From assembly GCA_902795065.1 (NCBI GenBank), contig CADBJR010000003.1, forward strand, positions 1 through 64,000: a stretch of 64,000 nt of DNA. Direction: 5' to 3'. The notes beneath the pieces are model-generated. The model searched no databases, was not told where the DNA came from, and was given only the letters and a program-made list of their open reading frames with translations. Within the stretch, counting starts at the first letter, position 1, and each line of letters begins with the position of its first letter. Made by a program: the position numbers and the translations under genes. Shown here one piece after another: positions 1 through 64,000 of this stretch. Origin of the DNA: an uncultured Coriobacteriaceae bacterium. GTDB taxonomy: Bacteria > Actinomycetota > Coriobacteriia > Coriobacteriales > Atopobiaceae.

Positions 1-48
1 GCCTTTCTCTCGAATCGGATGTTCCGCAAACAAGCGATTCTAGGCGAC

Positions 49-72
49 GGCCGCTTCTATTTCAAAGCGGCC
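49..72. other. Small hairpin upstream of the dipeptidase gene
   Basis: An 8-bp perfect inverted repeat (GGCCGCTT / AAGCGGCC) with an 8-base loop. There is no T-run after it, so it is not a convincing intrinsic terminator. Nothing else recognisable lies between the left edge and the dipeptidase start except the repeat fragment at 98-114. Confidence 0.4.
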
Positions 73-97
73 ATGCCACCAGCATTCGGCACGCGAT

Positions 98-114
98 CGT
101 CCCCAATTGCAGGT
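98..114. repeat. Fragment of the GGACGG repeat family
   Basis: The 17 bases CGTCCCCAATTGCAGGT exactly match the outer end of the repeat found twice, in opposite orientations, inside moaA (22144-22178 and 22645-22749). Only one half is present here, just upstream of the dipeptidase ribosome site. Confidence 0.6.
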
Positions 115-134
115 TTCCCTGAAAGAGGGTATCG

Positions 135-1058
135 ATGAACTACTTCGACTGCCACTGCGACACGCTCACCCTGATGGACCCCGCGCGCGACACGCTGTAC
201 TCCAACAGCCTCTTCATCGACCTCAAGCGCGTCTCCGCCTTCGCCGACCGCTACACGCAGATCTACGCGCTCTTCGACGACGTGGCCGAGACGCCCGAGA
301 GCGCCCGCGATGCGCGCTTCGAGCAGATCTACGACCAGGCGCGCGCCTATCTCGCCGCGCAGGAGGACAGCATCGCGCTTGTGACCAGCGCTGCGGAGAT
401 GCACGCGGCCCACGACGAGGGCAGGGCGGCGGCGTTCCTCTCCATCGAGGACGTCTCGGTGATGGGCAGCCACGTTGACGAGCTCTACGACCGAGGCATC
501 CGCTTCTGCATGCTCGCGTGGAACCACGACAACGCCTACGCGTGCGGTGCGGACTTCGACCAGCGCCGCGGCCTCACGCAGCGCGGGCGCGCCCTCGTGT
601 GCGAGCTGCTCGCCCAGGGCGTCGTGATGGACATCAGCCACCTCTCGGACGCCGGCGCGGAGGACCTCTTCTCGATGACCGACGCGCCCGTCATGGCGTC
701 GCACTCCGACGTGCGCGCCGTCTGCAACATGGCCCGCAACCTCGCACGCTGGCAGATCGACGAGCTCATCCGCCGCCGCGGCCTCATCGGCCTCAACTTC
801 TACCGCTACTTCATCGGGGGCGACTACACGCTCGACGCGCTGCTGCGCCACGCCGACGCCATTCTCGAGGCGGGCGGCGAGGACGTGCTCGCCATCGGCG
901 GCGATATCGACGGCTGCTACGGCGACCTCCCCGTAGGGTTCGAGGGCATCCAGTCCATGCCCGCCGTGCGCGCGGCGTTCGTCTCGGCCTTCGGCGAGGA
1001 GCTCGCCGAGAAGATCTTCTACGCCAACGCGGAGGCCTTCATCGACCGCGTGCTGTAA
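135..1058 (+). CDS. M19-family membrane dipeptidase
   Basis: 307 residues. The protein resembles the renal-dipeptidase (peptidase M19) family, zinc enzymes that hydrolyse dipeptides. Visible family signatures are the N-terminal DCHCDTLT metal motif, a mid-protein acidic motif (FLSIEDVS), the SHLSD segment, and the ASHSDVRAVC / MARNLA stretch that supplies a zinc-ligand histidine. No signal peptide is visible, so the enzyme is probably cytoplasmic. The ATG follows a GAAAGAGGG ribosome site. It is followed at 90 bp by a DegV gene on the same strand, with no obvious functional link. Confidence 0.85.
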   Translation: MNYFDCHCDTLTLMDPARDTLYSNSLFIDLKRVSAFADRYTQIYALFDDVAETPESARDARFEQIYDQARAYLAAQEDSIALVTSAAEMHAAHDEGRAAAFLSIEDVSVMGSHVDELYDRGIRFCMLAWNHDNAYACGADFDQRRGLTQRGRALVCELLAQGVVMDISHLSDAGAEDLFSMTDAPVMASHSDVRAVCNMARNLARWQIDELIRRRGLIGLNFYRYFIGGDYTLDALLRHADAILEAGGEDVLAIGGDIDGCYGDLPVGFEGIQSMPAVRAAFVSAFGEELAEKIFYANAEAFIDRVL

Positions 1059-1148
1059 GCCTTTTGCGCGTTTTTCAGTTTGTAAACCGCCGTTGGACTA
1101 GACTGGTGCAGGAAACCATCTGGATCAACGCCGAGGAAGAGTGCCACG

Positions 1149-2033
1149 ATGTCTGATTTCGTTCTGAGCTGCTGCTCCACGTGCGATATGAGCGAGGAGT
1201 GGCACGAGCGCCGCAACGTGCTGTGCGTCTATTTCAACTACGAGCTCGCGGGCGAGCCCTGCAAGGACGACTACGGCCGCACCCACGCGCCCGCCGACCT
1301 CTATGCCCGCATGCTCGCGGGCGCCGAGGCCAAGACCAGCCAGGTGAGCGCGGGGGAGTACATGGACGCGTGGCGCCCCGTGCTCCAGGCGGGCAAGGAT
1401 ATCCTGCACGTCACGCTGTCGTCGGGCATCTCGGGAACCTACACCTCGGCATGCGTCGCGCGCGACGGGCTGGCTGCGGAGTTCCCCGAGCGTACCGTCA
1501 TCGTGGTGGACTCGCTCGCGGCGTCCTCCGGTTACGGCCTTCTGGTCGACCGTCTTGCCGACCTGCGCGACGAGGGCATGGGCATCCGCGAGGTCGCGGC
1601 GTGGGCCGAGGAGCACAAGCTCGAGGTGCAGCACTGGTTCTTCTCGTCCGACCTCACGTTCTTCATCCGCGGCGGGCGCATCTCCAAGGCCGCGGGCCTG
1701 CTGGGCGGCCTGCTCAACATCTGCCCCGTGATGGACGTGGAGCCGGATGGCTCGCTCGCCGTCAAGGAGAAGATTCGCACCAAGCGCAAGGCAACCGACC
1801 GCGTGGTCGACCTCATGCGGTCGCTCGTCCGAGACGGGATGGCCTACGACGGCAAGGTGTTCATCTCCAACTCCGAGTGCCTGTCCGATGCACAGACTGT
1901 GGGCGGCAAGATTGAGAGCCTGTTCGACAAGATGGACGGCTCCGTGGAGTATTTCCCCATCGGTGCGACCATCGGCACGCACACCGGACCTGGAACTGTC
2001 GCACTGTTCTACTGGGGCGCGCGCCGCGCATAG
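1149..2033 (+). CDS. DegV family fatty-acid-binding protein
   Basis: 294 residues, the usual DegV length. Family hallmarks are SSGISGTYTSA (lipid head-group loop), VVDSLAASSGYG, the FFIRGGRISKAAGLLGGLL block and the C-terminal IGTHTGPGTVALFYWG. DegV (FakB-like) proteins bind fatty acids and, when FakA is present, present them for phosphorylation; no fakA is seen in this window. The long intergenic region that follows contains an imperfect palindrome. Confidence 0.85.
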   Translation: MSDFVLSCCSTCDMSEEWHERRNVLCVYFNYELAGEPCKDDYGRTHAPADLYARMLAGAEAKTSQVSAGEYMDAWRPVLQAGKDILHVTLSSGISGTYTSACVARDGLAAEFPERTVIVVDSLAASSGYGLLVDRLADLRDEGMGIREVAAWAEEHKLEVQHWFFSSDLTFFIRGGRISKAAGLLGGLLNICPVMDVEPDGSLAVKEKIRTKRKATDRVVDLMRSLVRDGMAYDGKVFISNSECLSDAQTVGGKIESLFDKMDGSVEYFPIGATIGTHTGPGTVALFYWGARRA

Positions 2034-2072
2034 CCGCTCTTTGGGGCACCCTGGCTTATCACGCGGTTTTCT

Positions 2073-2241
2073 ACGTCCAAGTGGCGTTTTTCCGGACTTG
2101 TCGGCGCTTTTTCGGTATCGAGAATTGCGGGGTCTATAGTTTCGAGCCTCTGACCTGCGCAAACAGAGGGCAGCTATTCTCCCTATGGATACTCGGGACG
2201 CATAAACCGCCGACAAGTCCCGAAAAATGCCACTCGGACGT
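2073..2241. repeat. Long imperfect inverted repeat (34-bp arms)
   Basis: Arms 2073-2106 and 2208-2241 are reverse complements at 31 of 34 positions (core GGACTTGTCGGCG / CGCCGACAAGTCC), separated by about 100 bases. The rest of the roughly 375-base gap between the DegV gene and the EEP phosphatase (2034-2408) holds no open frame I can support. The layout is that of a REP/MITE-like palindromic element without a transposase. Confidence 0.7.
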
Positions 2242-2408
2242 CGTTTTCCGCGCGAACCGTTGCTCAGCTGCACACGGCGTGATGCTCGTCTGCATGGTCG
2301 CTCGCCGAGAATCGCCGCCTCTCCGGTGCCGCGGTCAGTCCGACCGCGTATCGTAGGAACTGGTTCCAAGACGTATGACCTGTCCCTCCGTCGGGTTGGG
2401 AGAGCATC

Positions 2409-3560
2409 ATGGCGAAGCACATGGCACCGCAGCCGAAGAAGAAGCGCACATCTCCGATCAAGACGATTCTCAAGCTGGTCCTCGCGGTGCTGCTGGTCGC
2501 CGTGGCCACGGTCGGCGCCTACGTCGCCTACCTCTCGATCACCTACTACCGCATCGACGACGGCGTGGCGCTCGAGGTTACGGGTCCGGCAACCGCCGAG
2601 GCGCCCCAGGTCGAGGTCGGACAGCCCTACACCGCAGCGACCTACAACATCGGTTTCGGCGCGTACGTCCCCGAGTTCTCGTTCTTCATGGAGACCGGCG
2701 TCATGGCCGATGGCACCGAGACGCGCGGCGCGTCCGGCACGGCCGCGAGCGAGGACATCGTGCGCTATTCGACGGACGGCGTGATCGCGACGCTCCGACA
2801 GCTCGACCCCGACTTCATCATCGCGCAGGAGGTCGACGTCGACTCCACGCGCAGCTACCACGTCGACCAGAGCGCCTCCCTCATGGGCGCATTCCCCGCG
2901 TACCAGGCGGTCTTCGCGTCCAACTTCCACAGCGGCTTCCTCGCGTACCCGTTCCATGACATGCACGGAAGCGTGCAGAGCGGCCTGCTCACGCTCTCGA
3001 GCGTGCAGATAACCTCGGCGATGCGCCGCAGCTATCCCATCGACGAGAGCTTCCCGAGGAGGTTCTTCGACCTCGACCGCTGTTTCTCGGTGGCGCGCAT
3101 CCCCACGTCCGACGGCCACGAGCTCGTGCTCGTGAACACCCACATGAGCGCCTACGACGAGGGTGGCGTCTACCGCGCCCAGCAGCTCGACCTCATGCTC
3201 GGGTTCCTCTCGGCCGAGCGCGCCGCGGGCAACTACGTCATCGCGGGCGGCGACTGGAACCACGCGCTCGCGGGTTCACGCGAGCTCTATCCGAGCGCCG
3301 CCGCCGCACCCGACTGGGTCGCGACCTTCGACGACGACCTTGTGCCCGAGGGCTTCTCGGTCGTGCGCGCGGAGAACCTTGAGGACGTCGCGACGTGCCG
3401 CGGCTCCGACATGCCCTATGAGCAGGGCGTTTCGTACGAGGTCACGGTCGACGGCTTCATCGTGTCGGACAACGTGTCCGCGACCGCGGTGAACATCGAC
3501 GCGGGCTTCGCGTACAGCAACCACAACCCGGTGCTGCTCACCTTCGAGCTGATCGGCTGA
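2409..3560 (+). CDS. Membrane-anchored endonuclease/exonuclease/phosphatase family protein
   Basis: 383 residues. A basic N-terminus (KKKR) is followed by one membrane segment at about residues 20-42, so the catalytic domain should be outside the cell. The domain carries EEP-superfamily motifs: a TYNIGFGAY opening (metal Asn), PDFIIAQEVD (metal Glu), LVNTHMSA (catalytic His), GGDWNHAL (Asp/Asn pair) and YSNHNPVLL at the C-terminus in place of the usual SDH. Family members are phosphodiesterases acting on nucleic acids, inositol phosphates or lipids; the substrate cannot be told here. The ATG has a GGGAG site 6 bases upstream. Confidence 0.8.
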   Translation: MAKHMAPQPKKKRTSPIKTILKLVLAVLLVAVATVGAYVAYLSITYYRIDDGVALEVTGPATAEAPQVEVGQPYTAATYNIGFGAYVPEFSFFMETGVMADGTETRGASGTAASEDIVRYSTDGVIATLRQLDPDFIIAQEVDVDSTRSYHVDQSASLMGAFPAYQAVFASNFHSGFLAYPFHDMHGSVQSGLLTLSSVQITSAMRRSYPIDESFPRRFFDLDRCFSVARIPTSDGHELVLVNTHMSAYDEGGVYRAQQLDLMLGFLSAERAAGNYVIAGGDWNHALAGSRELYPSAAAAPDWVATFDDDLVPEGFSVVRAENLEDVATCRGSDMPYEQGVSYEVTVDGFIVSDNVSATAVNIDAGFAYSNHNPVLLTFELIG

Positions 3561-3595
3561 AGGAAGCTGAAAAGGAACGGAGCCTGATTCTGCGA

Positions 3596-3883
3596 TCAGT
3601 CCTTGTCGAGCAGGTCGTCGATGGCATCTTTGGCCTTCTTGCCGATGCCCTCGGCAACCGCGCGCAGCTCGTCAGTCTCGACCTTGCCGTCGGCGTCGGC
3701 ATCGAAACCCTCCTTCACCGCACCGGCAGCCTCCTTGATGGCCTCGCCGGTCTCGATGAAGCGCCCCTTGATGGCGTCGAACACCTCGCTTGCCTCGACA
3801 GTGCCATCTCCGTCGGCGTCGATTGCTGCCTTACCCTTGCCGATGAGATCTTCGGCAGCCTGCTTGATGTTGTCGAAATCCAT
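3596..3883 (-). CDS. Small acidic EF-hand protein
   Basis: 95 residues, strongly acidic, helical. Two canonical EF-hand loops are visible: DADGDGTVEASE (about residues 22-33) and DADADGKVETDE (about 62-73), each with D-x-D-x-D-G-x-(I/V)-x-x-x-E spacing, flanked by amphipathic helices. No signal peptide or dockerin context is present, so it is probably a cytosolic calcium-binding protein. It is convergent with the EEP phosphatase and downstream of the MscS gene on the same strand. The AGGAAGG ribosome site supports the start. Specific role unknown. Confidence 0.75.
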   Translation of the reverse strand: MDFDNIKQAAEDLIGKGKAAIDADGDGTVEASEVFDAIKGRFIETGEAIKEAAGAVKEGFDADADGKVETDELRAVAEGIGKKAKDAIDDLLDKD

Positions 3884-3962
3884 GGTATGCCTTCCTGATC
3901 AGCTGGATGAAACACCGGGAACGGCTTCAGTATACGGTATCGCATGCGGTTGGACAGGCCTT

Positions 3963-4712
3963 CTACCAGCGGGCGAGCCAGGGACGCCCGGCGACCGCCT
4001 GGACGGCGGCGCTGCGTGCGGCGAGCAGGTCGCCCAGCGACTTGATGCCCACGCGCACGTCGAGCCTGAAGCCGAAGGTGCCGTAGCCCATCTGGATGAG
4101 CAGGACGCCCAGCTCGGGATCGATGTAGTCCGCGCAGGCCTTCTCGACGGATTCGCGCACGTCGCGCTCGACCTCTGCCATGTCGACCTCGGGATGGATG
4201 TCGAGCGTGATGACGAAGGAGTAGGCGGAGAGCGGCGAGAGCTTGCGCATCGTGTTGGCGCCGACCACCGAGTTGGGGATCACGATGGTGTCGCCGATAA
4301 TCGAGCGGATGGTGGTGGCGCGCCAGGTGATGTCGACCACGACGCCCTGGTAGCCGCCCACCTCGATCCAATCGCCCACCTCGAAGACGTGCATGAACAT
4401 GAGCGTGAGGCCGGCGAGGACGTTGGCGATGGTGTCCTGCATGCCGAGCGTGACGGCGATGGAGGCCACGCCCAGCGCGGCGACGAAGCCGGTGGGCGCC
4501 ACGCCGAAGACCGGCTGGAGCACCGAGAGCAGCGCGAGGAACCAGATGAGGCCGCGCGCGATGTTGATGAAGATCGAGCCCTTGGGGACGTTGCCCCTCT
4601 CGAAGATGCGCTTGATGGTCCTGGTGGCGATGGTCTGCAGGATGACCGCGATGACGATCGCGGTAACAAGGATCATCGCCTTTTTGAAGATGTCGTTCTC
4701 GAGAATGGGCAT
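3963..4712 (-). CDS. Small-conductance mechanosensitive channel, MscS family
   Basis: 249 residues. Three membrane segments occupy about residues 1-100, including the glycine/alanine-rich pore helix (FVAALGVASIAVTLGMQ) typical of MscS TM3. The cytoplasmic beta domain follows, with the conserved FEVGDWIEVGGYQGVVVDI and TIVIPNSVVGANT motifs. Such channels open on membrane tension and release solutes after osmotic downshock. The start is supported by AAAGG 6 bases upstream. Confidence 0.9.
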   Translation of the reverse strand: MPILENDIFKKAMILVTAIVIAVILQTIATRTIKRIFERGNVPKGSIFINIARGLIWFLALLSVLQPVFGVAPTGFVAALGVASIAVTLGMQDTIANVLAGLTLMFMHVFEVGDWIEVGGYQGVVVDITWRATTIRSIIGDTIVIPNSVVGANTMRKLSPLSAYSFVITLDIHPEVDMAEVERDVRESVEKACADYIDPELGVLLIQMGYGTFGFRLDVRVGIKSLGDLLAARSAAVQAVAGRPWLARW

Positions 4713-4821
4713 ATGAGGACCTTTCGCCAGATGCGGGCTCCTTCCATGGTAGCGTACCTTGGATCGGCGCCAGCTAGACTATAATCGCGTGCGGACATGT
4801 CTGTTTGGGAGAGGGAATCGC

Positions 4822-5570
4822 TTGAAGGGTTCGTTGGCGAAGAAGGCGCTCATCGTCGTGGGCGTGCTTGCGGTGCTGTTCGCGGGCGCGATCGCATGGT
4901 GGATGAGCGGGACGTACTTCGCAGATGCAGCCGCCAGTGCGGCGGTTGCCGATGAGGATGGCGCGACCGACGGCGTGACCGTGCGAGAGCTTTCCGACGG
5001 CAGCATCGCCTTCGCGGCGGACGACCCCGTCGCCGGCATGGTCTTCTATCCTGGGGCGAGGGTGCAGCCCGAGGCGTACGCGCCGTTGCTCACCAGGCTT
5101 GCACGCGCGGGCGTGACCTGCGTGCTCGTAAGACCCCCGCTCGACTTCGCCCTGCTCGACATCGACGCTGCGGATGGTGTGCGCGAGCAGTTCCCCGAGA
5201 TCGGCACGTGGTTGCTCGGCGGGCATTCGCTGGGCGGTGTCGCGGCGTGCGAGTACCCGGCGCGGAGCATGCAGCGGACTTCGACGGCGTGGTGCTGCTC
5301 GCCTCGTACCCCAACTCCGACCTCACGGATTACGAGGGCTTCTCGCTGCAGCTCGTGGGTTCGGAGGATGGCGTCGTCAACCGCGCTTCCTATGACGGGG
5401 CGCGCCCGAGCCTTCCCGATGACGCGCATGAGTTGGTCATCGAGGGCGGCAACCACGCGCAGTTCGGCAATTACGGCGAGCAGTCCGGCGACGGCACCGC
5501 CTCCATCACGGGCGCGCAGCAGCAGGAGCAGGCGGTCGATGCCGTCCTCGAGCTGCTCGATGCAGCGTAG
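4822..5570 (+). pseudogene. Alpha/beta hydrolase, frameshifted
   Basis: The best start is TTG at 4822 after GGGAGAGGG. It gives an N-terminal membrane anchor (about residues 8-27), then an alpha/beta-hydrolase fold with the nucleophile elbow LLGGHSLGGVAACEY. At about 5257 the reading frame is lost. The C-terminal half (DFDGVVLLASYPNSDLTDY, LVGSEDGVVN, and the catalytic-histidine region IEGGNHAQFGNYGEQ) continues in another frame to 5570. A one-base deletion would explain it. The parts together make a full-length hydrolase of about 250 residues, so the lesion is recent or a sequencing error. A TATAAT at 4780-4785 is a plausible -10 box. Confidence 0.75.
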
Positions 5571-5580
5571 CGGCTGACGC

Positions 5581-6462
5581 TTACTCCCCGCTGGGGAGAA
5601 GCTCGCTGGCAGCCATCGCGCCGAGCACCATGGCGGCGCCCACCCATCCGAGCGGCGTGAGCGTCTCGCTGAACACGAGCACCGAGATCGAGAGCGCGAC
5701 GATCGGGTCGATGTACTCGAGGATCGCCACGGTGGTCGCGGAGAGGTGCCCGAGCGCGTCGAACCACAGGCCGAACGCGATGCTCGTGTGGACGATGCCC
5801 ACCACGGCGAGCAGGACGAGCTCGCGCACGCCCATGCCGTCGAAGCCGAAGGCGCCGGTCGCCAGCACGTAGGGCACGAGCACGATACCCGCCACGAAGA
5901 GCTGCACGATGGTCTTGGCGTAGGGTTCGACCTCCGCGAGCTTGCGGTTCATGATGATCGTCGCGGCGAAGAACGCAGCCGAGATGAGGCCGAGGCCCAC
6001 ACCCTCCAAGGTGATGCCCACCGCGGCTCCCGGTTCGAGGATGCCCGAGACCAGCACCATGCCGGCGACCGCCGTGGCGAGGCAGATGCCCTTCGTGCGG
6101 GTGAGGCGCTCTCCCAGCACGAACGGTGAGACGAGCATCACGTAGACGGGTGCCATCTCGTAGGCGAGCTCGGCGGATGCCAGCGTGGTGCGCTCGTAGG
6201 CCATGAAGAGGAAGACCCAGTTGAGCGTGACGGCGACGCCCGAGACGAACAGCAGCCGACGCGTGGCGCGGTCCTCGGGCAGCTGCAGGCGACCTCCGTG
6301 GAGGCGCAGGATTAGGGCGAGGAACGCCGCGCCCATGAGGCCGCGCGCGAGGGCGATCATCGTAGGCTGGAGCGGGATGAGGCGGATGAAGAGGCCGAGG
6401 GTGCCGAAGACGAGCAGCGACGCCACGAGCTCGATGGTTGCGCGCGTGCGTCGATCTTTCAT
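5581..6462 (-). CDS. EamA/DMT-family transporter
   Basis: About 293 residues, almost entirely hydrophobic, with ten predicted membrane segments arranged as two EamA repeats. Family features include LASAELAYEMAPVYVML at the end of repeat 1 and the ATTVAILEYIDPIVALS / LTPLGWVGAAMVLGA segments of repeat 2. Likely an exporter of small metabolites; substrate unknown. I chose the ATG at 6462 rather than the upstream one at 6480 because GAGGAGG lies just before it. Confidence 0.85.
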   Translation of the reverse strand: MKDRRTRATIELVASLLVFGTLGLFIRLIPLQPTMIALARGLMGAAFLALILRLHGGRLQLPEDRATRRLLFVSGVAVTLNWVFLFMAYERTTLASAELAYEMAPVYVMLVSPFVLGERLTRTKGICLATAVAGMVLVSGILEPGAAVGITLEGVGLGLISAAFFAATIIMNRKLAEVEPYAKTIVQLFVAGIVLVPYVLATGAFGFDGMGVRELVLLAVVGIVHTSIAFGLWFDALGHLSATTVAILEYIDPIVALSISVLVFSETLTPLGWVGAAMVLGAMAASELLPSGE

Positions 6463-6594
6463 GGCACCTCCTCTCGTCATCTTTCGACAGCGCCACGCAT
6501 TATACCCTGCGTTCGGGAAGCGCCTCCGGGTTCAAGCGTGAGAATGCATGGTATAACAGCTATATCGCACAAACCCCGTCAAGGGAGGAACCAC

Positions 6595-7344
6595 ATGGGT
6601 CTTTGGAACACGCTCGCCGACCTCAAGAAGCTCCACTGGGTCGACCTCACGCATCCGCTGAACAACGAGAGCCCCTTCTGGAGCGGCATTCCGAAGGATT
6701 CCGTCGAGCTCTGCAAGACGGTCTTCGACTATGACAACGAGATGCTCTGCTGCCGCATCCACACGTTCAAGTTCCCGGGCCAGTTCGGCACCCACATCGA
6801 CTTCCCGGTGCACTTCGTCGAGGGCGGCGCCGGTCCCGAGATCTTCTCCGTGGCCGACCACGTGCTGCCGCTCGTGGTGATCGACATCCGCGACAAGGTG
6901 GCCGAGAACCCGGAGTACGCGATCACGCTGGATGACCTTGCGGCGTTCGAGGCTGCCAACGGCACCATCCCCGCAGGTTCCTTCGTGGCGCTCTGCACCG
7001 GCTGGGGTCATCGCTGGCCGAGCAACGACGCCCTCAACAATTTCGACGAGGAGGGCGGCGAGCACGCCCCCGGCTGGAGCCTGCCTGTGGTGCGCTTCCT
7101 CATCGACGAGCGCGATGTCGCCGCTATCGGCCATGAGACCTTCGACACCGACGCCTCGCCCGAGGCCGTCAAGGAGGAGGACCTCGCGTGCGAGCGCGCC
7201 ATCCTCGCCGCGAACCGCTTCCAGATCGAGCTCATGGACAATCTCGACCAGCTGCCCGCCACCGGCGCGATCATCTTCATCGCGTACCCGCGCATTGAGG
7301 GTGCCACCGGCCTCCCGGTCCGCGCTTGGGCGGTCTTCGAGTAG
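6595..7344 (+). CDS. Cyclase family (kynurenine-formamidase-like) metal hydrolase
   Basis: 249 residues. The family signature GTHIDFPVHF (HxxxDxPxH metal site) is present near residue 65, with WVDLTHPL at the N-terminus and IGHETFDTDAS in the C-terminal half. Members of this cyclase family (PF04199 type) hydrolyse amide or cyclic ester bonds, for example N-formylkynurenine; no tryptophan-catabolic neighbours are seen. The ATG at 6595 follows GGGAGGAACCAC. A bidirectional terminator follows at 7378-7407. Confidence 0.85.
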   Translation: MGLWNTLADLKKLHWVDLTHPLNNESPFWSGIPKDSVELCKTVFDYDNEMLCCRIHTFKFPGQFGTHIDFPVHFVEGGAGPEIFSVADHVLPLVVIDIRDKVAENPEYAITLDDLAAFEAANGTIPAGSFVALCTGWGHRWPSNDALNNFDEEGGEHAPGWSLPVVRFLIDERDVAAIGHETFDTDASPEAVKEEDLACERAILAANRFQIELMDNLDQLPATGAIIFIAYPRIEGATGLPVRAWAVFE

Positions 7345-7377
7345 TTGGCGAAGACACAGGTCGTTTGTCTTCTTTTG

Positions 7378-7407
7378 AAAAGCGGGGCGATTGCTCGTCC
7401 CGCTTTT
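7378..7407. terminator. Bidirectional intrinsic terminator
   Basis: Perfect 9-bp arms AAAAGCGGG / CCCGCTTTT around a 12-base loop, giving a T-run on both strands. It lies between the convergent cyclase and M20 hydrolase genes. Confidence 0.85.
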
Positions 7408-7434
7408 CTGTCAAATAACCTGTCCCTTTGACAG
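7408..7434. repeat. CTGTCAAA...TTTGACAG palindromic repeat, single copy
   Basis: One 27-bp copy of the repeat also found at 10025-10083, 55161-55265 and 57920-57948. It contains CCTGTCCCTTTGACAG, is bounded by CTGTCAAA / TTTGACAG, and sits immediately beside the terminator and the stop codon of the M20 gene. Confidence 0.85.
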
Positions 7435-7436
7435 GT

Positions 7437-8618
7437 TTATGCGAGCAGCGCCTCCAACACGGCGTAGTAGCAGTCGGCGACCTTCGTGAGCTCGGAGATC
7501 TCGATGTGCTCGTCCACGGTGTGGGCGAGGTCCTCGCGTGAGGGACCGAGGCCGATGGTCCTGATACCCGCCTCGCCTGCGTAATGGCTGCCGTTGGTGC
7601 AGAAGCTGTACTGCTCGATCTTAGGCGGGAAGCCCTTCTCCTCGAGCTTGGCCTTGATGGCGCAGATCCAGTCGGCATCGGCATCGAAGAGCCACCCGGG
7701 GAAGAAGCGCTCGGCTTTGATGCGCTCGCCGGTGTAGCAGACGTCCTCCGCCTCGGTGAAGTGCGCGTTCACCTGGAGCTCGTTGTCTCTCGCGACGAGG
7801 TCGGCGAGCGCGGACTGCACGGATGCGAGCACGCTCTCGGTCGTCTCGCCCACGAGCAGGCGCCGGTCGTAGGTGGCCGAGCAGAACTCGGGCACCACCG
7901 AGGCGCCGGGGTAGGGCTCGCTCTTGATGTCGACGAGCTCGAGGATGCCGCGGCCCAGAACCGTGTGCTCGCCGGGCACGATCCTGCGCACGGCGTCGAT
8001 GACGCCGCACATCTTGTAGACGGCGTTCACGCCCTTCTCGGGGTTGGCGGAGTGCGCCGGCACGCCGCGGGCCTCGATCTTGATCTCGGCGCGCCCGCGC
8101 TGGCCCACCTTGAGGTTGCACATCGACGACTCGCCGATGATGACGTAGTCGGGCTTGCAGATCTCGCTCACGCTGCGCGAGGCAACGCCCTCGAAGCACT
8201 CCTCCTGCACGACGCCCGCCACGCAGATCCTGCCGGCGAAGTCGCGGTTGCGGTCGGCTGCGAACCAGGCGACGGCCTTGGTGAACGCGGCGTCGGCGCC
8301 CTTCATGTCGGAGGTGCCGCGACCGTAGATGCGACCGTCGGCGATGCGCGCCTCGAACGGGGGATAGGCCCACTTCTCCGCATTCTCGGCGGGCACGGTG
8401 TCGATGTGGCCGTCGAACAGGACGGTGGGTCCGGGGCGGTTGCCCTCGATGGTGCCGATGACGCTGCCGTACTTGTCGACGATGACATCGTCGTAGCCGA
8501 GCGCGCGCATCTCGTCGGCGAGCACGGCGGCGGCGTCCTGCTCCTGCCCGGAGTAGCTCTTGGTCCGCACGAGGCGCTGGCAAAACTCCACCAGCTCGGC
8601 TGCGCGTGTCTCGTCCAT
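7437..8618 (-). CDS. M20 hydrolase, YgeY-like (selenium-metabolism-linked)
   Basis: 393 residues. M20/ArgE-DapE fold zinc peptidase: LFDGHIDTVPAE (metal His and catalytic Asp), GRGTSDMKGADAA (bridging Asp), QEECFEG (catalytic Glu pair), IGESSMCNL, and a C-terminal HTVDEHIE metal His. Overall it resembles the YgeY family, which is linked to selenium-dependent purine and molybdenum hydroxylase loci, and it is paralogous to the gene at 28550. It is divergent from the HTH-MocA gene. Substrate unknown; deacetylation or dipeptide cleavage is typical of the family. Confidence 0.8.
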   Translation of the reverse strand: MDETRAAELVEFCQRLVRTKSYSGQEQDAAAVLADEMRALGYDDVIVDKYGSVIGTIEGNRPGPTVLFDGHIDTVPAENAEKWAYPPFEARIADGRIYGRGTSDMKGADAAFTKAVAWFAADRNRDFAGRICVAGVVQEECFEGVASRSVSEICKPDYVIIGESSMCNLKVGQRGRAEIKIEARGVPAHSANPEKGVNAVYKMCGVIDAVRRIVPGEHTVLGRGILELVDIKSEPYPGASVVPEFCSATYDRRLLVGETTESVLASVQSALADLVARDNELQVNAHFTEAEDVCYTGERIKAERFFPGWLFDADADWICAIKAKLEEKGFPPKIEQYSFCTNGSHYAGEAGIRTIGLGPSREDLAHTVDEHIEISELTKVADCYYAVLEALLA

Positions 8619-8710
8619 GGGACTCCTTCCCTCGGGTGTTTCGCACGTTCATCATATCCGTTCGCGGTATGCTTGTTCCGTGTCGAGCACAGCGAACGGA
8701 AGGTCGTGCC

Positions 8711-9634
8711 TTGAAGCTCTTCCCCTCGATAAACCCCGTGATCGCGGGCGGTGCGGGCCGCATCTTCGGTCCCGGCCCCGCTGAGCTGCTCGCGCGCACG
8801 CGTGCGACGGGCAGCCTGCATGCCGCCGCCGCTGAGATGGGCATGGCCTACAGCAAGGCCACCCGCATCATCCGCACGGCAGAGGACGGGCTGGGCCATG
8901 CGCTGCTCGAGCGCAAGCGCGGCGGCACCGCGGGCGGTGGATCGGCGCTCACGTTCGAGGCGGAGCTGCTGCTCGCGCGCTACGACGCGTGGCGGACCGA
9001 GGCCGCGGCAACTGCGGAATCCCTCTACGAGCGGCGGTTCTCGCGGTTGGGCTGCGTGGTCATGGCGAGCGGTGAGTCGCGGCGCTTCGGGTCGAACAAG
9101 CTGACCGCTCCGTTCGCAGGCTCCACGGTGCTCGAGCATACGCTTGCGGCGCTTCCTTCCGACCTGCTCGACGTGCGCGTGGTCACGCGGAGCGCCGATG
9201 TCGCAGCGCTCGCGGAGAGCTGCGGGGCGACCGCCGTGCTCCACGACGGCCCGCTTCAGAGCGACACCATCCGTGCGGGGCTTGCTGCCATCGGCGATGC
9301 TCCCGCCTGCCTCTTCGTGCCCGGCGACCAGCCGCTCCTCTCGGAGGCGAGCGTGCGTGTGCTCGTGCTTACAGCGGCAGAGAACCCCGATGCGATTATC
9401 CGCCTTGCCCATGACGGCGCGCCCGGCTCGCCCGTCATCTGGCCGTGCGACTGCCTTGATGAGCTCGCTGCGCTCGAAGGAGACGTCGGCGGCTCCGAGC
9501 TGCTGCGCACGCGGCCCCACCTCGCTTCCCGCGTCATCCTGGTCGAAGCCGCACGCGCCTGCGAGCTTCTCGATATCGACACCCCCGAGCAGCTGGAAGA
9601 GCTCGAACGTTACGTCTTGAGGAGGACGCCATGA
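8711..9634 (+). CDS. Fusion of a ModE-type HTH and a MocA-like nucleotidyltransferase
   Basis: About 307 residues from TTG 8711 (GGAAGG upstream). Residues about 5-90 form a LysR/ModE-like winged helix ([52 protein letters not shown]). Residues about 110-300 are a MobA/MocA nucleotidyltransferase: [16 protein letters not shown] matches the NTP-binding loop, followed by [10 protein letters not shown]. MocA transfers CMP to molybdopterin for xanthine-dehydrogenase-type hydroxylases. The fusion may couple cofactor maturation with molybdate-responsive DNA binding. It overlaps ridA by 4 bases (ATGA). Confidence 0.8.
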
Positions 9635-10014
9635 ACAACCGCGCCATCGCAACCGCCAACGCTCCTGCGGCCATCGGGCCCTACAGCCAGGGAGTTGCCG
9701 CGGAGGGCGTCTCGATCAACGTGAGCGGACAGCTCGGCCTCGTCCCCGCTACGGGCGAGTTTGCGGGCGACGATATCCGAAGCCAGACCCGCCAGAGCCT
9801 CTCCAACATCAAGGCCATCCTCGAGGCGGCCGGCGCCACGATGGCCGACGTTGTCGAGACGACCGTGCTGCTCACCGACATCGCCGAGTTCGGCGCCATG
9901 AACGAGGTGTATGCGGAGTTCTTCGAGGCGCCCTATCCCGCGCGCGCTGCGTTCCAGGTTGTCGCGCTGCCCAAGGGCGGCAAGGTCGAGATCAAGGCCC
10001 TCGCCCGCATCTAG
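9631..10014 (+). CDS. ridA: RidA family enamine/imine deaminase
   Basis: 127 residues, full family length. Signatures: [12 protein letters not shown] at the N-terminus, [13 protein letters not shown], and [24 protein letters not shown], which contains the conserved Arg of the active site. RidA proteins hydrolyse reactive 2-aminoacrylate and related enamines formed by PLP enzymes; two candidate sources, YgeX and another PALP enzyme, are encoded elsewhere in the window. It is translationally coupled to the HTH-MocA gene (ATGA overlap). Confidence 0.9.
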
Positions 10015-10024
10015 CGGAGAAATC

Positions 10025-10083
10025 CTGTCAAATAACCTGTCCCTTTGACAGAAAACCTGTCAAAGGGACAGGTTATTTGACAG
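10025..10083. repeat. Head-to-head pair of CTGTCAAA repeats (27-bp inverted repeat)
   Basis: Two copies of the 27-bp repeat in opposite orientation (10025-10051 and 10057-10083), separated by AAAAC. The arms are perfect reverse complements, so transcripts from either strand would fold into a long hairpin. It lies right after the ridA stop codon. Confidence 0.9.
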
Positions 10084-10088
10084 AAAAA

Positions 10089-10111
10089 CCCGCAGGTCAG
10101 AGGCCTGCGGG
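10089..10111 (-). terminator. Intrinsic terminator for the small membrane protein gene
   Basis: Stem CCCGCAGG / CCTGCGGG with a 7-base loop. On the minus strand it is followed by TTTTT. It lies 8 bases past the stop of the gene ending at 10119. Confidence 0.85.
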
Positions 10112-10118
10112 TCTGCTA

Positions 10119-10361
10119 TCAGCGCTCTTTCTTCTCGCGGCGCTCGCGCATCTCGGACTTCAGCCGGTAGAGCAGCGGGGGCCCGAGGTAGACGATGGCG
10201 GCGCATGCCGCTGCTGCGAGAAGGGCGACGCTCCAGTTGAGTGAGAAGGGCTGGCCCGTGGCGCGCGACCTGATGAATGCTGAGAGCGCCGCCGCTCCGA
10301 TCACGACCGCGAAGACGAGCAACGACTCGAGCCTCGGGTTCAGCCTCTTGCCACCGGACAT
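10119..10361 (-). CDS. Small membrane protein of unknown function
   Basis: 80 residues with two membrane segments (about residues 13-30 and 42-62) and a very basic tail ending RERREKKER, which should face the cytoplasm. I do not recognise a family. The start has AAGGAAGG 6 bases upstream. It is the last gene before a clear terminator and lies downstream of the paaK-ACT pair on the same strand, separated by about 55 bases. Confidence 0.65.
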   Translation of the reverse strand: MSGGKRLNPRLESLLVFAVVIGAAALSAFIRSRATGQPFSLNWSVALLAAAACAAIVYLGPPLLYRLKSEMRERREKKER

Positions 10362-10416
10362 CTGCTACCTTCCTTCCATCGAACGGGCGCACCGCTCAAT
10401 GATACCGCGTTCCGCG

Positions 10417-10845
10417 CTACGAGGCGATGTCGTCGTAGTGCAGCGTCTTGAAGCCGGCGCGCTCGATGGCCGCCTCGGCCCTGTCGCGGTCCTCGGGCTT
10501 GATCTTGAGCACGTCGATGGCGACGTCGCCGTTGGACTGGAAGCAGTAGCCGTACTCGATGTTGACCTTGGTGGTGTCGAGGGCCTCGAGGAGCTCGGCG
10601 AGGGCGCCGGGACGGTCGGGAAGCTCGACGGCCAGCACCTTGGTCTTGGTGGCGCGGAATCCGGCGTCCTCGAGCACGTCGACGGCATGGAACACGTTGT
10701 CGCAGATGATGCGGACGACGCCGTAGTCGCTCGTCTCGGCGATGGTCAGGGCGTCCATGTTGACGCCGGCATCGGCCAGGGTGCGGCAGAGCGCCGCAAG
10801 GCGTCCCTCGGAGTTCTCAAGGAACACGGTGAGCTGCATGATCAT
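10417..10845 (-). CDS. Tandem ACT-domain protein
   Basis: 142 residues forming two ACT domains (QLTVFLENSEGRLAALCRTL; then VLAVELPDRPGALAELLEAL). ACT domains bind amino acids or related ligands. Its ATG shares a base with the paaK stop (TAATG), so the two are translationally coupled. The pairing of phenylacetate-CoA ligase with an ACT protein is common in anaerobes that degrade aromatic amino acids. A ligand-sensing or regulatory role is inferred. Confidence 0.85.
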   Translation of the reverse strand: MIMQLTVFLENSEGRLAALCRTLADAGVNMDALTIAETSDYGVVRIICDNVFHAVDVLEDAGFRATKTKVLAVELPDRPGALAELLEALDTTKVNIEYGYCFQSNGDVAIDVLKIKPEDRDRAEAAIERAGFKTLHYDDIAS

Positions 10846-12152
10846 TACTTATCGTCTCCCCTCAAATCGATAACGCGCTTGGCCTTGCCCTCGGAGCGGG
10901 CGATGGTCTTGGGCTCGACGAGCTTCACGCGGATGCCCACGGAGAGCGCCGTCTTGAGCTTGGCTTGGATATCCTTCTGGAGCTGCTCGATGGCGCTGAT
11001 CTGGTCGAAGTCGAAGTCGGGGTTGACCTCGGCCTTGAGCGTGACCACGTCGAGGTGGTTCTTGCGGGTGAGCTCGATCTGGTACCAGCTCGCGACCTGC
11101 GGGAACGTCTTCATGACGTCCTCGATCTGGCTCGGGAACACGTTGACGCCGCGGATGATGAGCATGTCGTCGGTGCGGCCGTGCAGGCGGTCGATGCGCT
11201 TGTGCGTGCGGCCGCAGGCGCATTCGCCGGGGATGATGCGCGTGATGTCGCGCGTGCGGTAGCGCACGACGGGCGTGGCCTCGCGGTCGATGGTGGTGAG
11301 CACGAGCTCGCCCCACTCGCCCTCGGGCAGGACCTCGCCGGTCTCGGGGTCGATGATCTCCGCGTAGAAGTGGTCCTCGGCCAGGTGCAGGCCGTTCTGC
11401 TCCATGCACTCGATGGCGACGCCCGGGCCCATGGTCTCGGTGAGGCCGTAGACATCGAGCACCTTGTAGTCGAGCTTCTCCTCAAGCTCCGCGCGGAAGT
11501 TGTCGGAGAAGGCCTCGGCGCCGTGGATGCCCGCGCGCAGGTGGAAGTCCTTCTTGGGGTCGATGCCCATGGCGATCGCGGTGTCGGCGATGTGCATGGC
11601 GTAGCTGGGCGTGCAGCACAGGATGGTGGAGCCCATCTCGCGCAGGACGCGGATCTGGCGCTCAGTGTTGCCCGCGCTCATGGGGATGGTGGTGCAGCCC
11701 GCCTGCTGGCAGCCGTAGTGCGCACCGAGGCCGCCGGTGAACAGGCCGTAGCCGTAGCAGATGTGCGCCACGTCGTCCTCAGTGCCGTCGGCATACCAGA
11801 TGCCGCGCGCGAAGCAGTCGCTCCAGATCTCGAGGTCATGCTCGGTGTAGCCGCCCACGGTGGCGACGCCGGTGGTACCGGAGCTCATGTGGATCTCGCG
11901 GATGTCCTTCATGGGGACGGCGAAGAAGCCGTAGGGGTAGTTGTCGCGCAGGTCCTGCTTGGTGGTGAAGGGGGCCTTCTTGAGATCGTCGATGGTCTCG
12001 ACAGCGTAGGGATCGAAACCCGCCTCATCGAAAAGGTCGTGGTAGAACTTCACGTTCTCATAACAGGCGATCACGGTCTTCTTGATGCCCTCGAGCTGGA
12101 TGGCCTCCAGCTGCTCGTGGGGCATCTTCAGGATGTCCTGCGGTTTCTTCAT
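10845..12152 (-). CDS. paaK: Phenylacetate-CoA ligase
   Basis: About 435 residues, normal for the family. ANL-superfamily adenylating enzyme: MSSGTTGVATVGGYT (phosphate loop), DVYGLTETMGPG (A5 motif), REATPVVRYRTRDI (A7-type), GRTDDMLIIRGVNVFPSQIE (hinge and C-terminal domain). It activates phenylacetate or aryl-acetate acids to CoA thioesters, as in anaerobic aromatic amino acid breakdown. No indolepyruvate oxidoreductase genes are nearby. The ATG at 12152 follows AAGGAAGG; the longer frame starting at 12194 lacks a good site. Confidence 0.88.
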   Translation of the reverse strand: MKKPQDILKMPHEQLEAIQLEGIKKTVIACYENVKFYHDLFDEAGFDPYAVETIDDLKKAPFTTKQDLRDNYPYGFFAVPMKDIREIHMSSGTTGVATVGGYTEHDLEIWSDCFARGIWYADGTEDDVAHICYGYGLFTGGLGAHYGCQQAGCTTIPMSAGNTERQIRVLREMGSTILCCTPSYAMHIADTAIAMGIDPKKDFHLRAGIHGAEAFSDNFRAELEEKLDYKVLDVYGLTETMGPGVAIECMEQNGLHLAEDHFYAEIIDPETGEVLPEGEWGELVLTTIDREATPVVRYRTRDITRIIPGECACGRTHKRIDRLHGRTDDMLIIRGVNVFPSQIEDVMKTFPQVASWYQIELTRKNHLDVVTLKAEVNPDFDFDQISAIEQLQKDIQAKLKTALSVGIRVKLVEPKTIARSEGKAKRVIDLRGDDK

Positions 12153-12251
12153 AACGAGCCTTCCTTGCTTTCGTGGTGAATCGAGCGTGTACATATCGTA
12201 ATGACTATCTTGATTACGAAATGCACGGGGTTGCGAACGTTTATCGAGGCG

Positions 12252-13595
12252 TCACAATTGCGTGGCGAGCTTCACCGTGAACGCATCGGCTCCCTCGATG
12301 GCGATCTCCGCACCGTAGAATGCCTCGAGCGCGCGCAGGAGATGGGCCGCATCGGCCGCCCCCGCCGTCTCGAAGCTCGAGTGCATGGCCAGCTGTGCGA
12401 GGCCGACGTCAACCGCGTGCACGCTGACCTGCGTGTTGGAGATGTTGCCCAGCGTGAAGCCGCCCGGCGAGTCGCTGCGGTTGGCGAAGGTCTGGTAGGG
12501 CACGCCCGCATCCTCGCACACGGCGGTGAAGACCGCGCGGCTGAAGGCATCGGTCGTGTACTTCTGGTTTGCCGACTCCTTGATGATGACGCCGCCGTTC
12601 AGACGCCCGCAGTTCTCGCCGTCGTAGAGCTCGGGGTGGTTGGGATGGATCGCGTGGCTGTTGTCGCAGCTCACGAGGAACGACCGCGCCAGCGCGCGCA
12701 GATAGTCCTCGTCGGTGCCTCCGAGCGCCGCGTTCACGCGCACGAGCGTGTCGCGCAGGAAGGTGGAATGAGCGCCCTGCTTGGTGCCCGAGCCCACCTC
12801 CTCGTTGTCGAAGCAGCCGAACACGGTGATGCAGGACGGGTTCTGCGCGGCGATGAACGCCTTGAGCGACGCGAAGGCGCACTGGTGGTCGTCGAGGCGC
12901 TGCGCCGAGACGAACTCGTCCGCCCAGCCCCACACGTGCGGCGGCATGCGGTTGTAGAGGAAGAGCTCCTTGCCGAGGATCGACGCCGGGTCGGTGCCCG
13001 CGAGCTCCGCGATCATGGCGTCGAAGGCGCCGCGCCCGAGCAGGCCGGCTGAGAAGATGGGGGCAAGGTCGACCTGGCGGTTGAGCTCGCGGCCCTTGTT
13101 GGTCTCGCGCATCTGGTGGATGGCGACGTTGGGGATGAGCGCCACGTCGCGGTCGCTCGCCACGAGGCGGCTCTTCACACGGCCGTCCGCCGTCCGCACC
13201 ATCACACGGCCCGCGATGCCCAGCGGCCGGTCGAGCCAGGTGGCGTCGATCATGCCGCCGTAGGTCTCGACGTCGATGCGGAGCGTCTCCTGCGGGCCAT
13301 CCATCTCGGGGTTGTGCTTCACCTTGAGCATGGGGGAGTCGGTGTGCGAGACAGCCATCTGGAAGCGGGCGCCGTCCGCGGGGATGTCCGCCCCCGCTTT
13401 GAAGGCGATGATGCTCGAGTTGTTGCGGATGACGTAGCAGGCATCGCCGGGGGCGACGCTCCAGGAGTCGTTCTCGTTGAGGCGGCGGAAGCCGGCCTCG
13501 TCGAGATAGGCGCTGATGGAGGCTACGGTGTGGAAAGCGGTGGGGCTCTTCTCGATGAAGGCGCAGAGCTCCCGGGTTAGGTCGAGATCGGTCAT
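12252..13595 (-). CDS. M18 family aspartyl aminopeptidase
   Basis: 447 residues, the expected length for M18. Metal-binding motifs are visible: AVSHTDSPMLKVK (His, Asp), FDNEEVGSGTKQGA (the Glu pair), SCDNSHAIHPNHPE (Asp) and the C-terminal VHAVDVGLAQLAMHSS (His). These cytosolic zinc enzymes remove N-terminal acidic or neutral residues from peptides. The ATG at 13595 has AAAGGA upstream and is preferred over the longer frame to 13631. It appears to be a single-gene unit. Confidence 0.9.
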   Translation of the reverse strand: MTDLDLTRELCAFIEKSPTAFHTVASISAYLDEAGFRRLNENDSWSVAPGDACYVIRNNSSIIAFKAGADIPADGARFQMAVSHTDSPMLKVKHNPEMDGPQETLRIDVETYGGMIDATWLDRPLGIAGRVMVRTADGRVKSRLVASDRDVALIPNVAIHQMRETNKGRELNRQVDLAPIFSAGLLGRGAFDAMIAELAGTDPASILGKELFLYNRMPPHVWGWADEFVSAQRLDDHQCAFASLKAFIAAQNPSCITVFGCFDNEEVGSGTKQGAHSTFLRDTLVRVNAALGGTDEDYLRALARSFLVSCDNSHAIHPNHPELYDGENCGRLNGGVIIKESANQKYTTDAFSRAVFTAVCEDAGVPYQTFANRSDSPGGFTLGNISNTQVSVHAVDVGLAQLAMHSSFETAGAADAAHLLRALEAFYGAEIAIEGADAFTVKLATQL

Positions 13596-13695
13596 GGCGG
13601 TCCTTTCATGGCTATGTGCACTGCCTACCATAGACCTCTTGCGGCTCCTGCGCCGCCAAGCTGCGGGAAAACCGCAGAATCGTAACGAGATGGTC

Positions 13696-14322
13696 CTATG
13701 CGCCGGCCTGCAACGAGCCTGCCCAATAGGGAAGGCCGACGCGCTCTCCGAGTTCGCGGGCGAGCCGCATCAGCTCGGGCGTATCCGCCTGGTTGATGAG
13801 CAGGCGGTCAGCCAGGGCCTCGGAGCGGATGGCGCGTGCGACGAGCTCGGGTGTGGCGGCATCGTCGGGCGTGCATCCCGCGAGTGCGCAGAAGATCTCC
13901 GGACGATGGACGGCGGAGCCCACGGGCCTCCCGAAACCGGATGCGCCGACCACGAGGATGGTCTGGGCAGAGCCTTCCGGGATGACCGGCTCCCAGGGTG
14001 CGTGCGCCTTGAGCGGCAGTCCGCGTGAGCCGTCGGCTTCGACGACGACGTGGTCCGCTGCTGCGGAGAGGATCTCGAATCCGCAGGTCGGAGCTGCGAG
14101 CTTGCCGCCGTCGACGGGTTCGCCGACGCAGCTCACGCGTCCGGGAAGCGGCGGGCATGAGGCCGTGGAGATGCCGGGAAACGGCAGGATGCGCGTCGAG
14201 GTGGCGAGCACGACGGTGCCCTGCAGCTCCTCGGCAAGCCGTGCGAGCAGCGTCGTCTTGCCCCCGCTGCCGATGACGGCGGTGATGCCGGGTTCTATGT
14301 GCAGCTTTTCTGCCAGCTCCAT
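13696..14322 (-). CDS. yqeC: Selenium-dependent molybdenum hydroxylase maturation protein YqeC
   Basis: 208 residues. A P-loop (IGSGGKTTLLARLAEEL, residues about 17-33) and VVLATSTRI, VVEADGSRGLPLKAH match the YqeC family, a putative NTPase that always accompanies YqeB and selenium-dependent xanthine/purine hydroxylases. It points away from the plus-strand selenium cluster starting at 15304 but clearly belongs to the same pathway. Its start is close to the promoter region of the small membrane gene at 14387. Confidence 0.85.
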   Translation of the reverse strand: MELAEKLHIEPGITAVIGSGGKTTLLARLAEELQGTVVLATSTRILPFPGISTASCPPLPGRVSCVGEPVDGGKLAAPTCGFEILSAAADHVVVEADGSRGLPLKAHAPWEPVIPEGSAQTILVVGASGFGRPVGSAVHRPEIFCALAGCTPDDAATPELVARAIRSEALADRLLINQADTPELMRLARELGERVGLPYWAGSLQAGA

Positions 14323-14386
14323 GCGAATCTCCCATCCGGGTAGCAGAACCTATAATAGGGGAGAACAATGCTCTGGAAGGGGTTCC

Positions 14387-14554
14387 ATGGACTTCAACTT
14401 CGACGCGCTGGCAGCGATCATCGTGCCCATCCTCGTGGTGGCGATCGGCGCGGCGGTCATCAAGAAGGCCATCGGCGTCGTCATCACGCTCGTCGCGGTC
14501 CTCATCATCGGATTGATGGTCGCCCGGGCGCTCGGCATATCGCCGGGCATGTAG
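14387..14554 (+). CDS. Small hydrophobic membrane protein
   Basis: 55 residues; ATG 14387 preceded by GGAAGGGG. Nearly all of the sequence is hydrophobic (IIVPILVVAIGAAVIKKAIG, VVITLVAVLIIGLMVARALG), giving two short membrane spans. A TATAAT at 14351-14356 is a plausible -10 box. Family unknown. It ends 2 bases before the convergent histidine phosphatase gene. Confidence 0.6.
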   Translation: MDFNFDALAAIIVPILVVAIGAAVIKKAIGVVITLVAVLIIGLMVARALGISPGM

Positions 14555-14556
14555 GC

Positions 14557-15180
14557 CTACACCGGCATCTCCGGGAACTCGGTCATGATGACCGACTCGG
14601 TCTGCAGCGAGGGCATCCACATGTCCGTGCAGGAGTAGACGCCGGTATCCTCATCGAACGCGAACGTGTAGATGCCGCAGTTGCCGATGCGTCCGTCATG
14701 CTCGACGTGCGAATGCTCCTGCCACGTGCGGAAGAACAGCCTCGTGGTCGCTCCGTGGGTCACGACCAGCACGTTCTCGTGGTCGGGACGGCGCATGAAG
14801 TCGTCGATCGCGGGCAGGAAACGGGCCCGCACCTGCGCTTCGACCTCGCCTCCGAAGCTGCCGTAGTAGTCGCCCGATGCCGGACGCATCGCGACGTAGT
14901 TGTCCTGTCCCTCGAGCACGCCGAAGTTCCACTCGCGCAGGCGCTTGTCCATCGTGAACGGGAAGTCCTCGCCCAACGCAAGCTCCAGCGAGCGCCATGC
15001 GCGCTCGGAGGGGGAGGAGTACGCGTGGTCGATCCGGATGCCGAGCCCGCGCAGGTGCTCGCCCGCCTCGCGGGCCTGCGCCACGCCGACCGATGTGAGC
15101 GGCGAGTCGCACCAGCCCTGCTTCTTGTCGAGGAAGTTGAAGAGGGTGTATCCGTGTCGCATGAGGTAGAGGGTGCGCAT
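14557..15180 (-). CDS. Histidine phosphatase family protein
   Basis: 207 residues. The N-terminal LMRHGYTLFN is the phosphohistidine RHG motif. SSPSERAWRSLE, REWNFGVLEGQ (acidic proton donor) and VVTHGATTRL (second His) complete the phosphoglycerate-mutase-like active site. Substrate unknown; many relatives act on small phosphorylated metabolites. The start has GGAAGGAAGG upstream. It is divergent from yedF. Confidence 0.88.
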   Translation of the reverse strand: MRTLYLMRHGYTLFNFLDKKQGWCDSPLTSVGVAQAREAGEHLRGLGIRIDHAYSSPSERAWRSLELALGEDFPFTMDKRLREWNFGVLEGQDNYVAMRPASGDYYGSFGGEVEAQVRARFLPAIDDFMRRPDHENVLVVTHGATTRLFFRTWQEHSHVEHDGRIGNCGIYTFAFDEDTGVYSCTDMWMPSLQTESVIMTEFPEMPV

Positions 15181-15303
15181 GGCTGCCTTCCTTCCGGGTT
15201 GTTCCTTCCACGATACCCTTTCCTCCTTCCACGTGCGAGCGGGGCCGCGGTCCGTCCGAGCGTTATACTTTTACGAGAATAACGCTCGTCGAAAGGAGCT
15301 CCC

Positions 15304-15933
15304 ATGCAGATCGATGCCCGCGGCCTCACGTGCCCCAAGCCCGTCGTGCTCACCCTCGAGGCCCTGCCCAAGCTCGGCCCGGAGGAATTCCTCGAGGTGC
15401 TCGTGAACGACGAGGTCGCCGTCGGCAACCTCACGCGCCTCGCCGAGGAGAAGAACTGCGAGCTGCTCGTGGCGAACAAGGGCCGCCACACCTCGATGAC
15501 CTTCGTGCCGCGCGGCGCCGTCGCGCCCGTCGCATCCGTCGTCGAAGCGGCGGCCGAGATCTGCGAGGTGCCCGCGCCCGAGCCGGTTCCCGAGACGGGA
15601 GACGCCGTGATCGCGGTCGGCTCCGACTCCATGGGCCGCGGCTCCGAGGAGCTGGGACGCATCCTCATCAAGGGCCTCATCTACGCGCTCGCGCACCAGG
15701 AGCGCGTGCCCAAGACCATGCTGTTCTTCAACTCCGGCGCTCGCCTCACCTGCGCGGGCAGCGAATCGCTCGACGATATCCGCGAGCTCGAGGGCCGCGG
15801 CACGAAGATCCTCACCTGCGGCACCTGCCTCGATTACTACGGCATCCGCGACAAGCTCGGCGTGGGCGGGGTCACCAACCTCTACGCCATCGCCGAGATC
15901 ATCGCCACCGAGCCCGACGTGGTCTCGCTCTAG
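15304..15933 (+). CDS. yedF: YedF, sulfurtransferase-like selenium metabolism protein
   Basis: 209 residues. The N-terminal TusA-like domain carries the redox/carrier cysteine in DARGLTCPKPVVLTLEAL. The C-terminal DsrE-like domain contains KTMLFFNSGARLTCAGSES and TCGTCLDYYGI. This two-domain form is the selenium-associated YedF subtype, thought to handle selenium or persulfide in selenophosphate supply. First gene of a plus-strand run that continues through mogA; TATACT at 15264-15269 may be its -10 box. Confidence 0.88.
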   Translation: MQIDARGLTCPKPVVLTLEALPKLGPEEFLEVLVNDEVAVGNLTRLAEEKNCELLVANKGRHTSMTFVPRGAVAPVASVVEAAAEICEVPAPEPVPETGDAVIAVGSDSMGRGSEELGRILIKGLIYALAHQERVPKTMLFFNSGARLTCAGSESLDDIRELEGRGTKILTCGTCLDYYGIRDKLGVGGVTNLYAIAEIIATEPDVVSL

Positions 15934-15947
15934 CAGCTCCGACCGCG

Positions 15948-17062
15948 ATGATCTACCTCAACTGCGCCGCGACGTCCCATGAGCGCCCGCCCGAGGTGGG
16001 CGAGGCGGTGCTGCGCGCGCTGGAGGGGTTCGGCTCGTACGGCCGCGGTGCCGGCGACGAGGACCTCGATGCGACGCGGCTCGTCTTCCGCACGCGCGAG
16101 AAGCTCTGCGATTATCTGGGCTTCTCCCATCCCGAGCGCGTGTGCTTCACGAGCGGGGCGACGCAGGCGCTGAACACCGCCATCCTGGGTTTGCCGCGCA
16201 GGCACGGCCGCGTGGTCGCGACCGACTGGGACCACAATGCGGTGCTCCGCCCCTTGGCGCGCCTTGCCGACGAGCAGGGCGTCCAGGTCGATTTCGTCTC
16301 CGCAGGCAGCGACGGCGCCCTCGATTACGCTGCGTCCGAGGCGCTTCTCGCCGAGCCCTGCGATTACGTGGTCTGCACGCACGCCTCGAACGTGACCGGC
16401 ATGGTCTCGGACGTGTGGCGGATCGTCGCGGCGGCGCATGCCCACGGCGTGCCCGTGGTGCTCGATGCCGCGCAGACGGCGGGCAGCCTGCCGACGTGCT
16501 CTGCGTGACCGGGCACAAGGGACTCATGGGTCCCACGGGCACGGGCGCGATCCTCGTGGCACCCGGAATCGAGATGGGGCCGCTCATAGAGGGCGGGACG
16601 GGCGTCCTGTCCGCGGAGCGCCGCCAGCCTGCGGTCTGGCCCGAGCATCTGGAGGCGGGCACGCTCAACATCTGCGGCATCGCGGGCCTCGGCGCGGCCC
16701 TCGACTGGCTCGGCGAGGTCGGTATCGAGACGATCCTCGACCACGAGCAGGCCCTGCTCGTGCGCTTCCTCGAGGGCCTCGGCGATATCCCGGGCATCGA
16801 GGTCTATGGCCGCTGCGACATGATGCGCACACCGGTCGTCTCGCTCAACCTCGACGGCGTCGAGTCGTCCGTGCTCGCCGAAAGGCTCGCAGCCGATCAC
16901 GGCATCGCCACGCGTGCCGGCCTGCACTGCGCACCGCGCATGCATGCGGCGCTGGGGACGCTCGGCACGGGAGCCGTGCGGTTCTCGTTCAATTGGTTCA
17001 CGGGCGAGGAGGATATCTCCTTCGCGCTGTTCGCGCTCAGATCGATCGCGGGAGCGCTCTGA
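15948..17062 (+). pseudogene. Cysteine desulfurase-like (class V aminotransferase), broken by a small deletion
   Basis: From ATG 15948 the class V aminotransferase fold is clear: MIYLNCAATS, CFTSGATQALNTAI, DHNAVLRPLARL, THASNVTGMVSD and VVLDAAQTAGSLP. The frame then ends at 16508, and from 16490 another frame supplies ADVLCVTGHKGLMGPTGTG (the PLP lysine block), then RAGLHCAPRMH and VRFSFNWF. Between LP and ADVL the family normally has 7-10 residues, so a short deletion (length 1 mod 3) is likely. The gene probably delivered selenium or sulfur for SelD/YedF. It overlaps the DUF3343 gene by one base. Confidence 0.8.
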
Positions 17063-17292
17063 TGGGCGCGGTCGTGAAAAGCCTCGTGGTGACCTTCGCC
17101 TCCACGCACGATGCCATGACGGCGGAGTCCGCGCTCATGGCCCGTGGCGTACCCGGCAGGATCATCCCGACGCCTACCGTGGTGACGGCCGAATGCGGCC
17201 TCGCCTGGAAGAGCCCGCTGTCCGCACGCGATGCGCTGTCCGCCGCTCTCGAGGCGCTGGCGCACGAGGAGATCCTGGAACTGGAGGTCTAG
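17062..17292 (+). CDS. DUF3343 putative Se/S carrier protein
   Basis: 76 residues. The protein resembles the DUF3343 family, small proteins found beside class V desulfurases and selenium genes and proposed to carry Se or S. VTFASTHDAMTAESALM and a conserved cysteine in VTAECGLAW are visible. The start overlaps the preceding stop (TGATG), indicating coupling. Confidence 0.75.
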   Translation: MGAVVKSLVVTFASTHDAMTAESALMARGVPGRIIPTPTVVTAECGLAWKSPLSARDALSAALEALAHEEILELEV

Positions 17293-17293
17293 C

Positions 17294-19192
17294 ATGCTCG
17301 CGTTGATCCGTGGAGCGGGCGACATCGCGACCGGCATCGCCCTGCGCCTTTACCGCGCGGGCATCCGCGTGGCCATGCTCGAGGTCGCCGAGCCCACCAC
17401 CATCCGCCGTACGGTGGCCTTCTCGGAGGCGGTGCGGCTTGGGGAGTGCGCCGTGGAGGGCATCACGGCGCGGCTCGCCTTCAACGTCGATGAGGCGCTC
17501 CTCGCGATCGGCCGCGGAGAGGTTCCCGTGCTCGTGGATCCCGGTGCCGCCAGCGTGGAGGCGTTCGCGCCCGACGTGCTCGTCGACGCGATCCTCGCCA
17601 AGCGCAACCTCGGGACCACGATCGATATGGCCCCGGCGGTGGTCGGCGTGGGCCCCGGCTTCACGGCGGGGCTCGACTGCCATGCCGTGGTCGAGACCAT
17701 GCGCGGCCACTACCTGGGCCGCGTTCATTATGAGGGATCCGCGCTGCCCAACACCGGCATCCCCGGGCTGATCGGCGGCTTCGCGGGCGAGCGCGTGATG
17801 CGCGCGCCGGCCGACGGCGTGTTCCGCGGACGTGTCCGGATCGGCGACGAGGTGCGGTCGGGCGACGTGTGCGGCGAGGTTGCGGGGCTTCCCATGCGCG
17901 CCACCATCGACGGCGTGATCCGCGGGCTTCTCGCCGATGGCGTGCATGTCTCTGCGGGCATGAAGGCGGGCGACGTGGATCCGCGCTGCGAACCCGGCTT
18001 TATCCGCTGCGCCTCAGATAAGGCCCTCGCCGTCGGCGGCGGCGTGCTCGAGGCGATCCTCGCTCTTACCAGCGCGTTAGTGAGACAACGCTCCCGTGAG
18101 ACAACGCTCCCGGGGAGGGTGTCTCATGATTGGAGAATGATGGACGATATCAAGCTGACCAAGCTCTCGGAGTGCGCGGGCTGCGGTGCCAAGGTGGGCG
18201 CCGGCGTGCTCGCCCAGCTCCTCTCAGACCTGCCCGTCAAGCGCGACCCCAGGCTCATCGTGGGCTTCGACAAGAGCGACGACGCGGCGGTCTACCAGCT
18301 CACCGATGACCTTGCCATGGTCATGACCTGCGATTTCTTCCCGCCTATCGCGGACGATCCCTATACCTACGGAGCCATCGCAGCGGCGAACGCGCTTTCC
18401 GACATCTACGCCATGGGCGGCGAGCCGACCATCGCGCTCAACATCATGGCCGTTCCCGAGTCCATGCCCCGGGAGGTCGTGCACGAGATCCTGCGCGGCG
18501 GCTACGAGAAGGTCGCCGAGACGGGCGCGTCGATTGCGGGCGGCCACTCTATCTACGACGAGGAGCCCAAGTACGGGCTTGCCGTCTGCGGTCTCGTGGA
18601 TCCGCGGCGCCTGCTCTCCAACTCCGGGGCGCGTCCAGGCGATGTGCTCGTCTTCACCAAGAAGCTCGGCAGCGGCTGCGTGGTCACGGCCGCGAAAGGG
18701 GACCTTGCGAGCGAGGCGCAGGTCGCCGCCGCGGAGGCCTCGATGATGACGCTCAACCGCTACGCGCGCGACATCATGGCAGTCCACGACTGCCACGCTG
18801 CGACCGACGTGACCGGTTTCGGCGTCTTCGGCCACGTGCTCGAGATGGCGCAGGGCGCCGATGTCGCCGTGGAGCTCGATGCGGATGCGTTCGAGCTGCT
18901 CGACGGTGCGCGCGCGACGGCCCGTCTGGGCATCCTGCCCGCGGGCATGTACCGCAACCGCCGCTTCGCCGAAGCCGAGGTGGAACCCGCTGAGGGCATG
19001 CCGCGCGATCTGCTCGACGTGCTCTTCTGCCCCGAGACCTCGGGCGGCCTCATGATCGCCGTCTCCCCTGACGATGCGGAGGCGCTGCTCGCCGACCTCG
19101 CCGCCGATCCGCGCGTGCCCTCTGCCGTCGTGGTTGGGCGCGTGGCCGAGCACGTCCCGGGAACGCGCCGCATCCGCGTGAGGGGGGTCTGA
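17294..19192 (+). CDS. selD: In-frame fusion of YqeB and selenophosphate synthase SelD
   Basis: 632 residues in one open frame. Residues 1-262 match YqeB/EF2563 (LIRGAGDIATGIALRLYRAG; GRVHYEGSALPNTG), a maturation factor for selenium-dependent hydroxylases. Residues about 282-632 are SelD: SECAGCGAKVGAG carries the catalytic Cys297 and Lys300 (a Cys form, with Ala where E. coli has its second Cys), then VMTCDFFPP, GGHSI, ATDVTGFGVFGH, PETSGGLM. The roughly 20-residue linker is encoded by a tandem 16-bp repeat (18080-18111) plus a hairpin arm. SelD also has its own start: ATG 18137 or 18140 after TGGAGA, so both fused and free SelD are possible. Confidence 0.85.
   Translation: MLALIRGAGDIATGIALRLYRAGIRVAMLEVAEPTTIRRTVAFSEAVRLGECAVEGITARLAFNVDEALLAIGRGEVPVLVDPGAASVEAFAPDVLVDAILAKRNLGTTIDMAPAVVGVGPGFTAGLDCHAVVETMRGHYLGRVHYEGSALPNTGIPGLIGGFAGERVMRAPADGVFRGRVRIGDEVRSGDVCGEVAGLPMRATIDGVIRGLLADGVHVSAGMKAGDVDPRCEPGFIRCASDKALAVGGGVLEAILALTSALVRQRSRETTLPGRVSHDWRMMDDIKLTKLSECAGCGAKVGAGVLAQLLSDLPVKRDPRLIVGFDKSDDAAVYQLTDDLAMVMTCDFFPPIADDPYTYGAIAAANALSDIYAMGGEPTIALNIMAVPESMPREVVHEILRGGYEKVAETGASIAGGHSIYDEEPKYGLAVCGLVDPRRLLSNSGARPGDVLVFTKKLGSGCVVTAAKGDLASEAQVAAAEASMMTLNRYARDIMAVHDCHAATDVTGFGVFGHVLEMAQGADVAVELDADAFELLDGARATARLGILPAGMYRNRRFAEAEVEPAEGMPRDLLDVLFCPETSGGLMIAVSPDDAEALLADLAADPRVPSAVVVGRVAEHVPGTRRIRVRGV
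18080..18126. repeat. Tandem 16-bp repeat plus hairpin at the yqeB-selD junction
   Basis: GTGAGACAACGCTCCC occurs twice back to back (18080-18095, 18096-18111) and is followed by GGGGAGGGTGTCTCA, which pairs with the second copy. The hairpin occupies the place where yqeB should end and selD begin, and the whole element is translated. Confidence 0.85.
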
Positions 19193-19193
19193 C

Positions 19194-19988
19194 ATGGCCG
19201 GACGCACCGTCATCGTGCGGATCGTCGAGACGCGCGGGTCGATGCCCCGCGGCGCGGGGGCATGGCTCGCGCTCTCCGAGGACGGTTCGCTTATGGGCTC
19301 CGTGGGCGGCGGTTCGATCGAGTATCTCGCCATCGAGCGAGCGCGTGAGGTGCTCGCGGGCGCTCCCGGCGAGACGTGCTGGTTCACCCGCGATGAGACG
19401 GGCATGGCCTGCGGCGGCGATGCGCTGCTGGACATCCATCCTGCGGGGGAGGGCGAGCTCGAGACCCTGCTTTCCACCGAGCAGACCGAGAAGACCCGCG
19501 CATTCGTCTACGGCGCGGGGCATGTGGCATCCGCGCTCGTGAAGCTGCTGCCCGACGTGGGCTTCGCGCCCATCGTCGTGGACGACCGTCCCGCGATGGC
19601 GGTGGCCGAGCGCCTGCCCGGCGCCGCGCGCATCGTGTGCGGACCCTATACGGACCTCGCGACGCTCGATGCGCTGCCCGGCGCGGGCGACTTCGCCGTC
19701 GTGCTCACCCACGGGCATATCGCAGACATCGACGTGCTCGACCAGATCCTGGGCTGCGGCTGCGCGTACGTGGGCTGCATCGGCAGCCGCCGCAAGGCCG
19801 TGATCGCCCGCGAGGAGCTCGTGCACCGCGGGCATGACCAGAACGCCGTCGATGCCATCCGCCTGCCCATCGGCGAGGACATCGGCGCCGAGACGCCGGC
19901 GGAGATCGCGCTTGCGATCGCCGCGCAGATGGTCCGCATGCGCGCGGAATCGAGGGGAGGTCGCCATGCCATCCATCACACGACGTAG
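19194..19988 (+). CDS. XdhC family molybdenum hydroxylase maturation protein
   Basis: 264 residues. The N-terminal XdhC/CoxI domain (RIVETRGSMPRGAGAWLAL, GSVGGGSIEYLAI) is followed by a C-terminal Rossmann domain (FVYGAGHVASALVKLLPDVG, VVLTHGHIADIDVLDQIL, YVGCIGSRRKA). XdhC-type proteins insert sulfurated molybdenum cofactor into xanthine-dehydrogenase-like enzymes. It starts 2 bases after the selD stop; modA begins inside its 3' end (23-base overlap). Confidence 0.88.
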   Translation: MAGRTVIVRIVETRGSMPRGAGAWLALSEDGSLMGSVGGGSIEYLAIERAREVLAGAPGETCWFTRDETGMACGGDALLDIHPAGEGELETLLSTEQTEKTRAFVYGAGHVASALVKLLPDVGFAPIVVDDRPAMAVAERLPGAARIVCGPYTDLATLDALPGAGDFAVVLTHGHIADIDVLDQILGCGCAYVGCIGSRRKAVIAREELVHRGHDQNAVDAIRLPIGEDIGAETPAEIALAIAAQMVRMRAESRGGRHAIHHTT

Positions 19989-20742
19989 CCTGCTCGCAGC
20001 CGGTGCGCTGCTCGCCATCCCTGCCTGCACGGCGCCGCTGGAGGAGAAACCGCAGCTCTCCGTCTTCGCCGCCGCGTCGCTCACCGAGGCGCTCGAGGAG
20101 GCTTCGCCTCAGTTCGAGGAGGCGGAGGTGCTGCTCACGCTCGACTCCTCGGGAAAGCTGCGCGACCAGATCAAGGAGGGTGCGCAGGCCGACGTGTTCA
20201 TCTCGGCTGCGCAGAAGCAGATGGGCCAGCTCGCCGAGGCGAGCCTCATCGACGAGGCGAGCCGCTTCGACATCCTCGAGAACAAGGTCGTGCTCGTGGT
20301 GCCCGAGGGCAATCCCGCCGGCATCGAGAGCTTCGACGACCTTGCCACGCACCTCGAGGCAGGCGACATCCTGTTCGCCATGGGCAACGAGGAGGTGCCG
20401 GTGGGCACCTACACGCTCAGGATCCTCGAGCATTACGGCCTTTCCGAGGACGATCTGGTGGCGCGGCATCTGATCACCTACGGCGACAACGTCAAGGCGG
20501 TCACCGCGCAGGTGTCCGAGGGCACCGTGGATGCGGGCGTGATCTACGCATCCGACGCGTTCTCCGCGGGGCTTCCCGCCATCGCCGTGGCGACCGAGGA
20601 GATGTGCGGGCGCGTGGTCTATCCGGCTGCCGTGCTCGCCGGTTCCGCTCAACCCGAGCTCGCCGCCTCCTACCTGCGGTTCCTCTGCGGAGATGCGGGC
20701 CGTGCGGCGTTCGAGCGCGTGGGCTTCACGCCGCTCGCCTAG
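19966..20742 (+). CDS. modA: Molybdate ABC transporter substrate-binding lipoprotein
   Basis: 258 residues from ATG 19966 (GAGGGGAGG upstream). The leader has a twin-arginine-like RRSLLAAG and a lipobox IPAC, so it should be a lipoprotein. The mature part matches ModA: SVFAAASLTEALEEAS, LDSSGKLRDQIKEGAQADVF, MGNEEVPVGTYTLRIL, VDAGVIYASDAF. It binds molybdate (or tungstate) outside the cell. First gene of modABC, placed between xdhC and moaA. Confidence 0.92.
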   Translation: MPSITRRSLLAAGALLAIPACTAPLEEKPQLSVFAAASLTEALEEASPQFEEAEVLLTLDSSGKLRDQIKEGAQADVFISAAQKQMGQLAEASLIDEASRFDILENKVVLVVPEGNPAGIESFDDLATHLEAGDILFAMGNEEVPVGTYTLRILEHYGLSEDDLVARHLITYGDNVKAVTAQVSEGTVDAGVIYASDAFSAGLPAIAVATEEMCGRVVYPAAVLAGSAQPELAASYLRFLCGDAGRAAFERVGFTPLA

Positions 20743-20754
20743 AGGAAGGGTCCC

Positions 20755-21429
20755 GTGGACTGGTTTCCGCTCATAAACTCGCTCCGCATCGCCGCGCTCG
20801 CCACCGCGGCCGTGTTCCTGCTGGGCATCTGGCTCGCAGGCGCGGTGGCCAAGCTGCCCCGCGCGTGGAAGGCGCTCGTCGACGTGGTGCTCACCCTGCC
20901 CCTCGTGCTGCCGCCGACTGTGGTGGGGTTCCTGCTGCTCATGGTCCTGGGTCCGCGCCGCCCGCTCGGCGCATGGGCGCTCGAGGTCTTCGGGGTGCGC
21001 CTCACGATGGTGTGGTACGCTGCCGTGTTCGCGAGCGTGGTCGTGGCGTTCCCCCTCATGTACCGGACCGCGCGCGGAGCCTTCGAGGGCTTCGACGAGG
21101 ATCTCGCCGATGCCGCGCGCACGCTGGGAAAGGGCGAGGTCTGGATCTTCTGGCGGGTGAAGCTGCCCAGCTGCCGGACATCCATCATCGCCGGCGCAGT
21201 GCTCGCCTTCGCCCGCGCGCTCGGCGAATACGGGGCGACGTCGATGGTCGCGGGCTACACGCCGGGTGTCACGGCGACCGTCTCGACCACGGTCTACCAG
21301 CTCTGGCAGATCGGCAACGACGCGCTCGCCCTGCGCTGGGTGCTCGTGAACATCGCCATCTCCGCAGTCGCGCTCTTCGTGCTCAACTGGCTCGAGGGCC
21401 GCGACCGCGAGGGGAGGCGGAGGCGATGA
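20755..21429 (+). CDS. modB: Molybdate ABC transporter permease
   Basis: 224 residues, five membrane segments. The ABC permease EAA loop reads ADAARTLGKGEVWIFWRVKL, and FARALGEYGATSMVAG is the conserved ModB segment. GTG start at 20755 after GAGGAAGGG. Its stop overlaps the modC start (ATGA). Confidence 0.92.
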   Translation: MDWFPLINSLRIAALATAAVFLLGIWLAGAVAKLPRAWKALVDVVLTLPLVLPPTVVGFLLLMVLGPRRPLGAWALEVFGVRLTMVWYAAVFASVVVAFPLMYRTARGAFEGFDEDLADAARTLGKGEVWIFWRVKLPSCRTSIIAGAVLAFARALGEYGATSMVAGYTPGVTATVSTTVYQLWQIGNDALALRWVLVNIAISAVALFVLNWLEGRDREGRRRR

Positions 21430-22070
21430 TGCTCGGCGTCGACATCAGGAAGAGGCTCGACGATTTCACGCTCGATGCGAAGTTCACCGCGCAGGATGGC
21501 GGGTCGGTCACGGCGCTCTTCGGGCCGTCGGGAGCGGGCAAGACCATGACGCTCAAGTGCATCGCGGGGCTCCTGGTTCCCGATGAGGGCTGCATCACGC
21601 TCGGATGGGACTCTCTCTACGAGAGCGACCGCGGCATCGACGTGCCCGCGCGCGACCGCCGTGTGGGGTATCTGTTCCAGAGCTACGCGCTGTTCCCGAC
21701 GATGACCGTGGAGGGCAACATCGCCTGCGGCATGCGGACGGGCAGCCGCGAGGAGCGTGCGGAGCGCGTCGCCGAGCAGATCCGCGCCTTCCGCCTCGAA
21801 GGGCTCGAGAAGCGCAGGCCGCACCAGCTCTCGGGCGGCGAGCAGCAGCGCGTCGCGCTCGCCCGCTGCCTCGTGAACGATCCGGCGGTGCTCCTGTTGG
21901 ACGAGCCATTCTCGGCCATCGACGAGGAGCTCAAGCGCGAGCTGGAGGACGAGCTGATGGAGCATCTCGCCGGGTTCGCGGGACCGTGCATCCTCGTGTC
22001 CCACGACCGTGCCGAGGTCGAGCGGCTGAGCTCGAAGATCGTCGAGATCAGGGGCGGACATGCGCGATAG
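21426..22070 (+). CDS. modC: Molybdate ABC transporter ATPase, short form
   Basis: 214 residues. Walker A GPSGAGKTMTL, Q-loop YLFQSYALFPTMTV, signature LSGGEQQRVALARCL, Walker B VLLLDEPFSAID and switch VSHDRAEVE are all present. It is shorter than ModC of E. coli (about 350) because the C-terminal TOBE/molybdate-binding domain is absent, so feedback control by bound molybdate through that domain is not expected. The 3' end overlaps moaA by 11 bases. Confidence 0.92.
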   Translation: MMLGVDIRKRLDDFTLDAKFTAQDGGSVTALFGPSGAGKTMTLKCIAGLLVPDEGCITLGWDSLYESDRGIDVPARDRRVGYLFQSYALFPTMTVEGNIACGMRTGSREERAERVAEQIRAFRLEGLEKRRPHQLSGGEQQRVALARCLVNDPAVLLLDEPFSAIDEELKRELEDELMEHLAGFAGPCILVSHDRAEVERLSSKIVEIRGGHAR

Positions 22071-22980
22071 CTTCGGACGAGAGGTCGATTACCTGCGGCT
22101 CTCCGTGACCGAGGGCTGCAACCTGAGCTGCATCTACTGCCGCGACCTGCAATTGGGGACGGTTCCTTTTTACAGGTCGATGCCCTCGCCCGGGCGGTGC
22201 GCGGAGATCGTCGAGGCTGCCGCCTCGCTCGGCGTGCGCAAGGTGCGCATCACGGGCGGCGAGCCCTGCACGCGCGCCGATCTGCCCGAGATCGTGGGCG
22301 GGATCGCGGCGGTTCCGGGAATCGAGGAGGTCTGCCTCACGACCAACGGCACGCTCATCGCGCCGATGGCATCCGAGCTCCGTGCGGCGGGCCTCGCGCG
22401 GGTGAACGTCTCGCTCGACACGCTCGATCCGGAGCGTTACCGCTCCATCACCCGCGGCGGGTCGCTTGACGACGTCCTAGCCGGACTCGAGGCTCTCAAG
22501 GAGGCGGGGTTCGAAGGCACCAAGCTGAACTGTGTGCTGATGCCCGGCATCAACGACGACGAGCTCGAGGACTTCGAGCGCTTCGCATCCGACCAGGACG
22601 TCGAGATGCGCTTCATCGAGCTCATGCCCATCGGCCCCGCTGCCGACCTGTATTTTGGGACGGTTCCTTTCTCAGGGAAGACCGCGAGAACTGAACCGTC
22701 CCAAAAGCGCGGAAAACCGCGAAGAAGGAACCGTCCCCAATTGCAGGTCATCGCGCCGCTGTCGGAGCCGTTCTGCGCGACGTGCAACAGGATTCGCGTG
22801 ACGGCGGACGGTTTCGCCAAGCCCTGCCTGCACAGCGCGGAGGAGATAGACTTGAACGGCATGCACGGGAAGGACCTCGAGGATGCCCTGCGTCGGGCGA
22901 TCCTCGCCAAGCCCGCAGGCCACACGCTCGCGTCGGGTTCCAGCGGATCCCTTCGCGACATGTCGAGGATCGGAGGATGA
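22060..22980 (+). CDS. moaA: MoaA (GTP 3',8-cyclase) carrying translated repeat sequence
   Basis: 306 residues. The radical-SAM site ([11 protein letters not shown]), [13 protein letters not shown], the C-terminal cluster ([13 protein letters not shown]...C, C240/C243/C257) and the C-terminal GG of MoaA are intact. Two stretches are not MoaA: residues about 28-39 and 196-230 are encoded by copies of a palindromic repeat (22144-22178, 22645-22749) that preserves the frame. The second replaces the variable segment between the MRFIELMP strand and the C-terminal cluster and is shorter than the normal segment. Activity (first step of molybdopterin synthesis) is uncertain. Confidence 0.85.
22144..22178. 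repeat. 35-bp GGACGG repeat inside moaA
   Basis: Bounded by GACCTG and CAGGTC, with core TTGGGGACGGTTCC. Its first 25 bases are the exact reverse complement of 22725-22749. Confidence 0.9.
22645..22749. repeat. 105-bp compound palindromic repeat inside moaA
   Basis: Also bounded by GACCTG and CAGGTC. It contains a 14-bp inverted pair TTTTGGGACGGTTC / GAACCGTCCCAAAA (22653-22666, 22693-22706), a CGCGG-AAAA-CCGCG hairpin (22708-22721), and the outer arm 22725-22749. The length is exactly 35 codons with no stop in the moaA frame. Confidence 0.9.
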
Positions 22981-22982
22981 CC

Positions 22983-23459
22983 ATGGCGGAGCTCACCCAT
23001 ATCGACGCCGAGGGCCGCGCCCATATGGTCGATGTGACCGACAAGCCCAAGACCGCCCGCATGGCCCGCGCCCACGCGCGCATCGCCATGCGTCCCGATG
23101 TGGTCGACCTCATCCGCACGGGCGGCTCGAAGAAGGGTGACGTGCTCGCGGTCGCGCAGGTGGCGGGCATCATGGCCGCCAAGCGCACCTGGGAGCTCAT
23201 CCCGCTCTGCCACCCGATCGCGCTGACCTCCTGCGACGTCGAATTCGCCCTCGGCGAGGACGCCGTCGAGGTCTTCTCGCGTGTGCGCTGCGCGGGCGAG
23301 ACGGGCGTGGAGATGGAGGCGCTCGCCGCCGCCAGCACCGCAGCGCTCACGATCTACGACATGTGCAAGGCGGTCCAGCGCGACATGGAGATCGACCAGA
23401 TCTTCGTGCTCGAGAAGGACGGCGGCGCGAGCGGCCGGTTCCTGAGGGAAGGCATCTGA
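22983..23459 (+). CDS. moaC: Cyclic pyranopterin monophosphate synthase MoaC
   Basis: 158 residues. Signatures: [28 protein letters not shown] (active-site His), [33 protein letters not shown]. MoaC follows MoaA in molybdopterin biosynthesis. The in-frame ATG at 22977 overlaps the moaA stop, but the ATG at 22983 has better spacing from CGGAGG. The stop overlaps the next ATG. Confidence 0.93.
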
Positions 23460-23905
23460 TGGCGGAGGTCGTCGCAGTCTGCACGAGCGTCCGCAAGGGC
23501 GAGCGCAAGGTGCCGCAGCCCGCAATCGAGCTGCTCGCGGGCCACGGCGTCGCGGGCGACGTCCATGCGGGCAACTGGCACCGCCAGGTGTCGCTCCTCG
23601 CCGACGAGGCCGTCGACGAGATGCGTGCGCGCGGCATCGAGCTGGCGCCGGGGGATTTCGCCGAGAACATCCTCACGCGCGGCATCGACCTGCCCGCGCT
23701 GCCCGTGGGCACCGTGCTCGCGGTGGGGCCCGCGCGTCTCGCCGTGACCCAGATCGGCAAGGAATGCCACAACGACTGCGCGATCAAGCGCCAGGTGGGC
23801 ATGTGCGTCATGCCGGCGCGCGGCATCTTCGCCGTCGTGCTGCGCGGGGGCATCGTGCGCCCGGGCGATGAGGTCCGCGTGCTGGAGGAAGGAGAGCTCG
23901 CATGA
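23459..23905 (+). CDS. MOSC domain protein
   Basis: 148 residues. MOSC hallmarks: GVAGDVHAGNWHRQVSLL, GDFAENILTRGIDLPALPVG, and the conserved cysteine in QIGKECHNDC. Free-standing MOSC proteins bind molybdenum cofactor or sulfur and are common in moco operons. Coupled to moaC (TGATG) and to the MoeA-like gene downstream (4-base overlap). Confidence 0.88.
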   Translation: MAEVVAVCTSVRKGERKVPQPAIELLAGHGVAGDVHAGNWHRQVSLLADEAVDEMRARGIELAPGDFAENILTRGIDLPALPVGTVLAVGPARLAVTQIGKECHNDCAIKRQVGMCVMPARGIFAVVLRGGIVRPGDEVRVLEEGELA

Positions 23906-24921
23906 AGCTGATCAGGACCGAGGATGCCGTGGGCCACGTGCTCTGCCACGACATGACCCAGATCATCCCGGGCGTCTCGAAGGGACCGCGCTTCAGGAAG
24001 GGCCATGTGGTCGCGCCAGAGGACATCCCCGTGCTGCTCGATATGGGCAAGACGCAGCTCTACGTGCTCGAGCTCGAGGAGGGCATGGTCCATGAGAACG
24101 ACGCGGCCCGCCGCCTCGCCACGCTCTGCGGCACCGCCAACATGCGCGCGAGCGAGCCATCCGAGGGCAAGATCGAGCTCACGTCCGCGTGCGACGGCGT
24201 CTTCCTCGTCGACAGCGGGCGCCTCGCCGCCGTGAACGCGACGGACGAGGTGATGATCGCCACGCGCAGGGGCGGGTTTGCGGTGCGTGAGGGCGATAAG
24301 CTCGCAGGCATGCGCGTGATCCCGCTCGTGGTCGCTGAGGAGACGCTCTCTGCCGCCGAGGCGGCGGCGGGAACCGAGCCGCTCCTGCGCGTCGTGCCCT
24401 ACCGCCTCAAGACCGCAGCCATCATCGCGACGGGCTCCGAGGTGGCATCGGGCCGTATCGAGGACGCCTTCACGCCCGTGGTCGAGGAGAAGCTCGCCGC
24501 GTTCGGCATCTCCTGCATCTACCGCGCCACGCCGGGCGACGGCCGCGACGATATCTGCGCCGCCATCGCGGAGGCGCGCGAGCGGGGTGTCGACCTCGTC
24601 ATCTGCACGGGCGGCATGAGCGTCGACCCCGACGACAACACCCCCGGCGCCATCAAGGCGAGCGGCGCGCGTATCGTGACCTACGGCGCACCCGTGCTGC
24701 CCGGCGCGATGCTGCTCGTCGGCTACTACGATGACGGCACTCCCGTGCTGGGGCTCCCCGGCTGCGTGATGTACGCCAAGGCGACCATCTTCGACCTCGT
24801 GCTCCCGCGCATCGCTGCGGGCATCGAGCTCTGCAAACATGATTTCGTTGCGTTCGGCGAGGGCGGGCTCTGCCTGGGCTGCAAACCCTGCACGTTCCCG
24901 CACTGCTCGTTCGGAAGGTGA
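23902..24921 (+). CDS. MoeA-like molybdopterin-binding protein with Cys-rich tail
   Basis: 339 residues. The central and C-terminal part is a MoCF_biosynth (MogA/MoeA/CinA) domain: AAIIATGSEVASGRIED, DLVICTGGMSVDPDDNTPGA, VLGLPGCVMYAKATIFD. The N-terminal half (MKLIRTEDAVGHVLCHDMTQI) is typical of the short MoeA-related proteins of selenium/molybdenum hydroxylase operons. The tail has four cysteines (LCLGCKPCTFPHC), suggesting a metal or cluster site. Probably molybdate insertion or cofactor storage. Confidence 0.82.
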   Translation: MKLIRTEDAVGHVLCHDMTQIIPGVSKGPRFRKGHVVAPEDIPVLLDMGKTQLYVLELEEGMVHENDAARRLATLCGTANMRASEPSEGKIELTSACDGVFLVDSGRLAAVNATDEVMIATRRGGFAVREGDKLAGMRVIPLVVAEETLSAAEAAAGTEPLLRVVPYRLKTAAIIATGSEVASGRIEDAFTPVVEEKLAAFGISCIYRATPGDGRDDICAAIAEARERGVDLVICTGGMSVDPDDNTPGAIKASGARIVTYGAPVLPGAMLLVGYYDDGTPVLGLPGCVMYAKATIFDLVLPRIAAGIELCKHDFVAFGEGGLCLGCKPCTFPHCSFGR

Positions 24922-24929
24922 GGTCCGCC

Positions 24930-25397
24930 ATGGCCTACACAGCTGCGATCCTGACCGTGAGCGACCGCGCGTCGTCAGGCGTCTACGACGATGCGAGCGG
25001 CCCCGCGCTTGCGGCGTTCCTCGCCGAGAAGGGCTTCGACGTCGTCGCGACGGCGCTCGTTCCCGATGAGCGCTCCGGGATCGAGGTGGCGCTCCGCACG
25101 TGGGTCGCCGACGACATCGCCCTCGTGGTGACGACGGGAGGCACGGGCTTCTCTCCGCGCGACGTCACGCCCGAGGCGACGCTGGCCGTGTGCGAGCGGC
25201 TGGCGCCCGGCATCCCCGAGGCCATGCGCGCCGCATCGCTCGAGATCACGCCGCACGCGGTCCTCTCGCGCGAGGTCGCGGGCATCTGCGCCCGCACGCT
25301 CATCGTCAACGTCCCCGGCAGCCCCAAAGCCGCCGTCGAGAACCTCTCCGCCGTGATCGGCGCGCTGCCGCACGGGTTGGACCTGCTGCGCGGCTGA
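24930..25397 (+). CDS. MogA/MoaB-type molybdopterin adenylyltransferase
   Basis: 155 residues. Single MoCF_biosynth domain: AAILTVSDRASSGVYDDASG, LVVTTGGTGFSPRDVTPEAT, SREVAGICARTLIVNVPGSP. It should adenylate molybdopterin before metal insertion. ATG 24930 is preferred (GGAAGG with good spacing) over the in-frame GTG at 24918 that overlaps the previous gene. Last gene of the run. Confidence 0.9.
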   Translation: MAYTAAILTVSDRASSGVYDDASGPALAAFLAEKGFDVVATALVPDERSGIEVALRTWVADDIALVVTTGGTGFSPRDVTPEATLAVCERLAPGIPEAMRAASLEITPHAVLSREVAGICARTLIVNVPGSPKAAVENLSAVIGALPHGLDLLRG

Positions 25398-25460
25398 TGC
25401 GGAAGGCGGGCGATTCGGGCGTTCCCGTGGAGACGCCATGCGCGTGGTAGAATCACACCC

Positions 25461-25781
25461 ATGGACAGCAGGAACAGGACAAGCAACAGCGCACGTGCCC
25501 GCCTGAGGTCGCGCTCCGGCCGGGCGCCGCATGCGCGTCGGGATTCGAGCTCGTTCTCGCGCGGCAGCGGCCGCTCGTACTCGACGAGCAGCGGCCGTCT
25601 CAGCATGTCGTCCTCGCACGTTCCGCAGCTCATGAGCTCGAGCAGGCAGGAGCAGGTGATGCGCCGCAACATCATGCGCCGCAACTCGCGCGCGATCCAG
25701 TCGCTGCCCGTCATCGCGCTGCTCCTCGTGATCATCGCCGTCATCTTCGGCATCATCTACTTCAACAGCACCATCAAGTAG
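25461..25781 (+). CDS. Basic single-span membrane protein, unknown
   Basis: 106 residues. The first 75 residues are rich in Arg and Ser (RARLRSRSGRAPHARRDSSS) and look disordered; residues about 83-100 form one membrane span (VIALLLVIIAVIFGIIYF). With the basic part inside, it would be a C-out anchor protein. No family recognised. It is followed directly by a terminator whose stem begins in the stop codon. Confidence 0.6.
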   Translation: MDSRNRTSNSARARLRSRSGRAPHARRDSSSFSRGSGRSYSTSSGRLSMSSSHVPQLMSSSRQEQVMRRNIMRRNSRAIQSLPVIALLLVIIAVIFGIIYFNSTIK

Positions 25782-25803
25782 GGCCCCGGAGCGGGCCCCT
25801 TTC
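25781..25803 (+). terminator. Intrinsic terminator
   Basis: GGGCCC, six-base loop, GGGCCC, then CTTTCC. Placed right at the stop codon of the basic membrane protein gene. The T-run is short. Confidence 0.6.
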
Positions 25804-25823
25804 CATACGGTTCGATGATCCTC

Positions 25824-26258
25824 TCAGAAGAGGGGGAGGTCGCCCGTGATCGGGTCGATCTGCTCGGGGAAGAGCGGCTCGAACGCCAGGCAGGTGAAGG
25901 TCGACTCGCCGTGGAACTCGGTCATGCCGGCGTCGCGGATGAGCGCGACCGCGAAGCCCTGCTCGAGCCCCTGCTCGTAGATGTCGAGCAGCTCCTCCTC
26001 GGAGTCAACGTAGACGCAGACCTTGGCGATGCCGGCGTCGAACCATGCGGTGAGCGGCGTGCAGTCATCCTCGCCGTGGTCGAGGGCGATCCATGACCCG
26101 TTGACCCTGACCTCGTCCAGGCGGTCTTCGCGCGCGAGCGCCATGAGGGTCGCCTCCACGCAGGCATGCCCCGCCTGCGCTGCGATCTTGCCCTTGCGCA
26201 TGTGCAGGTCGCGCCGCATCACGATCAGCTGCTTCGCCTTGTACCGAACCTCCGCCAT
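25824..26258 (-). CDS. Peptidyl-tRNA hydrolase, Pth2 type
   Basis: 144 residues. The PTH2 fold is recognisable from KQLIVMRRDLHMRKGKIAAQ, AGHACVEATL and TAWFDAGIAKVCVYVDSEEE, with the C-terminal ALIRDAGMTEFHGESTFTCL corresponding to the active-site Asp-Ala-Gly-x-T region. PTH2 releases tRNA from stalled peptidyl-tRNA and is mainly archaeal and eukaryotic; bacterial copies are scattered. The start at 26258 has only a weak site (AAAGAG). Divergent from the prepilin peptidase. Confidence 0.8.
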   Translation of the reverse strand: MAEVRYKAKQLIVMRRDLHMRKGKIAAQAGHACVEATLMALAREDRLDEVRVNGSWIALDHGEDDCTPLTAWFDAGIAKVCVYVDSEEELLDIYEQGLEQGFAVALIRDAGMTEFHGESTFTCLAFEPLFPEQIDPITGDLPLF

Positions 26259-26363
26259 GGTATGCGCTCTTTCCGCCGTCCGTTCGCCAAAAACCCGTCG
26301 GCACCGCCGCCGATTGACCCATACTATATCGCACCCGCAGGCATCGGGAACGGAGGGACGGAC

Positions 26364-26909
26364 GTGCAACAATCGGCGAAGAGAAGCGTCTGGATTATCG
26401 CGGGGGTACCCATCTCGGTCCTCATCCTGCTTCTGGGCGGCTGCTCCAGCACGTCGATCATCCAGGCTGCCCTCGCGTTCATGCTCTGCGCAGCCGCCGG
26501 GCACGACCTCGTCCTGCGCCGCATCGAGAACGGCACGGTGCTCGCGGCCGTCCTCCTGCGTGTCTGGGAGCTTGCGCTCGCGGGTATCGCGGACCCGTCG
26601 ATCATCGCCGCGCACTGCGCGTCCTCGCTTGCAGGCGCCGCGACGGTGCTCGCGGTCCTGCTCGGAACGGCGCGCATCATGGAGCGCAGGTCGGGCACCG
26701 CAGGCATCGGCGGGGGAGACGTGAAGCTCCTCGCAGCCCTCGGCTTCTGCCTGGGCTGGGAGGCGGGTCTCGCCATAACGGGCATCTCGAGCGTCCTGCT
26801 CGTCCTCCATCGCCTCATCCCGCGCACCTCGCGCACCTCGCGCGGCGCCGCATTCGCCTTCGCGCCCTATATCGCCGTTGCCAGCATGTTTACGATGCTT
26901 TTCCTCTGA
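26364..26909 (+). CDS. A24 (type IV) prepilin peptidase, short form
   Basis: 181 residues from GTG 26364 (GGAGGG upstream). Six or so membrane segments. The two aspartates of the A24 family are visible: one in AAAGHDLVLRRIENG and one in GIGGGDVKLLAALG (the GxGD motif). The N-terminal methyltransferase domain of PilD is missing, as in CpaA/FlaK-like enzymes. No pilin or secretion genes are in the window, so its substrate is elsewhere. Confidence 0.8.
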   Translation: MQQSAKRSVWIIAGVPISVLILLLGGCSSTSIIQAALAFMLCAAAGHDLVLRRIENGTVLAAVLLRVWELALAGIADPSIIAAHCASSLAGAATVLAVLLGTARIMERRSGTAGIGGGDVKLLAALGFCLGWEAGLAITGISSVLLVLHRLIPRTSRTSRGAAFAFAPYIAVASMFTMLFL

Positions 26910-26966
26910 CGGTCCTCGCGCGCCGACGGGGTAAGATGGGGGCAGCCGAACCGTAAAGGAGCCGCC

Positions 26967-27836
26967 ATGCGCATCAGCGACCGTCTCGCAGCCAAGCAGA
27001 CCTTCTCGTTCGAGATCTTCCCGCCCAAGGGCGACCTGCCCATCGACCAGGCCCTCGAGGTCGCCGGCGCGCTCGCCGCCGAGCAGCCCGACTGGATCTC
27101 CGTGACCTTCTCGGCAGGCGGCAGCGGCAACAGCGCCAACACCGTATCGGTCTCCGGCGCCATCGAGCGCGAGACGGGCACCTCCGCCCTCGCGCACCTC
27201 ACCTGCCTCGGATCTTCCCGCGAGACCGTCGACCTGTATCTCGAGGCGCTCGCCGAGCAGGGAGTCCTCAACGTGCTCGCGCTCCGCGGCGACCGCGCTC
27301 CCGGCAAGGAGGCCATCGACTTCGCGTACGCCTCCGACCTCATCGCCTACATCAAGGAGACGCATCCCGAGTTCTGCGTGGGCGCCGCCTGCTACCCCGA
27401 GGGCCACTTCGAGTGCGACGACTTCGAGACCTCGCTCGAGCATCTCAAGATCAAGCAGGATGCCGGTGCCGACTTCCTCGTCACGCAGCTCTTCTTCGAC
27501 AACGAGCTCTTCTACCGCTTCCGCGAGGGCTGTGCACGCTGGCGCATCAAGGCTCCCATCGTATGCGGCATCATGCCCTTCACGAGCGTCAAGCAGATTC
27601 AGCGCATGGCCTTCACCTGCGGCGCGACGATCCCCTCCAAGGTCATCCGCAAGATCGCGGCCTGCGGGGACGACGAGGCGGCGCAGCTCGAGGCGGGCAT
27701 CGAGTACGCCTGCGACCAGATCGTCGACCTCGCCGACAACGGCGTCGACGGCATCCACATCTACACGATGAACCGGCCCGTCATCGGCCACGCCGCGCGC
27801 GAGGCCCTGCTCGGCTGCGGATACCTCTGGTCGTAG
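26967..27836 (+). CDS. metF: Methylenetetrahydrofolate reductase
   Basis: 289 residues. FSFEIFPPKGD (N-terminal catalytic Glu region), LNVLALRGDRAPG, VGAACYPEGHFEC and KQDAGADFLVTQLFFDNELF are diagnostic for MetF. It makes 5-methyl-THF for methionine synthase. The next gene, 5 bases downstream, is the free MetH activation domain; metH itself is 6 kb away. Confidence 0.93.
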   Translation: MRISDRLAAKQTFSFEIFPPKGDLPIDQALEVAGALAAEQPDWISVTFSAGGSGNSANTVSVSGAIERETGTSALAHLTCLGSSRETVDLYLEALAEQGVLNVLALRGDRAPGKEAIDFAYASDLIAYIKETHPEFCVGAACYPEGHFECDDFETSLEHLKIKQDAGADFLVTQLFFDNELFYRFREGCARWRIKAPIVCGIMPFTSVKQIQRMAFTCGATIPSKVIRKIAACGDDEAAQLEAGIEYACDQIVDLADNGVDGIHIYTMNRPVIGHAAREALLGCGYLWS

Positions 27837-27841
27837 GGGAC

Positions 27842-28498
27842 ATGCCTGTCGAGGCCTACAGCATCTCCGAGCTGCCGCGCCGCGCGGTCCTGCGCTTCAT
27901 GGGCTACCGCGGGCAAGAGATCACGCCCGAGGTCGATGCCCGTATCGACGAGGGCATCGCCCGCGCGCTCGAGCTCGCCCGCCCGCGCGCGTCGTGGAGC
28001 GCCTTCGGCATCGCGGGGCGTGGCGATGATGGGGCGATCCGCCTCGACGGCTGCGCGCTGGCCCTTCCCGGCGCCTCGATTGCACGCCATCTGGATGGTG
28101 CCGTCTCGTGCGCCGTCATGGCGGTCACCGTGGGCATGGACGTCGAGCGCGAGCTCAAGCGGCTCTCGCTCGTCGATCCCGTGGGGCATGTTATCTTCGA
28201 CGCGGCCGCCACGGTCGCCGTCGAGGAGGCCGCAGCCGCCTGCCAGCGCAGCGTCCGCGCCTATGCAGCCGAGCGGAACCTTTTCTCCAACGCACGCTTC
28301 TCGCCCGGCTACGGCGACCTGTCCCTCTCCGTCCAGCCGACGTTGCTCGCCTGCGTGGACGCCCAGCGCGCCCTCGGCATCACCCTCACCGACACCCTGC
28401 TCATGGTCCCCACCAAGAGCATCACCGCCCTCATGGGCATCTTCGCCGAGTCGTCATGCGCCCGCCGAGCAGAGCGTGCCTCAGGCTCCCTCGACTAG
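27842..28498 (+). CDS. Free-standing MetH activation-domain protein
   Basis: 218 residues. It resembles the C-terminal activation domain of B12-dependent methionine synthase (AdoMet-binding): the N-terminal ELPRRAVLRFMGYRGQEI, LVDPVGHVIFDAAATVAVEE, and FSPGYGDLSLSVQPTLLACV followed by ITLTDTLLMVPTKSITALMG, which parallels the RFSPGYGD...L.P.KS pattern. The metH in this window ends after the B12 domain, so this protein should supply reductive reactivation in trans. Coupled to metF. Confidence 0.85.
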   Translation: MPVEAYSISELPRRAVLRFMGYRGQEITPEVDARIDEGIARALELARPRASWSAFGIAGRGDDGAIRLDGCALALPGASIARHLDGAVSCAVMAVTVGMDVERELKRLSLVDPVGHVIFDAAATVAVEEAAAACQRSVRAYAAERNLFSNARFSPGYGDLSLSVQPTLLACVDAQRALGITLTDTLLMVPTKSITALMGIFAESSCARRAERASGSLD

Positions 28499-28549
28499 AT
28501 ACAATGAAATGCGGTTCGATCCGGCTCTCCGTGAGGAAGGAGCGTCCGC

Positions 28550-29764
28550 ATGAGCGGCAACCTTGATGAGAAGCTGCAGATGATCTCCGCCTACGTGGAT
28601 GGCAAGCGCGACGAGATCGTGCAGTTCCTGCTCGAGTTCATCTCCATCAACAGCGTCACCTACAACGAGGGCGAGGCCATCCGGTTCCTCGCGTCCAAGA
28701 TGCGGGAGTTCGGCTTCGACGAGGTGCGCGTGGATCCCGCGGGCAACTGTGTGGGGCGCGTGGGCCACGGCCGCTGCGTCCTGCTCTACGATGCCCATGC
28801 GGACACCGTCGAGATCGGCGATCCCGCCGACTGGGGCATGGACGACCCGCTCAAGGCCGAGATCGTGGACGATGTGATCCGCGGCCGCGGCGCGGTGGAC
28901 GACAAGGGCTGCCTCACGGGCATCACCTTCGCCGGGCGTGCCATCAAGGAGCTGGGGCTCGAGGGCGATTTCACGCTGTGGGTGTCGGGCTCCATCTCGG
29001 AGGAAGATGTCGAGGGCTCCTGCGTCAAGGCCATGATGGAGGAGAATCCCGATATCAAGCCCGACTACGTCCTGGTCGCCGAATCGAGCACCAACCGCCT
29101 GATGCGCGGCCACAAGGGCAGGGCGCTCATCCGCATCACCGTGCCGGGCAAGGCGGCGCACGCCTCCGCGGCCTGGCGCGGCGACAACGCCCTCATCAAG
29201 GCCATCCCCATCATGCAGCGCATCGATGCGTTCAACGACTTCGTGGAGGACCCGTTCCTCGGCCGTGGCACCATCGAGGTCACCAAGATCGACTGCAAGA
29301 CGCCCTCGCTCAACACCATCCCCGGCGAGGCTGTCATCACCTGCGACCGCCGCATCTCCTGCGGCGAGACGGCCGAGGAGCTGCTCGCCGAGGTGGGCGC
29401 CTTCTTCGAGGACATCCCCGGCGTGAAGGCCGAGATCGACGAGGAGACCGTGACCACCTATACCGGCTACAAGATCCGCGCGGTCGATTACTTCCCGTCC
29501 TGGGTCATGGCCGAGGACGACCCCTATATCCAAGCCGGTGCGGCCTGCTTCGAGGGCCTCTTCGGCCACCGTCCCGAGATCACCAAGTGGGACTTCTGCA
29601 CCAATGCCACGCAGCTCTGCGGACGCGCGGGCATCCCCGCCATGGGCTACGGTCCCGGCGACGAGACGCTCTGCCACGGCACGCAGGACAAGGTGCCCAT
29701 CGGCGAGCTTCTCGATGCCGTCAAGTTCTACGCGGCGCTCCCGCTCTTCGTCGAGCAACTATAA
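28550..29764 (+). CDS. ygeY: YgeY family selenium-metabolism-linked hydrolase
   Basis: 404 residues, M20 fold. VLLYDAHADTVEIGD, GRGAVDDKGCLTG, SGSISEEDVEG, VAESSTNRL and a C-terminal CHGTQDKV (metal His) are visible; the spacing and VDYFPSWVMAEDDPYIQAG match YgeY. It heads the ygeY-ygeW-ygeX set that co-occurs with selenium-dependent hydroxylases. Its substrate in the family is not established. Confidence 0.85.
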   Translation: MSGNLDEKLQMISAYVDGKRDEIVQFLLEFISINSVTYNEGEAIRFLASKMREFGFDEVRVDPAGNCVGRVGHGRCVLLYDAHADTVEIGDPADWGMDDPLKAEIVDDVIRGRGAVDDKGCLTGITFAGRAIKELGLEGDFTLWVSGSISEEDVEGSCVKAMMEENPDIKPDYVLVAESSTNRLMRGHKGRALIRITVPGKAAHASAAWRGDNALIKAIPIMQRIDAFNDFVEDPFLGRGTIEVTKIDCKTPSLNTIPGEAVITCDRRISCGETAEELLAEVGAFFEDIPGVKAEIDEETVTTYTGYKIRAVDYFPSWVMAEDDPYIQAGAACFEGLFGHRPEITKWDFCTNATQLCGRAGIPAMGYGPGDETLCHGTQDKVPIGELLDAVKFYAALPLFVEQL

Positions 29765-29820
29765 TCTGTTCAAGAGATCTGCTTCACGCATAAGGCCACG
29801 TTGACAGGAAGGAACGGAAC

Positions 29821-30819
29821 ATGCAGACAGGGATGATCGGCAGGCATTTTCTTTGCGAGCAGGACTGGACCAATGAGGAGATCGAGACCCTGATGGAGGT
29901 CGCCAAGGAGCTCAAGATGCGCTACCTGCTGGGCGAGCCCGTCGATATCCTGCGCAACAAGACCGTCTTCATGCTCTTCTTCGAGGAGTCCACGCGCACC
30001 CGCAACGCCTTCGAGTGCGGCATCACCCAGCTCGGCGGCCACGCCAACTACCTCACGCCCAAGGGCACGCAGGTGGGCCACGGCGAGACGCCCGAGGACA
30101 CCATCCAGGTCCTCTCCCGCATGGGCGAGGCCGTGGGCGTCCGCAACACCCTCGTGGGCGGCCATGACTGGATGGCCGAGCTGGCCAAGTACTCCTCGAT
30201 CCCCGTGTACAACATGCAGTGCGACATCTGGCACCCCACGCAGACCATGGCCGACCTGCTCACCATCAAGGAGAAGTTCCATGACGAGCTGCGCGGCCGC
30301 AAGTTCACCATCTCGTGGACCTCTGCCGGCAACTACATGCGCCCGCTCTCGATGGCGCAGTCGCTCGTGACCGTGATGCCGCGCTTCGGCATGGACGTCA
30401 CGCTCGCGCACCCCAAGGGCTTCGAGCTGCAGCCCGAGGTCCTCGAGATGGCCCGCGCGAACGCCGAGCGCTACGGCGGCTCCTTCAACATCGTGAACGA
30501 CATGGACGAGGCCTGCGAGGGCGCCGACATCATCTACGCCAAGGGCTGGGGTCCCATCATGACCGTCGGCGACGACGAGAAGCGCGGCGTCGAGATGATC
30601 AACGAGAACCCGGGCTGGTGCATCGACTCCCGCCGCATGGCGCTGGGCAGCAAGGATGCCATCTACATGCACTGCATGCCCGCCGACCGCGGTGTCGAGG
30701 TGACCGACGAGGTGGCGAGCGGCCCGCAGTCCGTGATCTGGGACGAGGCCGAGAACCGCCTGCACACCATCAAGGCCCTCATGGCCATGACCATGGGCAA
30801 CACGCACGCCAGGCGCTAA
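29821..30819 (+). CDS. ygeW: YgeW knotted carbamoyltransferase-like protein
   Basis: 332 residues. FFEESTRTRNAFECG is the carbamoyl-phosphate loop (STRTR), PVYNMQCDIWHPTQTMADLL corresponds to the HPxQ region, and YMHCMPADRGVEVTDEV to the HCLP loop, all in the knotted transcarbamylase fold. YgeW proteins belong to this fold but their physiological substrate is unclear. Second gene of the ygeY-W-X run. Confidence 0.9.
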   Translation: MQTGMIGRHFLCEQDWTNEEIETLMEVAKELKMRYLLGEPVDILRNKTVFMLFFEESTRTRNAFECGITQLGGHANYLTPKGTQVGHGETPEDTIQVLSRMGEAVGVRNTLVGGHDWMAELAKYSSIPVYNMQCDIWHPTQTMADLLTIKEKFHDELRGRKFTISWTSAGNYMRPLSMAQSLVTVMPRFGMDVTLAHPKGFELQPEVLEMARANAERYGGSFNIVNDMDEACEGADIIYAKGWGPIMTVGDDEKRGVEMINENPGWCIDSRRMALGSKDAIYMHCMPADRGVEVTDEVASGPQSVIWDEAENRLHTIKALMAMTMGNTHARR

Positions 30820-30876
30820 TCTGCAGGGATTGACATCGTTTCGAGCTGGAGGAGGCCGGCGGCGCTCATGCCCCGG

Positions 30877-30961
30877 CCTCCCGTGAACAAAGGGACGGAG
30901 GATTTGTTCACGTAGCAGGAAGCAGCGTGAACAAATCCTCCGTCCCTTTGTTCACGGGAGG
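30877..30961. repeat. Perfect 36-bp inverted repeat covering the ygeX ribosome site
   Basis: Arms 30877-30912 and 30926-30961 are exact reverse complements, separated by 13 bases. The motif includes AAAGGGACGGAGGATTTG. The right arm ends in GGGAGG, the start of the ygeX Shine-Dalgarno (GGGAGGAG), so folding would hide it. It lies between ygeW and ygeX. Confidence 0.92.
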
Positions 30962-30970
30962 AGAGCGGCC

Positions 30971-32179
30971 ATGAGCAAGACAGCAGAGCCTGATCTGAGG
31001 TATGTCGCCAACCATCTGCCCAAGACGGCGGACCCGTATCTTGCGCTGCTCTCGAAGGCGGAGGTGACCCGTGCCCGCGACTTCCATCGGAGCTTCCCGC
31101 AGTACGCGGTGACGCCGCTCGCCGACCTGCGCCATATGGCGGAGTACCTGGGGGTCGCCCGCGTGGCGGTCAAGGACGAGTCGTGGCGCTTCGGTCTCAA
31201 CTCCTTCAAGGTGCTTGGGGGCTCCTACGCCATCGGCCGCTTCCTCGCGCAGGAGATGGGCAGGGATATCTCGGAGCTGCCCTACAGCGTGCTCGTCTCG
31301 GACGGCTTCATCCGCGAGCTGGGGAGCGCCACCTTCATCGCGGCGACCGACGGCAACCACGGCCGCGGTGTGGCGTGGACGGCCCGCGAGCTGCGCCAAC
31401 GCTGCATCGTGCTCATGCCCAAGGGCACGAGCGCATCACGCTTCGACAACATCGCAGCGCTCGGCGCGGAGGTCTCCATCGAGGATGGCAACTACGACGA
31501 CTGCGTGCGCATGGCCATCGAGATGGCGCCCACCTACGAGCACGGGGTCATCGTGCAGGACACGTCGTGGCCGGGATACACCGACATCCCCACGTGGATC
31601 ATGCAGGGCTACGGCGTCATGGCCGACGAGGCCGCCGAGCAGTTCGGCGAGCGGCCCACCCACATCTTCGTGCAGGCGGGCGTGGGTGCCATGGCGGGTG
31701 CCGTGACCGGCTACTTCGCGGGCCTCTACCCCGACGATCCGCCGCGTATCGTGGTCGTGGAGCCCGATACGGCGGACTGCATGTTCCGCGGGGCCGTGCG
31801 CGGCGACGGCGAGCCGGTCACCGTCACCGGCGACATGCCCTCGATCATGGCGGGCCTTTCCTGCGGAGAGCCCTGCGAGCTGGGCTGGGATCTCTTCAAG
31901 AACCATGCGACCGGCTTCGTGTCGGGAGCCGACAGCTTCACGGTGCGCGGCATGCGCATGCTGGCCGGCAACTTCAAGGACGATCCGCACGTGGTGTCGG
32001 GGGAGTCCGGCGCGGCGGGCTTCGGCGCGTTCGCATCGATCATGCTCGAGGAGGGGCTTGCGCCGGTGCGCGAGGAGCTCTGCCTGGGGCCGGATTCGAA
32101 GGTGCTGTGCTTCTCGACGGAAGGAGACACCGACCCCGTCCGCTACAAGCAGATCGTCTGGGACGGCATCGACTTCTAG
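30971..32179 (+). CDS. ygeX: Diaminopropionate ammonia-lyase YgeX
   Basis: 402 residues. PLP fold type II: NSFKVLGGSYA carries the Schiff-base lysine, ATDGNHGRGVAW the phosphate-side asparagine loop, VQAGVGAMAGAVTGYF the glycine-rich loop; DTSWPGYTDIPTWIMQGY and GESGAAGFGAF are typical of DpaL. It converts 2,3-diaminopropionate to pyruvate and ammonia, releasing aminoacrylate intermediates that RidA proteins remove. Confidence 0.9.
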   Translation: MSKTAEPDLRYVANHLPKTADPYLALLSKAEVTRARDFHRSFPQYAVTPLADLRHMAEYLGVARVAVKDESWRFGLNSFKVLGGSYAIGRFLAQEMGRDISELPYSVLVSDGFIRELGSATFIAATDGNHGRGVAWTARELRQRCIVLMPKGTSASRFDNIAALGAEVSIEDGNYDDCVRMAIEMAPTYEHGVIVQDTSWPGYTDIPTWIMQGYGVMADEAAEQFGERPTHIFVQAGVGAMAGAVTGYFAGLYPDDPPRIVVVEPDTADCMFRGAVRGDGEPVTVTGDMPSIMAGLSCGEPCELGWDLFKNHATGFVSGADSFTVRGMRMLAGNFKDDPHVVSGESGAAGFGAFASIMLEEGLAPVREELCLGPDSKVLCFSTEGDTDPVRYKQIVWDGIDF

Positions 32180-32217
32180 TGCGAGAAAGCTGACGAACGA
32201 CCTGTCTATCTGCCAAC

Positions 32218-33699
32218 TTACAGCAGGTCGAGGACGCCGGACTCCGCGTTGAACTCGTCGATGAGGCGGTCGAGCTCCGCCGCCTGCGCATGCACGGCAT
32301 CCCACGTTCCCTCGGGGTCGTACCACAGGGCGTTGAGGTCGTCGATCTCCATGCCCTGCTGCTCGATCCAGGTGTAGTACTTGAGGTTGTGCACGCGCTT
32401 GCGGTCCTTGTAGGTGAGCTCGGCCATGTTATCGGTCTTGAGGCCCAGGATGTGCAGCGCGTGGTCGAGACGCGCCTCCTCGATGCTGTAGGGGCCGTGC
32501 TCGGCGTTGAGCTCCGCCACGCGGCTCGCGTACATGACCGCCGAGTCGGTGAGCACGGTGCCCACGACGTCATGCTCCGTGAACTCGTAGTACTTCGCCA
32601 TCTTGATGCAGCAGAGCAGGTTGGCGATGCCGCTGATGCCGAGCCAGGTGAGCTTCTCGATCAGCTCCGCCGGCAGTCCCAGCGCATCGGCGAGATACGC
32701 CTGGCCCTCGGGCGTGTTGAAGAGGCGGAGCAGGCGCTGCGAGTCCTCATCGTCGATGTCGATGACCATGTCGGAGTTGCGCACGTTGTGGATCCAGGGG
32801 ATATGCTTGTCGCCGATGCCCTCGATGCGATGGCCGCCGAAGCCGTTCTCGAGGATGGTGGGGCACTGCAGCGCCTCGCCCACGGCGAGCTTGAGCGCGG
32901 GGTAGAGGTCTTTCAGGCGGTCGCCCGCCGACATGGTGCCTGCGGAACCCGAGGTGAAGCAAGCGCCGGAGAAGCGGTCGCCGGGACGCTTCACGGCCTC
33001 GAACACGTCGACCAGGGCGTTGCCCGTCACGTTGTAGTGCCAGAGGGGGTTGCCCATCTCGGCGAACTGGTTGAAGACCATGTAGCCCGGATCCGCCTTG
33101 AGCTCGTTGGTCTTGTCGAAGATCTCCTTCACGTTGCTCTCGCAGCCGGGTGTGGCGATGACCTCGGCGCCGATCCCATGCAGCCAGTCGAAGCGCTCCT
33201 GGCTCATCTCCGCGGGGAGGATGGCGACGCCCTGGGCGCCGAGCAGGCGCGAGTTGAAGGCGCCGCCGCGGCAGTAGTTGCCCGTGGAGGGCCAGACGGC
33301 CTTCTGCGCGTCGACGTCGAACTGGCCCGTCACGAGGCGCGGCGCGAGGCAGCCGAAGGAGGCGCCCACCTTGTGGCAGCCCGTCGGGAACCACTTGCCG
33401 ACCATGGCGACGATACGGCAGGGAACGCCGGTGAGCTCGGGCGGGAACTCGATGTAGTTGGGCACGTCCTGGAAGAGGCCGCCGAACTCGGCGGGCTCGT
33501 TCTTCCAGCTGATGCGGAAGAGGTTGAGCGGGTTCACGTCCCAGAGGCCCACCTGCGTGAGGCCCTCGCGGACCTTGGCGGGGATGGTCTCGGGGTGCTT
33601 CATCTGATCGATGGTTGGGATGAGGATCTTGTTCTCGCGGGCCTTGGCGATGTTGTGCGCGCGTACGGTTTCGTTGACCGTCAGATCGATGGTGACCAT
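32218..33699 (-). CDS. PALP-family PLP enzyme (TrpB-like fold), unknown substrate
   Basis: 493 residues from ATG 33699. The fold type II PLP pattern is visible: TGCHKVGASFGCLAPRL (Schiff-base Lys), STGNYCRGGAFNSRLLGAQG (substrate loop) and FTSGSAGTMSAGDRLKDLYP (phosphate cup). The N-terminal extension (ILIPTIDQMKHPETIPA) and the C-terminal 120 residues are unlike TrpB, threonine synthase or cysteine synthase. It is convergent with ygeX, and the two may act in the same amino-acid pathway; this is inference. Longer in-frame starts exist up to 33750 without good ribosome sites. Confidence 0.7.
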   Translation of the reverse strand: MVTIDLTVNETVRAHNIAKARENKILIPTIDQMKHPETIPAKVREGLTQVGLWDVNPLNLFRISWKNEPAEFGGLFQDVPNYIEFPPELTGVPCRIVAMVGKWFPTGCHKVGASFGCLAPRLVTGQFDVDAQKAVWPSTGNYCRGGAFNSRLLGAQGVAILPAEMSQERFDWLHGIGAEVIATPGCESNVKEIFDKTNELKADPGYMVFNQFAEMGNPLWHYNVTGNALVDVFEAVKRPGDRFSGACFTSGSAGTMSAGDRLKDLYPALKLAVGEALQCPTILENGFGGHRIEGIGDKHIPWIHNVRNSDMVIDIDDEDSQRLLRLFNTPEGQAYLADALGLPAELIEKLTWLGISGIANLLCCIKMAKYYEFTEHDVVGTVLTDSAVMYASRVAELNAEHGPYSIEEARLDHALHILGLKTDNMAELTYKDRKRVHNLKYYTWIEQQGMEIDDLNALWYDPEGTWDAVHAQAAELDRLIDEFNAESGVLDLL

Positions 33700-33853
33700 G
33701 GTTTCCAGCTTCCCTTCCGAACGTCTTTCCACGCTCATCCAGTGTAGCATCGTCTAATTGGACTGTTTCCAAGAAGCGCCAGCCGTACGGCTTCGGGCGT
33801 GTGCGGACGAAAACCAGCTACACTCGTAAGGACAGCGATGGAAGGAGCTCACC

Positions 33854-36350
33854 ATGACCCGCCGTCTTCGCGTGAAAGACGATCGCCTCGCCGCCGTGCT
33901 CGCAGGGGATGCCTTCCTGCTCTTCGACGGCGCGATGGGAACGCAGCTCCAGGCGCGCGGCCTCGCCGCTGGCGAGCTGCCCGAGCTGCTGTGCCTTTCC
34001 GATCCCGACAAGATCAGCTCGATCCACGCCGCCTACGTCGAGGCGGGTGCCGACGTGGTGACCACCAACACCTTCGGCGCCAATGCGGCCAAGCTCGGAG
34101 ACGCCGCGACGGTCGAGCAGGTCTTCTCCGCGGCGATCGCATGCGCCAAGGCGAGCGGTGCGCCGTACGTTGCCGCAGATCTCGGCCCCACGGGCCAGCT
34201 GCTCGCCCCGCTGGGCACCTGCAGCTTCGACGAGGCATACGGGCTCTTCGCCGAGCAGGTCCGCGCCGCGGATGCCGCAGGCGCCGACCTCTTCATCATC
34301 GAGACCATGGCGGACCTCGCGGAGGCCAAGGCCGCGGTGCTCGCCGCCAAGGAGAATTCCGACCTGCCCATTTTCTGCACGATGACCTTCGCCGAGGACG
34401 GGCGCACCTTCCTCGGCACCACGCCCGAGGTCGCCTCGATCACGCTCTCCGCACTCGGCGTCGATGCGCTCGGCATCAACTGCAGCCTCGGACCCGCGGC
34501 GCTGGTCCCGCTGGTCAAGCGCATGGCCCCGTTCGCGTCCTGCCCCGTGATGGTGCAGGCCAACGCGGGCCTGCCGCGCGTCGAGGACGGGAGGACCGTC
34601 TACGACATCACGCCCGAGGCGTACGTTGCCTCTGTCGCCGAGATGCTCGATTCGGGTGTCACGATCGTGGGCGGATGCTGCGGCACCTCACCCGACTACA
34701 CCGCCGCCGAGCGCCGTCTGCTCGACGGCTGGAACGAGGGCTCGGTGCTCAAGAGCTTCGTCACACGCGCGATGAAGCGTGCACGCGGGAAGCTCGCCGC
34801 GGCGGAGGCGCCCATCACGGTCGCGAGCGCGCAGGAGTACGTGGCGCTCGAGATGGGCCAGGTGGGTGTGATCGGCGAGCGCATCAACCCCACGGGCAAG
34901 AAGCGCCTCAAGGAGGCCCTGCGCACGGGCGAGCTCGACTACGTGATGGGGGAGGCCATCAGGCAGGCATCCTCCGGCGCGCAGATCCTCGACGTCAATG
35001 CGGGTCTTCCCGAGATTGACGAGCGTGCCATGATGCTGCGTCTCTGCTCCGAGCTCTCGGGCGTGACCACGCTGCCCCTCCAGATCGATTCCGCCGACCC
35101 CGCGGTCATCGAGGCCGCCGTCCGCAGCTATCCCGGCAAGGCGCTCATCAACTCGTGCAACGGCAAGCAGGAGGTCCTCGATGCCGTGCTGCCGCTCGCC
35201 GCGCGCTACGGCTGCGCCATCGTGGGTCTCACCCTCGACGAGCAGGGCATCCCCAAGGACGCGTCCGGCCGCCTCGCCATCGCGCGCCGCATCGTCGAGG
35301 CCGCCGAGAAGCTCGGCATCCCGCGCTGCGACATCGCCATCGATTGCCTCACCATGGCCTGCTCGACCGACCAGACCGCTCCGCGCGCCATCCTCGACGG
35401 CATCTCCCTCGTGAAGCGCGAGCTCCCGGGCGTGCGCACGGTGCTCGGCGTCTCCAACATCAGCTTCGGCCTGCCGTTCCGCCCGCTCGTGAACGCGACG
35501 TTCCTCGCCGCCGCCTTCGCCGCCGGCCTCGACCTGGCCATCATGAATCCCAACGACCAGCGCATGATGGACGTCGTCAACTCGTGGCGCGTGCTCTCGG
35601 GCGAGGACGTGTCCGCGCAGACGTACGTGGCGGAGTACGCGAACCGCAGCGACGCGACGGCGATCGCCTCGCCGAAATCGTCGCGCGGCTGCGGAAGGTT
35701 CGCCTCGTGATCCCGGCGAGGTCTCGACGGAGCAGCAGATCCGCGAGCTCGTCCTCGCCGGACGCAAGGAGCCCGTGCCACCGCTTGTCGAGCGTCTGCT
35801 GGAGGACGGGGCTGATACGCTCTCCATCATCAACGACGTCCTCATCCCGGCGCTCGACGAGGTCGGTGCGCGGTTCGAGAAGGGCACCTTCTTCCTGCCG
35901 CAGCTCATGGCCTCAGCCGAGGCGGCCAAGGCGGGCTTCGAGGTGCTGCGCTCCCGCGGCGGCTCGTCGCCCGCATCGTCCGGCAAGGGAAAGATCGTGC
36001 TCTGCACCGTGAAGGGCGACATCCACGACATCGGCAAGAACATCGTGCGCATGCTGCTCGAGAACTACGGCTACGACGTGGTCGACCTCGGGCGAGACGT
36101 CGACCCGCAGGCCGTCGTCGACGCGGTGCTCGCGGACGACGTGCGCCTCGTGGGCCTCTCGGCGCTCATGACCACCACGGTCGCGGGCATGTCCGAGACG
36201 ATCGCGCTGCTGCGCGAGAAGGCGCCGAATGCCAAGGTCATGGTGGGCGGGGCCGTGCTCAACCCCGAGTACGCGCAGATGGTCGGCGCAGACTACTACG
36301 CTAAGGATGCCACCGAGAGCGCCAAGATCGCCCAGGAGGTCCTGGGATAG
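33854..36350 (+). pseudogene. metH: B12-dependent methionine synthase, frameshifted near the domain 2/3 border
   Basis: Domain order: homocysteine methyltransferase (LLFDGAMGTQLQARGL, IVGGCCGTSPDYTA with the zinc cysteines), pterin-binding domain (MGQVGVIGERINPTGKKRLK, LDVNAGLPEIDE, SNISFGLPFRPLVNATFL), then in another frame the B12-binding domain (PALDEVGARFEKGTFFLPQL, CTVKGDIHDIGKNIVRMLLE with the DxHxxG cobalt ligand). The frame changes at about 35685 and the first part ends at 35710. One inserted base would explain it. The activation domain is absent by design; it is encoded at 27842. Confidence 0.85.
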
Positions 36351-36366
36351 CCTCGCATCTGACAAT

Positions 36367-36464
36367 GACGATTCTCCTCGTAGGACTTTTGTCAACAATC
36401 GAACAGGCCGCCGTCCGAAGACAGCGGCCTGAAACGTGACAAAAGTCCTACGAGGAGAATCGTC
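36367..36464. repeat. Nested inverted repeat between metH and glpK
   Basis: Outer arms of 28 bp (36367-36394, 36437-36464; core GATTCTCCTCGTAGGACTTTTG) enclose an inner 8-bp hairpin CAGGCCGC / GCGGCCTG (36404-36411, 36424-36431). The outer arm reaches the glpK stop codon. It could terminate both convergent genes. Confidence 0.9.
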
Positions 36465-37953
36465 AGATGGTGCGCCTGATCGCCTCGTGCCAGCCGGCGA
36501 GCAGCTCCTCGCGCTTCTCGGCATCCATCGTGGGCTCGAACACGTCGTCACCCGCGCGCATGCCGCGCAGCTCGTCGACGCCGCTCCAGAAGCCCGTGGC
36601 GAGACCGGCGAGGTAGGCGGCGCCCATGGCCGTGGTCTCGCGGTTCTGCGGGCGGTGCAGCGTGCGGTCGAGGATGTCGCTCTCGAACTGCATGAGGAAG
36701 CTGTTCGCAGAGGCTCCGCCGTCGACGTTGAGCACCTCGATGGGCTTGCCCGCGTCGGCCTCCATCGCGACCGCGAGGTCGGACACCTGATAGGCGATGG
36801 ACTCGAGCGCTGCCCTCACGATGTGGGCGACGCCCGTGCCGCGGGTGATGCCGAAGATCGTGCCGCGCGCATCGGGAGCCCACCAGGGGGCGCCCAGACC
36901 GGTGAACGCGGGCACGAGGTACACGCCGCCCGTATCCCCGACGCTCTTCGCGAGGTACTCGGTCTCGGCGGCGCTGCGGATGAGGCCCACCTCGTCGCGC
37001 AGCCACTGCACCACCGCGCCGCCCACGAAGACGGAGCCCTCGAGGGCATACTCGAGGCCCTCGGTGCCCGGCGCGGAGGCGGCGATGGTCGTGACCAGGC
37101 TGTTCTTGCTCGCGACGGCCTCGTGGCCGGTGTGGAGCAGCATGAAGCAGCCCGTGCCGTAGGTGTTCTTCGCCTGGCCCGCCTCGAAGCAGCACTGGCC
37201 GAAGAGGGCGGCCTGCTGGTCGCCGGCCACGCCTGCGATGGGGATGCCCGCCGGGAGCCCCGGGTAGCTCGTCTCTCCGAAGGAGCCGCTCGACGGCCGC
37301 ACCTCGGGGAGCATGCTCGCGGGGATGTCGAACAGCTCGAGCAGCCATGGATCCCAGCGGCCCTCGTGGATGTTGAAGAGCATGGTGCGGCTCGCGTTGG
37401 TCACGTCGGTGGCGTGCACGAGGCCGCCCGTGAGCACCCACACGAGGTAGGTGTCGACGGTGCCGAACATGAGCTCGCCGGCCTCGGCCTTCGCGCGGGC
37501 GCCGGGAACGTTGTCGAGCAGCCAGCGGATCTTGCTCGCCGAGAAGTACGCATCGGGCATGAGGCCCGTCCTGGCGCGCACCTCAGCGGCGATGGAGGCC
37601 TCGCCGCAGAGCTCCTCCACGAGGTCCGCCGTGCGGCGGCACTGCCAGACGATTGCGTTCGCGATCGGCTCGCCCGTGGTGGGATCCCACACGATGGTGG
37701 TCTCGCGCTGGTTGTCGATGCCGATGGCCACGACGTCGGCGGCCGTGAGCCCGTGGCGCGCGACCAGCTCGGTCAGCGATCCGAGCTGCGAGAAGAGGAT
37801 GTCGTGCGGGTTGTGCTCGACCCAGCCCGGCTTGGGGTAGATCTGCTCGAACTCGCGCTGCACGACGTCGACCATCTTCCCGTCGTGATCGACGAGGATG
37901 GCGCGCGACGACGTGGTTCCCTGATCGAGTGCGATGACGTACTTCCCGCTCAT
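36463..37953 (-). CDS. glpK: Glycerol kinase
   Basis: 496 residues, full length. [19 protein letters not shown] (ATP loop), [18 protein letters not shown], the [15 protein letters not shown] region, NGVDGGA-like [16 protein letters not shown] and [15 protein letters not shown] define GlpK. It phosphorylates glycerol to glycerol-3-phosphate. The 5' end overlaps the upstream lipase gene by 4 bases (ATGA), a sensible pairing since the lipase may release glycerol. Confidence 0.94.
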
Positions 37954-38885
37954 AGACGCTCCTCCAGCCAGTCGGCGATATCCTCCATGACGCGCTCGCG
38001 CTCGTCCTCGTTGAGGATCTCGTGGCGCATATGCTCGTAGATGATGCAGTAGGCGTCCTTGATGCCGGCGTCGCGGGCCATCTGGTAGGACGTGCGCACG
38101 CCTTCGCCCATGTCGCCCACGGGGTCGCCGTCGCCGGCGATGAAGAGCAGCGGCAGGTCCTTCGGCGTGCGTTCGAACGCCGTGGGCGTGCAGACCTCGG
38201 CCGTGAGCCCCGTGACGGTGGCGTAGCCGCCTGCCGAGAACGGGAACCCGCAGAGCGGGTCGGCGGTGTAGGCCTCGACGTTCTCGGTTCGGTAGGACAG
38301 CCAGTCGAGCGGGGTCTTGGCATCCTTGATCGCCTTCGCATAGGCGCCCACGCCCATGTCGTTCAGCAGGCCCGACACCGCATCCTCGCCCTTGAGGCGG
38401 CAGATGAGGTGGCAGACGGCGTTGCCGACCTTGGACTTCGCCACCGGCACATGGCCCGTGCCGCAGATGATGGCGCCTGCGAGCCCCTCGCCATGGCGTG
38501 CGATGTAGGCGCGCGTGATGAAGCTGCCGAGCGAGTGCCCGAAGAGGAAGTAGGGGAGGTCTGCGCCCACGCGCGCCTGCATGAGGTGGCGCAGCGTGTC
38601 CACGTCGGCGACGAGCACGTCGATGCCGGTGCGCTCGGGCAGGCAGCCGTAACGGCCGGGCTGGGCGCTCGCACCGTGCCCGATCTGGTCGTGGCCGCAG
38701 ACGGCGAAGCCGCGGCCGGAGAGGAAGCGCGCGAACGCGTCGTAGCGCTCGATGTGCTCGGCCATGCCGTGGGTGAGCTGGACGGCGGCGCGCGGCGTGC
38801 CCTCGGGCAGCCAGATCCAGCCCTTGATCTGGCTCGCGTTGTCGGCGCTCGCGAACGTGATGGGTTCACGGATGATATCTGCCAT
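37950..38885 (-). CDS. Alpha/beta hydrolase, monoacylglycerol-lipase-like
   Basis: 311 residues. Serine hydrolase of the Hydrolase_4 / lysophospholipase type: [45 protein letters not shown] (nucleophile elbow), [18 protein letters not shown] (Asp) and [16 protein letters not shown] (His). Overlap with glpK suggests a lipid-to-glycerol pathway. ATG 38885 has GAAAGGA upstream. Confidence 0.88.
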
Positions 38886-39140
38886 GGCAATCCTTTCGCT
38901 CTTATGCGTGGTGCTCGTGCACCCCTCAAGTATCCCAGTTGCGCGGGCCGGTCCACGCGATTACGCAGGCGGTTCGCACAAACGGTAGCGCGAGCATGCC
39001 GGCATGGCGCCACCGCTTCGATGGGGTATTGATGCGCTGCCTGCGAAACGATAAACTTTTTTATACGTATGCGCCGAGCATGTAATTCCGCCCTTCGCAT
39101 CGCCGCAGGGTAATCGACAGGAGAAGCCGAGGATTTCGGT

Positions 39141-40499
39141 ATGAACATTGTCATCGTTGGAGCGGGCAAGATCGGTTCCGCCTTGGCCAGGTACCTCGTG
39201 GAAGAGGGCCACAGCATCACGGTCGTCGAGCGCAACCCGGAGCGCGTCTCGCGCATCTCCACCTCGCTCGACGTCATGACCGTCTGCGCGAGCGCCGACA
39301 TCGACTCGCTCAAGCTCGCGGGGGCCGAGGAGGCGGATCTGCTCATCGCCGCCACCGACTCCGACGAATCGAACATCCTCTGCTGCCTCGTGGCGCGCAA
39401 GCTCGGCGCCAAGAACACCGTGGCGCGCGTCCGCTAGGAGGACCACTTCCGCGAGGTGCTCTTCCTCGAGAAGGAGCTGGGACTCTCGCTCGTCATCAAC
39501 CCCGAGCTGGCATGCGCCAACGAGATCAGCCGCGTGCTGCGCTTCCCGTCGGCGACGCAGGTCGATACCTTCGCGGGCGACCGTGCCGAGCTCGTCGAGT
39601 TCAAGCTCAAGGCCGACAACCCCCTCTGCGGGACGACCATCACCGACTACCACGGCGCCTTCGGCGAGGGCACGCTCGTCGCAGCGATCGTGCGCGACGG
39701 CGAGGCCTTCATCCCCACGTCGAAGTTCGTCTTCCGTGCGGAAGACGATGTCCTCGTCGTGGGCTCCCCGCGCAGGATCAGCCGCCTGTTCAAGAAGCTC
39801 GCCATCTTCAAGGAATCCGTTCGCGACGTCATCATCGTGGGCGGCGGCCGCATCGGCCTCTACCTCACGCGCGAGCTCGTCTCCGCGGGCATCGAGGTCA
39901 CCCTCATCGAGAGCAACCGCCGCATCTGCGAGGAGATCAAGGACATGCTCCCACAGCTCGAGGTCATCTGCGACGACGGTACCCAGCCCTCCGTCCTCGA
40001 GGACGCGCGCATCGAGAGCACCGACGCCTTCGTCGCCCTCACCGGCGTGGACGAGATCAACACGATCCTGTGCTCGTATGCCCAATCGGTCGGCGTGGGC
40101 AAGGTCATCGCCAAGGTGAGCGAGGCGCACTTCGTCGACATGGCGTCCTCGTTCGGTCTCGACAAGCCCATCCAGCCCCAGAACATCATCGCCGAGCAGG
40201 TCCTCCAGCACGTGCGCGGCATGGAGAACTCCGCCTACGACAGCGGCGTGGAGCTGCTGCGCCGTGCGATGGACGACAAGCTCGAGGTCCTCGAGTTCGT
40301 TGCCAAGAAGGGCTCCCCCTGCCTCGAGCGCCCGCTCCACGACCTCGAGCTCCGCGAGTCCACGCTCATCGCCGCCATCATCCGCAAGGGGAACTGCATC
40401 ATCCCCAACGGCATGAACACCATCCATGCGGGCGACCGTGTGATCGCGGTCACCACGCGTCCGGGCATGACCTGCCTCGAGGATATCCTGAGGAGCTAG
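39141..40499 (+). pseudogene. trkA: TrkA potassium-uptake regulator with an in-frame amber codon
   Basis: 452 codons if read through. Two RCK modules are visible: NIVIVGAGKIGSALARYLVE and DVIIVGGGRIGLYLTRELVS (Rossmann GxGxxG), each followed by a TrkA-C domain (ALVEFKLKADNPLCGTTI-like and LEFVAKKGSPCLERPL). Codon 99 is TAG (39435-39437), in the ARVR...FREVLFLEKELG segment; homologues have a sense codon there. The frame is otherwise open on both sides. The downstream part could restart at GTG 39456 after AGGAGG (39436-39441), although the 14-base spacing is long. Seven bases before trkH. Confidence 0.85.
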
Positions 40500-40505
40500 G
40501 CAAGC

Positions 40506-41957
40506 GTGAAATCACGAATCGTACTCAGGATCCTCTCGCGCGTCCTCATCATCGAGGCGGGGCTGCTCTGCCTGCCCATGATCTGCGCGGGCATCTACCA
40601 CGAGGACACCGCGCCGTTCCTCAACACCATCGTCATCCTCATGCTCGTCGCGCTGCCGCTCGCCTGGCCGGTGAAAGACCAGAAGATCCGCAGCCTGCGC
40701 GCCGTCGAGGGCTTCGTCTCCGTCGGCCTCTCGTGGATCCTCATGAGCCTCTTCGGCGCCCTCCCGTACGTGTTCTCGGGCACCATCCCCTTCTACATCG
40801 ACGCCTTCTTCGAGACGGTCTCGGGCCTCACCACCACGGGCGCCTCCATCCTGACCGACGTCGAATCCCTGCCGCGCTCGATCCTGTTCTGGCGCAGCTT
40901 CTCGCACTTCATCGGCGGTATGGGCGTGCTCGTGTTCATGATGGCGGTCATGCCGCTCGACGAGGCGCACTCGCTCCACCTCATGCGCGCCGAGATGACC
41001 GGTCCCGTCAAGGGCAAGCTCGTGCCCCGGGCGAGCGACACGGCCAAGATCCTCTACCGCCTCTACATCATCCTCACCGGCACCGAGGTCGTCTTCTTGT
41101 GCCTCGGCGGCATGCCCCTCTTCGACAGCCTCTGCACGGCGTTCGGCACCACGGCCACCGGCGGCTTCGGCGTCTACAACGCGAGCATCGGCTATTACGA
41201 CAACGCCTACCTCGAGATGGTCGTCGCGGTGTTCATGGTCCTCTCGGGCGTCAACTTCAACCTCTACTACCTGGTCTGGCTGCGCCGCTCCTTCAAGAAC
41301 TTCAAGAGCGAGGAGCTCATGGTGTACCTGTGCATCATCGGGTTCGCCACGTTCACCATCGCCTGCAACATCGCCAACCGCGTGGGCGGCTTCCTCCACG
41401 GCTTGCGCCTGTCGTTCTTCCAGGTCGCCTCGATCATGACCTCGACGGGCTTCTCATCGGTCAACTTCGACATGTGGCCGTCGTTCTCGAAGGTCCTGCT
41501 CGTCCTGCTCATGATCATCGGTGCCTGCGCGGGCTCGACGGGCGGCGGTACCAAGGTATCGCGTCTCATCATCATGGTGAAGACCGCCTTCACCGAGCTG
41601 CGCCAGCAGGCCTCGCCGCGCTCCGTCCAGCGCATCACGCTCGACGGCAACCGCCTCGACGAGCTCACCATCAAGACCACCCACATCTACCTCATGATGT
41701 ACGCGTCGCTCGTGGTGCTGTCCTGCCTGTTCCTGTCGATTCAGGGCATCGACCTGATCTCGACGTTCACCTCGACGATCGCATGCCTCTCCAACATCGG
41801 TCCCGGCCTCGGCGCCGTCGGTCCCGCGGGCAATTTCGCATTCTGGAACCCGGCTGCCAAGCTGGTGCTCTCGGGCCTCATGCTGCTCGGCCGCCTCGAT
41901 ATCTACGCGGTCGTCATGCTCTTCTCGCGCCACGTGTGGAAGAGCCTGCTGCGCTAG
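40506..41957 (+). CDS. trkH: TrkH family potassium uptake protein
   Basis: 483 residues with about ten membrane segments in four M1-P-M2 repeats. Filter segments are recognisable as TTTGASILTDVES, FGTTATGGFGVYNASIG, MTSTGFSSVNFD and LSNIGPGLGAVGPAGN. GTG start at 40506. It forms the membrane channel whose gating partner is TrkA, encoded immediately upstream. Confidence 0.93.
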   Translation: MKSRIVLRILSRVLIIEAGLLCLPMICAGIYHEDTAPFLNTIVILMLVALPLAWPVKDQKIRSLRAVEGFVSVGLSWILMSLFGALPYVFSGTIPFYIDAFFETVSGLTTTGASILTDVESLPRSILFWRSFSHFIGGMGVLVFMMAVMPLDEAHSLHLMRAEMTGPVKGKLVPRASDTAKILYRLYIILTGTEVVFLCLGGMPLFDSLCTAFGTTATGGFGVYNASIGYYDNAYLEMVVAVFMVLSGVNFNLYYLVWLRRSFKNFKSEELMVYLCIIGFATFTIACNIANRVGGFLHGLRLSFFQVASIMTSTGFSSVNFDMWPSFSKVLLVLLMIIGACAGSTGGGTKVSRLIIMVKTAFTELRQQASPRSVQRITLDGNRLDELTIKTTHIYLMMYASLVVLSCLFLSIQGIDLISTFTSTIACLSNIGPGLGAVGPAGNFAFWNPAAKLVLSGLMLLGRLDIYAVVMLFSRHVWKSLLR

Positions 41958-41984
41958 GGGCGCATATCGAACCCATGCAAAGGA

Positions 41985-42014
41985 AAACCGCGGCGCCCGA
42001 AGACGCCGCGGTTT
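41985..42014. terminator. Bidirectional terminator between trkH and mscL
   Basis: Perfect 11-bp arms AAACCGCGGCG / CGCCGCGGTTT with an 8-base loop; a T-run follows on the minus strand (TTTTCCTTT). Confidence 0.85.
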
Positions 42015-42044
42015 CTCGTTCCAGGGAGTTCTGCGATGCAGGGG

Positions 42045-42467
42045 CTACTCGATGGTGCCGCCGCAGTGCGGGCACCTGGTGGCGCCGGGCTTGACCTCCT
42101 CGAGGCAGTGCGGGCAAACGGGAGCGGGCTCCGCGGGAGCCTCGGGCTCCTCCTTCTTCTTGGCCATGTCCTGCATCCTGTTGAGGGCCTTGACCATGAG
42201 GAAGACGATCCATGCCACGATGAGGAAGTTGATGATGGCGGAGATGAACGCGCCGAAGTCGATGACGGTCTCCTCGTTGACGGGGATCTGCAGCCCGCCC
42301 ACGCCGGCGCCGCCGCCGGTGATGAGGGTGATGAACGGCTGGATGACGTTGCCGACGAGCGAGTTGACGATCGCCGTGAAGGCTCCGCCGATGATCACGC
42401 CGACTGCCATATCCATGACGTTGCCCTTGGCGATGAACGCCTTGAATTCCTCCATGAACTTTTTCAT
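42045..42467 (-). CDS. mscL: Large-conductance mechanosensitive channel with zinc ribbon
   Basis: 140 residues. The MscL core (FKAFIAKGNVMDMAVGVIIGGAFTAIVNSLV and the second span FISAIINFLIVAWIVFLMVK) is followed by an acidic linker and a C-terminal zinc ribbon CPHCLEEVKPGATRCPHCG. The ribbon is a variant seen in some actinobacteria and firmicutes and would sit in the cytoplasm under the channel. The ATG has GAGGAGC upstream. Confidence 0.92.
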   Translation of the reverse strand: MKKFMEEFKAFIAKGNVMDMAVGVIIGGAFTAIVNSLVGNVIQPFITLITGGGAGVGGLQIPVNEETVIDFGAFISAIINFLIVAWIVFLMVKALNRMQDMAKKKEEPEAPAEPAPVCPHCLEEVKPGATRCPHCGGTIE

Positions 42468-42620
42468 GCGATGCTCCTCTCATGCCGGTTCCCGTCGCGC
42501 GGGCACACCTTTGCAGACGCACCTACTGTAGCGCCATTCGTCCGTCGAGGGTTCCTCAAATGGCATTTTTGCCGTGTACGGGGTATTCTGTTCCCGTGGC
42601 AAACGGAAGGGGGAGGGCGC

Positions 42621-43082
42621 ATGGCATCGATGAACCAGCACGATATGGAGGCGCTGCTCGGCGAGGTCTGCGCCGAGGGCGAGACCTACTCCTGCATGCT
42701 CTGGGCGATCTTCGCGACCAACTCGACGTCGCGCATCATGCTGGCGAAGATCTCCGACCTGCCCGATGCCAAGCCGAACATGATGCCGCTCTCCAACACC
42801 TATGCCTACGTCGGCCTCACCGAGGCGCATCTCAACATCGTGGTCGTGAACTCCTATAACGTCCGCCAGGTCATGGACCGCTTCTCGATCCCCCTTACGG
42901 CGATCACGCGTGTCGAGGCGAGAAACGGCCTCATCATGGGCAAGGTGCTCATCGTGAACGCGGGCGATGCGAAGATCCAGCTCGAGATGTCGTCGTTCGC
43001 CTCGGGCAACCGCGACGAGGAGCAGCAGGCTGCCCGCTCGCAGCTCATCAAGCGTCTCGTGGAGCTGAACAGGCGCCGCTAG
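42621..43082 (+). CDS. PH-like domain protein, unknown function
   Basis: 153 residues from ATG 42621 (AAGGGGGAGGG upstream). A beta-rich middle (YAYVGLTEAHLNIVVVNSYN, IPLTAITRVEARNGLIMGKV, KIQLEMSSFAS) and a C-terminal helix (LIKRLVELNRRR) resemble the bacterial PH-like fold. No membrane segment. It is convergent with the RCK-RyR gene, 6 bases apart. Family assignment is by pattern only. Confidence 0.55.
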   Translation: MASMNQHDMEALLGEVCAEGETYSCMLWAIFATNSTSRIMLAKISDLPDAKPNMMPLSNTYAYVGLTEAHLNIVVVNSYNVRQVMDRFSIPLTAITRVEARNGLIMGKVLIVNAGDAKIQLEMSSFASGNRDEEQQAARSQLIKRLVELNRRR

Positions 43083-43087
43083 CGCGA

Positions 43088-45265
43088 TCAGCGCACGTCG
43101 TCGTACAGCGTGCTCTCGACGATATCCTTCAGGTGGACGATGATGATGTCATCGGCCAGCTTGTAGTGGGGATTCTTGCCCGAGATGCGCTCGAACATCG
43201 CATCGACCTTCTCGAGCTCGCCGAACGGGACGAGGCAGATGTGCCTCCTCGAGAGGTGATCGCAGTTCTCCTTCTTCACGAGCGTAGCGTTGATCGCCTT
43301 GAGCGCCTCCTCGCCGCAGCATTCGTATCCGAGCGTGCGCATGAACGCGTCCCAGCGCTTGTGCTCGAGCTCCTGGAACGGCTCGCGGTCAATGCCCGAT
43401 GTGACGTAGCGCGTGTATGCCTTGCGCGCCGGCTCGAACTCGGGCGCATCGATCCCCAAGGTCCAGTCGATAACGGAGGGCAGCGCGAACGGGTCGCCGG
43501 GAACGGCGATCTTGCCGTTCGCCACGTCGCGGCAGAACTCGAAGAGGTGGTGCTTGAGGAACAGCGCGGACGCGCGCGAGGAGACCCTGTTGTACTCGAA
43601 GGCGTCGTACTTCCTGCCGGCGCCCTCGCACGTTGCGGCCCGCGTATCTCCGGTCTGGTCGAAAACGCCCCAGTACGCGGCGTTGAGGTTCTTCGCCCAG
43701 CGGTCGAGATCGGGCTGGAAGACGTTGCGATAGGAGAAGAGGGACTCGGTGCTTCCGACCGTGGTGATGTCGTAAGGCTGCTCCTTCGGCGATTCTGCGT
43801 CAGTGACGGAGGCAGCGACAGCCGAGTCGTCGATGACCGTGACGATGGGCGGCCTGGCATAGGCATCCGCCCCTGCCTCGACCCTGCTCCGCTCGAGCAG
43901 CTCGCGGACGCGGCGTGCCGCCTGCGCGGCCACGAGGTCATCGCCCAGCGCGATGAAAACGTACGAGACCTCGCTGCCATGGTCGCGCACGAGCCTTTCG
44001 AAGCTTCCCGAGAAGACGTCGAATTCGTGGAACTCGATGTCGTACGCCTCCGCATGGGGATCGTCGGGATCGCGTTTGCCGATCATGCGCTCGATCTCGG
44101 GGCACTCCAGGGCGAGGCGCTCCCGTGCCTTCCCCGCGGCGAGATCGACGACATCGATGTGCGTATCCGAAGCATTCGACTGGCATGCCCAGATGGCGCC
44201 CTTCAGGAAGGCGGAGCCCATGTTGCCCGACCCGATGACGAGCAGCCTCCTGGCATCGGTCGAGTAGAGGCGCTTCGTGCTGTTCTCCGAGCCGGATCCG
44301 AGCGGGAGGACGTTGAGGAAGACCGGCATCTCCATGAGCACCTGGTTGATGGTGTTCTGGACGTGGTCGAACCTGCGGAAGGCGACGGTTCCGGAGCACT
44401 TCCGGGATGCGGAGTCGGCGAAGCCGTCGGCGAGGCTCGAGGTGGAGAACACGATGACCTCGGAATCTCCCGCCGATTCCGGTTCGGATGCGAGCACCTC
44501 GGTGAGCTTGAGCGATTCCCGGAGGTTCTGCGCCTCGTTCAGGGAGGAGAAGATGAAGCGGCGCCTGCTGGCTGCGGTGCAGCGGGCAGCGAGCTCGGCG
44601 ATCGATCGGTCCGAGCAGATGGCGCCGAGCGTCCTCGCCTCGTCGACGAGCGACTCGTCCGCGCGGTCGATCTCCGCGAAGGCGATGACCGGCCGTCCGC
44701 CCTTCGAGGTGCCATAGTGGGCGAGGATGCTCTTCGCCAAGGTGGTCGAGGAGCTGTTGAGCTCGGAGAACACGTAGGTGTCGTGGCTCTTTGAACGCCA
44801 TGAGAGGGCGGGGGAGGCGAGCAGCGTGAAGAGCATGAAGACCACGGAGCTGAAGGCCGTTGCCGGGGCGAGGACGAAGAGGAGCGATTGGTAGACGAGG
44901 TAGCTCCATGCGACGGCGGGAGGCCATCCGAGGGGGAGGAGGTTCTCCGAGCTGATGCGGGAGCTCCCGTCCAGCGAGACGGTCTGGAGCGCGTCGTGGA
45001 TCGAGTCGAAGAAGCGCGTGGCGATGGAGCCGAGCGAGTACGGCTTCTCCAGGAGGGCGAATCCCTGCGACAGGGCGAGGACGAACGCCAGGACGACGAT
45101 GACCGCGGTCACGATGTAGAGCGGATTCGTGTAGACCTTCCAGAGCCCGGTCGTGCGCTTGCCCCGCTTCCGCCCGATCACGACCGCGGCGATCACGGTC
45201 AGGATCGAAAGCATGATGCCGATGACCAGCGCATTCGGCGCGACGATCATATCAGGAGCGTCCAT
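43088..45265 (-). CDS. Membrane protein with Rossmann (RCK-like) domains and C-terminal RyR-like domain
   Basis: 725 residues. Membrane spans at about 9-30, 50-70 and 118-155. The cytoplasmic part has a first degenerate nucleotide-fold module (DTYVFSELNSSSTTLAKSIL ... FIFSSLNEAQNLRESLKL) and a second with a GxGxxG-like loop (RRLLVIGSGNMGSAFLKGAI ... SYVFIALGDDLVAAQAARRV), both like TrkA-N. The C-terminus, EPFQELEHKRWDAFMRTLGY followed by RRHICLVPFGELEK, resembles the bacterial RyR domain. Predicted role: membrane-bound sensor of a nucleotide-type ligand. Last gene of a minus-strand run with the YbjN-like and AAA-M41 genes. Confidence 0.65.
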   Translation of the reverse strand: MDAPDMIVAPNALVIGIMLSILTVIAAVVIGRKRGKRTTGLWKVYTNPLYIVTAVIVVLAFVLALSQGFALLEKPYSLGSIATRFFDSIHDALQTVSLDGSSRISSENLLPLGWPPAVAWSYLVYQSLLFVLAPATAFSSVVFMLFTLLASPALSWRSKSHDTYVFSELNSSSTTLAKSILAHYGTSKGGRPVIAFAEIDRADESLVDEARTLGAICSDRSIAELAARCTAASRRRFIFSSLNEAQNLRESLKLTEVLASEPESAGDSEVIVFSTSSLADGFADSASRKCSGTVAFRRFDHVQNTINQVLMEMPVFLNVLPLGSGSENSTKRLYSTDARRLLVIGSGNMGSAFLKGAIWACQSNASDTHIDVVDLAAGKARERLALECPEIERMIGKRDPDDPHAEAYDIEFHEFDVFSGSFERLVRDHGSEVSYVFIALGDDLVAAQAARRVRELLERSRVEAGADAYARPPIVTVIDDSAVAASVTDAESPKEQPYDITTVGSTESLFSYRNVFQPDLDRWAKNLNAAYWGVFDQTGDTRAATCEGAGRKYDAFEYNRVSSRASALFLKHHLFEFCRDVANGKIAVPGDPFALPSVIDWTLGIDAPEFEPARKAYTRYVTSGIDREPFQELEHKRWDAFMRTLGYECCGEEALKAINATLVKKENCDHLSRRHICLVPFGELEKVDAMFERISGKNPHYKLADDIIIVHLKDIVESTLYDDVR

Positions 45266-45344
45266 CGTCCCTCTTCCTGGCTAGGGGGATTGCCATTTAT
45301 CCAAGCATTATACTGCCACTCGATCATCCACCGGCATGCAGACG

Positions 45345-45377
45345 GCGGGGCGGCATCCGATCCGGATGCCGCCCCGC
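45345..45377. terminator. Strong 15-bp hairpin between the YbjN-like and RyR genes
   Basis: Perfect stem GCGGGGCGGCATCCG / CGGATGCCGCCCCGC with a 3-base loop, 25 bases past the stop at 45402 on the minus strand. No T-run, so it may attenuate rather than terminate. Confidence 0.6.
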
Positions 45378-45401
45378 TATCGTGAGATGATGCAGCGGAT
45401 G

Positions 45402-45941
45402 CTACTTGGCATCCTCTTCGAGCATGCTCCTGAGAGTCTCGAGCATGGCGAGCAGCTCGTCCTTGCTGGGCGTGTCGGAATCATCTTCCGGGGTGAAGAT
45501 GTCCTTCATCTCGAGCAGGGCGTCCTCGACGATGCCGGACATGCGGAAGGCGTAGTGCGTGCACTCCTTGCCGACGGTGCCGGGGAAGACGATGGCATCG
45601 GCGTCGGCATTGAAGGAGTTGTTGTTGGGGTCGAACCAGATCTTGACCCAACGGTAGCCCTTGTTGAGGGCGTTGATCCTCACGAGCGCCTCGGGGACGT
45701 TGTCATCGGAGCACTTGGCGATGTCGATCGAGGCGAAGTGCACGGTGACGGAGCCGTCCTGCTCGGCCTGCTCGTCGAAGTCGACGAAGAGCTTGGTGTC
45801 GAGCCCGCCGCCATCCTTCCAGCTGCGGCCCGAGAACAACAGCCTCACGAGGTTGTCCTCCTCGTTCAGCACGAGGTACTTGATGCCCTCGGAATCGAAG
45901 TACGAGCACATCTCCTTGAACAGCTCCTCAGGTTTACCCAT
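45402..45941 (-). CDS. YbjN-like protein
   Basis: 179 residues from ATG 45941 (AAAGGAG upstream). The protein has the secretion-chaperone-like fold pattern of YbjN: KEMCSYFDSEGIKYLVLNEE, FDEQAEQDGSVTVHFASIDI, ALVRINALNKGYRWVKIWFD and DADAIVFPG. An acidic C-terminus follows. Such domains bind other proteins. It lies 60 bases after the AAA-M41 gene on the same strand, so it may be an adaptor or chaperone for that protein; this is inference. Confidence 0.65.
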   Translation of the reverse strand: MGKPEELFKEMCSYFDSEGIKYLVLNEEDNLVRLLFSGRSWKDGGGLDTKLFVDFDEQAEQDGSVTVHFASIDIAKCSDDNVPEALVRINALNKGYRWVKIWFDPNNNSFNADADAIVFPGTVGKECTHYAFRMSGIVEDALLEMKDIFTPEDDSDTPSKDELLAMLETLRSMLEEDAK

Positions 45942-46000
45942 TTCCCACTCCTTTTCTCTTCGGAGAGCGGCGCTCCCTTGATCCACAGGTTGATGCGGCG

Positions 46001-49000
46001 CTACGCTCCGCCGCCGGGCTTGCACGCCTCCCAGATCGCGAGCAGCTCCTCGCCGGTCAGCGTGGCCTTATCCTTGAGGGCGGCGGTGATGGCGTCGATG
46101 GCAGGCCGGCACTCCTCGATGCGGCGCTTCGCCTCGTCGTGGCATTCGTCAAGCACCCTATGCATGGCTGACAGCGTCTCCTTGGGGAGGGAGTTCAGAT
46201 CGACGCCGTGCGACTTCGGGCTCACGAACTGCACGAGGCCAGCGTCGGACATGCCGTAGGTTCCCACATACCGCGCAGCATGGTAGGTCGCCTTCTCGAG
46301 ATCGGACGAATTGCCGGCCGAGAACGATCCGAAATAGACCTCTTCGGCAGACATTCCTCCGAGCAGGCAGACGAGCTCGTCGCGGAGGTTCTTTGACGTG
46401 GGGAGCATCATGCCCTTGCCCTCGTGCTGGACATAGCCGAGCGCGCCGTTGCCCTCGTGCTCCACGGTGATGAGCACGATGTCGGTCTTCCCCGTCGCCG
46501 CGAGGCGGCAGACGGCATGTCCCGCCTCGTGGACCGAGACCCGCTTGAGCGCGGCCTCCTCCTCGTCGTCGGTGCAGTCGAGCACCTCCGTCGCCGAGAG
46601 CTCGCAGAGCCGCTTGATGGTGGGGAGCGCCTCCGTCGAGATGAGCTCGGGGTGCTCGGGGTCGTAGCATCCCGCATGGGTGGCGATCAGCTCCTGGATG
46701 TAGCGGTCGACGAAGCGGCCGTTTCCGAAGTCTCGACGCTGTGGAAGTAGCGGAACGCATCGTGCGCGCCACCCTCCACGCCCTCGCCGAGCTCGAAGCC
46801 AGCCTTCTCCATCTTGCGGCGGAAGATCTCCAGCAGATCGTCGGCCCCGTAGTCCTCGAAGTCGAACGTGTAGCCGATGCGGCTCGCGAGGCAGGGGTTC
46901 TCGTCGATGAAGGCGCGCATCTCGCGCTGGTATCCGGCGAACATGACCACGATCTCGCCCTTGTGGTCCTCCATGCCCTTCACGAGCACTGCGAGCGCCT
47001 CGCGGCCTCCGGCATTCTCCATGAGCGCATAGGCCTCGTCGATGAACAGCACGCCGCCCATCGCCCGGTCGAGCACCTTGCCGGTCTCCTTCGCAACGCC
47101 CGCCCGCGATGAGTTCAGAAGGTCCTTCGCCTGGATCTCCTCGAAGTGGTTGCTGGGCACCGCGCCGATGTTGTAGAGGATGGACCCGACGATCCGTGCC
47201 ACGGTGGTCTTGCCGGTGCCGGGGTTGCCCTGGAACACCATGTTGAGGTTGAGGTCCGGGACGTCGATGCCCGCCTTGAGCGCTACCTCGCGGAATGCGA
47301 CCGTGCGCTCGAGCGCGAGCACCTCCTCCTTGACGATGCCGAGCCCTACGAGCGGTTCGAGCATATCCTCGGCGGACCGGGCCTTCCAGTCGATGGCGTC
47401 GAACATATCCTGGCGGGTGGGAACAACGTCGACGGTGATGGTGAGGTATTCCGGGGAGGTGTTCGCCGTCATCCCCGTGAAGTTTCGCGCATGGTTGACG
47501 AGCGCTTTCTGCAGCACCTCCATCACGAAGCGTCCGTTGCCGAAGCTCTTGAAGCGGCTGAAGTAGGCGAACAGGCGCCTGAGCCTGTCCTCGACGCCCT
47601 CGCCGATCGAGAATCCGGACTTCGTGACGTTGATCCTGAAGATCTGGAGCAGCTCCTCGACGGAATAGTCGTCGAAATGGAAGGTGTAGCCGATGCGGCT
47701 CGCGAGGCCGGGATTCGCGTCGACGAGCCCCTGCATCTCCTTCTCGTAGCCTGCGAAGATGACGATGAGGTCGTCTTTGTGGTCCTCCATGCCCTTGATG
47801 AGCTCGGCGATCGCCTCGGCACCATAGCCGACGCTGTCCTCGCCCTGCGGCATGAGCGCATACGCCTCGTCGATGAACAGCACTCCGCCCAGGGCCTCCT
47901 GGATCTTGTCGTAGACCATCTTGTTGGTGTTGCCCACGTACTTGGCGATGAGGTCGCGTGCCGACGCCTCGATGAACTTGCTGGATTTGACGATGCCGAT
48001 CTTGTAGAGCATCCGTGAGATGAGTCTGCCGACCATGGTCTTGCCGGTGCCGGGGTTGCCTTGGAAGAGCATGTGCAGGTTGCTTGAGGGAGGGGTGCTC
48101 CCGTGTCCCTTGGCGCGTTTCATGAACGTCGCGTACTGCTCGAGGCCCCTGATGGTCTCCTTGACGTTCTCCAAGCCGACGATCTCGTCGAGCATGTCGT
48201 CCAGCGACGAGCTCGTGTGGCGGTCCTTCGGGAGGATGAGGTGGCCCGAGGCGTTCGCCTCCTTGGAGAGGTAATCGGCGAGCTCCGCGCCCTTGAAGGC
48301 GAGGATGTCGCCGTTGAACTCGACGAAGTCCTTGAACCTTGCGCGGAACTCATCGGTGATCTGCGGTTTGAGGTCGTCCTCGAGGTTGCTCATGAACTCC
48401 TTGAGCACGCCGCTCGCGTCCATGCCCTTGAGGAAGACGATGTTCTCCCCGAACGTCGGGGCGAGGACCTTGTGGGAGCGGATGAGCCCCTCGACTTCCT
48501 CCGTCGTGCCCACAAGCAGGATGTACCTGTCGTCGACGATGCGGCTGAGCGCGCTGATGAACGAGTTGACGAGGGTGTCGGGCATGCCTCAGGGGGGAAG
48601 GCGCCGAGCGCATCGACGATGAGGAGCTTCCCGATATCGAGGGCGTTCTTCTCCTCGCTGGATCCGGAGACGAGCGCGGAGCCGACATTCTGGCACAGGG
48701 GTGTGATGCCGACGCGCCTGAGCGCCTTCCTGCTCTTGAGCTTGCCGAGCCCCACGAGCATGTCCATGAGGTCGTCGATGAACTCCTTGAGATGGAAGTC
48801 GTCCTCGACGATGAGGGCACCTGAGAAATCGTCCTCGCGCTTGCTGCTGAGCAGGCGGAACACGCGGTCGAGGCCCTCTGTGCGCGGCGCCCATTTCTCG
48901 TAGAAGGCGCTCGTGTCGAACGCTTCGGACTCATCCTTCGCCGTCGTGGAGGGAGCCGCCACGCTTGCATCAGCGCCCTTCGCGGGGGCTCCTCCGTCTT

Positions 49001-49094
49001 CGGGGGTCGTGTCGGATCGGCCATCTTTGGAGGCGCCTTTCCCCTCCATCACCGATTTGATGCCTGCCAGGAGCTTGGGGTCGATGTCGGCCAT
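46001..49094 (-). pseudogene. AAA+ (CbbX/SpoVK-type) protein fused to an FtsH-type M41 peptidase, two frameshifts
   Basis: About 1030 residues when joined. Order: charged N-terminus; a degenerate AAA-like module (GKLLIVDALGAFPPE, DRYILLVGTTEEVEGLI); AAA1 (FQGNPGTGKTMVGRLIS, GGVLFIDEAYALMPQ); AAA2 (FQGNPGTGKTTVARIVGS, GGVLFIDEAYALMEN), both CbbX/SpoVK-like; then an M41 peptidase domain with SVHEAGHAVC (HExxH) and LLGGMSAEEVYFGSFSAGNSSDLEKAT (third zinc ligand Asp). There is no membrane anchor, unlike FtsH. Frames break at about 48590 and 46741, each consistent with one missing base; in both places the homologous sequence resumes at once (second: FGNGRFVDRYIQEL). Confidence 0.75.
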
Positions 49095-49263
49095 TGCGGT
49101 TCCTTGCCGTTCAGGTTGGCTCGAAAGCGGCGTTGCGGTCCTTTTGCTGAAAACCCGTGCAGGCGCAGTCCCAGCGGGACCGTTGCCTGCATTGGATCGG
49201 CATCACTGCTCTTAAGGGTACCCCAGTTAATGACCTCGATTCGACACTCAGCCGCTCACCTTT

Positions 49264-49300
49264 GAATCGCGCCGTTTGCCGCATTTCCAGGGCGCGATTC
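49264..49300. terminator. Hairpin downstream of dtd
   Basis: 10-bp arms GAATCGCGCC / GGCGCGATTC around 17 bases, 12 bases past the dtd stop. No T-run. The rest of the gap to the AAA-M41 start (49095-49263) has no feature I can support. Confidence 0.45.
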
Positions 49301-49311
49301 CGTATCGGCTC

Positions 49312-49764
49312 CTACAGGCTGTCCGTGTCGAGGACCACGGTGAACGGGCCGTCGTTCACGAGGCTCACGCGCATGTCGGCGCCGAAGATGCCCCGTCCCA
49401 CGCGCTCCTGCCCGAGGTCGTGCTCCGCGAGCGCGCACACATGCTCGTAGAGGCGCGTGGCCTGCTCGGCACCTGCGGCATCGGTGAAGGACGGCCTGTT
49501 GCCGTGCCTGCAGTTGGCGAAGAGCGTGAACTGGCTCACGATGAGCACGCCGCCGCCCACATCCTTGAGCGCGAAGTTGGTCTTGCCGGCGTCATCGGCG
49601 AAGATGCGCAGGTTGCAGATCTTCTTCCAGAGCTTCTCGGCCGTCGCCTCGTCATCGGCATGGCCCACGCCGAGCAGGACGAGGTAGCCGCTCCCGCAGG
49701 AGCCGACCACCTCGCCCGAGACCTCGACGGACGCGCGTTCGACGCGCTGGATGACGGCGCGCAT
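49312..49764 (-). CDS. dtd: D-aminoacyl-tRNA deacylase
   Basis: 150 residues, full length. [60 protein letters not shown] (the SQFTL motif) and [16 protein letters not shown] (the usual NxGPVT motif, here NDGPFTV) are all visible. The enzyme frees tRNA charged with D-amino acids or glycine. Start 49764 is 4 bases from the M32 stop, so the two are co-transcribed. Confidence 0.92.
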
Positions 49765-49767
49765 CGA

Positions 49768-51420
49768 CTACTTCAGGCGGTAGATCGCGCTGAACTTGTC
49801 GCGCAGGTAATCGCAGAAGTAGTGCGCCGAGAACGGCTCGCCGCAGGCGCCCTGGATGAGCTCCGCGGGATCCTTGGAACGGCCGTAGCGCCAGATGTTG
49901 CGGGTGAGCCAGGAGCGGATGGGTTCGAGGTTGCCCGCTGCGCAGGCGCCGTCGAAGTCCACGCCGTCGGCGATCATATGGTGCTTGAGCTGCGCGCCGT
50001 ACGCGCTGCCCAGCGCATAGGTGGGGAAGTAGCCGAAGAGGCCCTCGGACCAGTGCACGTCCTGGAGCGGTCCGCGGGTGTAGTCGGGCACGTTGACCCC
50101 GAGGTAGCTCTTGTACTTGTCGCGCCAGAGGCCGGGCACGTCGGATGCCTTTGCCTCGCCCGAGAAGAGCAGCTGCTCGATCTCGTAGCGCACGATGATG
50201 TGGAGCGGGTAGGTGAGCTCGTCGGCCTCGGTGCGGATGAGGCCGGGTTCGGCGCGGTTCGCGGCGATGTAGAGCTGGTTGGGCGTGATGCGGCTCAGCG
50301 GGCCGGGGAAATGGTTCTTCATGAGCGCGAGCAACGGGCGGGCGAAGGCCTTGGAGCGGCCCACGTAGTTCTCGAAGAAGCGGGACTGCGCCTCGTGCAT
50401 GCCGCTCGAGGTGCCGCCCGCGAGGCTGGTGCGGTTGAGCTTCTCGTCGACGTTCTGCTCGTAGAGCGCGTGGCCGCCCTCATGCAGGATGGAGTAGACG
50501 TTGGAGAGCACCTGGTCCTCGTAGACATGGCCGGTCACGATGACGAAGTTGCGGCTCGAGCCGCCGGTGAAGGGATGCTCGGTGGGGCCGACCCACAGAC
50601 GGTCCTTGTCGAGGCCCTCGAGCTCGAGGAGCTCCTTGGCGAGCGCCCACTGGCGCGCCTCGCCGAAGGTGCCCTCGACGGCCTCGGTGGGCTGGCCGGC
50701 TGCGACGACATCGGCCAGCAGCGGCACGACCGTCTCCTTGACCTCGGCGAAGAAGGCGTCGTAGAAGGCGCGGTCGGTGTCGTGCTCGAACTCGTCGAGC
50801 CACACGTCGTAGGGATCCTTGCCGGGGTTCTTGTAGCCCGCGATGCGGATCTGCGCCTCGACCGCCTTGTCGAGGTAGGGCTCGAAGCTCGCCCAGTCGT
50901 TGGAGAGCTTGGCCTTGCGCCACACGCCTGCGGACTCGTTTTGGAGCTTGGCGAGGGCGACCTGCTCCTCCACGGGCACATCGAGGAGCTGGGCGCGGTC
51001 GCGCTTGAGGATCTTGACCTGTGCGGCCTGCGTGGCGTTGAGGATGGCGGGGTTGGCCTCGAGGCGGTCGAGCAGGGCGCCGATCTCGGGAGCGCAGAGG
51101 GCGTTCGTCGACTTCTCCATGAGGTAGCCGACGGCCTCGCCGCGGTCATCGGTGGCGCCGTCGGGATCGATGACCTCCGCGAAGCTGGTGAGCTCGCCCA
51201 TGGCGTAGCGCAGGGCGAAGAGCTCGTACTCGAGCGCGTCGAGCGCCGCGAGGTCGGCCTTGGGGTTGATGACGGCGGCGTTGATGGCGCCGGTCTTGTC
51301 CGCGGGCTTCTCGGCGGCATCCAGTGCGGGCATCATGACGGTCGCATCGCTGTCTGCCTCGGCCTCGAGCTTGGCTGCCTCGTCCTCGACGATCTCCTCG
51401 ATCTTGGTGGTCTTATCCAT
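49768..51420 (-). CDS. M32 family metallocarboxypeptidase
   Basis: 550 residues from ATG 51420 (AAGGGA upstream). The zinc site SILHEGGHALYEQ (HExxH), GTSSGMHEAQSRFFENYVGR (third-ligand Glu) and the conserved WVGPTEHPFTGG and ELTYPLHIIVRYEIEQLL segments identify M32. It is about 50 residues longer than Taq carboxypeptidase because of an acidic N-terminal extension (KIEEIVEDEAAKLEAEADSD). Broad-specificity removal of C-terminal residues. Confidence 0.92.
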   Translation of the reverse strand: MDKTTKIEEIVEDEAAKLEAEADSDATVMMPALDAAEKPADKTGAINAAVINPKADLAALDALEYELFALRYAMGELTSFAEVIDPDGATDDRGEAVGYLMEKSTNALCAPEIGALLDRLEANPAILNATQAAQVKILKRDRAQLLDVPVEEQVALAKLQNESAGVWRKAKLSNDWASFEPYLDKAVEAQIRIAGYKNPGKDPYDVWLDEFEHDTDRAFYDAFFAEVKETVVPLLADVVAAGQPTEAVEGTFGEARQWALAKELLELEGLDKDRLWVGPTEHPFTGGSSRNFVIVTGHVYEDQVLSNVYSILHEGGHALYEQNVDEKLNRTSLAGGTSSGMHEAQSRFFENYVGRSKAFARPLLALMKNHFPGPLSRITPNQLYIAANRAEPGLIRTEADELTYPLHIIVRYEIEQLLFSGEAKASDVPGLWRDKYKSYLGVNVPDYTRGPLQDVHWSEGLFGYFPTYALGSAYGAQLKHHMIADGVDFDGACAAGNLEPIRSWLTRNIWRYGRSKDPAELIQGACGEPFSAHYFCDYLRDKFSAIYRLK

Positions 51421-51538
51421 CGCACGTCCCTTCGTCCGTTCTGCGGTAGCAGGAATGCCCATCTCATCAAGTCTAGCCCCACCGTCCATCCAGCGGCCTA
51501 TGAAATGGGCAAGGGGCGGCAAGGATACGGTTCTTGGC

Positions 51539-51605
51539 GGCCGAGGTCGGCAAAAACGGACAGAATCGCTGGAAAACTGTCCCGAATTGCCGACCTCGAC
51601 CGGCC
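51539..51605. repeat. Imperfect inverted repeat
   Basis: CGAGGTCGGCAAAAACGGACAG pairs, with a few mismatches, with CTGTCCCGAATTGCCGACCTCG. It lies between the M32 gene and the membrane protein gene. The arm words (GTCGGC, GGAC) echo the 2073-2241 palindrome. Confidence 0.6.
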
Positions 51606-51634
51606 AGACTCCTTGGATTCGCGCACGGAGGAGC

Positions 51635-52303
51635 TCAGATGATCCCGAGGGGGATGAGGGTCACGAGGAGCAGCGCGTCAAGCGCCCAGATGCCCACGAG
51701 GAAGCGCGTGCGCCGCTTCGGCTCCCAGTCGGGCACGTAGTTGCTCGCCAGGAAGAAGGGGATGTAGGTGGTGATGAACACCGGCAGCACGCCCCACCAC
51801 GGGTAGACCCAGATGAACGAGTGGTTGCTCGTCGCGGCGAGGAAGCTCTCGACCAGGGCGAAGAGCGCCGCCATGCTGATGGCGCCTGCGAGCTTCGCGC
51901 TCACGCCCTTGCGGCCGTCCTTCGCGAAGTAGCGGGCGTCGGGATCGGCGGGGAGCATCTTGTAGGAGATGATGCCGGCGAGCGAGAACATCATCGAGAG
52001 CTCCCAGCACACGCCGATGAGCAGGATGAAGGTGGCGGACTCGTTGCTCACGGACCACAGCGGGTATCCCGCGACATGGGCGATGATGGCGTTGCAGATC
52101 TCGTAGAGCCAGTGCACGCCGTAGAGGGCGAGCCCGGCGAAGATGACCTTGAACTCCTTCTTGTGGATCTCGCTCCAATACACGTAGAAGACCACGGCGA
52201 GGATGAAGATGAACGTCCAGTTGAAGTTCTCCGTGCTGCGGACGACGATGCTGTCGACGAGGTCCTTCGACTGCTGGGAGCCGTCACCCCAGAATCTGAA
52301 CAT
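51635..52303 (-). CDS. Multi-pass membrane protein, unknown
   Basis: 222 residues with about six membrane segments (FNWTFIFILAVVFYVYW, FKVIFAGLALYGVHWLYEIC, ATFILLIGVCWELSMMFSLA, AGAISMAALFALVESFLAAT, WWGVLPVFITTYIPFFLAS, FLVGIWALDALLLVTLIPLG). I do not recognise a family. I chose ATG 52303, which follows GGGAGGGCATC, over the longer frame to 52513. The gene is divergent from the XRE-aminotransferase. Confidence 0.65.
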   Translation of the reverse strand: MFRFWGDGSQQSKDLVDSIVVRSTENFNWTFIFILAVVFYVYWSEIHKKEFKVIFAGLALYGVHWLYEICNAIIAHVAGYPLWSVSNESATFILLIGVCWELSMMFSLAGIISYKMLPADPDARYFAKDGRKGVSAKLAGAISMAALFALVESFLAATSNHSFIWVYPWWGVLPVFITTYIPFFLASNYVPDWEPKRRTRFLVGIWALDALLLVTLIPLGII

Positions 52304-52500
52304 GATGCCCTCCCTACGGTTCTCCATAGCTGCTCCGACCACGTGCCCATTGTATGCGTGCGCAGCTCGATAGGCTGAACCGATGCCGCGAAGGGTCGGG
52401 ATGCGCCGCGCAGTGTTACCGTTCGCAAAATTGAACTGTATCGTCAGATGTTGAACTTGTATCCTGTTCAAGACCGTATCTTGAACTTTTGGAGGCGTGA

Positions 52501-53973
52501 ATGGGGGAGACAACCTTCGCCGAGCGGCTCAAGGCTGCGATGGCAGCGCGGGGCCTCAAGCAGGTCGACCTCGTGCGCATGGCGCGGGAGCAGGGCGTCA
52601 AGCTGGGAAAATCCCAGCTCAGCCAGTATCTCTCGGGCAAGACCGCCCCGCGCAGGGACATGCTCGCGTTCCTCTCCTCCGCGCTCGGCTCCAATCTTGA
52701 ACTTGAACCCGAACCCCAGGCACCCCAGCCCGTCCAAGCATCCGTACAGGAGGCACCCATGCGTACGTTCAGCAAGTCCAGCAAGCTCGACCATGTGTCC
52801 TACGACGTTCGCGGCCCTGTGCTCGACGAGGCCATGCGCATGGAGGAGAACGGCGTCCACATCCTGAAGCTCAACATCGGCAACCCCGCGCCGTTCGGCT
52901 TCCGCACCCCCGACGAGGTGGTGCAGGACATGGCGAGCCAGCTCACCGATACCGAGGGCTACTCCGACAGCAAGGGCCTCTTCTCTGCGCGCAAGGCCAT
53001 CATGCAGTATGACCAGCTCAAGGGTATCCCGGGCGTCCAGATGAGCGACATCTACACGGGCAACGGCGTCTCGGAGCTCATCAACCTCACCATGCAGGCC
53101 ATGGTGGACAACGGCGACGAGATCCTGGTGCCGAGTCCCGACTACCCGCTCTGGACCGCGTGCGTCACGCTCGCCGGCGGCAAGGCGGTGCACTACATCT
53201 GCGACGAGCAGGCCGGCTGGATCCCCGATGTGGCCGACATCCGCAAGAAGGTGACCCCTGCCACCAAGGCCATCGTCGTCATCAACCCCAACAACCCCAC
53301 CGGCGCGCTCTATCCGCGCGAGGTGCTCCAGGAGATCGTCGAGGTGGCGCGCGAGCATCAGCTCATCATCCTCGCCGACGAGATCTACGACCGCCTGGTC
53401 ATGGACGGGGAGGAGCACGTCTCCATCGCGAGCCTCGCGCCCGACCTGTTCTGCATCACGATGAACGGCCTCTCCAAGAGCCACATGATCGCCGGTTGGC
53501 GCATCGGCTGGATGTCCATCTCGGGCAACAAGCGCATCGGCAAGGGCCTCATCGAGGGTATCAACATGATGAGCAACATGCGCCTGTGCTCCAACGTGCC
53601 CGCGCAGTCGATCGTCCAGACCGCGCTCGGCGGCTACCAGAGCGTCAAGAACTACGTCGTGCCCACGGGCCGCGTGTGCCAGCAGCGCGACTTCGTGTAC
53701 AAGCGCCTCAGCGAGATGGACGGCGTCTCGGTGGTCAAGCCCAAGGCGGCGTTCTACATCTTCCCCAAGCTCGATCCCAAAAAGTTCAACATCCACGACG
53801 ACGATCAGTTCGCCCTCGACCTTCTGCAGGACCAGAAGGTGCTCATCGTGCCGGGCAAGGGCTTCAACTGGGAGACGCCGGGCTACTTCCGCATCGTCTA
53901 CCTGCCGCGCCGCGCGGTGCTCGGCGAGGCGCTCGACAAGCTCGAGGAGTTCCTGCGCTATTACCGTCAGTAA
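52501..53973 (+). CDS. XRE-type HTH fused to an AlaA-like aminotransferase
   Basis: 490 residues. Residues 1-65 form an XRE helix-turn-helix (FAERLKAAMAARGLKQVDLV, LGKSQLSQYLSGKTAPRRDM). A Pro/Gln/Glu linker follows, then from residue about 87 a class I aminotransferase: LNIGNPAPFGFRTPDEV, NPNNPTGALYP, ADEIYDRLVMDG, NGLSKSHMIAGWRIGWMS (PLP Lys). The enzyme part resembles AlaA alanine-pyruvate aminotransferase. An internal in-frame ATG at 52759 has AGGAGG at 52748-52753, so a free 404-residue enzyme is also likely. Confidence 0.88.
   Translation: MGETTFAERLKAAMAARGLKQVDLVRMAREQGVKLGKSQLSQYLSGKTAPRRDMLAFLSSALGSNLELEPEPQAPQPVQASVQEAPMRTFSKSSKLDHVSYDVRGPVLDEAMRMEENGVHILKLNIGNPAPFGFRTPDEVVQDMASQLTDTEGYSDSKGLFSARKAIMQYDQLKGIPGVQMSDIYTGNGVSELINLTMQAMVDNGDEILVPSPDYPLWTACVTLAGGKAVHYICDEQAGWIPDVADIRKKVTPATKAIVVINPNNPTGALYPREVLQEIVEVAREHQLIILADEIYDRLVMDGEEHVSIASLAPDLFCITMNGLSKSHMIAGWRIGWMSISGNKRIGKGLIEGINMMSNMRLCSNVPAQSIVQTALGGYQSVKNYVVPTGRVCQQRDFVYKRLSEMDGVSVVKPKAAFYIFPKLDPKKFNIHDDDQFALDLLQDQKVLIVPGKGFNWETPGYFRIVYLPRRAVLGEALDKLEEFLRYYRQ
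52748..52761 (+). promoter_or_regulatory. Internal ribosome site and start for the bare aminotransferase
   Basis: AGGAGG, five bases, then an ATG in the frame of the fusion. The product from here has the normal length of an AlaA enzyme. Confidence 0.7.
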
Positions 53974-54017
53974 GACCGGGCGATGCTCCAGGGGGTACTC
54001 CCTTTTTCGAATAGGGC

Positions 54018-54116
54018 GTGAGCCGCATCGCGCTGGAGAACCAGGGTTTAAACCAGAAGTACTTCGAAGCGCAGGAGAAGCGCAAGGACAGCCTTATCGG
54101 CATACTCTTCGGATAA
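54018..54116 (+). other. Possible short open frame or gene remnant
   Basis: GTG at 54018, directly after an in-frame TAG, opens a 32-codon frame whose product ends RKDSLIGILFG. The residue mix looks protein-like, but there is no ribosome site and no recognised family. It could be the remnant of a lost gene. Confidence 0.25.
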
Positions 54117-54135
54117 CCGAGACTACCGGTTATCC
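54111..54135. terminator. Hairpin after the aminotransferase region
   Basis: 9-bp arms GGATAACCG / CGGTTATCC with a 7-base loop. A second hairpin (CGTGCC / GGCACG, 54157-54175) lies before the stop of the minus-strand gene at 54186. Neither has a T-run. Confidence 0.45.
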
Positions 54136-54185
54136 ACCCTTCCCTCCTGGACGCCCCGTGCCATCCCCCGGCACGTGGCGTCGCG

Positions 54186-54455
54186 CTATTCCTGCTTATC
54201 GCGGTTGTAGAAGCGTGTGAGCTGCTCTTGGGACTGCTCCGCCATCTTGCGCTCCACGATGCTCCGACGGTGGTCGAGGATCGCGACCATCTCGTCGGCG
54301 ATCTCCTCCATGGATCGCGGCTGCGCGCCGCGCAGGTATCCCGCCATGCGCTTCATGGACCACTCGCCGCCGAGTCCCGCGGCAAGCGCAGCTCCCAGCT
54401 CCTCGGGGTATCCCAGCTCCCTCACGGCGGCGAGCAGGTCATCGTATGCATCCAT
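54186..54455 (-). CDS. Small conserved-looking helical protein, unknown
   Basis: 89 residues from ATG 54455. Two helical halves: DAYDDLLAAVRELGYPEELG, then MKRMAGYLRGAQPRSMEEIA and DEMVAILDHRRSIVERKMAE. Soluble and charged. The region MEEIADEMVAILDHR recalls small regulatory or DUF helical proteins, but I cannot name a family. A TATACT sequence lies upstream on the minus strand. Confidence 0.5.
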   Translation of the reverse strand: MDAYDDLLAAVRELGYPEELGAALAAGLGGEWSMKRMAGYLRGAQPRSMEEIADEMVAILDHRRSIVERKMAEQSQEQLTRFYNRDKQE

Positions 54456-54552
54456 GGGCGGCTCCCATCTCCAAACGATCGCTGCATAGTATACCGCCCC
54501 CTCGGGACAGGTCCCGAAGGGGCGGCAAGCCGTCTCTCTGTGCTGCTGTCGG

Positions 54553-55044
54553 TTACTTGACGGGGGTGATGGCGACGGTGCCCGTGGCGGGATCGGCGTT
54601 ATCGCCGGCGACGACGAGCGTGTAGCTGCCGGGCTCGACCTCGATGGTCGTGGCTCCCTGTCCCTGCGCATCGACGACGAAGATGGTGTCGCCGCTCTCG
54701 AAATCGAACGAGGTGCTCGCGATGATGTCATCGACGTTGGCGTCCGCGCCCTCGCCCTCGGTGGAGGCGTCGACCGCGAGGGGTGCAGCCAGCGCGATGT
54801 GGAGCGTGCCCTTGGACAGGTCGGGCGTGATGGTGAGCGCGGTGGTGCCGTCCTCGACCTCGTAGCCGATCATGAACATGTCGCCATCCTTGGCGGTATC
54901 GGCGGTGACGGTGTAGGTACCGTCGTCTGCCCACTCGCCGGCAAGGGTGGTCTTGGGGGCGCAGGCGGCCATCACGGAGACGAGCAGGAATGCGGAGAGG
55001 ATGCCCAGAAGGCCCTTCGCGGCGTTCTTGAGGTTCTTGTTCAT
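54553..55044 (-). CDS. Secreted lipoprotein, unknown
   Basis: 163 residues from ATG 55044. A signal peptide with lipobox (VSVMAACAPK) gives a lipid-anchored cysteine at about residue 28. The mature part is acidic and beta-rich (GTYTVTADTAKDGDMFMIGY, VVDAQGQGATTIEVEPGSYT). No domain recognised. A GC-rich hairpin at 54496-54525 follows the gene. Confidence 0.6.
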   Translation of the reverse strand: MNKNLKNAAKGLLGILSAFLLVSVMAACAPKTTLAGEWADDGTYTVTADTAKDGDMFMIGYEVEDGTTALTITPDLSKGTLHIALAAPLAVDASTEGEGADANVDDIIASTSFDFESGDTIFVVDAQGQGATTIEVEPGSYTLVVAGDNADPATGTVAITPVK

Positions 55045-55160
55045 AGTGCGGTTCCTTTCATACGTACCTGGGAAGCGCATTTATCATACGCCCTTGCTGC
55101 GCATGGCAGCGCGTCCTGCCCTGCATCTCCATACTCGCGAGACAGACACGAGACAGACAA

Positions 55161-55265
55161 CCTGTCAAAGGGACAGGTCATTTGACAGGATCACACCTGT
55201 CAAAGGGACAGGTCATTTGACAGGATCACACCTGTCAAAGGGACAGGTTATTTGACAGGATCACA
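55161..55265. repeat. Three tandem 35-bp copies of the CTGTCAAA repeat
   Basis: Units 55161-55195, 55196-55230 and 55231-55265, each CCTGTCAAAGGGACAGG plus TTTGACAGGATCACA around a central CA/TA. Copies 1 and 2 are identical; copy 3 differs by one base. Each unit can form its own hairpin. The last unit contains the stop codon of the neighbouring ATPase gene. Confidence 0.95.
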
Positions 55266-56016
55266 GGTTGATGTGGGTGTGCGGTCGGTCCCCATAGCCG
55301 TGGTACTCGCCCATGTAGACGAAATAGTCCGCCACCTCGTCGGCGAGCGACTGGTCGTGCGTGGCGATGATGAGCGTCTTGCCCGCGGCCTTGAGCTGCT
55401 TGAGGAAGCCCAGCAGCCACGCCTGCGTCTTGGCGTCGAGGCCAGCCAGCGGCTCGTCGAAGCAGAGGGCATCCGGGTTCATCGACAGAACGCAGGCGAT
55501 GGCCACGCGCTTCTTCTCGCCGCCCGAGAGCGCCCACGGTGCACGGCCGCGCAGGTGCCCGATGCCGAGCAGGGCGAGCGTGTCGTCCACGCGACGGGAC
55601 ACCTCGTCTTCGGAGAGGCCAATCTGCCACGGCCCGAAGGCGATCTCATCTTCCACGCTGGGGCAGAAGAGCTGCGCATCGCTGTCCTGGAAGACGAATC
55701 CCACGCGAGCATGCAGGCGTTTGGAGAACGACGCGTCGCGCATGCGCTGCTCGGTGACCTGGGCGCCGTCGAAGCGGTAGCTGCCCTGCTGGGGATGGAT
55801 GAGCCCGCAGATGGCCTTGAGGAGCGTCGATTTGCCGCTTCCGTTGTCGCCCATGAGCACCACGGTGTCGCCCGCATCGATGTCGAGCGTGATGTGGCGC
55901 AGCGCCACCGTCTCATCGTACGCGAAGCAGAAATCGTCGAACGCGATGAGCGCACCTTCCGCGGGCGTGGAGCCGTGGGGATGGTGGAGCGCCTCTGTCT
56001 CGTGGACGTGGGCCAT
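55261..56016 (-). CDS. cbiO: Energy-coupling factor ATPase (CbiO-type)
   Basis: 251 residues from ATG 56016. Walker A GDNGSGKSTLLKAI, Q-loop FVFQDSDAQLFCPSVEDE (the ECF-type QxxD...Q motif), signature LSGGEKKRVAIACV, Walker B ALCFDEPLAGLD, switch IIATHDQSL. A His-rich N-terminus (MAHVHETEALHHPHG) and C-terminus (THINL) suggest metal contact. The last residues and stop are encoded by the adjoining tandem repeat. Partner of CbiQ and CbiM. Confidence 0.9.
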   Translation of the reverse strand: MAHVHETEALHHPHGSTPAEGALIAFDDFCFAYDETVALRHITLDIDAGDTVVLMGDNGSGKSTLLKAICGLIHPQQGSYRFDGAQVTEQRMRDASFSKRLHARVGFVFQDSDAQLFCPSVEDEIAFGPWQIGLSEDEVSRRVDDTLALLGIGHLRGRAPWALSGGEKKRVAIACVLSMNPDALCFDEPLAGLDAKTQAWLLGFLKQLKAAGKTLIIATHDQSLADEVADYFVYMGEYHGYGDRPHTHINL

Positions 56017-56017
56017 G

Positions 56018-56830
56018 CTAGGCGATGCCTTCCAGATGCAGGAACAGGGCGGCGAGCAGCGCGAACGCGGCGATCCAGGCTGCGTCCGCGGCGTGCAGGC
56101 GGAACCGTGCGCCACCATCATACTCGCCCTCGAAACCGCGGCAGCGCATGGCGTCATAGGTGTCGGCTGCTGCCCTGCTCGCACGAACGAACAGGGTTCC
56201 GCCGACGTTGCCCATGGAGGCGCGCTTGTCGGTGTCGCGGCCCACGCTGCGCAGCGTGAGCGCGATGAGCGTCTCGTAGGCGCACTCGCCCAGGCGCACG
56301 ATGTTGCGCAGCGTGAGGTCGATGGCCATGATCACGAGGTTCGGCACACGGAATGAGCGGAGCGCACCCGTGAGCTCGGCTGCAGGCGTGGTGAGCGCCA
56401 CCTCCATGGCGAGTCCGGTGGAGACGAGCGCCTTCAGGCCGAGGCGGACTGCCGATGCCGGCTGTCCGAGCAGCGCTGCGGGCAAGGCGATCAGGAAGGC
56501 GAGCATTGCCGCTGCCCCTGCGACGGCAGCAGCGCGTGCGAGGGCATGCCGCGGCAGGAGTGCGGCTCGTACCAGCACGAAGGCGAGCAGCACGAGCGTC
56601 ACCATGATGTTTCCTGCGAGCGAGTTCAGGATGATTGCGCCCAGGGCGAGCGTGAGCTTGACGGGAGCGCTCGGCGAGAGGAGAGAGGTGCGTCCGTCAT
56701 CCAGGCGGAGCTGGCGTAGCACCGCAGCGACCGAGAGCATGCTCTTGGCAGCGAATGTGCTGTGGTCGGAAAGCGGCTCGTAGGCTTGCGGGACCGAGAG
56801 CCAATCGGGTATCTCGCCTGAACCGGGCAT
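56018..56830 (-). CDS. cbiQ: Energy-coupling factor transmembrane protein CbiQ
   Basis: 270 residues, about five membrane segments in the middle (TLALGAIILNSLAGNIMVTL, AMLAFLIALPAALLG) and the cytoplasmic coupling motif AADTYDAMRCRGFEGEYD (the A-R-G motif that contacts the ATPase). Start overlaps the cbiM stop (TGATG); the gene ends one base before the cbiO start. Confidence 0.88.
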   Translation of the reverse strand: MPGSGEIPDWLSVPQAYEPLSDHSTFAAKSMLSVAAVLRQLRLDDGRTSLLSPSAPVKLTLALGAIILNSLAGNIMVTLVLLAFVLVRAALLPRHALARAAAVAGAAAMLAFLIALPAALLGQPASAVRLGLKALVSTGLAMEVALTTPAAELTGALRSFRVPNLVIMAIDLTLRNIVRLGECAYETLIALTLRSVGRDTDKRASMGNVGGTLFVRASRAAADTYDAMRCRGFEGEYDGGARFRLHAADAAWIAAFALLAALFLHLEGIA

Positions 56831-57813
56831 CAGCTGAAATCGACCTCGGGCTTCATAGCACCTGCCGCCAGCCGGAAGATGATGACGAGCAGCGCAACGC
56901 CGATGATCGCCGAGACAATGTAGCCGGCAACCTCGGGGAGCGCCCCCACGGAGTAATCGGGCATGAAGGAGCTCCACTCCCAGCCCGTCGCGAGGCCTGC
57001 GGGCTCATAGCCGACCATCTCGGCGAGGTCCTCGAGGCCCCACTCTCCCCAGGCGTCGCCCGTGGCGAGAAGGCCCAGCGGGCAGGCTGCGATGAGCGCT
57101 ACCACCAGGCCGATCGCGGAAGCTGCCTTGCCGCCCTGCTCAACCGTCTCGATGCCGAAGCTCGGAGCGGTGGAGCGCAGGAACGCGAGGATGCCCACGG
57201 TGAATCCCGCCTCGGCAAGACCGGCAACGGTGAGATGCCCGAGCATCATCGCGGGGATGGACACGGAGAGGGGGTACGGGCAGTACAGCGCCGCGCCTGC
57301 GGCGTCGGTGAAGAGCATCGGCTGGATGCCGAACTCGATCGCAGCGAGCAGCGCCGCGACGTTGAGGCCGAGGTAGGAGCCCACGCCCGCTCCGATGAGC
57401 TCGCCCTTGCGGCCCTCGATGCGGTCGCTGATGAGCTTGTAGACGGCGTAGCCCACCATGGGCAGCACGAACGCCATGTTGAAACAGTTGGCGCCGATGG
57501 CGAGGATTCCGCCGTCACCGAAGAAGACCGCCTGGATGATGAGCGCGACGCTCACCGCCAGGCAGGCCGTCCAAGGACCGAAGAGGATCGCGATGAGGGT
57601 GCCGCAGACCGCGTGGCCCGTGGTGCCGCCGGGCAGCGGGATGTTGAACATCATGGAGAGGAAGCAGAATGCTGCGGCGATGCCCACGAGCGGCATCTTC
57701 TCGCGCGGCACGGTCTCGCGGACCTTCTTGGCTGCATAGCCCCAGATGGGGACCATGGCGACGTCGAAGACGGCGCAGGTGGATGGGCTGAGGTAGTTCT
57801 CGGGGATATGCAT
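56830..57813 (-). CDS. cbiM: CbiM cobalt/nickel ECF substrate-capture protein
   Basis: 327 residues. The mature N-terminus MHIPENYLSP carries the His that binds Co or Ni in CbiM/NikM. Family segments: PLPGGTTGHAVCGTLIAILF, FGDGGILAIGANCFNMAFVL. The C-terminal 80 residues (SVGALPEVAGYIVSAIIGVA plus spans) resemble a fused CbiN/NikN-like extension, and no separate cbiN is present. ATG 57813 follows GGGAGGG. Confidence 0.88.
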   Translation of the reverse strand: MHIPENYLSPSTCAVFDVAMVPIWGYAAKKVRETVPREKMPLVGIAAAFCFLSMMFNIPLPGGTTGHAVCGTLIAILFGPWTACLAVSVALIIQAVFFGDGGILAIGANCFNMAFVLPMVGYAVYKLISDRIEGRKGELIGAGVGSYLGLNVAALLAAIEFGIQPMLFTDAAGAALYCPYPLSVSIPAMMLGHLTVAGLAEAGFTVGILAFLRSTAPSFGIETVEQGGKAASAIGLVVALIAACPLGLLATGDAWGEWGLEDLAEMVGYEPAGLATGWEWSSFMPDYSVGALPEVAGYIVSAIIGVALLVIIFRLAAGAMKPEVDFS

Positions 57814-57832
57814 GGGCACTCCCTCCCGTGCA

Positions 57833-57846
57833 GTAATACGAATTAC
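57833..57846 (-). promoter_or_regulatory. Palindrome in the cbiM leader (possible metal-repressor site)
   Basis: GTAATACGAATTAC, arms GTAAT / ATTAC, 20 bases upstream of the cbiM ATG and just downstream of a possible -10 box (TATGAT on the minus strand). The shape fits a metalloregulator operator such as NikR-like sites; no regulator gene is nearby. Confidence 0.4.
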
Positions 57847-57919
57847 AGATTCATCATACTACTGCAGCATGGAAGGGGCTTGGGATTCCACGATTCGTAA
57901 CACCTGCCGAAGGAAAACA

Positions 57920-57948
57920 CCTGTCAAAGGGACAGGTTATTTGACAGG
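57920..57948. repeat. CTGTCAAA repeat, single copy
   Basis: CCTGTCAAAGGGACAGG...TTTGACAGG, as at 55231-55265. It lies between the cbiM promoter region and the stop of the beta-helix lipoprotein gene. Confidence 0.9.
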
Positions 57949-57959
57949 ATCCTAGGATT

Positions 57960-59366
57960 CTACGGCTTCGCAGGAGGCTCGCCGCCAGGTCCCCCATGGC
58001 CGCCGGTGGGCAGCGTGAACTCGATGGCCGAGCCGGTGCTCGCAGAGCCGGCGGTGTAGGCCACGCCGTCCACGTAGAGCGTGTATCCGTTGAGGTCGAT
58101 GGCGCCGGCGTCGCAGGTGAGCGCGGTCACGTAGGAGTCGCCGGTGAGCTTCCAGGTGCTCCCGGATTCGATCTCGACGTATACTGCGCCTTCGTCTGCG
58201 GAGTTGACAGCGCCCTCGTAGGCGGTGCCGTCCGAGAGGTACATGTTGAGCTCGGAGACGGAGTCCACCACGATGTCGCCGGAGAGCTGCTCATCCGCAA
58301 GGTTCAGCGTCACATGGCCGCCGTTGCTTCCCTCGGTGCCCCAGCCCGCAGCTGCTGCGCGCAGGAACACACCGGAAGCATCTTCGTTCACGATGGCGGC
58401 ACCGTCCAGGCTGATTGTGCACACGGTGTTGTTGACGAAGAACACGTCGCCGTTCTGGTTGGTGAGGCTTCCGCCGTCCATGGTGAAGAACGCCTCGCCC
58501 TCGGCCGCATCGCCGCTCATCGACTGGTAGATCATGACGGCCTGGTACCAGCTGCTCTTGTCGCTGTTCTTTGAGGTGTTGCTCGCTGTGAGGTCGCTGT
58601 TGATGAGCATGACGGAGTTCTTGCCCTCGACGACGACGCCCTGCGAGGAGGTGGAGACCAGCGTGGCGTCCTTCACGGTGACGTCCGCTGTGGAGTAGAT
58701 GACGGGCGAGCCCTTGCCGTCGGTCTGGTAGTAGCCGCCGGTCACGTTCTCGATGCCGCCGCCGCGGTCGCTGCGGATCGCTGCGCTGGAGTTGCCCGTG
58801 GTGTGGACGAAGAGGTCGGTGGCGTTCAGGGTGCCGCCTCCTGTGACCATGATGCCGCCGGAGCAGTTGTTCGAGGTCTCGATGATCGAATGCGCGATGT
58901 TGAGCACGGTGCCCTCGCCGTAGGAGAAGACCGCGTTGGCGTGGAAGCCGTCGGTGGTGACGATGGCGTCGGAGAGGTCGAGCGTCGCGCCGTTCGTCGC
59001 ATAGACGGCCGCGTTGGTGCCGTAGAAGTCCGCCTCGTCGCCGTCCGCGTCGCCGGTCTTGACGACCTCGATGTTGCGGTAGCTCTCGGAGGTGCCGTCG
59101 GCTTTGATGGCATGGCTCTCATCTGCGTCGTCGGCGATGGTCTCATCGATGGTGAGGTCGCTGCGCGTGAGCGAGAAGAGCTGCTCGCTCTCGGCGACCT
59201 CCTCGGTGGCGTCCTCAGCCTGCCCGACGGATTCGATGGCCTGCTCGGACGCTTCGATGTCTGCCTCAGGGGAGACGTTCTCCTGCGGTGCCTGGCCTGC
59301 GCAGCCGCCCAGTGCGAGGGCGGATGCGAGCGTGCAAGCTGCGATGATGGATGTGAGATGCTTCAT
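57960..59366 (-). CDS. Surface lipoprotein with probable right-handed beta-helix
   Basis: 468 residues from ATG 59366 (GGAAAGGAGC upstream). Lipobox ALALGGCAGQ, then an acidic linker, then many short repeating strands with Asn/Gly/Ser ladders (NAAVYATNGATLDLSDAIVT, NCSGGIMVTGGGTLNATDLF, SPVIYSTADVTVKDATLVST), typical of pectate-lyase-like beta-helices in secreted adhesins or carbohydrate enzymes. No catalytic residues can be assigned. Ends with a Gly/Pro tail. Confidence 0.75.
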   Translation of the reverse strand: MKHLTSIIAACTLASALALGGCAGQAPQENVSPEADIEASEQAIESVGQAEDATEEVAESEQLFSLTRSDLTIDETIADDADESHAIKADGTSESYRNIEVVKTGDADGDEADFYGTNAAVYATNGATLDLSDAIVTTDGFHANAVFSYGEGTVLNIAHSIIETSNNCSGGIMVTGGGTLNATDLFVHTTGNSSAAIRSDRGGGIENVTGGYYQTDGKGSPVIYSTADVTVKDATLVSTSSQGVVVEGKNSVMLINSDLTASNTSKNSDKSSWYQAVMIYQSMSGDAAEGEAFFTMDGGSLTNQNGDVFFVNNTVCTISLDGAAIVNEDASGVFLRAAAAGWGTEGSNGGHVTLNLADEQLSGDIVVDSVSELNMYLSDGTAYEGAVNSADEGAVYVEIESGSTWKLTGDSYVTALTCDAGAIDLNGYTLYVDGVAYTAGSASTGSAIEFTLPTGGHGGPGGEPPAKP

Positions 59367-59482
59367 GATGCTCCTTTCCGAACCGCTTGGCACCAAGGGT
59401 ATCCTCCAGACCTAAAAGCAACCTTAAGCGTGTCTATAATGGCCGTAGGCAGCGCTGCGGCGCACGGAGTCAGGAGGCACCT

Positions 59483-59944
59483 ATGAAGATCGCCATGGCA
59501 AACGACCACGCAGGTACGCAGCTCAAGAACCAGATCAAGGCCTGGCTCGAGGGCGAGGGGCACGAAGTCGTCGATTTCGGCACCTACGACGAGCAGGGCT
59601 GCGATCTCTCCGACTTCATCTATCCCGCCTCGATGGCGGTCGCGAAGGGCGAGTGCGAGCGCGGCATCTTCGTCGACGGCGTCGGCTACGGCTCGGCGAT
59701 GATCGCCAACAAGTTCCGCGGCATCTTCGCGTGTGTGTGCCAGGATCCCGTGTGCGCGGAGCTCGCCCGCCAGCACAACGACGCCAACGTGCTCTGCATC
59801 GGCGGCAAGCTCATCGGCCCCGTGCTCGCGATGGCCATCGTGAAGACGTGGATGTCCACCGATGCGCTCACAGCCGAGCGCTATGCCAACCGCCGCCGCA
59901 AGGTCGCCGCCATCGACGAGGAGCGCACCGTCGCGGTCGGATAG
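59483..59944 (+). CDS. RpiB/LacAB family sugar-phosphate isomerase-like protein
   Basis: 153 residues. KIAMANDHAGTQLKNQIKAW and FGTYDEQGCDLSDFIYPASM match RpiB, as do NKFRGIFACVCQDPVCAELA and ARQHNDANVLCIGGKLIG. The catalytic Cys of classical RpiB (CGTGIG) is replaced: here the loop reads VDGVGYGSAM. Substrate may therefore differ from ribose-5-phosphate. TATAAT at 59435-59440 is a likely -10 box; AGGAGG precedes the ATG. Confidence 0.8.
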   Translation: MKIAMANDHAGTQLKNQIKAWLEGEGHEVVDFGTYDEQGCDLSDFIYPASMAVAKGECERGIFVDGVGYGSAMIANKFRGIFACVCQDPVCAELARQHNDANVLCIGGKLIGPVLAMAIVKTWMSTDALTAERYANRRRKVAAIDEERTVAVG

Positions 59945-59953
59945 CGCGCCATC

Positions 59954-60379
59954 ATGGAGAAGAACAGCGCATCAAAGGCGCAGCCGCTCGTGGGGATCAT
60001 CCTCACGGCGCTTGCCGCCGTGCTCATGGCGGGTCTTCTGACCTTCGCGGGACCATGCGCCTCGCAGGTGGGGAAGGAGGCCCGAAGCTGCCTCTGGGCA
60101 TCCCGTGCGCTGCTCGGTGTGGATGCGGTGCTGCTCATCATCGCGCTCGTGCGCATCTTCGAGCAGGACGAGGGCGAGCGCCGCGGACTTTCGTTCGCGT
60201 CCGCCCTGCTGGGCGCGCTCATCGCCGTGATGCCGGGCACCCTCATCGCGCTCTGCCCCGATCCATCCGCACATTGCAACGCCGTCATGCGTCCGTTCGC
60301 CCTCGTCATGGGTATCGCAATCGCCTTGACGGGCGGCATCGACCTCACGTGGAGGCTGCTCGCGCTCAGGAAGCGCTAG
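59954..60379 (+). CDS. DUF4418-like four-span membrane protein
   Basis: 141 residues with four membrane segments (PLVGIILTALAAVLMAGLLT, LLGVDAVLLIIALVRI, FASALLGALIAVMPGTLIAL, FALVMGIAIALTGGIDLTW) and two conserved-looking Cys pairs (GPCASQ...RSCLW; LCPDPSAHCN). The pattern fits DUF4418. Nine bases after the RpiB-like gene. Function unknown. Confidence 0.65.
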   Translation: MEKNSASKAQPLVGIILTALAAVLMAGLLTFAGPCASQVGKEARSCLWASRALLGVDAVLLIIALVRIFEQDEGERRGLSFASALLGALIAVMPGTLIALCPDPSAHCNAVMRPFALVMGIAIALTGGIDLTWRLLALRKR

Positions 60380-60873
60380 CGGTAGAGCAGGGTGGCGGGC
60401 ACGAGGAACAGATACGGCGCCGTGATGATGGCGAGGCGCAGGGCTGCTTTGCGGGCAAGCTCAGGGTCGAGGCTGGTCGATCCGAGCAGCCAACGGTCGA
60501 GCCTGAAGATGCAGAACCCCGCCAGCGCTATGGCTGCCAGCGTGACCAGCAGCGCGAAGATGTTCGCGAAGGGGTTGAGCGTGAGCGCCGCGGCGAACTC
60601 GTTGGCTCCGGGCTGGGAGCCCAGAAACACGATCGCGACGAGCAGAAGCGCGCTGCCCGCGAAGTCGGAGATGAAGCCCGCGACGCAGACCCTCCAGGTG
60701 TTCTCGCGGCAGAACGTGCCCTTGCCCTCCATGTCGCCGAGGCTCCAGCTGAGCACGAGGCGGTCGACCAGATAGTTGGCGGGGACGAGGATGAGCCAGA
60801 GCCAGCTGGGGAACCACACCAGCAACCAGATAGGCAGCAGGATGTTGTAGGTGCGGATGGGGCGATGATCCAT
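60376..60873 (-). CDS. Four-span membrane protein, unknown
   Basis: 165 residues; spans at about 10-35, 65-85, 98-120 and 145-163. RPIRTYNILLPIWLLVWFPS at the N-terminus and FCRENTWRVCVAGFISDFAG in the first loop. Family not recognised. It overlaps the DUF4418 gene tail-to-tail by 4 bases. Confidence 0.6.
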   Translation of the reverse strand: MDHRPIRTYNILLPIWLLVWFPSWLWLILVPANYLVDRLVLSWSLGDMEGKGTFCRENTWRVCVAGFISDFAGSALLLVAIVFLGSQPGANEFAAALTLNPFANIFALLVTLAAIALAGFCIFRLDRWLLGSTSLDPELARKAALRLAIITAPYLFLVPATLLYR

Positions 60874-60961
60874 TACGTTGCCTCCCTCGCGGTCAAGCGC
60901 TCATATCATTGTAGGCGACACGTGCATATAATCGGCTTAACAGTCAAAGGGGGAGGTCGCC

Positions 60962-61789
60962 ATGGCCGTGCAGGAGTATGCCATCCAGATGCAGGGCGGG
61001 CCCATCAGGTACTGGACCGATACCGATGCGGGCGAGGGAGCGCCGTGGCTCGCCTTCCTGCCCGGCCTCACCGCAGATCATCGCCTCTTCGACAGGCAGA
61101 TGGAGCATTTCTCGGGAAAGGCGAACTGCCTGGTATGGGATCCGCCCGCACACGGTGACTCGCGCCCGTTCGCGCTCGATTTCACGATGGACGGCTTCGC
61201 GCACATGCTGCATGATGTGCTTGCCGACGCGGGAGCAACGAAGCCCGTGCTCGTGGGCCAGTCGATGGGCGGCTACGTGTCGCAGGCGTTCATCGACCTC
61301 TATCCCGGCGAGGCGGCCGGCTTCATCTCCGTGGATTCCGCGCCGCTCAAGCGGAAGTACTACCCCACATGGGAGGTCAAGTTCCTCAGGCACACCAAGG
61401 GCATGTACCAGGCCATTCCCATGAGCCTCCTCAAACCGTGGGGTTCGTGGGGTGCCGCGGAGACCAAGTATGGGCGCGAGCTCATGCGCGCGTTCATGGA
61501 CAGCTACACCAAGCAGGAGTACGTGGATCTCGCTGCCTTCGGCTATCGGCTGCTCGCGGATGCCATCGAGGCCCCGGGACGTGTGTACGATATCGATTGC
61601 CCTGCACTGCTGCTCTGCGGCGAGAAGGATCATGCGGGGGATGTGAGGCCCTTCAACCGCAAGTGGACCAAGGGCGAGGGTATCCCGCTGGTGTGGGTCC
61701 CCGGCGCCGGCCACAACTCCAATTCCGACAAACCCGAATTCGTGAACAGGCAGATCGAGGAATTCGTACGGCAGGTTTTTGCCGCGTAG
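60962..61789 (+). CDS. Alpha/beta hydrolase
   Basis: 275 residues. WLAFLPGLTADHRLFDRQME (oxyanion region), LVWDPPAHGDSRPF, VLVGQSMGGYVSQAFIDLYP (nucleophile elbow), LLLCGEKDHAGDV (Asp) and WVPGAGHNSNSDKPEFVNRQ (His) form a complete catalytic set. Cytosolic. A TATAAT at 60927-60932 is a likely -10 box and GGGGGAGG precedes the ATG. Substrate unknown. Confidence 0.85.
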   Translation: MAVQEYAIQMQGGPIRYWTDTDAGEGAPWLAFLPGLTADHRLFDRQMEHFSGKANCLVWDPPAHGDSRPFALDFTMDGFAHMLHDVLADAGATKPVLVGQSMGGYVSQAFIDLYPGEAAGFISVDSAPLKRKYYPTWEVKFLRHTKGMYQAIPMSLLKPWGSWGAAETKYGRELMRAFMDSYTKQEYVDLAAFGYRLLADAIEAPGRVYDIDCPALLLCGEKDHAGDVRPFNRKWTKGEGIPLVWVPGAGHNSNSDKPEFVNRQIEEFVRQVFAA

Positions 61790-61798
61790 AGTCCGTAA

Positions 61799-61903
61799 AT
61801 GGTAACGCTCGATTTGCAAGGAGCCGCTTTCGGCCGTTCTATTTCAGCGTTTGCCCAGATATGCACGGATTTCGCCGGTTCGGAATCTTGAGCGCGTTAC
61901 CAT
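61799..61903. repeat. Imperfect palindrome in the hydrolase-CPBP gap
   Basis: ATGGTAACGCTC (61799-61810) mirrors GAGCGCGTTACCAT (61890-61903). Between and after them are related GC-rich words (TTGCAAGGAGCCGCTTTCGG; TTGCAAGGGAAACCGCCG). The remaining gap up to 61988 contains nothing else I can support. Confidence 0.5.
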
Positions 61904-61988
61904 ATGCGGCTTGTCCGCGGCGGTTGCAAGGGAAACCGCCGAACGGAGGGTGGTTTCGGCGCGTTCGATGATACTCACGCGATTCCTC

Positions 61989-62036
61989 TTGACACCATCG
62001 TTCTAATTGTTATAGTACAAATAAAACAATTAGAAC
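61989..62036 (+). promoter_or_regulatory. Promoter with overlapping GntR-type operator
   Basis: -35 TTGACA (61989-61994), 16-base spacer, -10 TATAGT (62011-62016). A perfect 12-bp inverted repeat GTTCTAATTGTT / AACAATTAGAAC (62000-62011, 62025-62036) straddles the -10 box. The AT-rich block stands out from the GC-rich surroundings. The operon it drives encodes its own GntR-type regulator. Confidence 0.85.
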
Positions 62037-62048
62037 TGGAGGTGCACC

Positions 62049-63011
62049 ATGGAGAAGAAAAGGATCGTCATCTATGTGGCGCTGGCCTACGGACTGGCGT
62101 GGGCGCTCTGGTTCGCCGTCGTGTACCCGATGGTCAACGGCGGAGGTCTCGGCACATCGATGCAGCTCGCCATCGCTGCCGGCATGTTCGCGCCCGCGAT
62201 CGCGGCTGCCCTCACGCGCCTCATCACGAAGGAAGGCTTCAAGGACGCGTGGATCAAGCCGCGCGCCTTCAAGAAGACCTGGCGCTACTACGTGCTCGCA
62301 TGGTTCGGCCCGCTCGTGCTCGTCCTCGCCGGTGCCGCGCTGTACTTCCTGATCAATCCCGCCGACTTCGACCCCTCGATGAGCTACGTCATCCAGGCTA
62401 CGCGCGAGCAGGCGGAGGCGATGGGCGTCGAGATGAACATCGACGATGAGGCCATCCGCCTCACGCAGATTGCGAGCCTCGCCACCCTGGTGATCGCCCC
62501 GGCGATCAACGCGGTCACCTGCTTCGGGGAGGAGTGGGGCTGGCGCGGCTACCTGCTGCCCCATCTGCTCGAGCGCTTCTCGCTGCCTGTGACGCTGCTC
62601 GTCTCGGGCATCATCTGGGGCATCTGGCATGCGCCGATCACCGTGCTGGGCCACAACTACGGCTTGGGCTATGCGGGCTATCCGTTCACGGGAATCGCCG
62701 CCATGTGCCTGTTCTGCATCGTGCTCGGCGTGTTCATGAGCTACATCACCTTGCGTACCGGGAGCTGCCTGCCCGCGGTGTTCGCCCACGGCATGGTCAA
62801 CGGCAGCGCCGCCGCCGGCATCATCTTCTCCGCGACGGGAGGCAATCCCTTCGTGGGACCGGCACCCACGGGCATCTTGGGCGGCGCATTCTTCATCGTG
62901 GCTGCCATCTTCATGGCCGTCGACCTCGCTCGCAACGGCTGGGAGCTTCCCGTAGCCGGCAAGACCGCCACGTCTGAGAAGCCCCTCGACCCCAGGGAGG
63001 TGCAGGCATGA
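62049..63011 (+). CDS. CPBP family intramembrane glutamic protease
   Basis: 320 residues, about eight spans. The CPBP motifs are present: FGEEWGWRGYLLP (EExxxR), SGIIWGIWHAPI (WxxxH), and a later FAHGMVNGSAA histidine. These (Rce1-like) proteins are linked to peptide maturation or immunity. First gene of the GntR operon; ATG follows GGAGGTGC; the stop overlaps the next start. Confidence 0.9.
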   Translation: MEKKRIVIYVALAYGLAWALWFAVVYPMVNGGGLGTSMQLAIAAGMFAPAIAAALTRLITKEGFKDAWIKPRAFKKTWRYYVLAWFGPLVLVLAGAALYFLINPADFDPSMSYVIQATREQAEAMGVEMNIDDEAIRLTQIASLATLVIAPAINAVTCFGEEWGWRGYLLPHLLERFSLPVTLLVSGIIWGIWHAPITVLGHNYGLGYAGYPFTGIAAMCLFCIVLGVFMSYITLRTGSCLPAVFAHGMVNGSAAAGIIFSATGGNPFVGPAPTGILGGAFFIVAAIFMAVDLARNGWELPVAGKTATSEKPLDPREVQA

Positions 63012-63430
63012 TCCTGTCGATCGATTTCAATTCCGAGGAGCCCATCTACCTGCAGATCCGCTCGCAGATCGTGCACGCGGTGGCAACCGGGGAGCTCCAA
63101 GCGGGAGACGCGCTTCCCAGCGTGCGCTCGCTCGCAGCGGATCTGGGCGTGAACATGCACACGGTCAACAAGGCCTATGCGGTCCTGCGCGACGAGGGCT
63201 ACGCGACCATGCGGCGCGGCAGCGGCGTGGTGATCGCGGACCGGGCGGCGTCCCTTTCTCCCGAGACCCGCTCGCTCGATCGTGACCGTCTGGCGGAGGA
63301 GCTGTGCCGTCTTGCGCTCGAGCATCGCGCGCAGGGTGGCAGCAGGGAGGAGTTCGTTACACTGGCTGCAGCTCAGGCGGCTGCGGCATACGATGCGGCG
63401 CCCAATGGGTCCGCTGCGGAAAGGGGGTAG
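63008..63430 (+). CDS. GntR family regulator, YtrA subfamily
   Basis: 140 residues. Winged helix: PIYLQIRSQIVHAVATGELQ, AGDALPSVRSLAADLGVNMH, TVNKAYAVLRDEGYATMRRG. The short effector-less C-terminus is typical of YtrA regulators, which repress their own membrane-protein operons in response to cell-envelope stress. ATGA overlap with the CPBP gene. Its likely operator is the palindrome at 62000-62036. Confidence 0.9.
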   Translation: MILSIDFNSEEPIYLQIRSQIVHAVATGELQAGDALPSVRSLAADLGVNMHTVNKAYAVLRDEGYATMRRGSGVVIADRAASLSPETRSLDRDRLAEELCRLALEHRAQGGSREEFVTLAAAQAAAAYDAAPNGSAAERG

Positions 63431-63435
63431 GTGCG

Positions 63436-64000
63436 ATGATTCTGTCAATCGTCCTGCTCTGCATCTTGGTTCTTGCGGTGGATGCGCTCCTGATCTTCAC
63501 GCCGTGGTTCATGCCCGACTCCGAGTGCATGACCGTCACCGTGCCGCATGGCGCGCGCGACAAGGAGCCGCTCAAGGGCATCATGCGCGCCTACGCCCTC
63601 CGCGCCGCCATCGCATGCGCGGTCTGCACGATCGCTGCAATCTCCGGATTCCTGCTGCTCGACATCGACTTCAGCACCGAGCAGGGCGCCGGCATGTTCG
63701 CCTTCCTGTATACGTTCGCGATCTGTGCACCCATGGTCGTGTCGTTCGCGCTCATGCTGCATTACCGTCGCCAGGTGCAGGGCATCAAGCGCGAGCAGGG
63801 CTGGCGAGCCGAGCACGTGCGCGCGGTGGCGTTCGTGGGCAACGACGAGGATTTCCCGCGCCCCATCTCGGTGTTCTGGAACCTGCTCTACATCCCGCTG
63901 ATCGCCGGCATGGTGGCGTTCGCCCTGCTCAACTACGACCGCTTCCCCGACATGCTCCCCATGAACATAGACATCAACGGCACGGTGGCCACCTACGTTC
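63436..64000 (+). CDS. DUF1648/DUF5808-like membrane protein, cut by the window edge
   Basis: 188 codons are visible from ATG 63436. Spans at about residues 1-22, 58-78 and 92-112, then a cytoplasmic loop (RRQVQGIKREQGWRAEHVRA), another span and LNYDRFPDMLPMNIDINGTV, the DUF1648 signature. Such proteins accompany YtrA-type GntR regulators (as in SdpI-like immunity families). The 3' end lies outside the window. Confidence 0.8.
   Translation, partial: MILSIVLLCILVLAVDALLIFTPWFMPDSECMTVTVPHGARDKEPLKGIMRAYALRAAIACAVCTIAAISGFLLLDIDFSTEQGAGMFAFLYTFAICAPMVVSFALMLHYRRQVQGIKREQGWRAEHVRAVAFVGNDEDFPRPISVFWNLLYIPLIAGMVAFALLNYDRFPDMLPMNIDINGTVATYV

Follow-up and report, generated by a model that had tools for sequence, protein, structure and literature searches.

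An AAA+–M41 protease with a YbjN-like partner, and a neighbouring RCK–RyR membrane protein, in a Coriobacteriaceae bacterium

Gene content and sequence quality of the locus

The window analysed here is a 64,000-nt stretch of contig CADBJR010000003.1 from an uncultured Coriobacteriaceae bacterium. As a first-pass annotation had read it, three genes lie on one strand (minus) between 43088 and 49094. They form two modules: an AAA+–M41 protease with a YbjN-like small protein, and an RCK–RyR membrane protein. We are highly confident of the domain facts of both modules. The features are:

46001–49094, minus strand: AAA+–M41 protease gene, split over three frames (ORFs, Pfam, tblastn)
~48231–49094, minus strand: N-terminal AAA-like region, putatively ATPase-dead (weak; collinear hhalign)
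~47386–48230, minus strand: AAA1, AAA+ domain
~46740–47385, minus strand: AAA2, AAA+ domain
~46001–46570, minus strand: Peptidase_M41 (Pfam)
48592–48597, minus strand: first frameshift in the protease gene, at a C6 run; the match to relatives passes from frame -3 (residue 183) to frame -2 (residue 185)
46728–46734 (~46731), minus strand: second frameshift in the protease gene, about one base short; the match to relatives passes from frame -2 (residue 804) to frame -1 (residue 806)
45402–45941, minus strand: YbjN-like small protein, 179 aa (ORF; orthologues match PF10722; predicted TY-chaperone-type fold)
45345–45377, minus strand: perfect 15-bp inverted repeat in the YbjN–RyR gap, a strong hairpin without a T run
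45307–45312, minus strand: TATAAT box 5' of the RyR gene, read in the sequence; no -35 match
43088–45265, minus strand: 725-aa membrane protein with three predicted TM helices, putative tandem RCK-type domains and an RyR-like domain
43736–44788, minus strand: tandem RCK/gating-ring region, residues 160–510 (VIA-align on a low-confidence model)
43112–43408, minus strand: RyR-like domain, residues 620–718, with H635, W638, H675 and D705 (profile homology, pocket residues)

In the window the protease gene is a composite of three frames and not one ORF. When intact relatives were aligned to it by tblastn, the match ran in frame -3 to residue 183, in frame -2 for residues 185–804 and in frame -1 for residues 806–1043, and almost no coding sequence was lost at the two breaks. 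With two frameshifts the gene could be a decaying pseudogene and the unit a relic in this organism, but we consider this very improbable: the breaks are of a single base with no sequence lost, one of them falls at the C6 run, all motifs of the protease are intact, and the housekeeping TrkA gene nearby (39141–40499, plus strand) has an in-frame TAG as well, near 39437. A further plus-strand gene at 33854–36350, which we take to be metH (cobalamin-dependent methionine synthase), is divided between two frames, with the break near 35710. Because these two genes are also interrupted, indel and base errors in the contig are the simplest cause, and the two single-base frameshifts are probably sequence errors.

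The protease and YbjN genes are separated by 59 bp, and the YbjN and membrane protein genes by 136 bp. The wider gap holds the hairpin (folding z -5.5) and the TATAAT box, which is possibly the RyR gene's own promoter; a promoter scan found no full promoter site. The hairpin and the box together suggest that the RyR gene may be transcribed separately, and because of them the three genes are not taken here as one proven operon. Rfam gave no match within the locus.

The genes near the unit are MscL, TrkA–TrkH (39141–41957), an M32 peptidase and DTD, none of them defence genes, and PADLOC returned no defence-specific match. A suspected defence-island location was dropped since the flanks are housekeeping genes. 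As a separate observation, the product of the MscL gene (42045–42467, minus strand) carries at its C-terminus a segment resembling a zinc ribbon (Pfam Zn_Ribbon_1, E = 2e-4, under the curated cut-off), which is unusual for a mechanosensitive channel.

The AAA+–M41 protease and its YbjN-like partner

Pfam clearly recognises the M41 domain in the window protein (E = 6e-27), and an intact relative carries two AAA and AAA_lid_6 domains and Peptidase_M41 in one polypeptide. In NCBIfam the AAA+ part scores 414 bits against TIGR02881 (stage V sporulation protein K), slightly under the equivalog cut-off of 423, with 345 bits for CbbX and 328 bits for EccA; FtsH_fam is matched only via the M41 stretch. 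A profile search against the PDB gave CbbX (3syk) at 3e-74 and EccA1 at 1.6e-61, and the best FtsH chains align through positions 913–1092, the M41 part. The window protease keeps Walker A and B in both AAA+ domains, AGY, NPGxxSR, HExGH and the third-ligand Asp (GNSSDL). Two signs of the SpoVK/CbbX/EccA clade are both present: sensor-1 has GY, and an Asn precedes the Arg finger. We take the +4 residue of CbbX to be Arg; in the AAA+–M41 family it is A, S, K, E or V. AAA1 of the window protein, like that of most relatives, has the aromatic pore loop YVG. The AAA2 pore loop is lost in the window protein and in genomes G134 and G123; G053 has kept it and lost the AAA1 loop, and the two f2 relatives have kept both. 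Over its first 250 residues the protein can be aligned collinearly with AAA1 and lacks a P-loop (hhalign E = 4e-4, probability 36%), which lends weak support to an ATP-dead AAA+ domain in this region.

Like FtsH, the family combines an M41 domain with HExGH and a third Asp ligand and an AAA+ motor on one chain. Unlike FtsH, it has no TM anchor (most intact proteins, among them those of L036, L037, L039, L041 and L042, have no predicted TM segment), it carries two AAA+ domains and a putatively dead AAA-like region, and its AAA+ domains are those of the SpoVK/CbbX/EccA clade. With the chaperones of that clade it shares the best profile and PDB matches, the GY at sensor-1 and NPGxxSR; it differs from them in being fused to a peptidase. 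A survey describes the clade as having no peptidase fusion or association (Delerue et al., 2023; PMC10659427). Judged by its sequence, the AAA+–M41 family is a peptidase fusion within this clade. The soluble AAA+ protease-like protein of the earlier reading is borne out by the M41 match, the AAA+ motifs and the lack of predicted TM segments, with the amendment that its gene is split by two frameshifts.

The family was found in ten genomes, eight in the window's family and two in another family of the same order, with intact relatives of 1,026–1,178 aa in the nine genomes besides the window's. A family M41 profile separates the members (248–364 bits) cleanly from FtsH (<=121 bits). Genome sampling for the fusion covered Actinomycetota, and 396 sampled actinobacterial genomes yielded no AAA+–M41 genome beyond those already known; gene calls in the relatives came from a custom codon-usage caller. 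A plasmid and phage search with the protease returned CbbX/SpoVK-like or FtsH-like proteins separately, and no fusion.

A YbjN-like gene directly adjoins the protease gene in 9/10 genomes across two families, G065 being the only one without it. It lies downstream in seven genomes, upstream in G123 and divergent in G053. The orthologues match PF10722 at E = 1e-4 to 1e-12, three of them pass its cut-off, and one also matches TY-Chap1 (Pfam). The window protein does not reach the PF10722 cut-off: the small chaperone-fold protein first proposed is recognised through its orthologues, but Pfam misses the window protein itself. The YbjN family profile found no match among PDB chains. The protein resembles the YbjN/TY-chaperone family (PF10722, PF22551) in the Pfam matches of its orthologues and in size, and differs in being paired with an AAA+ protease. 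YbjN relatives fold like the chaperones of type III secretion (PMC5398634, PMC3575483), and TY-Chap proteins, which are related to YbjN, are found in ADP-ribose-centred conflict systems (PMC9503650). Because of the chaperone-type fold of its relatives and the presence of TY-Chap in ADP-ribose-centred systems, the YbjN-like protein may, by analogy, be a substrate adaptor of the AAA+–M41 protease.

Several relatives' loci hold further genes. The AAA-M41/YbjN/RyR cluster of G134 (L036, 1621–16065) has a gene for a type IV secretion coupling protein in its vicinity. The cluster also contains a DUF3846 gene, a NUDIX-like gene and a DUF2357-like protein whose C-terminus is nuclease-like; it is likely part of a mobile element. 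In G053 (L041, 9024–16374) the genes after AAA-M41 encode a protein that resembles nucleoside deoxyribosyltransferases, with the sequence 'KCFVIGPIG', and a DUF285 repeat protein. In the second family (L062, 351–1421; L063, 12523–13557) a WYL-domain regulator gene is directly upstream of AAA-M41.

The RCK–RyR membrane protein

The membrane protein is predicted to have three TM helices (residues 12–30, 48–66 and 128–146), followed by two Rossmann-like regions and a C-terminal RyR-like domain. The RyR and TrkA-N folds named in the first-pass annotation have no Pfam match in the window protein: the RyR cut-off (PF02026) is passed only by an Arcobacter relative, and TrkA_N gives no match in the window protein up to E 10. 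The assignment is made by transitivity, because of the RyR matches in the PDB, the putative gating-ring fold and the Arcobacter relative. A profile of the C-terminal domain matches RyR chains in the PDB, 6uhi at 1.6e-9 (a value inflated by its two copies) and the single domains 4n05 and 3nrt at ~1e-3. The relative on an Arcobacter plasmid is found by the family profile at E = 4e-11 and 2e-8, and itself passes Pfam cut-offs in two adjacent genes, TrkA_N at 5e-9 and RyR at 4e-10. AlphaFold, run on two input sequences, produced low-confidence models of each of the two proteins submitted to it; that of the membrane protein has a pLDDT of 40. With this pLDDT 40 model the best Foldseek matches include Slo1 channels over the whole length (E = 3e-4), and VIA-align, over residues ~160–508 of the same low-confidence model, ranks CASTOR (Z 11.3), TrkA (Z 11.1), DMI1 (Z 10.9) and GsuK (Z 10.4) at the top. 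An hhalign comparison of the second Rossmann region with the window's TrkA was set aside, the match being limited to the GxGxxG stretch. No relative was found in the viral contigs searched.

Like CASTOR/DMI1, GsuK, TrkA and Slo1, the protein appears to have a TM region followed by tandem RCK domains. It differs from them in lacking a recognisable K+ selectivity filter (the alignment has no TVGYG-like stretch between TM2 and TM3) and in its C-terminal RyR domain. RCK domains are often nucleotide sensors, and MscL (42045–42467) and TrkA–TrkH (39141–41957) are neighbours in the window, so that the locus could serve ion or osmotic homeostasis, the RCK–RyR protein adjusting the flux of K+ or another ion by NAD(H)/ATP, like TrkA, and the protease acting in envelope quality control. 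We regard this as distinctly unlikely, since MscL and TrkA–TrkH do not recur at the relatives' loci inspected, whereas TIR genes do.

The phage protein RyDEP binds and cleaves 2'/3'cADPR via H75, W78, H100 and D117, which are conserved in animal RyR Repeat12 (PMC13232231). From their order and the HxxW spacing, rather than from a structural superposition, H635, W638, H675 and D705 of the window protein would be the respective counterparts. They are conserved in 24/25, 24/25, 23/25 and 20/25 members. The domain shares with RyDEP and RyR Repeat12 the nucleotide-pocket residues (HxxW, the second His and the Asp) as well as profile similarity; here, however, it ends a bacterial membrane protein of gating-ring type, whereas RyDEP is a phage evasion protein and the animal RyR is a giant Ca2+ channel. 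The catalytic dyad of RyDEP (H, D) has its counterparts in H635 and D705, the founding RyDEP cleaves 2'/3'cADPR, and 6/8 other tested phage homologues bind these signals (PMC13232231). The RyR domain might on these grounds be a RyDEP-like enzyme or sponge that removes ADP-ribose-type signals and so ends TIR signalling instead of executing it. This too seems improbable: the other tested RyDEP homologues showed no signal cleavage (PMC13232231), and the TM and gating-ring frame fits a receptor. RyR–TrkA proteins have possibly been mentioned before in the comparative-genomics literature on nucleotide-centred conflict systems.

Gene partners of the RCK–RyR protein and a proposed scheme

The RCK–RyR gene lies <=5 kb from AAA-M41 in four of the six genomes with both (G000, which is the window's, and G123, G134 and G084), against 0.04 expected; P is ~3e-8, or 3e-6 without G123, assuming, as for all linkage P-values here, random gene placement and independent genomes. 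The protease-linked RCK–RyR proteins sit on separate branches of the RyR tree. The AAA-M41/YbjN/RyR order, whose conservation the first-pass annotation had named as a check, differs in three of these genomes: YbjN-AAA faces RyR in G123, and the orders are RyR-AAA-YbjN in G084 and YbjN-RyR-nuclease-AAA-YbjN in G134. The three-gene unit it had described holds as gene linkage (9/10 for YbjN and 4/6 for RCK–RyR), but the hairpin and TATAAT box make co-transcription of all three genes doubtful. Its membrane sensor controlling proteolysis is conjectural: the protease–YbjN pair has no RyR gene beside it in four genomes (G096, G122, G282 and G302), and RCK–RyR adjoins TIR genes more often than the protease.

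The same four genomes, the variable gene order, the occurrence of RyR mostly without the protease, and the intergenic hairpin and TATAAT box would also fit unrelated neighbours, that is, a protease–YbjN proteostasis pair next to an independently transcribed RCK–RyR gene. We judge such a chance arrangement rather unlikely, as the proximity is seen in 4/6 genomes with both, in four arrangements and on separate RyR branches. It is gene linkage that would suggest a direct link of RCK–RyR to proteolysis, and direct physical coupling of the protease to the channel is unlikely.

A TIR gene lies <=6 kb from RCK–RyR in 9/25 genomes (G048, G064, G069, G070, G125, G126, G127, G129 and G132), against 0.54 expected (P = 2e-10, under the assumptions given above). 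This link was conceived on the first loci; loci added afterwards and other phyla bore it out. The neighbouring TIR proteins are mostly of (zinc ribbon)–TIR–TM–beta-propeller architecture and keep a W-x-x-E motif, whose Glu presumably corresponds to the catalytic residue of NADase TIRs. Among 140 family genomes, 16 have both RCK–RyR and TIR-propeller genes, 7 and 15 have just one of them, and 102 have none (Fisher p = 7e-8, phylogeny not corrected for). In Butyrivibrio (Bacillota), the gene for the sole plasmid match of the window protein immediately follows a TIR gene with the architecture given above. There is no TIR gene beside the window genes; the window's genome carries its one TIR-propeller gene in trans, at G000:C18:53385–56741 (E = 3e-224), which is a different contig, and outside G123 the nearest tree neighbours of the window RyR protein are TIR-linked proteins. 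As in Thoeris, RCK–RyR genes recur beside TIR genes with the W-x-x-E motif; unlike Thoeris, there is no SLOG, macro or other known Thoeris effector, and the window locus is without a TIR gene. In these associations, RCK–RyR as a receptor or effector of a TIR-type nucleotide signal is better supported than a sensor controlling proteolysis.

Some of these observations extend beyond the window. The pair of (zinc ribbon)–TIR–TM–propeller and RCK–RyR genes recurs at loci L045, L046, L076, L077, L079, L081, L048 and L087, and it may form a TIR signalling system in its own right, apart from the window locus. Locus L089 (MT835673.1), filed as a bacteriophage and probably mis-filed, has an RCK–RyR gene among bacterial-looking genes with no TIR gene adjoining. 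On the Arcobacter (Campylobacterota) plasmid the RyR gene is followed by a DUF4062 gene, and in G084 a DUF4062–NUDIX gene precedes RyR. The Arcobacter row of TrkA_N, RyR and DUF4062-TPR (L097, 4979–8702), with a restriction system and an integrase adjoining, is a candidate defence unit.

We propose that the two linked modules may serve a stress or defence response. A TIR-propeller protein, encoded in trans, would sense trouble and produce an NAD-derived signal, and the C-terminal RyR domain would bind this ADP-ribose-type signal. Binding would alter the tandem-RCK gating ring, under which the 3-TM pore region lies, leading to ion leak and growth arrest. The tandem SpoVK/CbbX-type AAA+ ring would pass substrates to the fused M41 zinc protease, with the YbjN-like protein as substrate adaptor or chaperone, and the protease module would clear specific client proteins or reset the channel. 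The coupling might take the form of a protease that resets the channel, one that degrades host or phage clients, or an independent arm. The sequences themselves show the domain content, the intact catalytic and pocket residues, the conserved linkage and the TIR or DUF4062 neighbours in three phyla, whereas we infer the identity of the signal, the channel activity, the adaptor role and the contact between the modules. Against the scheme stand the frameshifts in the window protease gene, the hairpin and TATAAT box, the missing K+ selectivity filter, the lack of a TIR or defence gene beside the window locus, the four genomes in which the protease–YbjN pair has no RyR neighbour, the PADLOC result and the low confidence of the structure model. 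As a whole, the reading of the membrane protein as a channel-like receptor that answers to an ADP-ribose-type signal made by TIR and is coupled to a dedicated AAA+ protease is tentative, about evenly balanced though slightly on the doubtful side. The more general proposal, that a cyclic ADP-ribose-type signal from TIR–TM–propeller sensors opens the RCK channel via RyR and that this is coupled in some Coriobacteriia to AAA+–M41/YbjN, is conceivable but more doubtful.

The AAA+–M41 protein adds a peptidase fusion to an AAA+ clade that reportedly lacks them, and its YbjN partner is conserved; such a protease with a YbjN-like helper is apparently new to the literature. TIR or DUF4062 genes with RCK–RyR form a cross-phylum gene pair, which would bring a receptor with an RyR domain into the TIR signalling of bacteria. 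If true, a bacterial TIR-to-RyR axis would be a forerunner of the animal cADPR–ryanodine-receptor link, and the direct action of ADP-ribose signals on channel RyR domains could become testable in a simple bacterial system.
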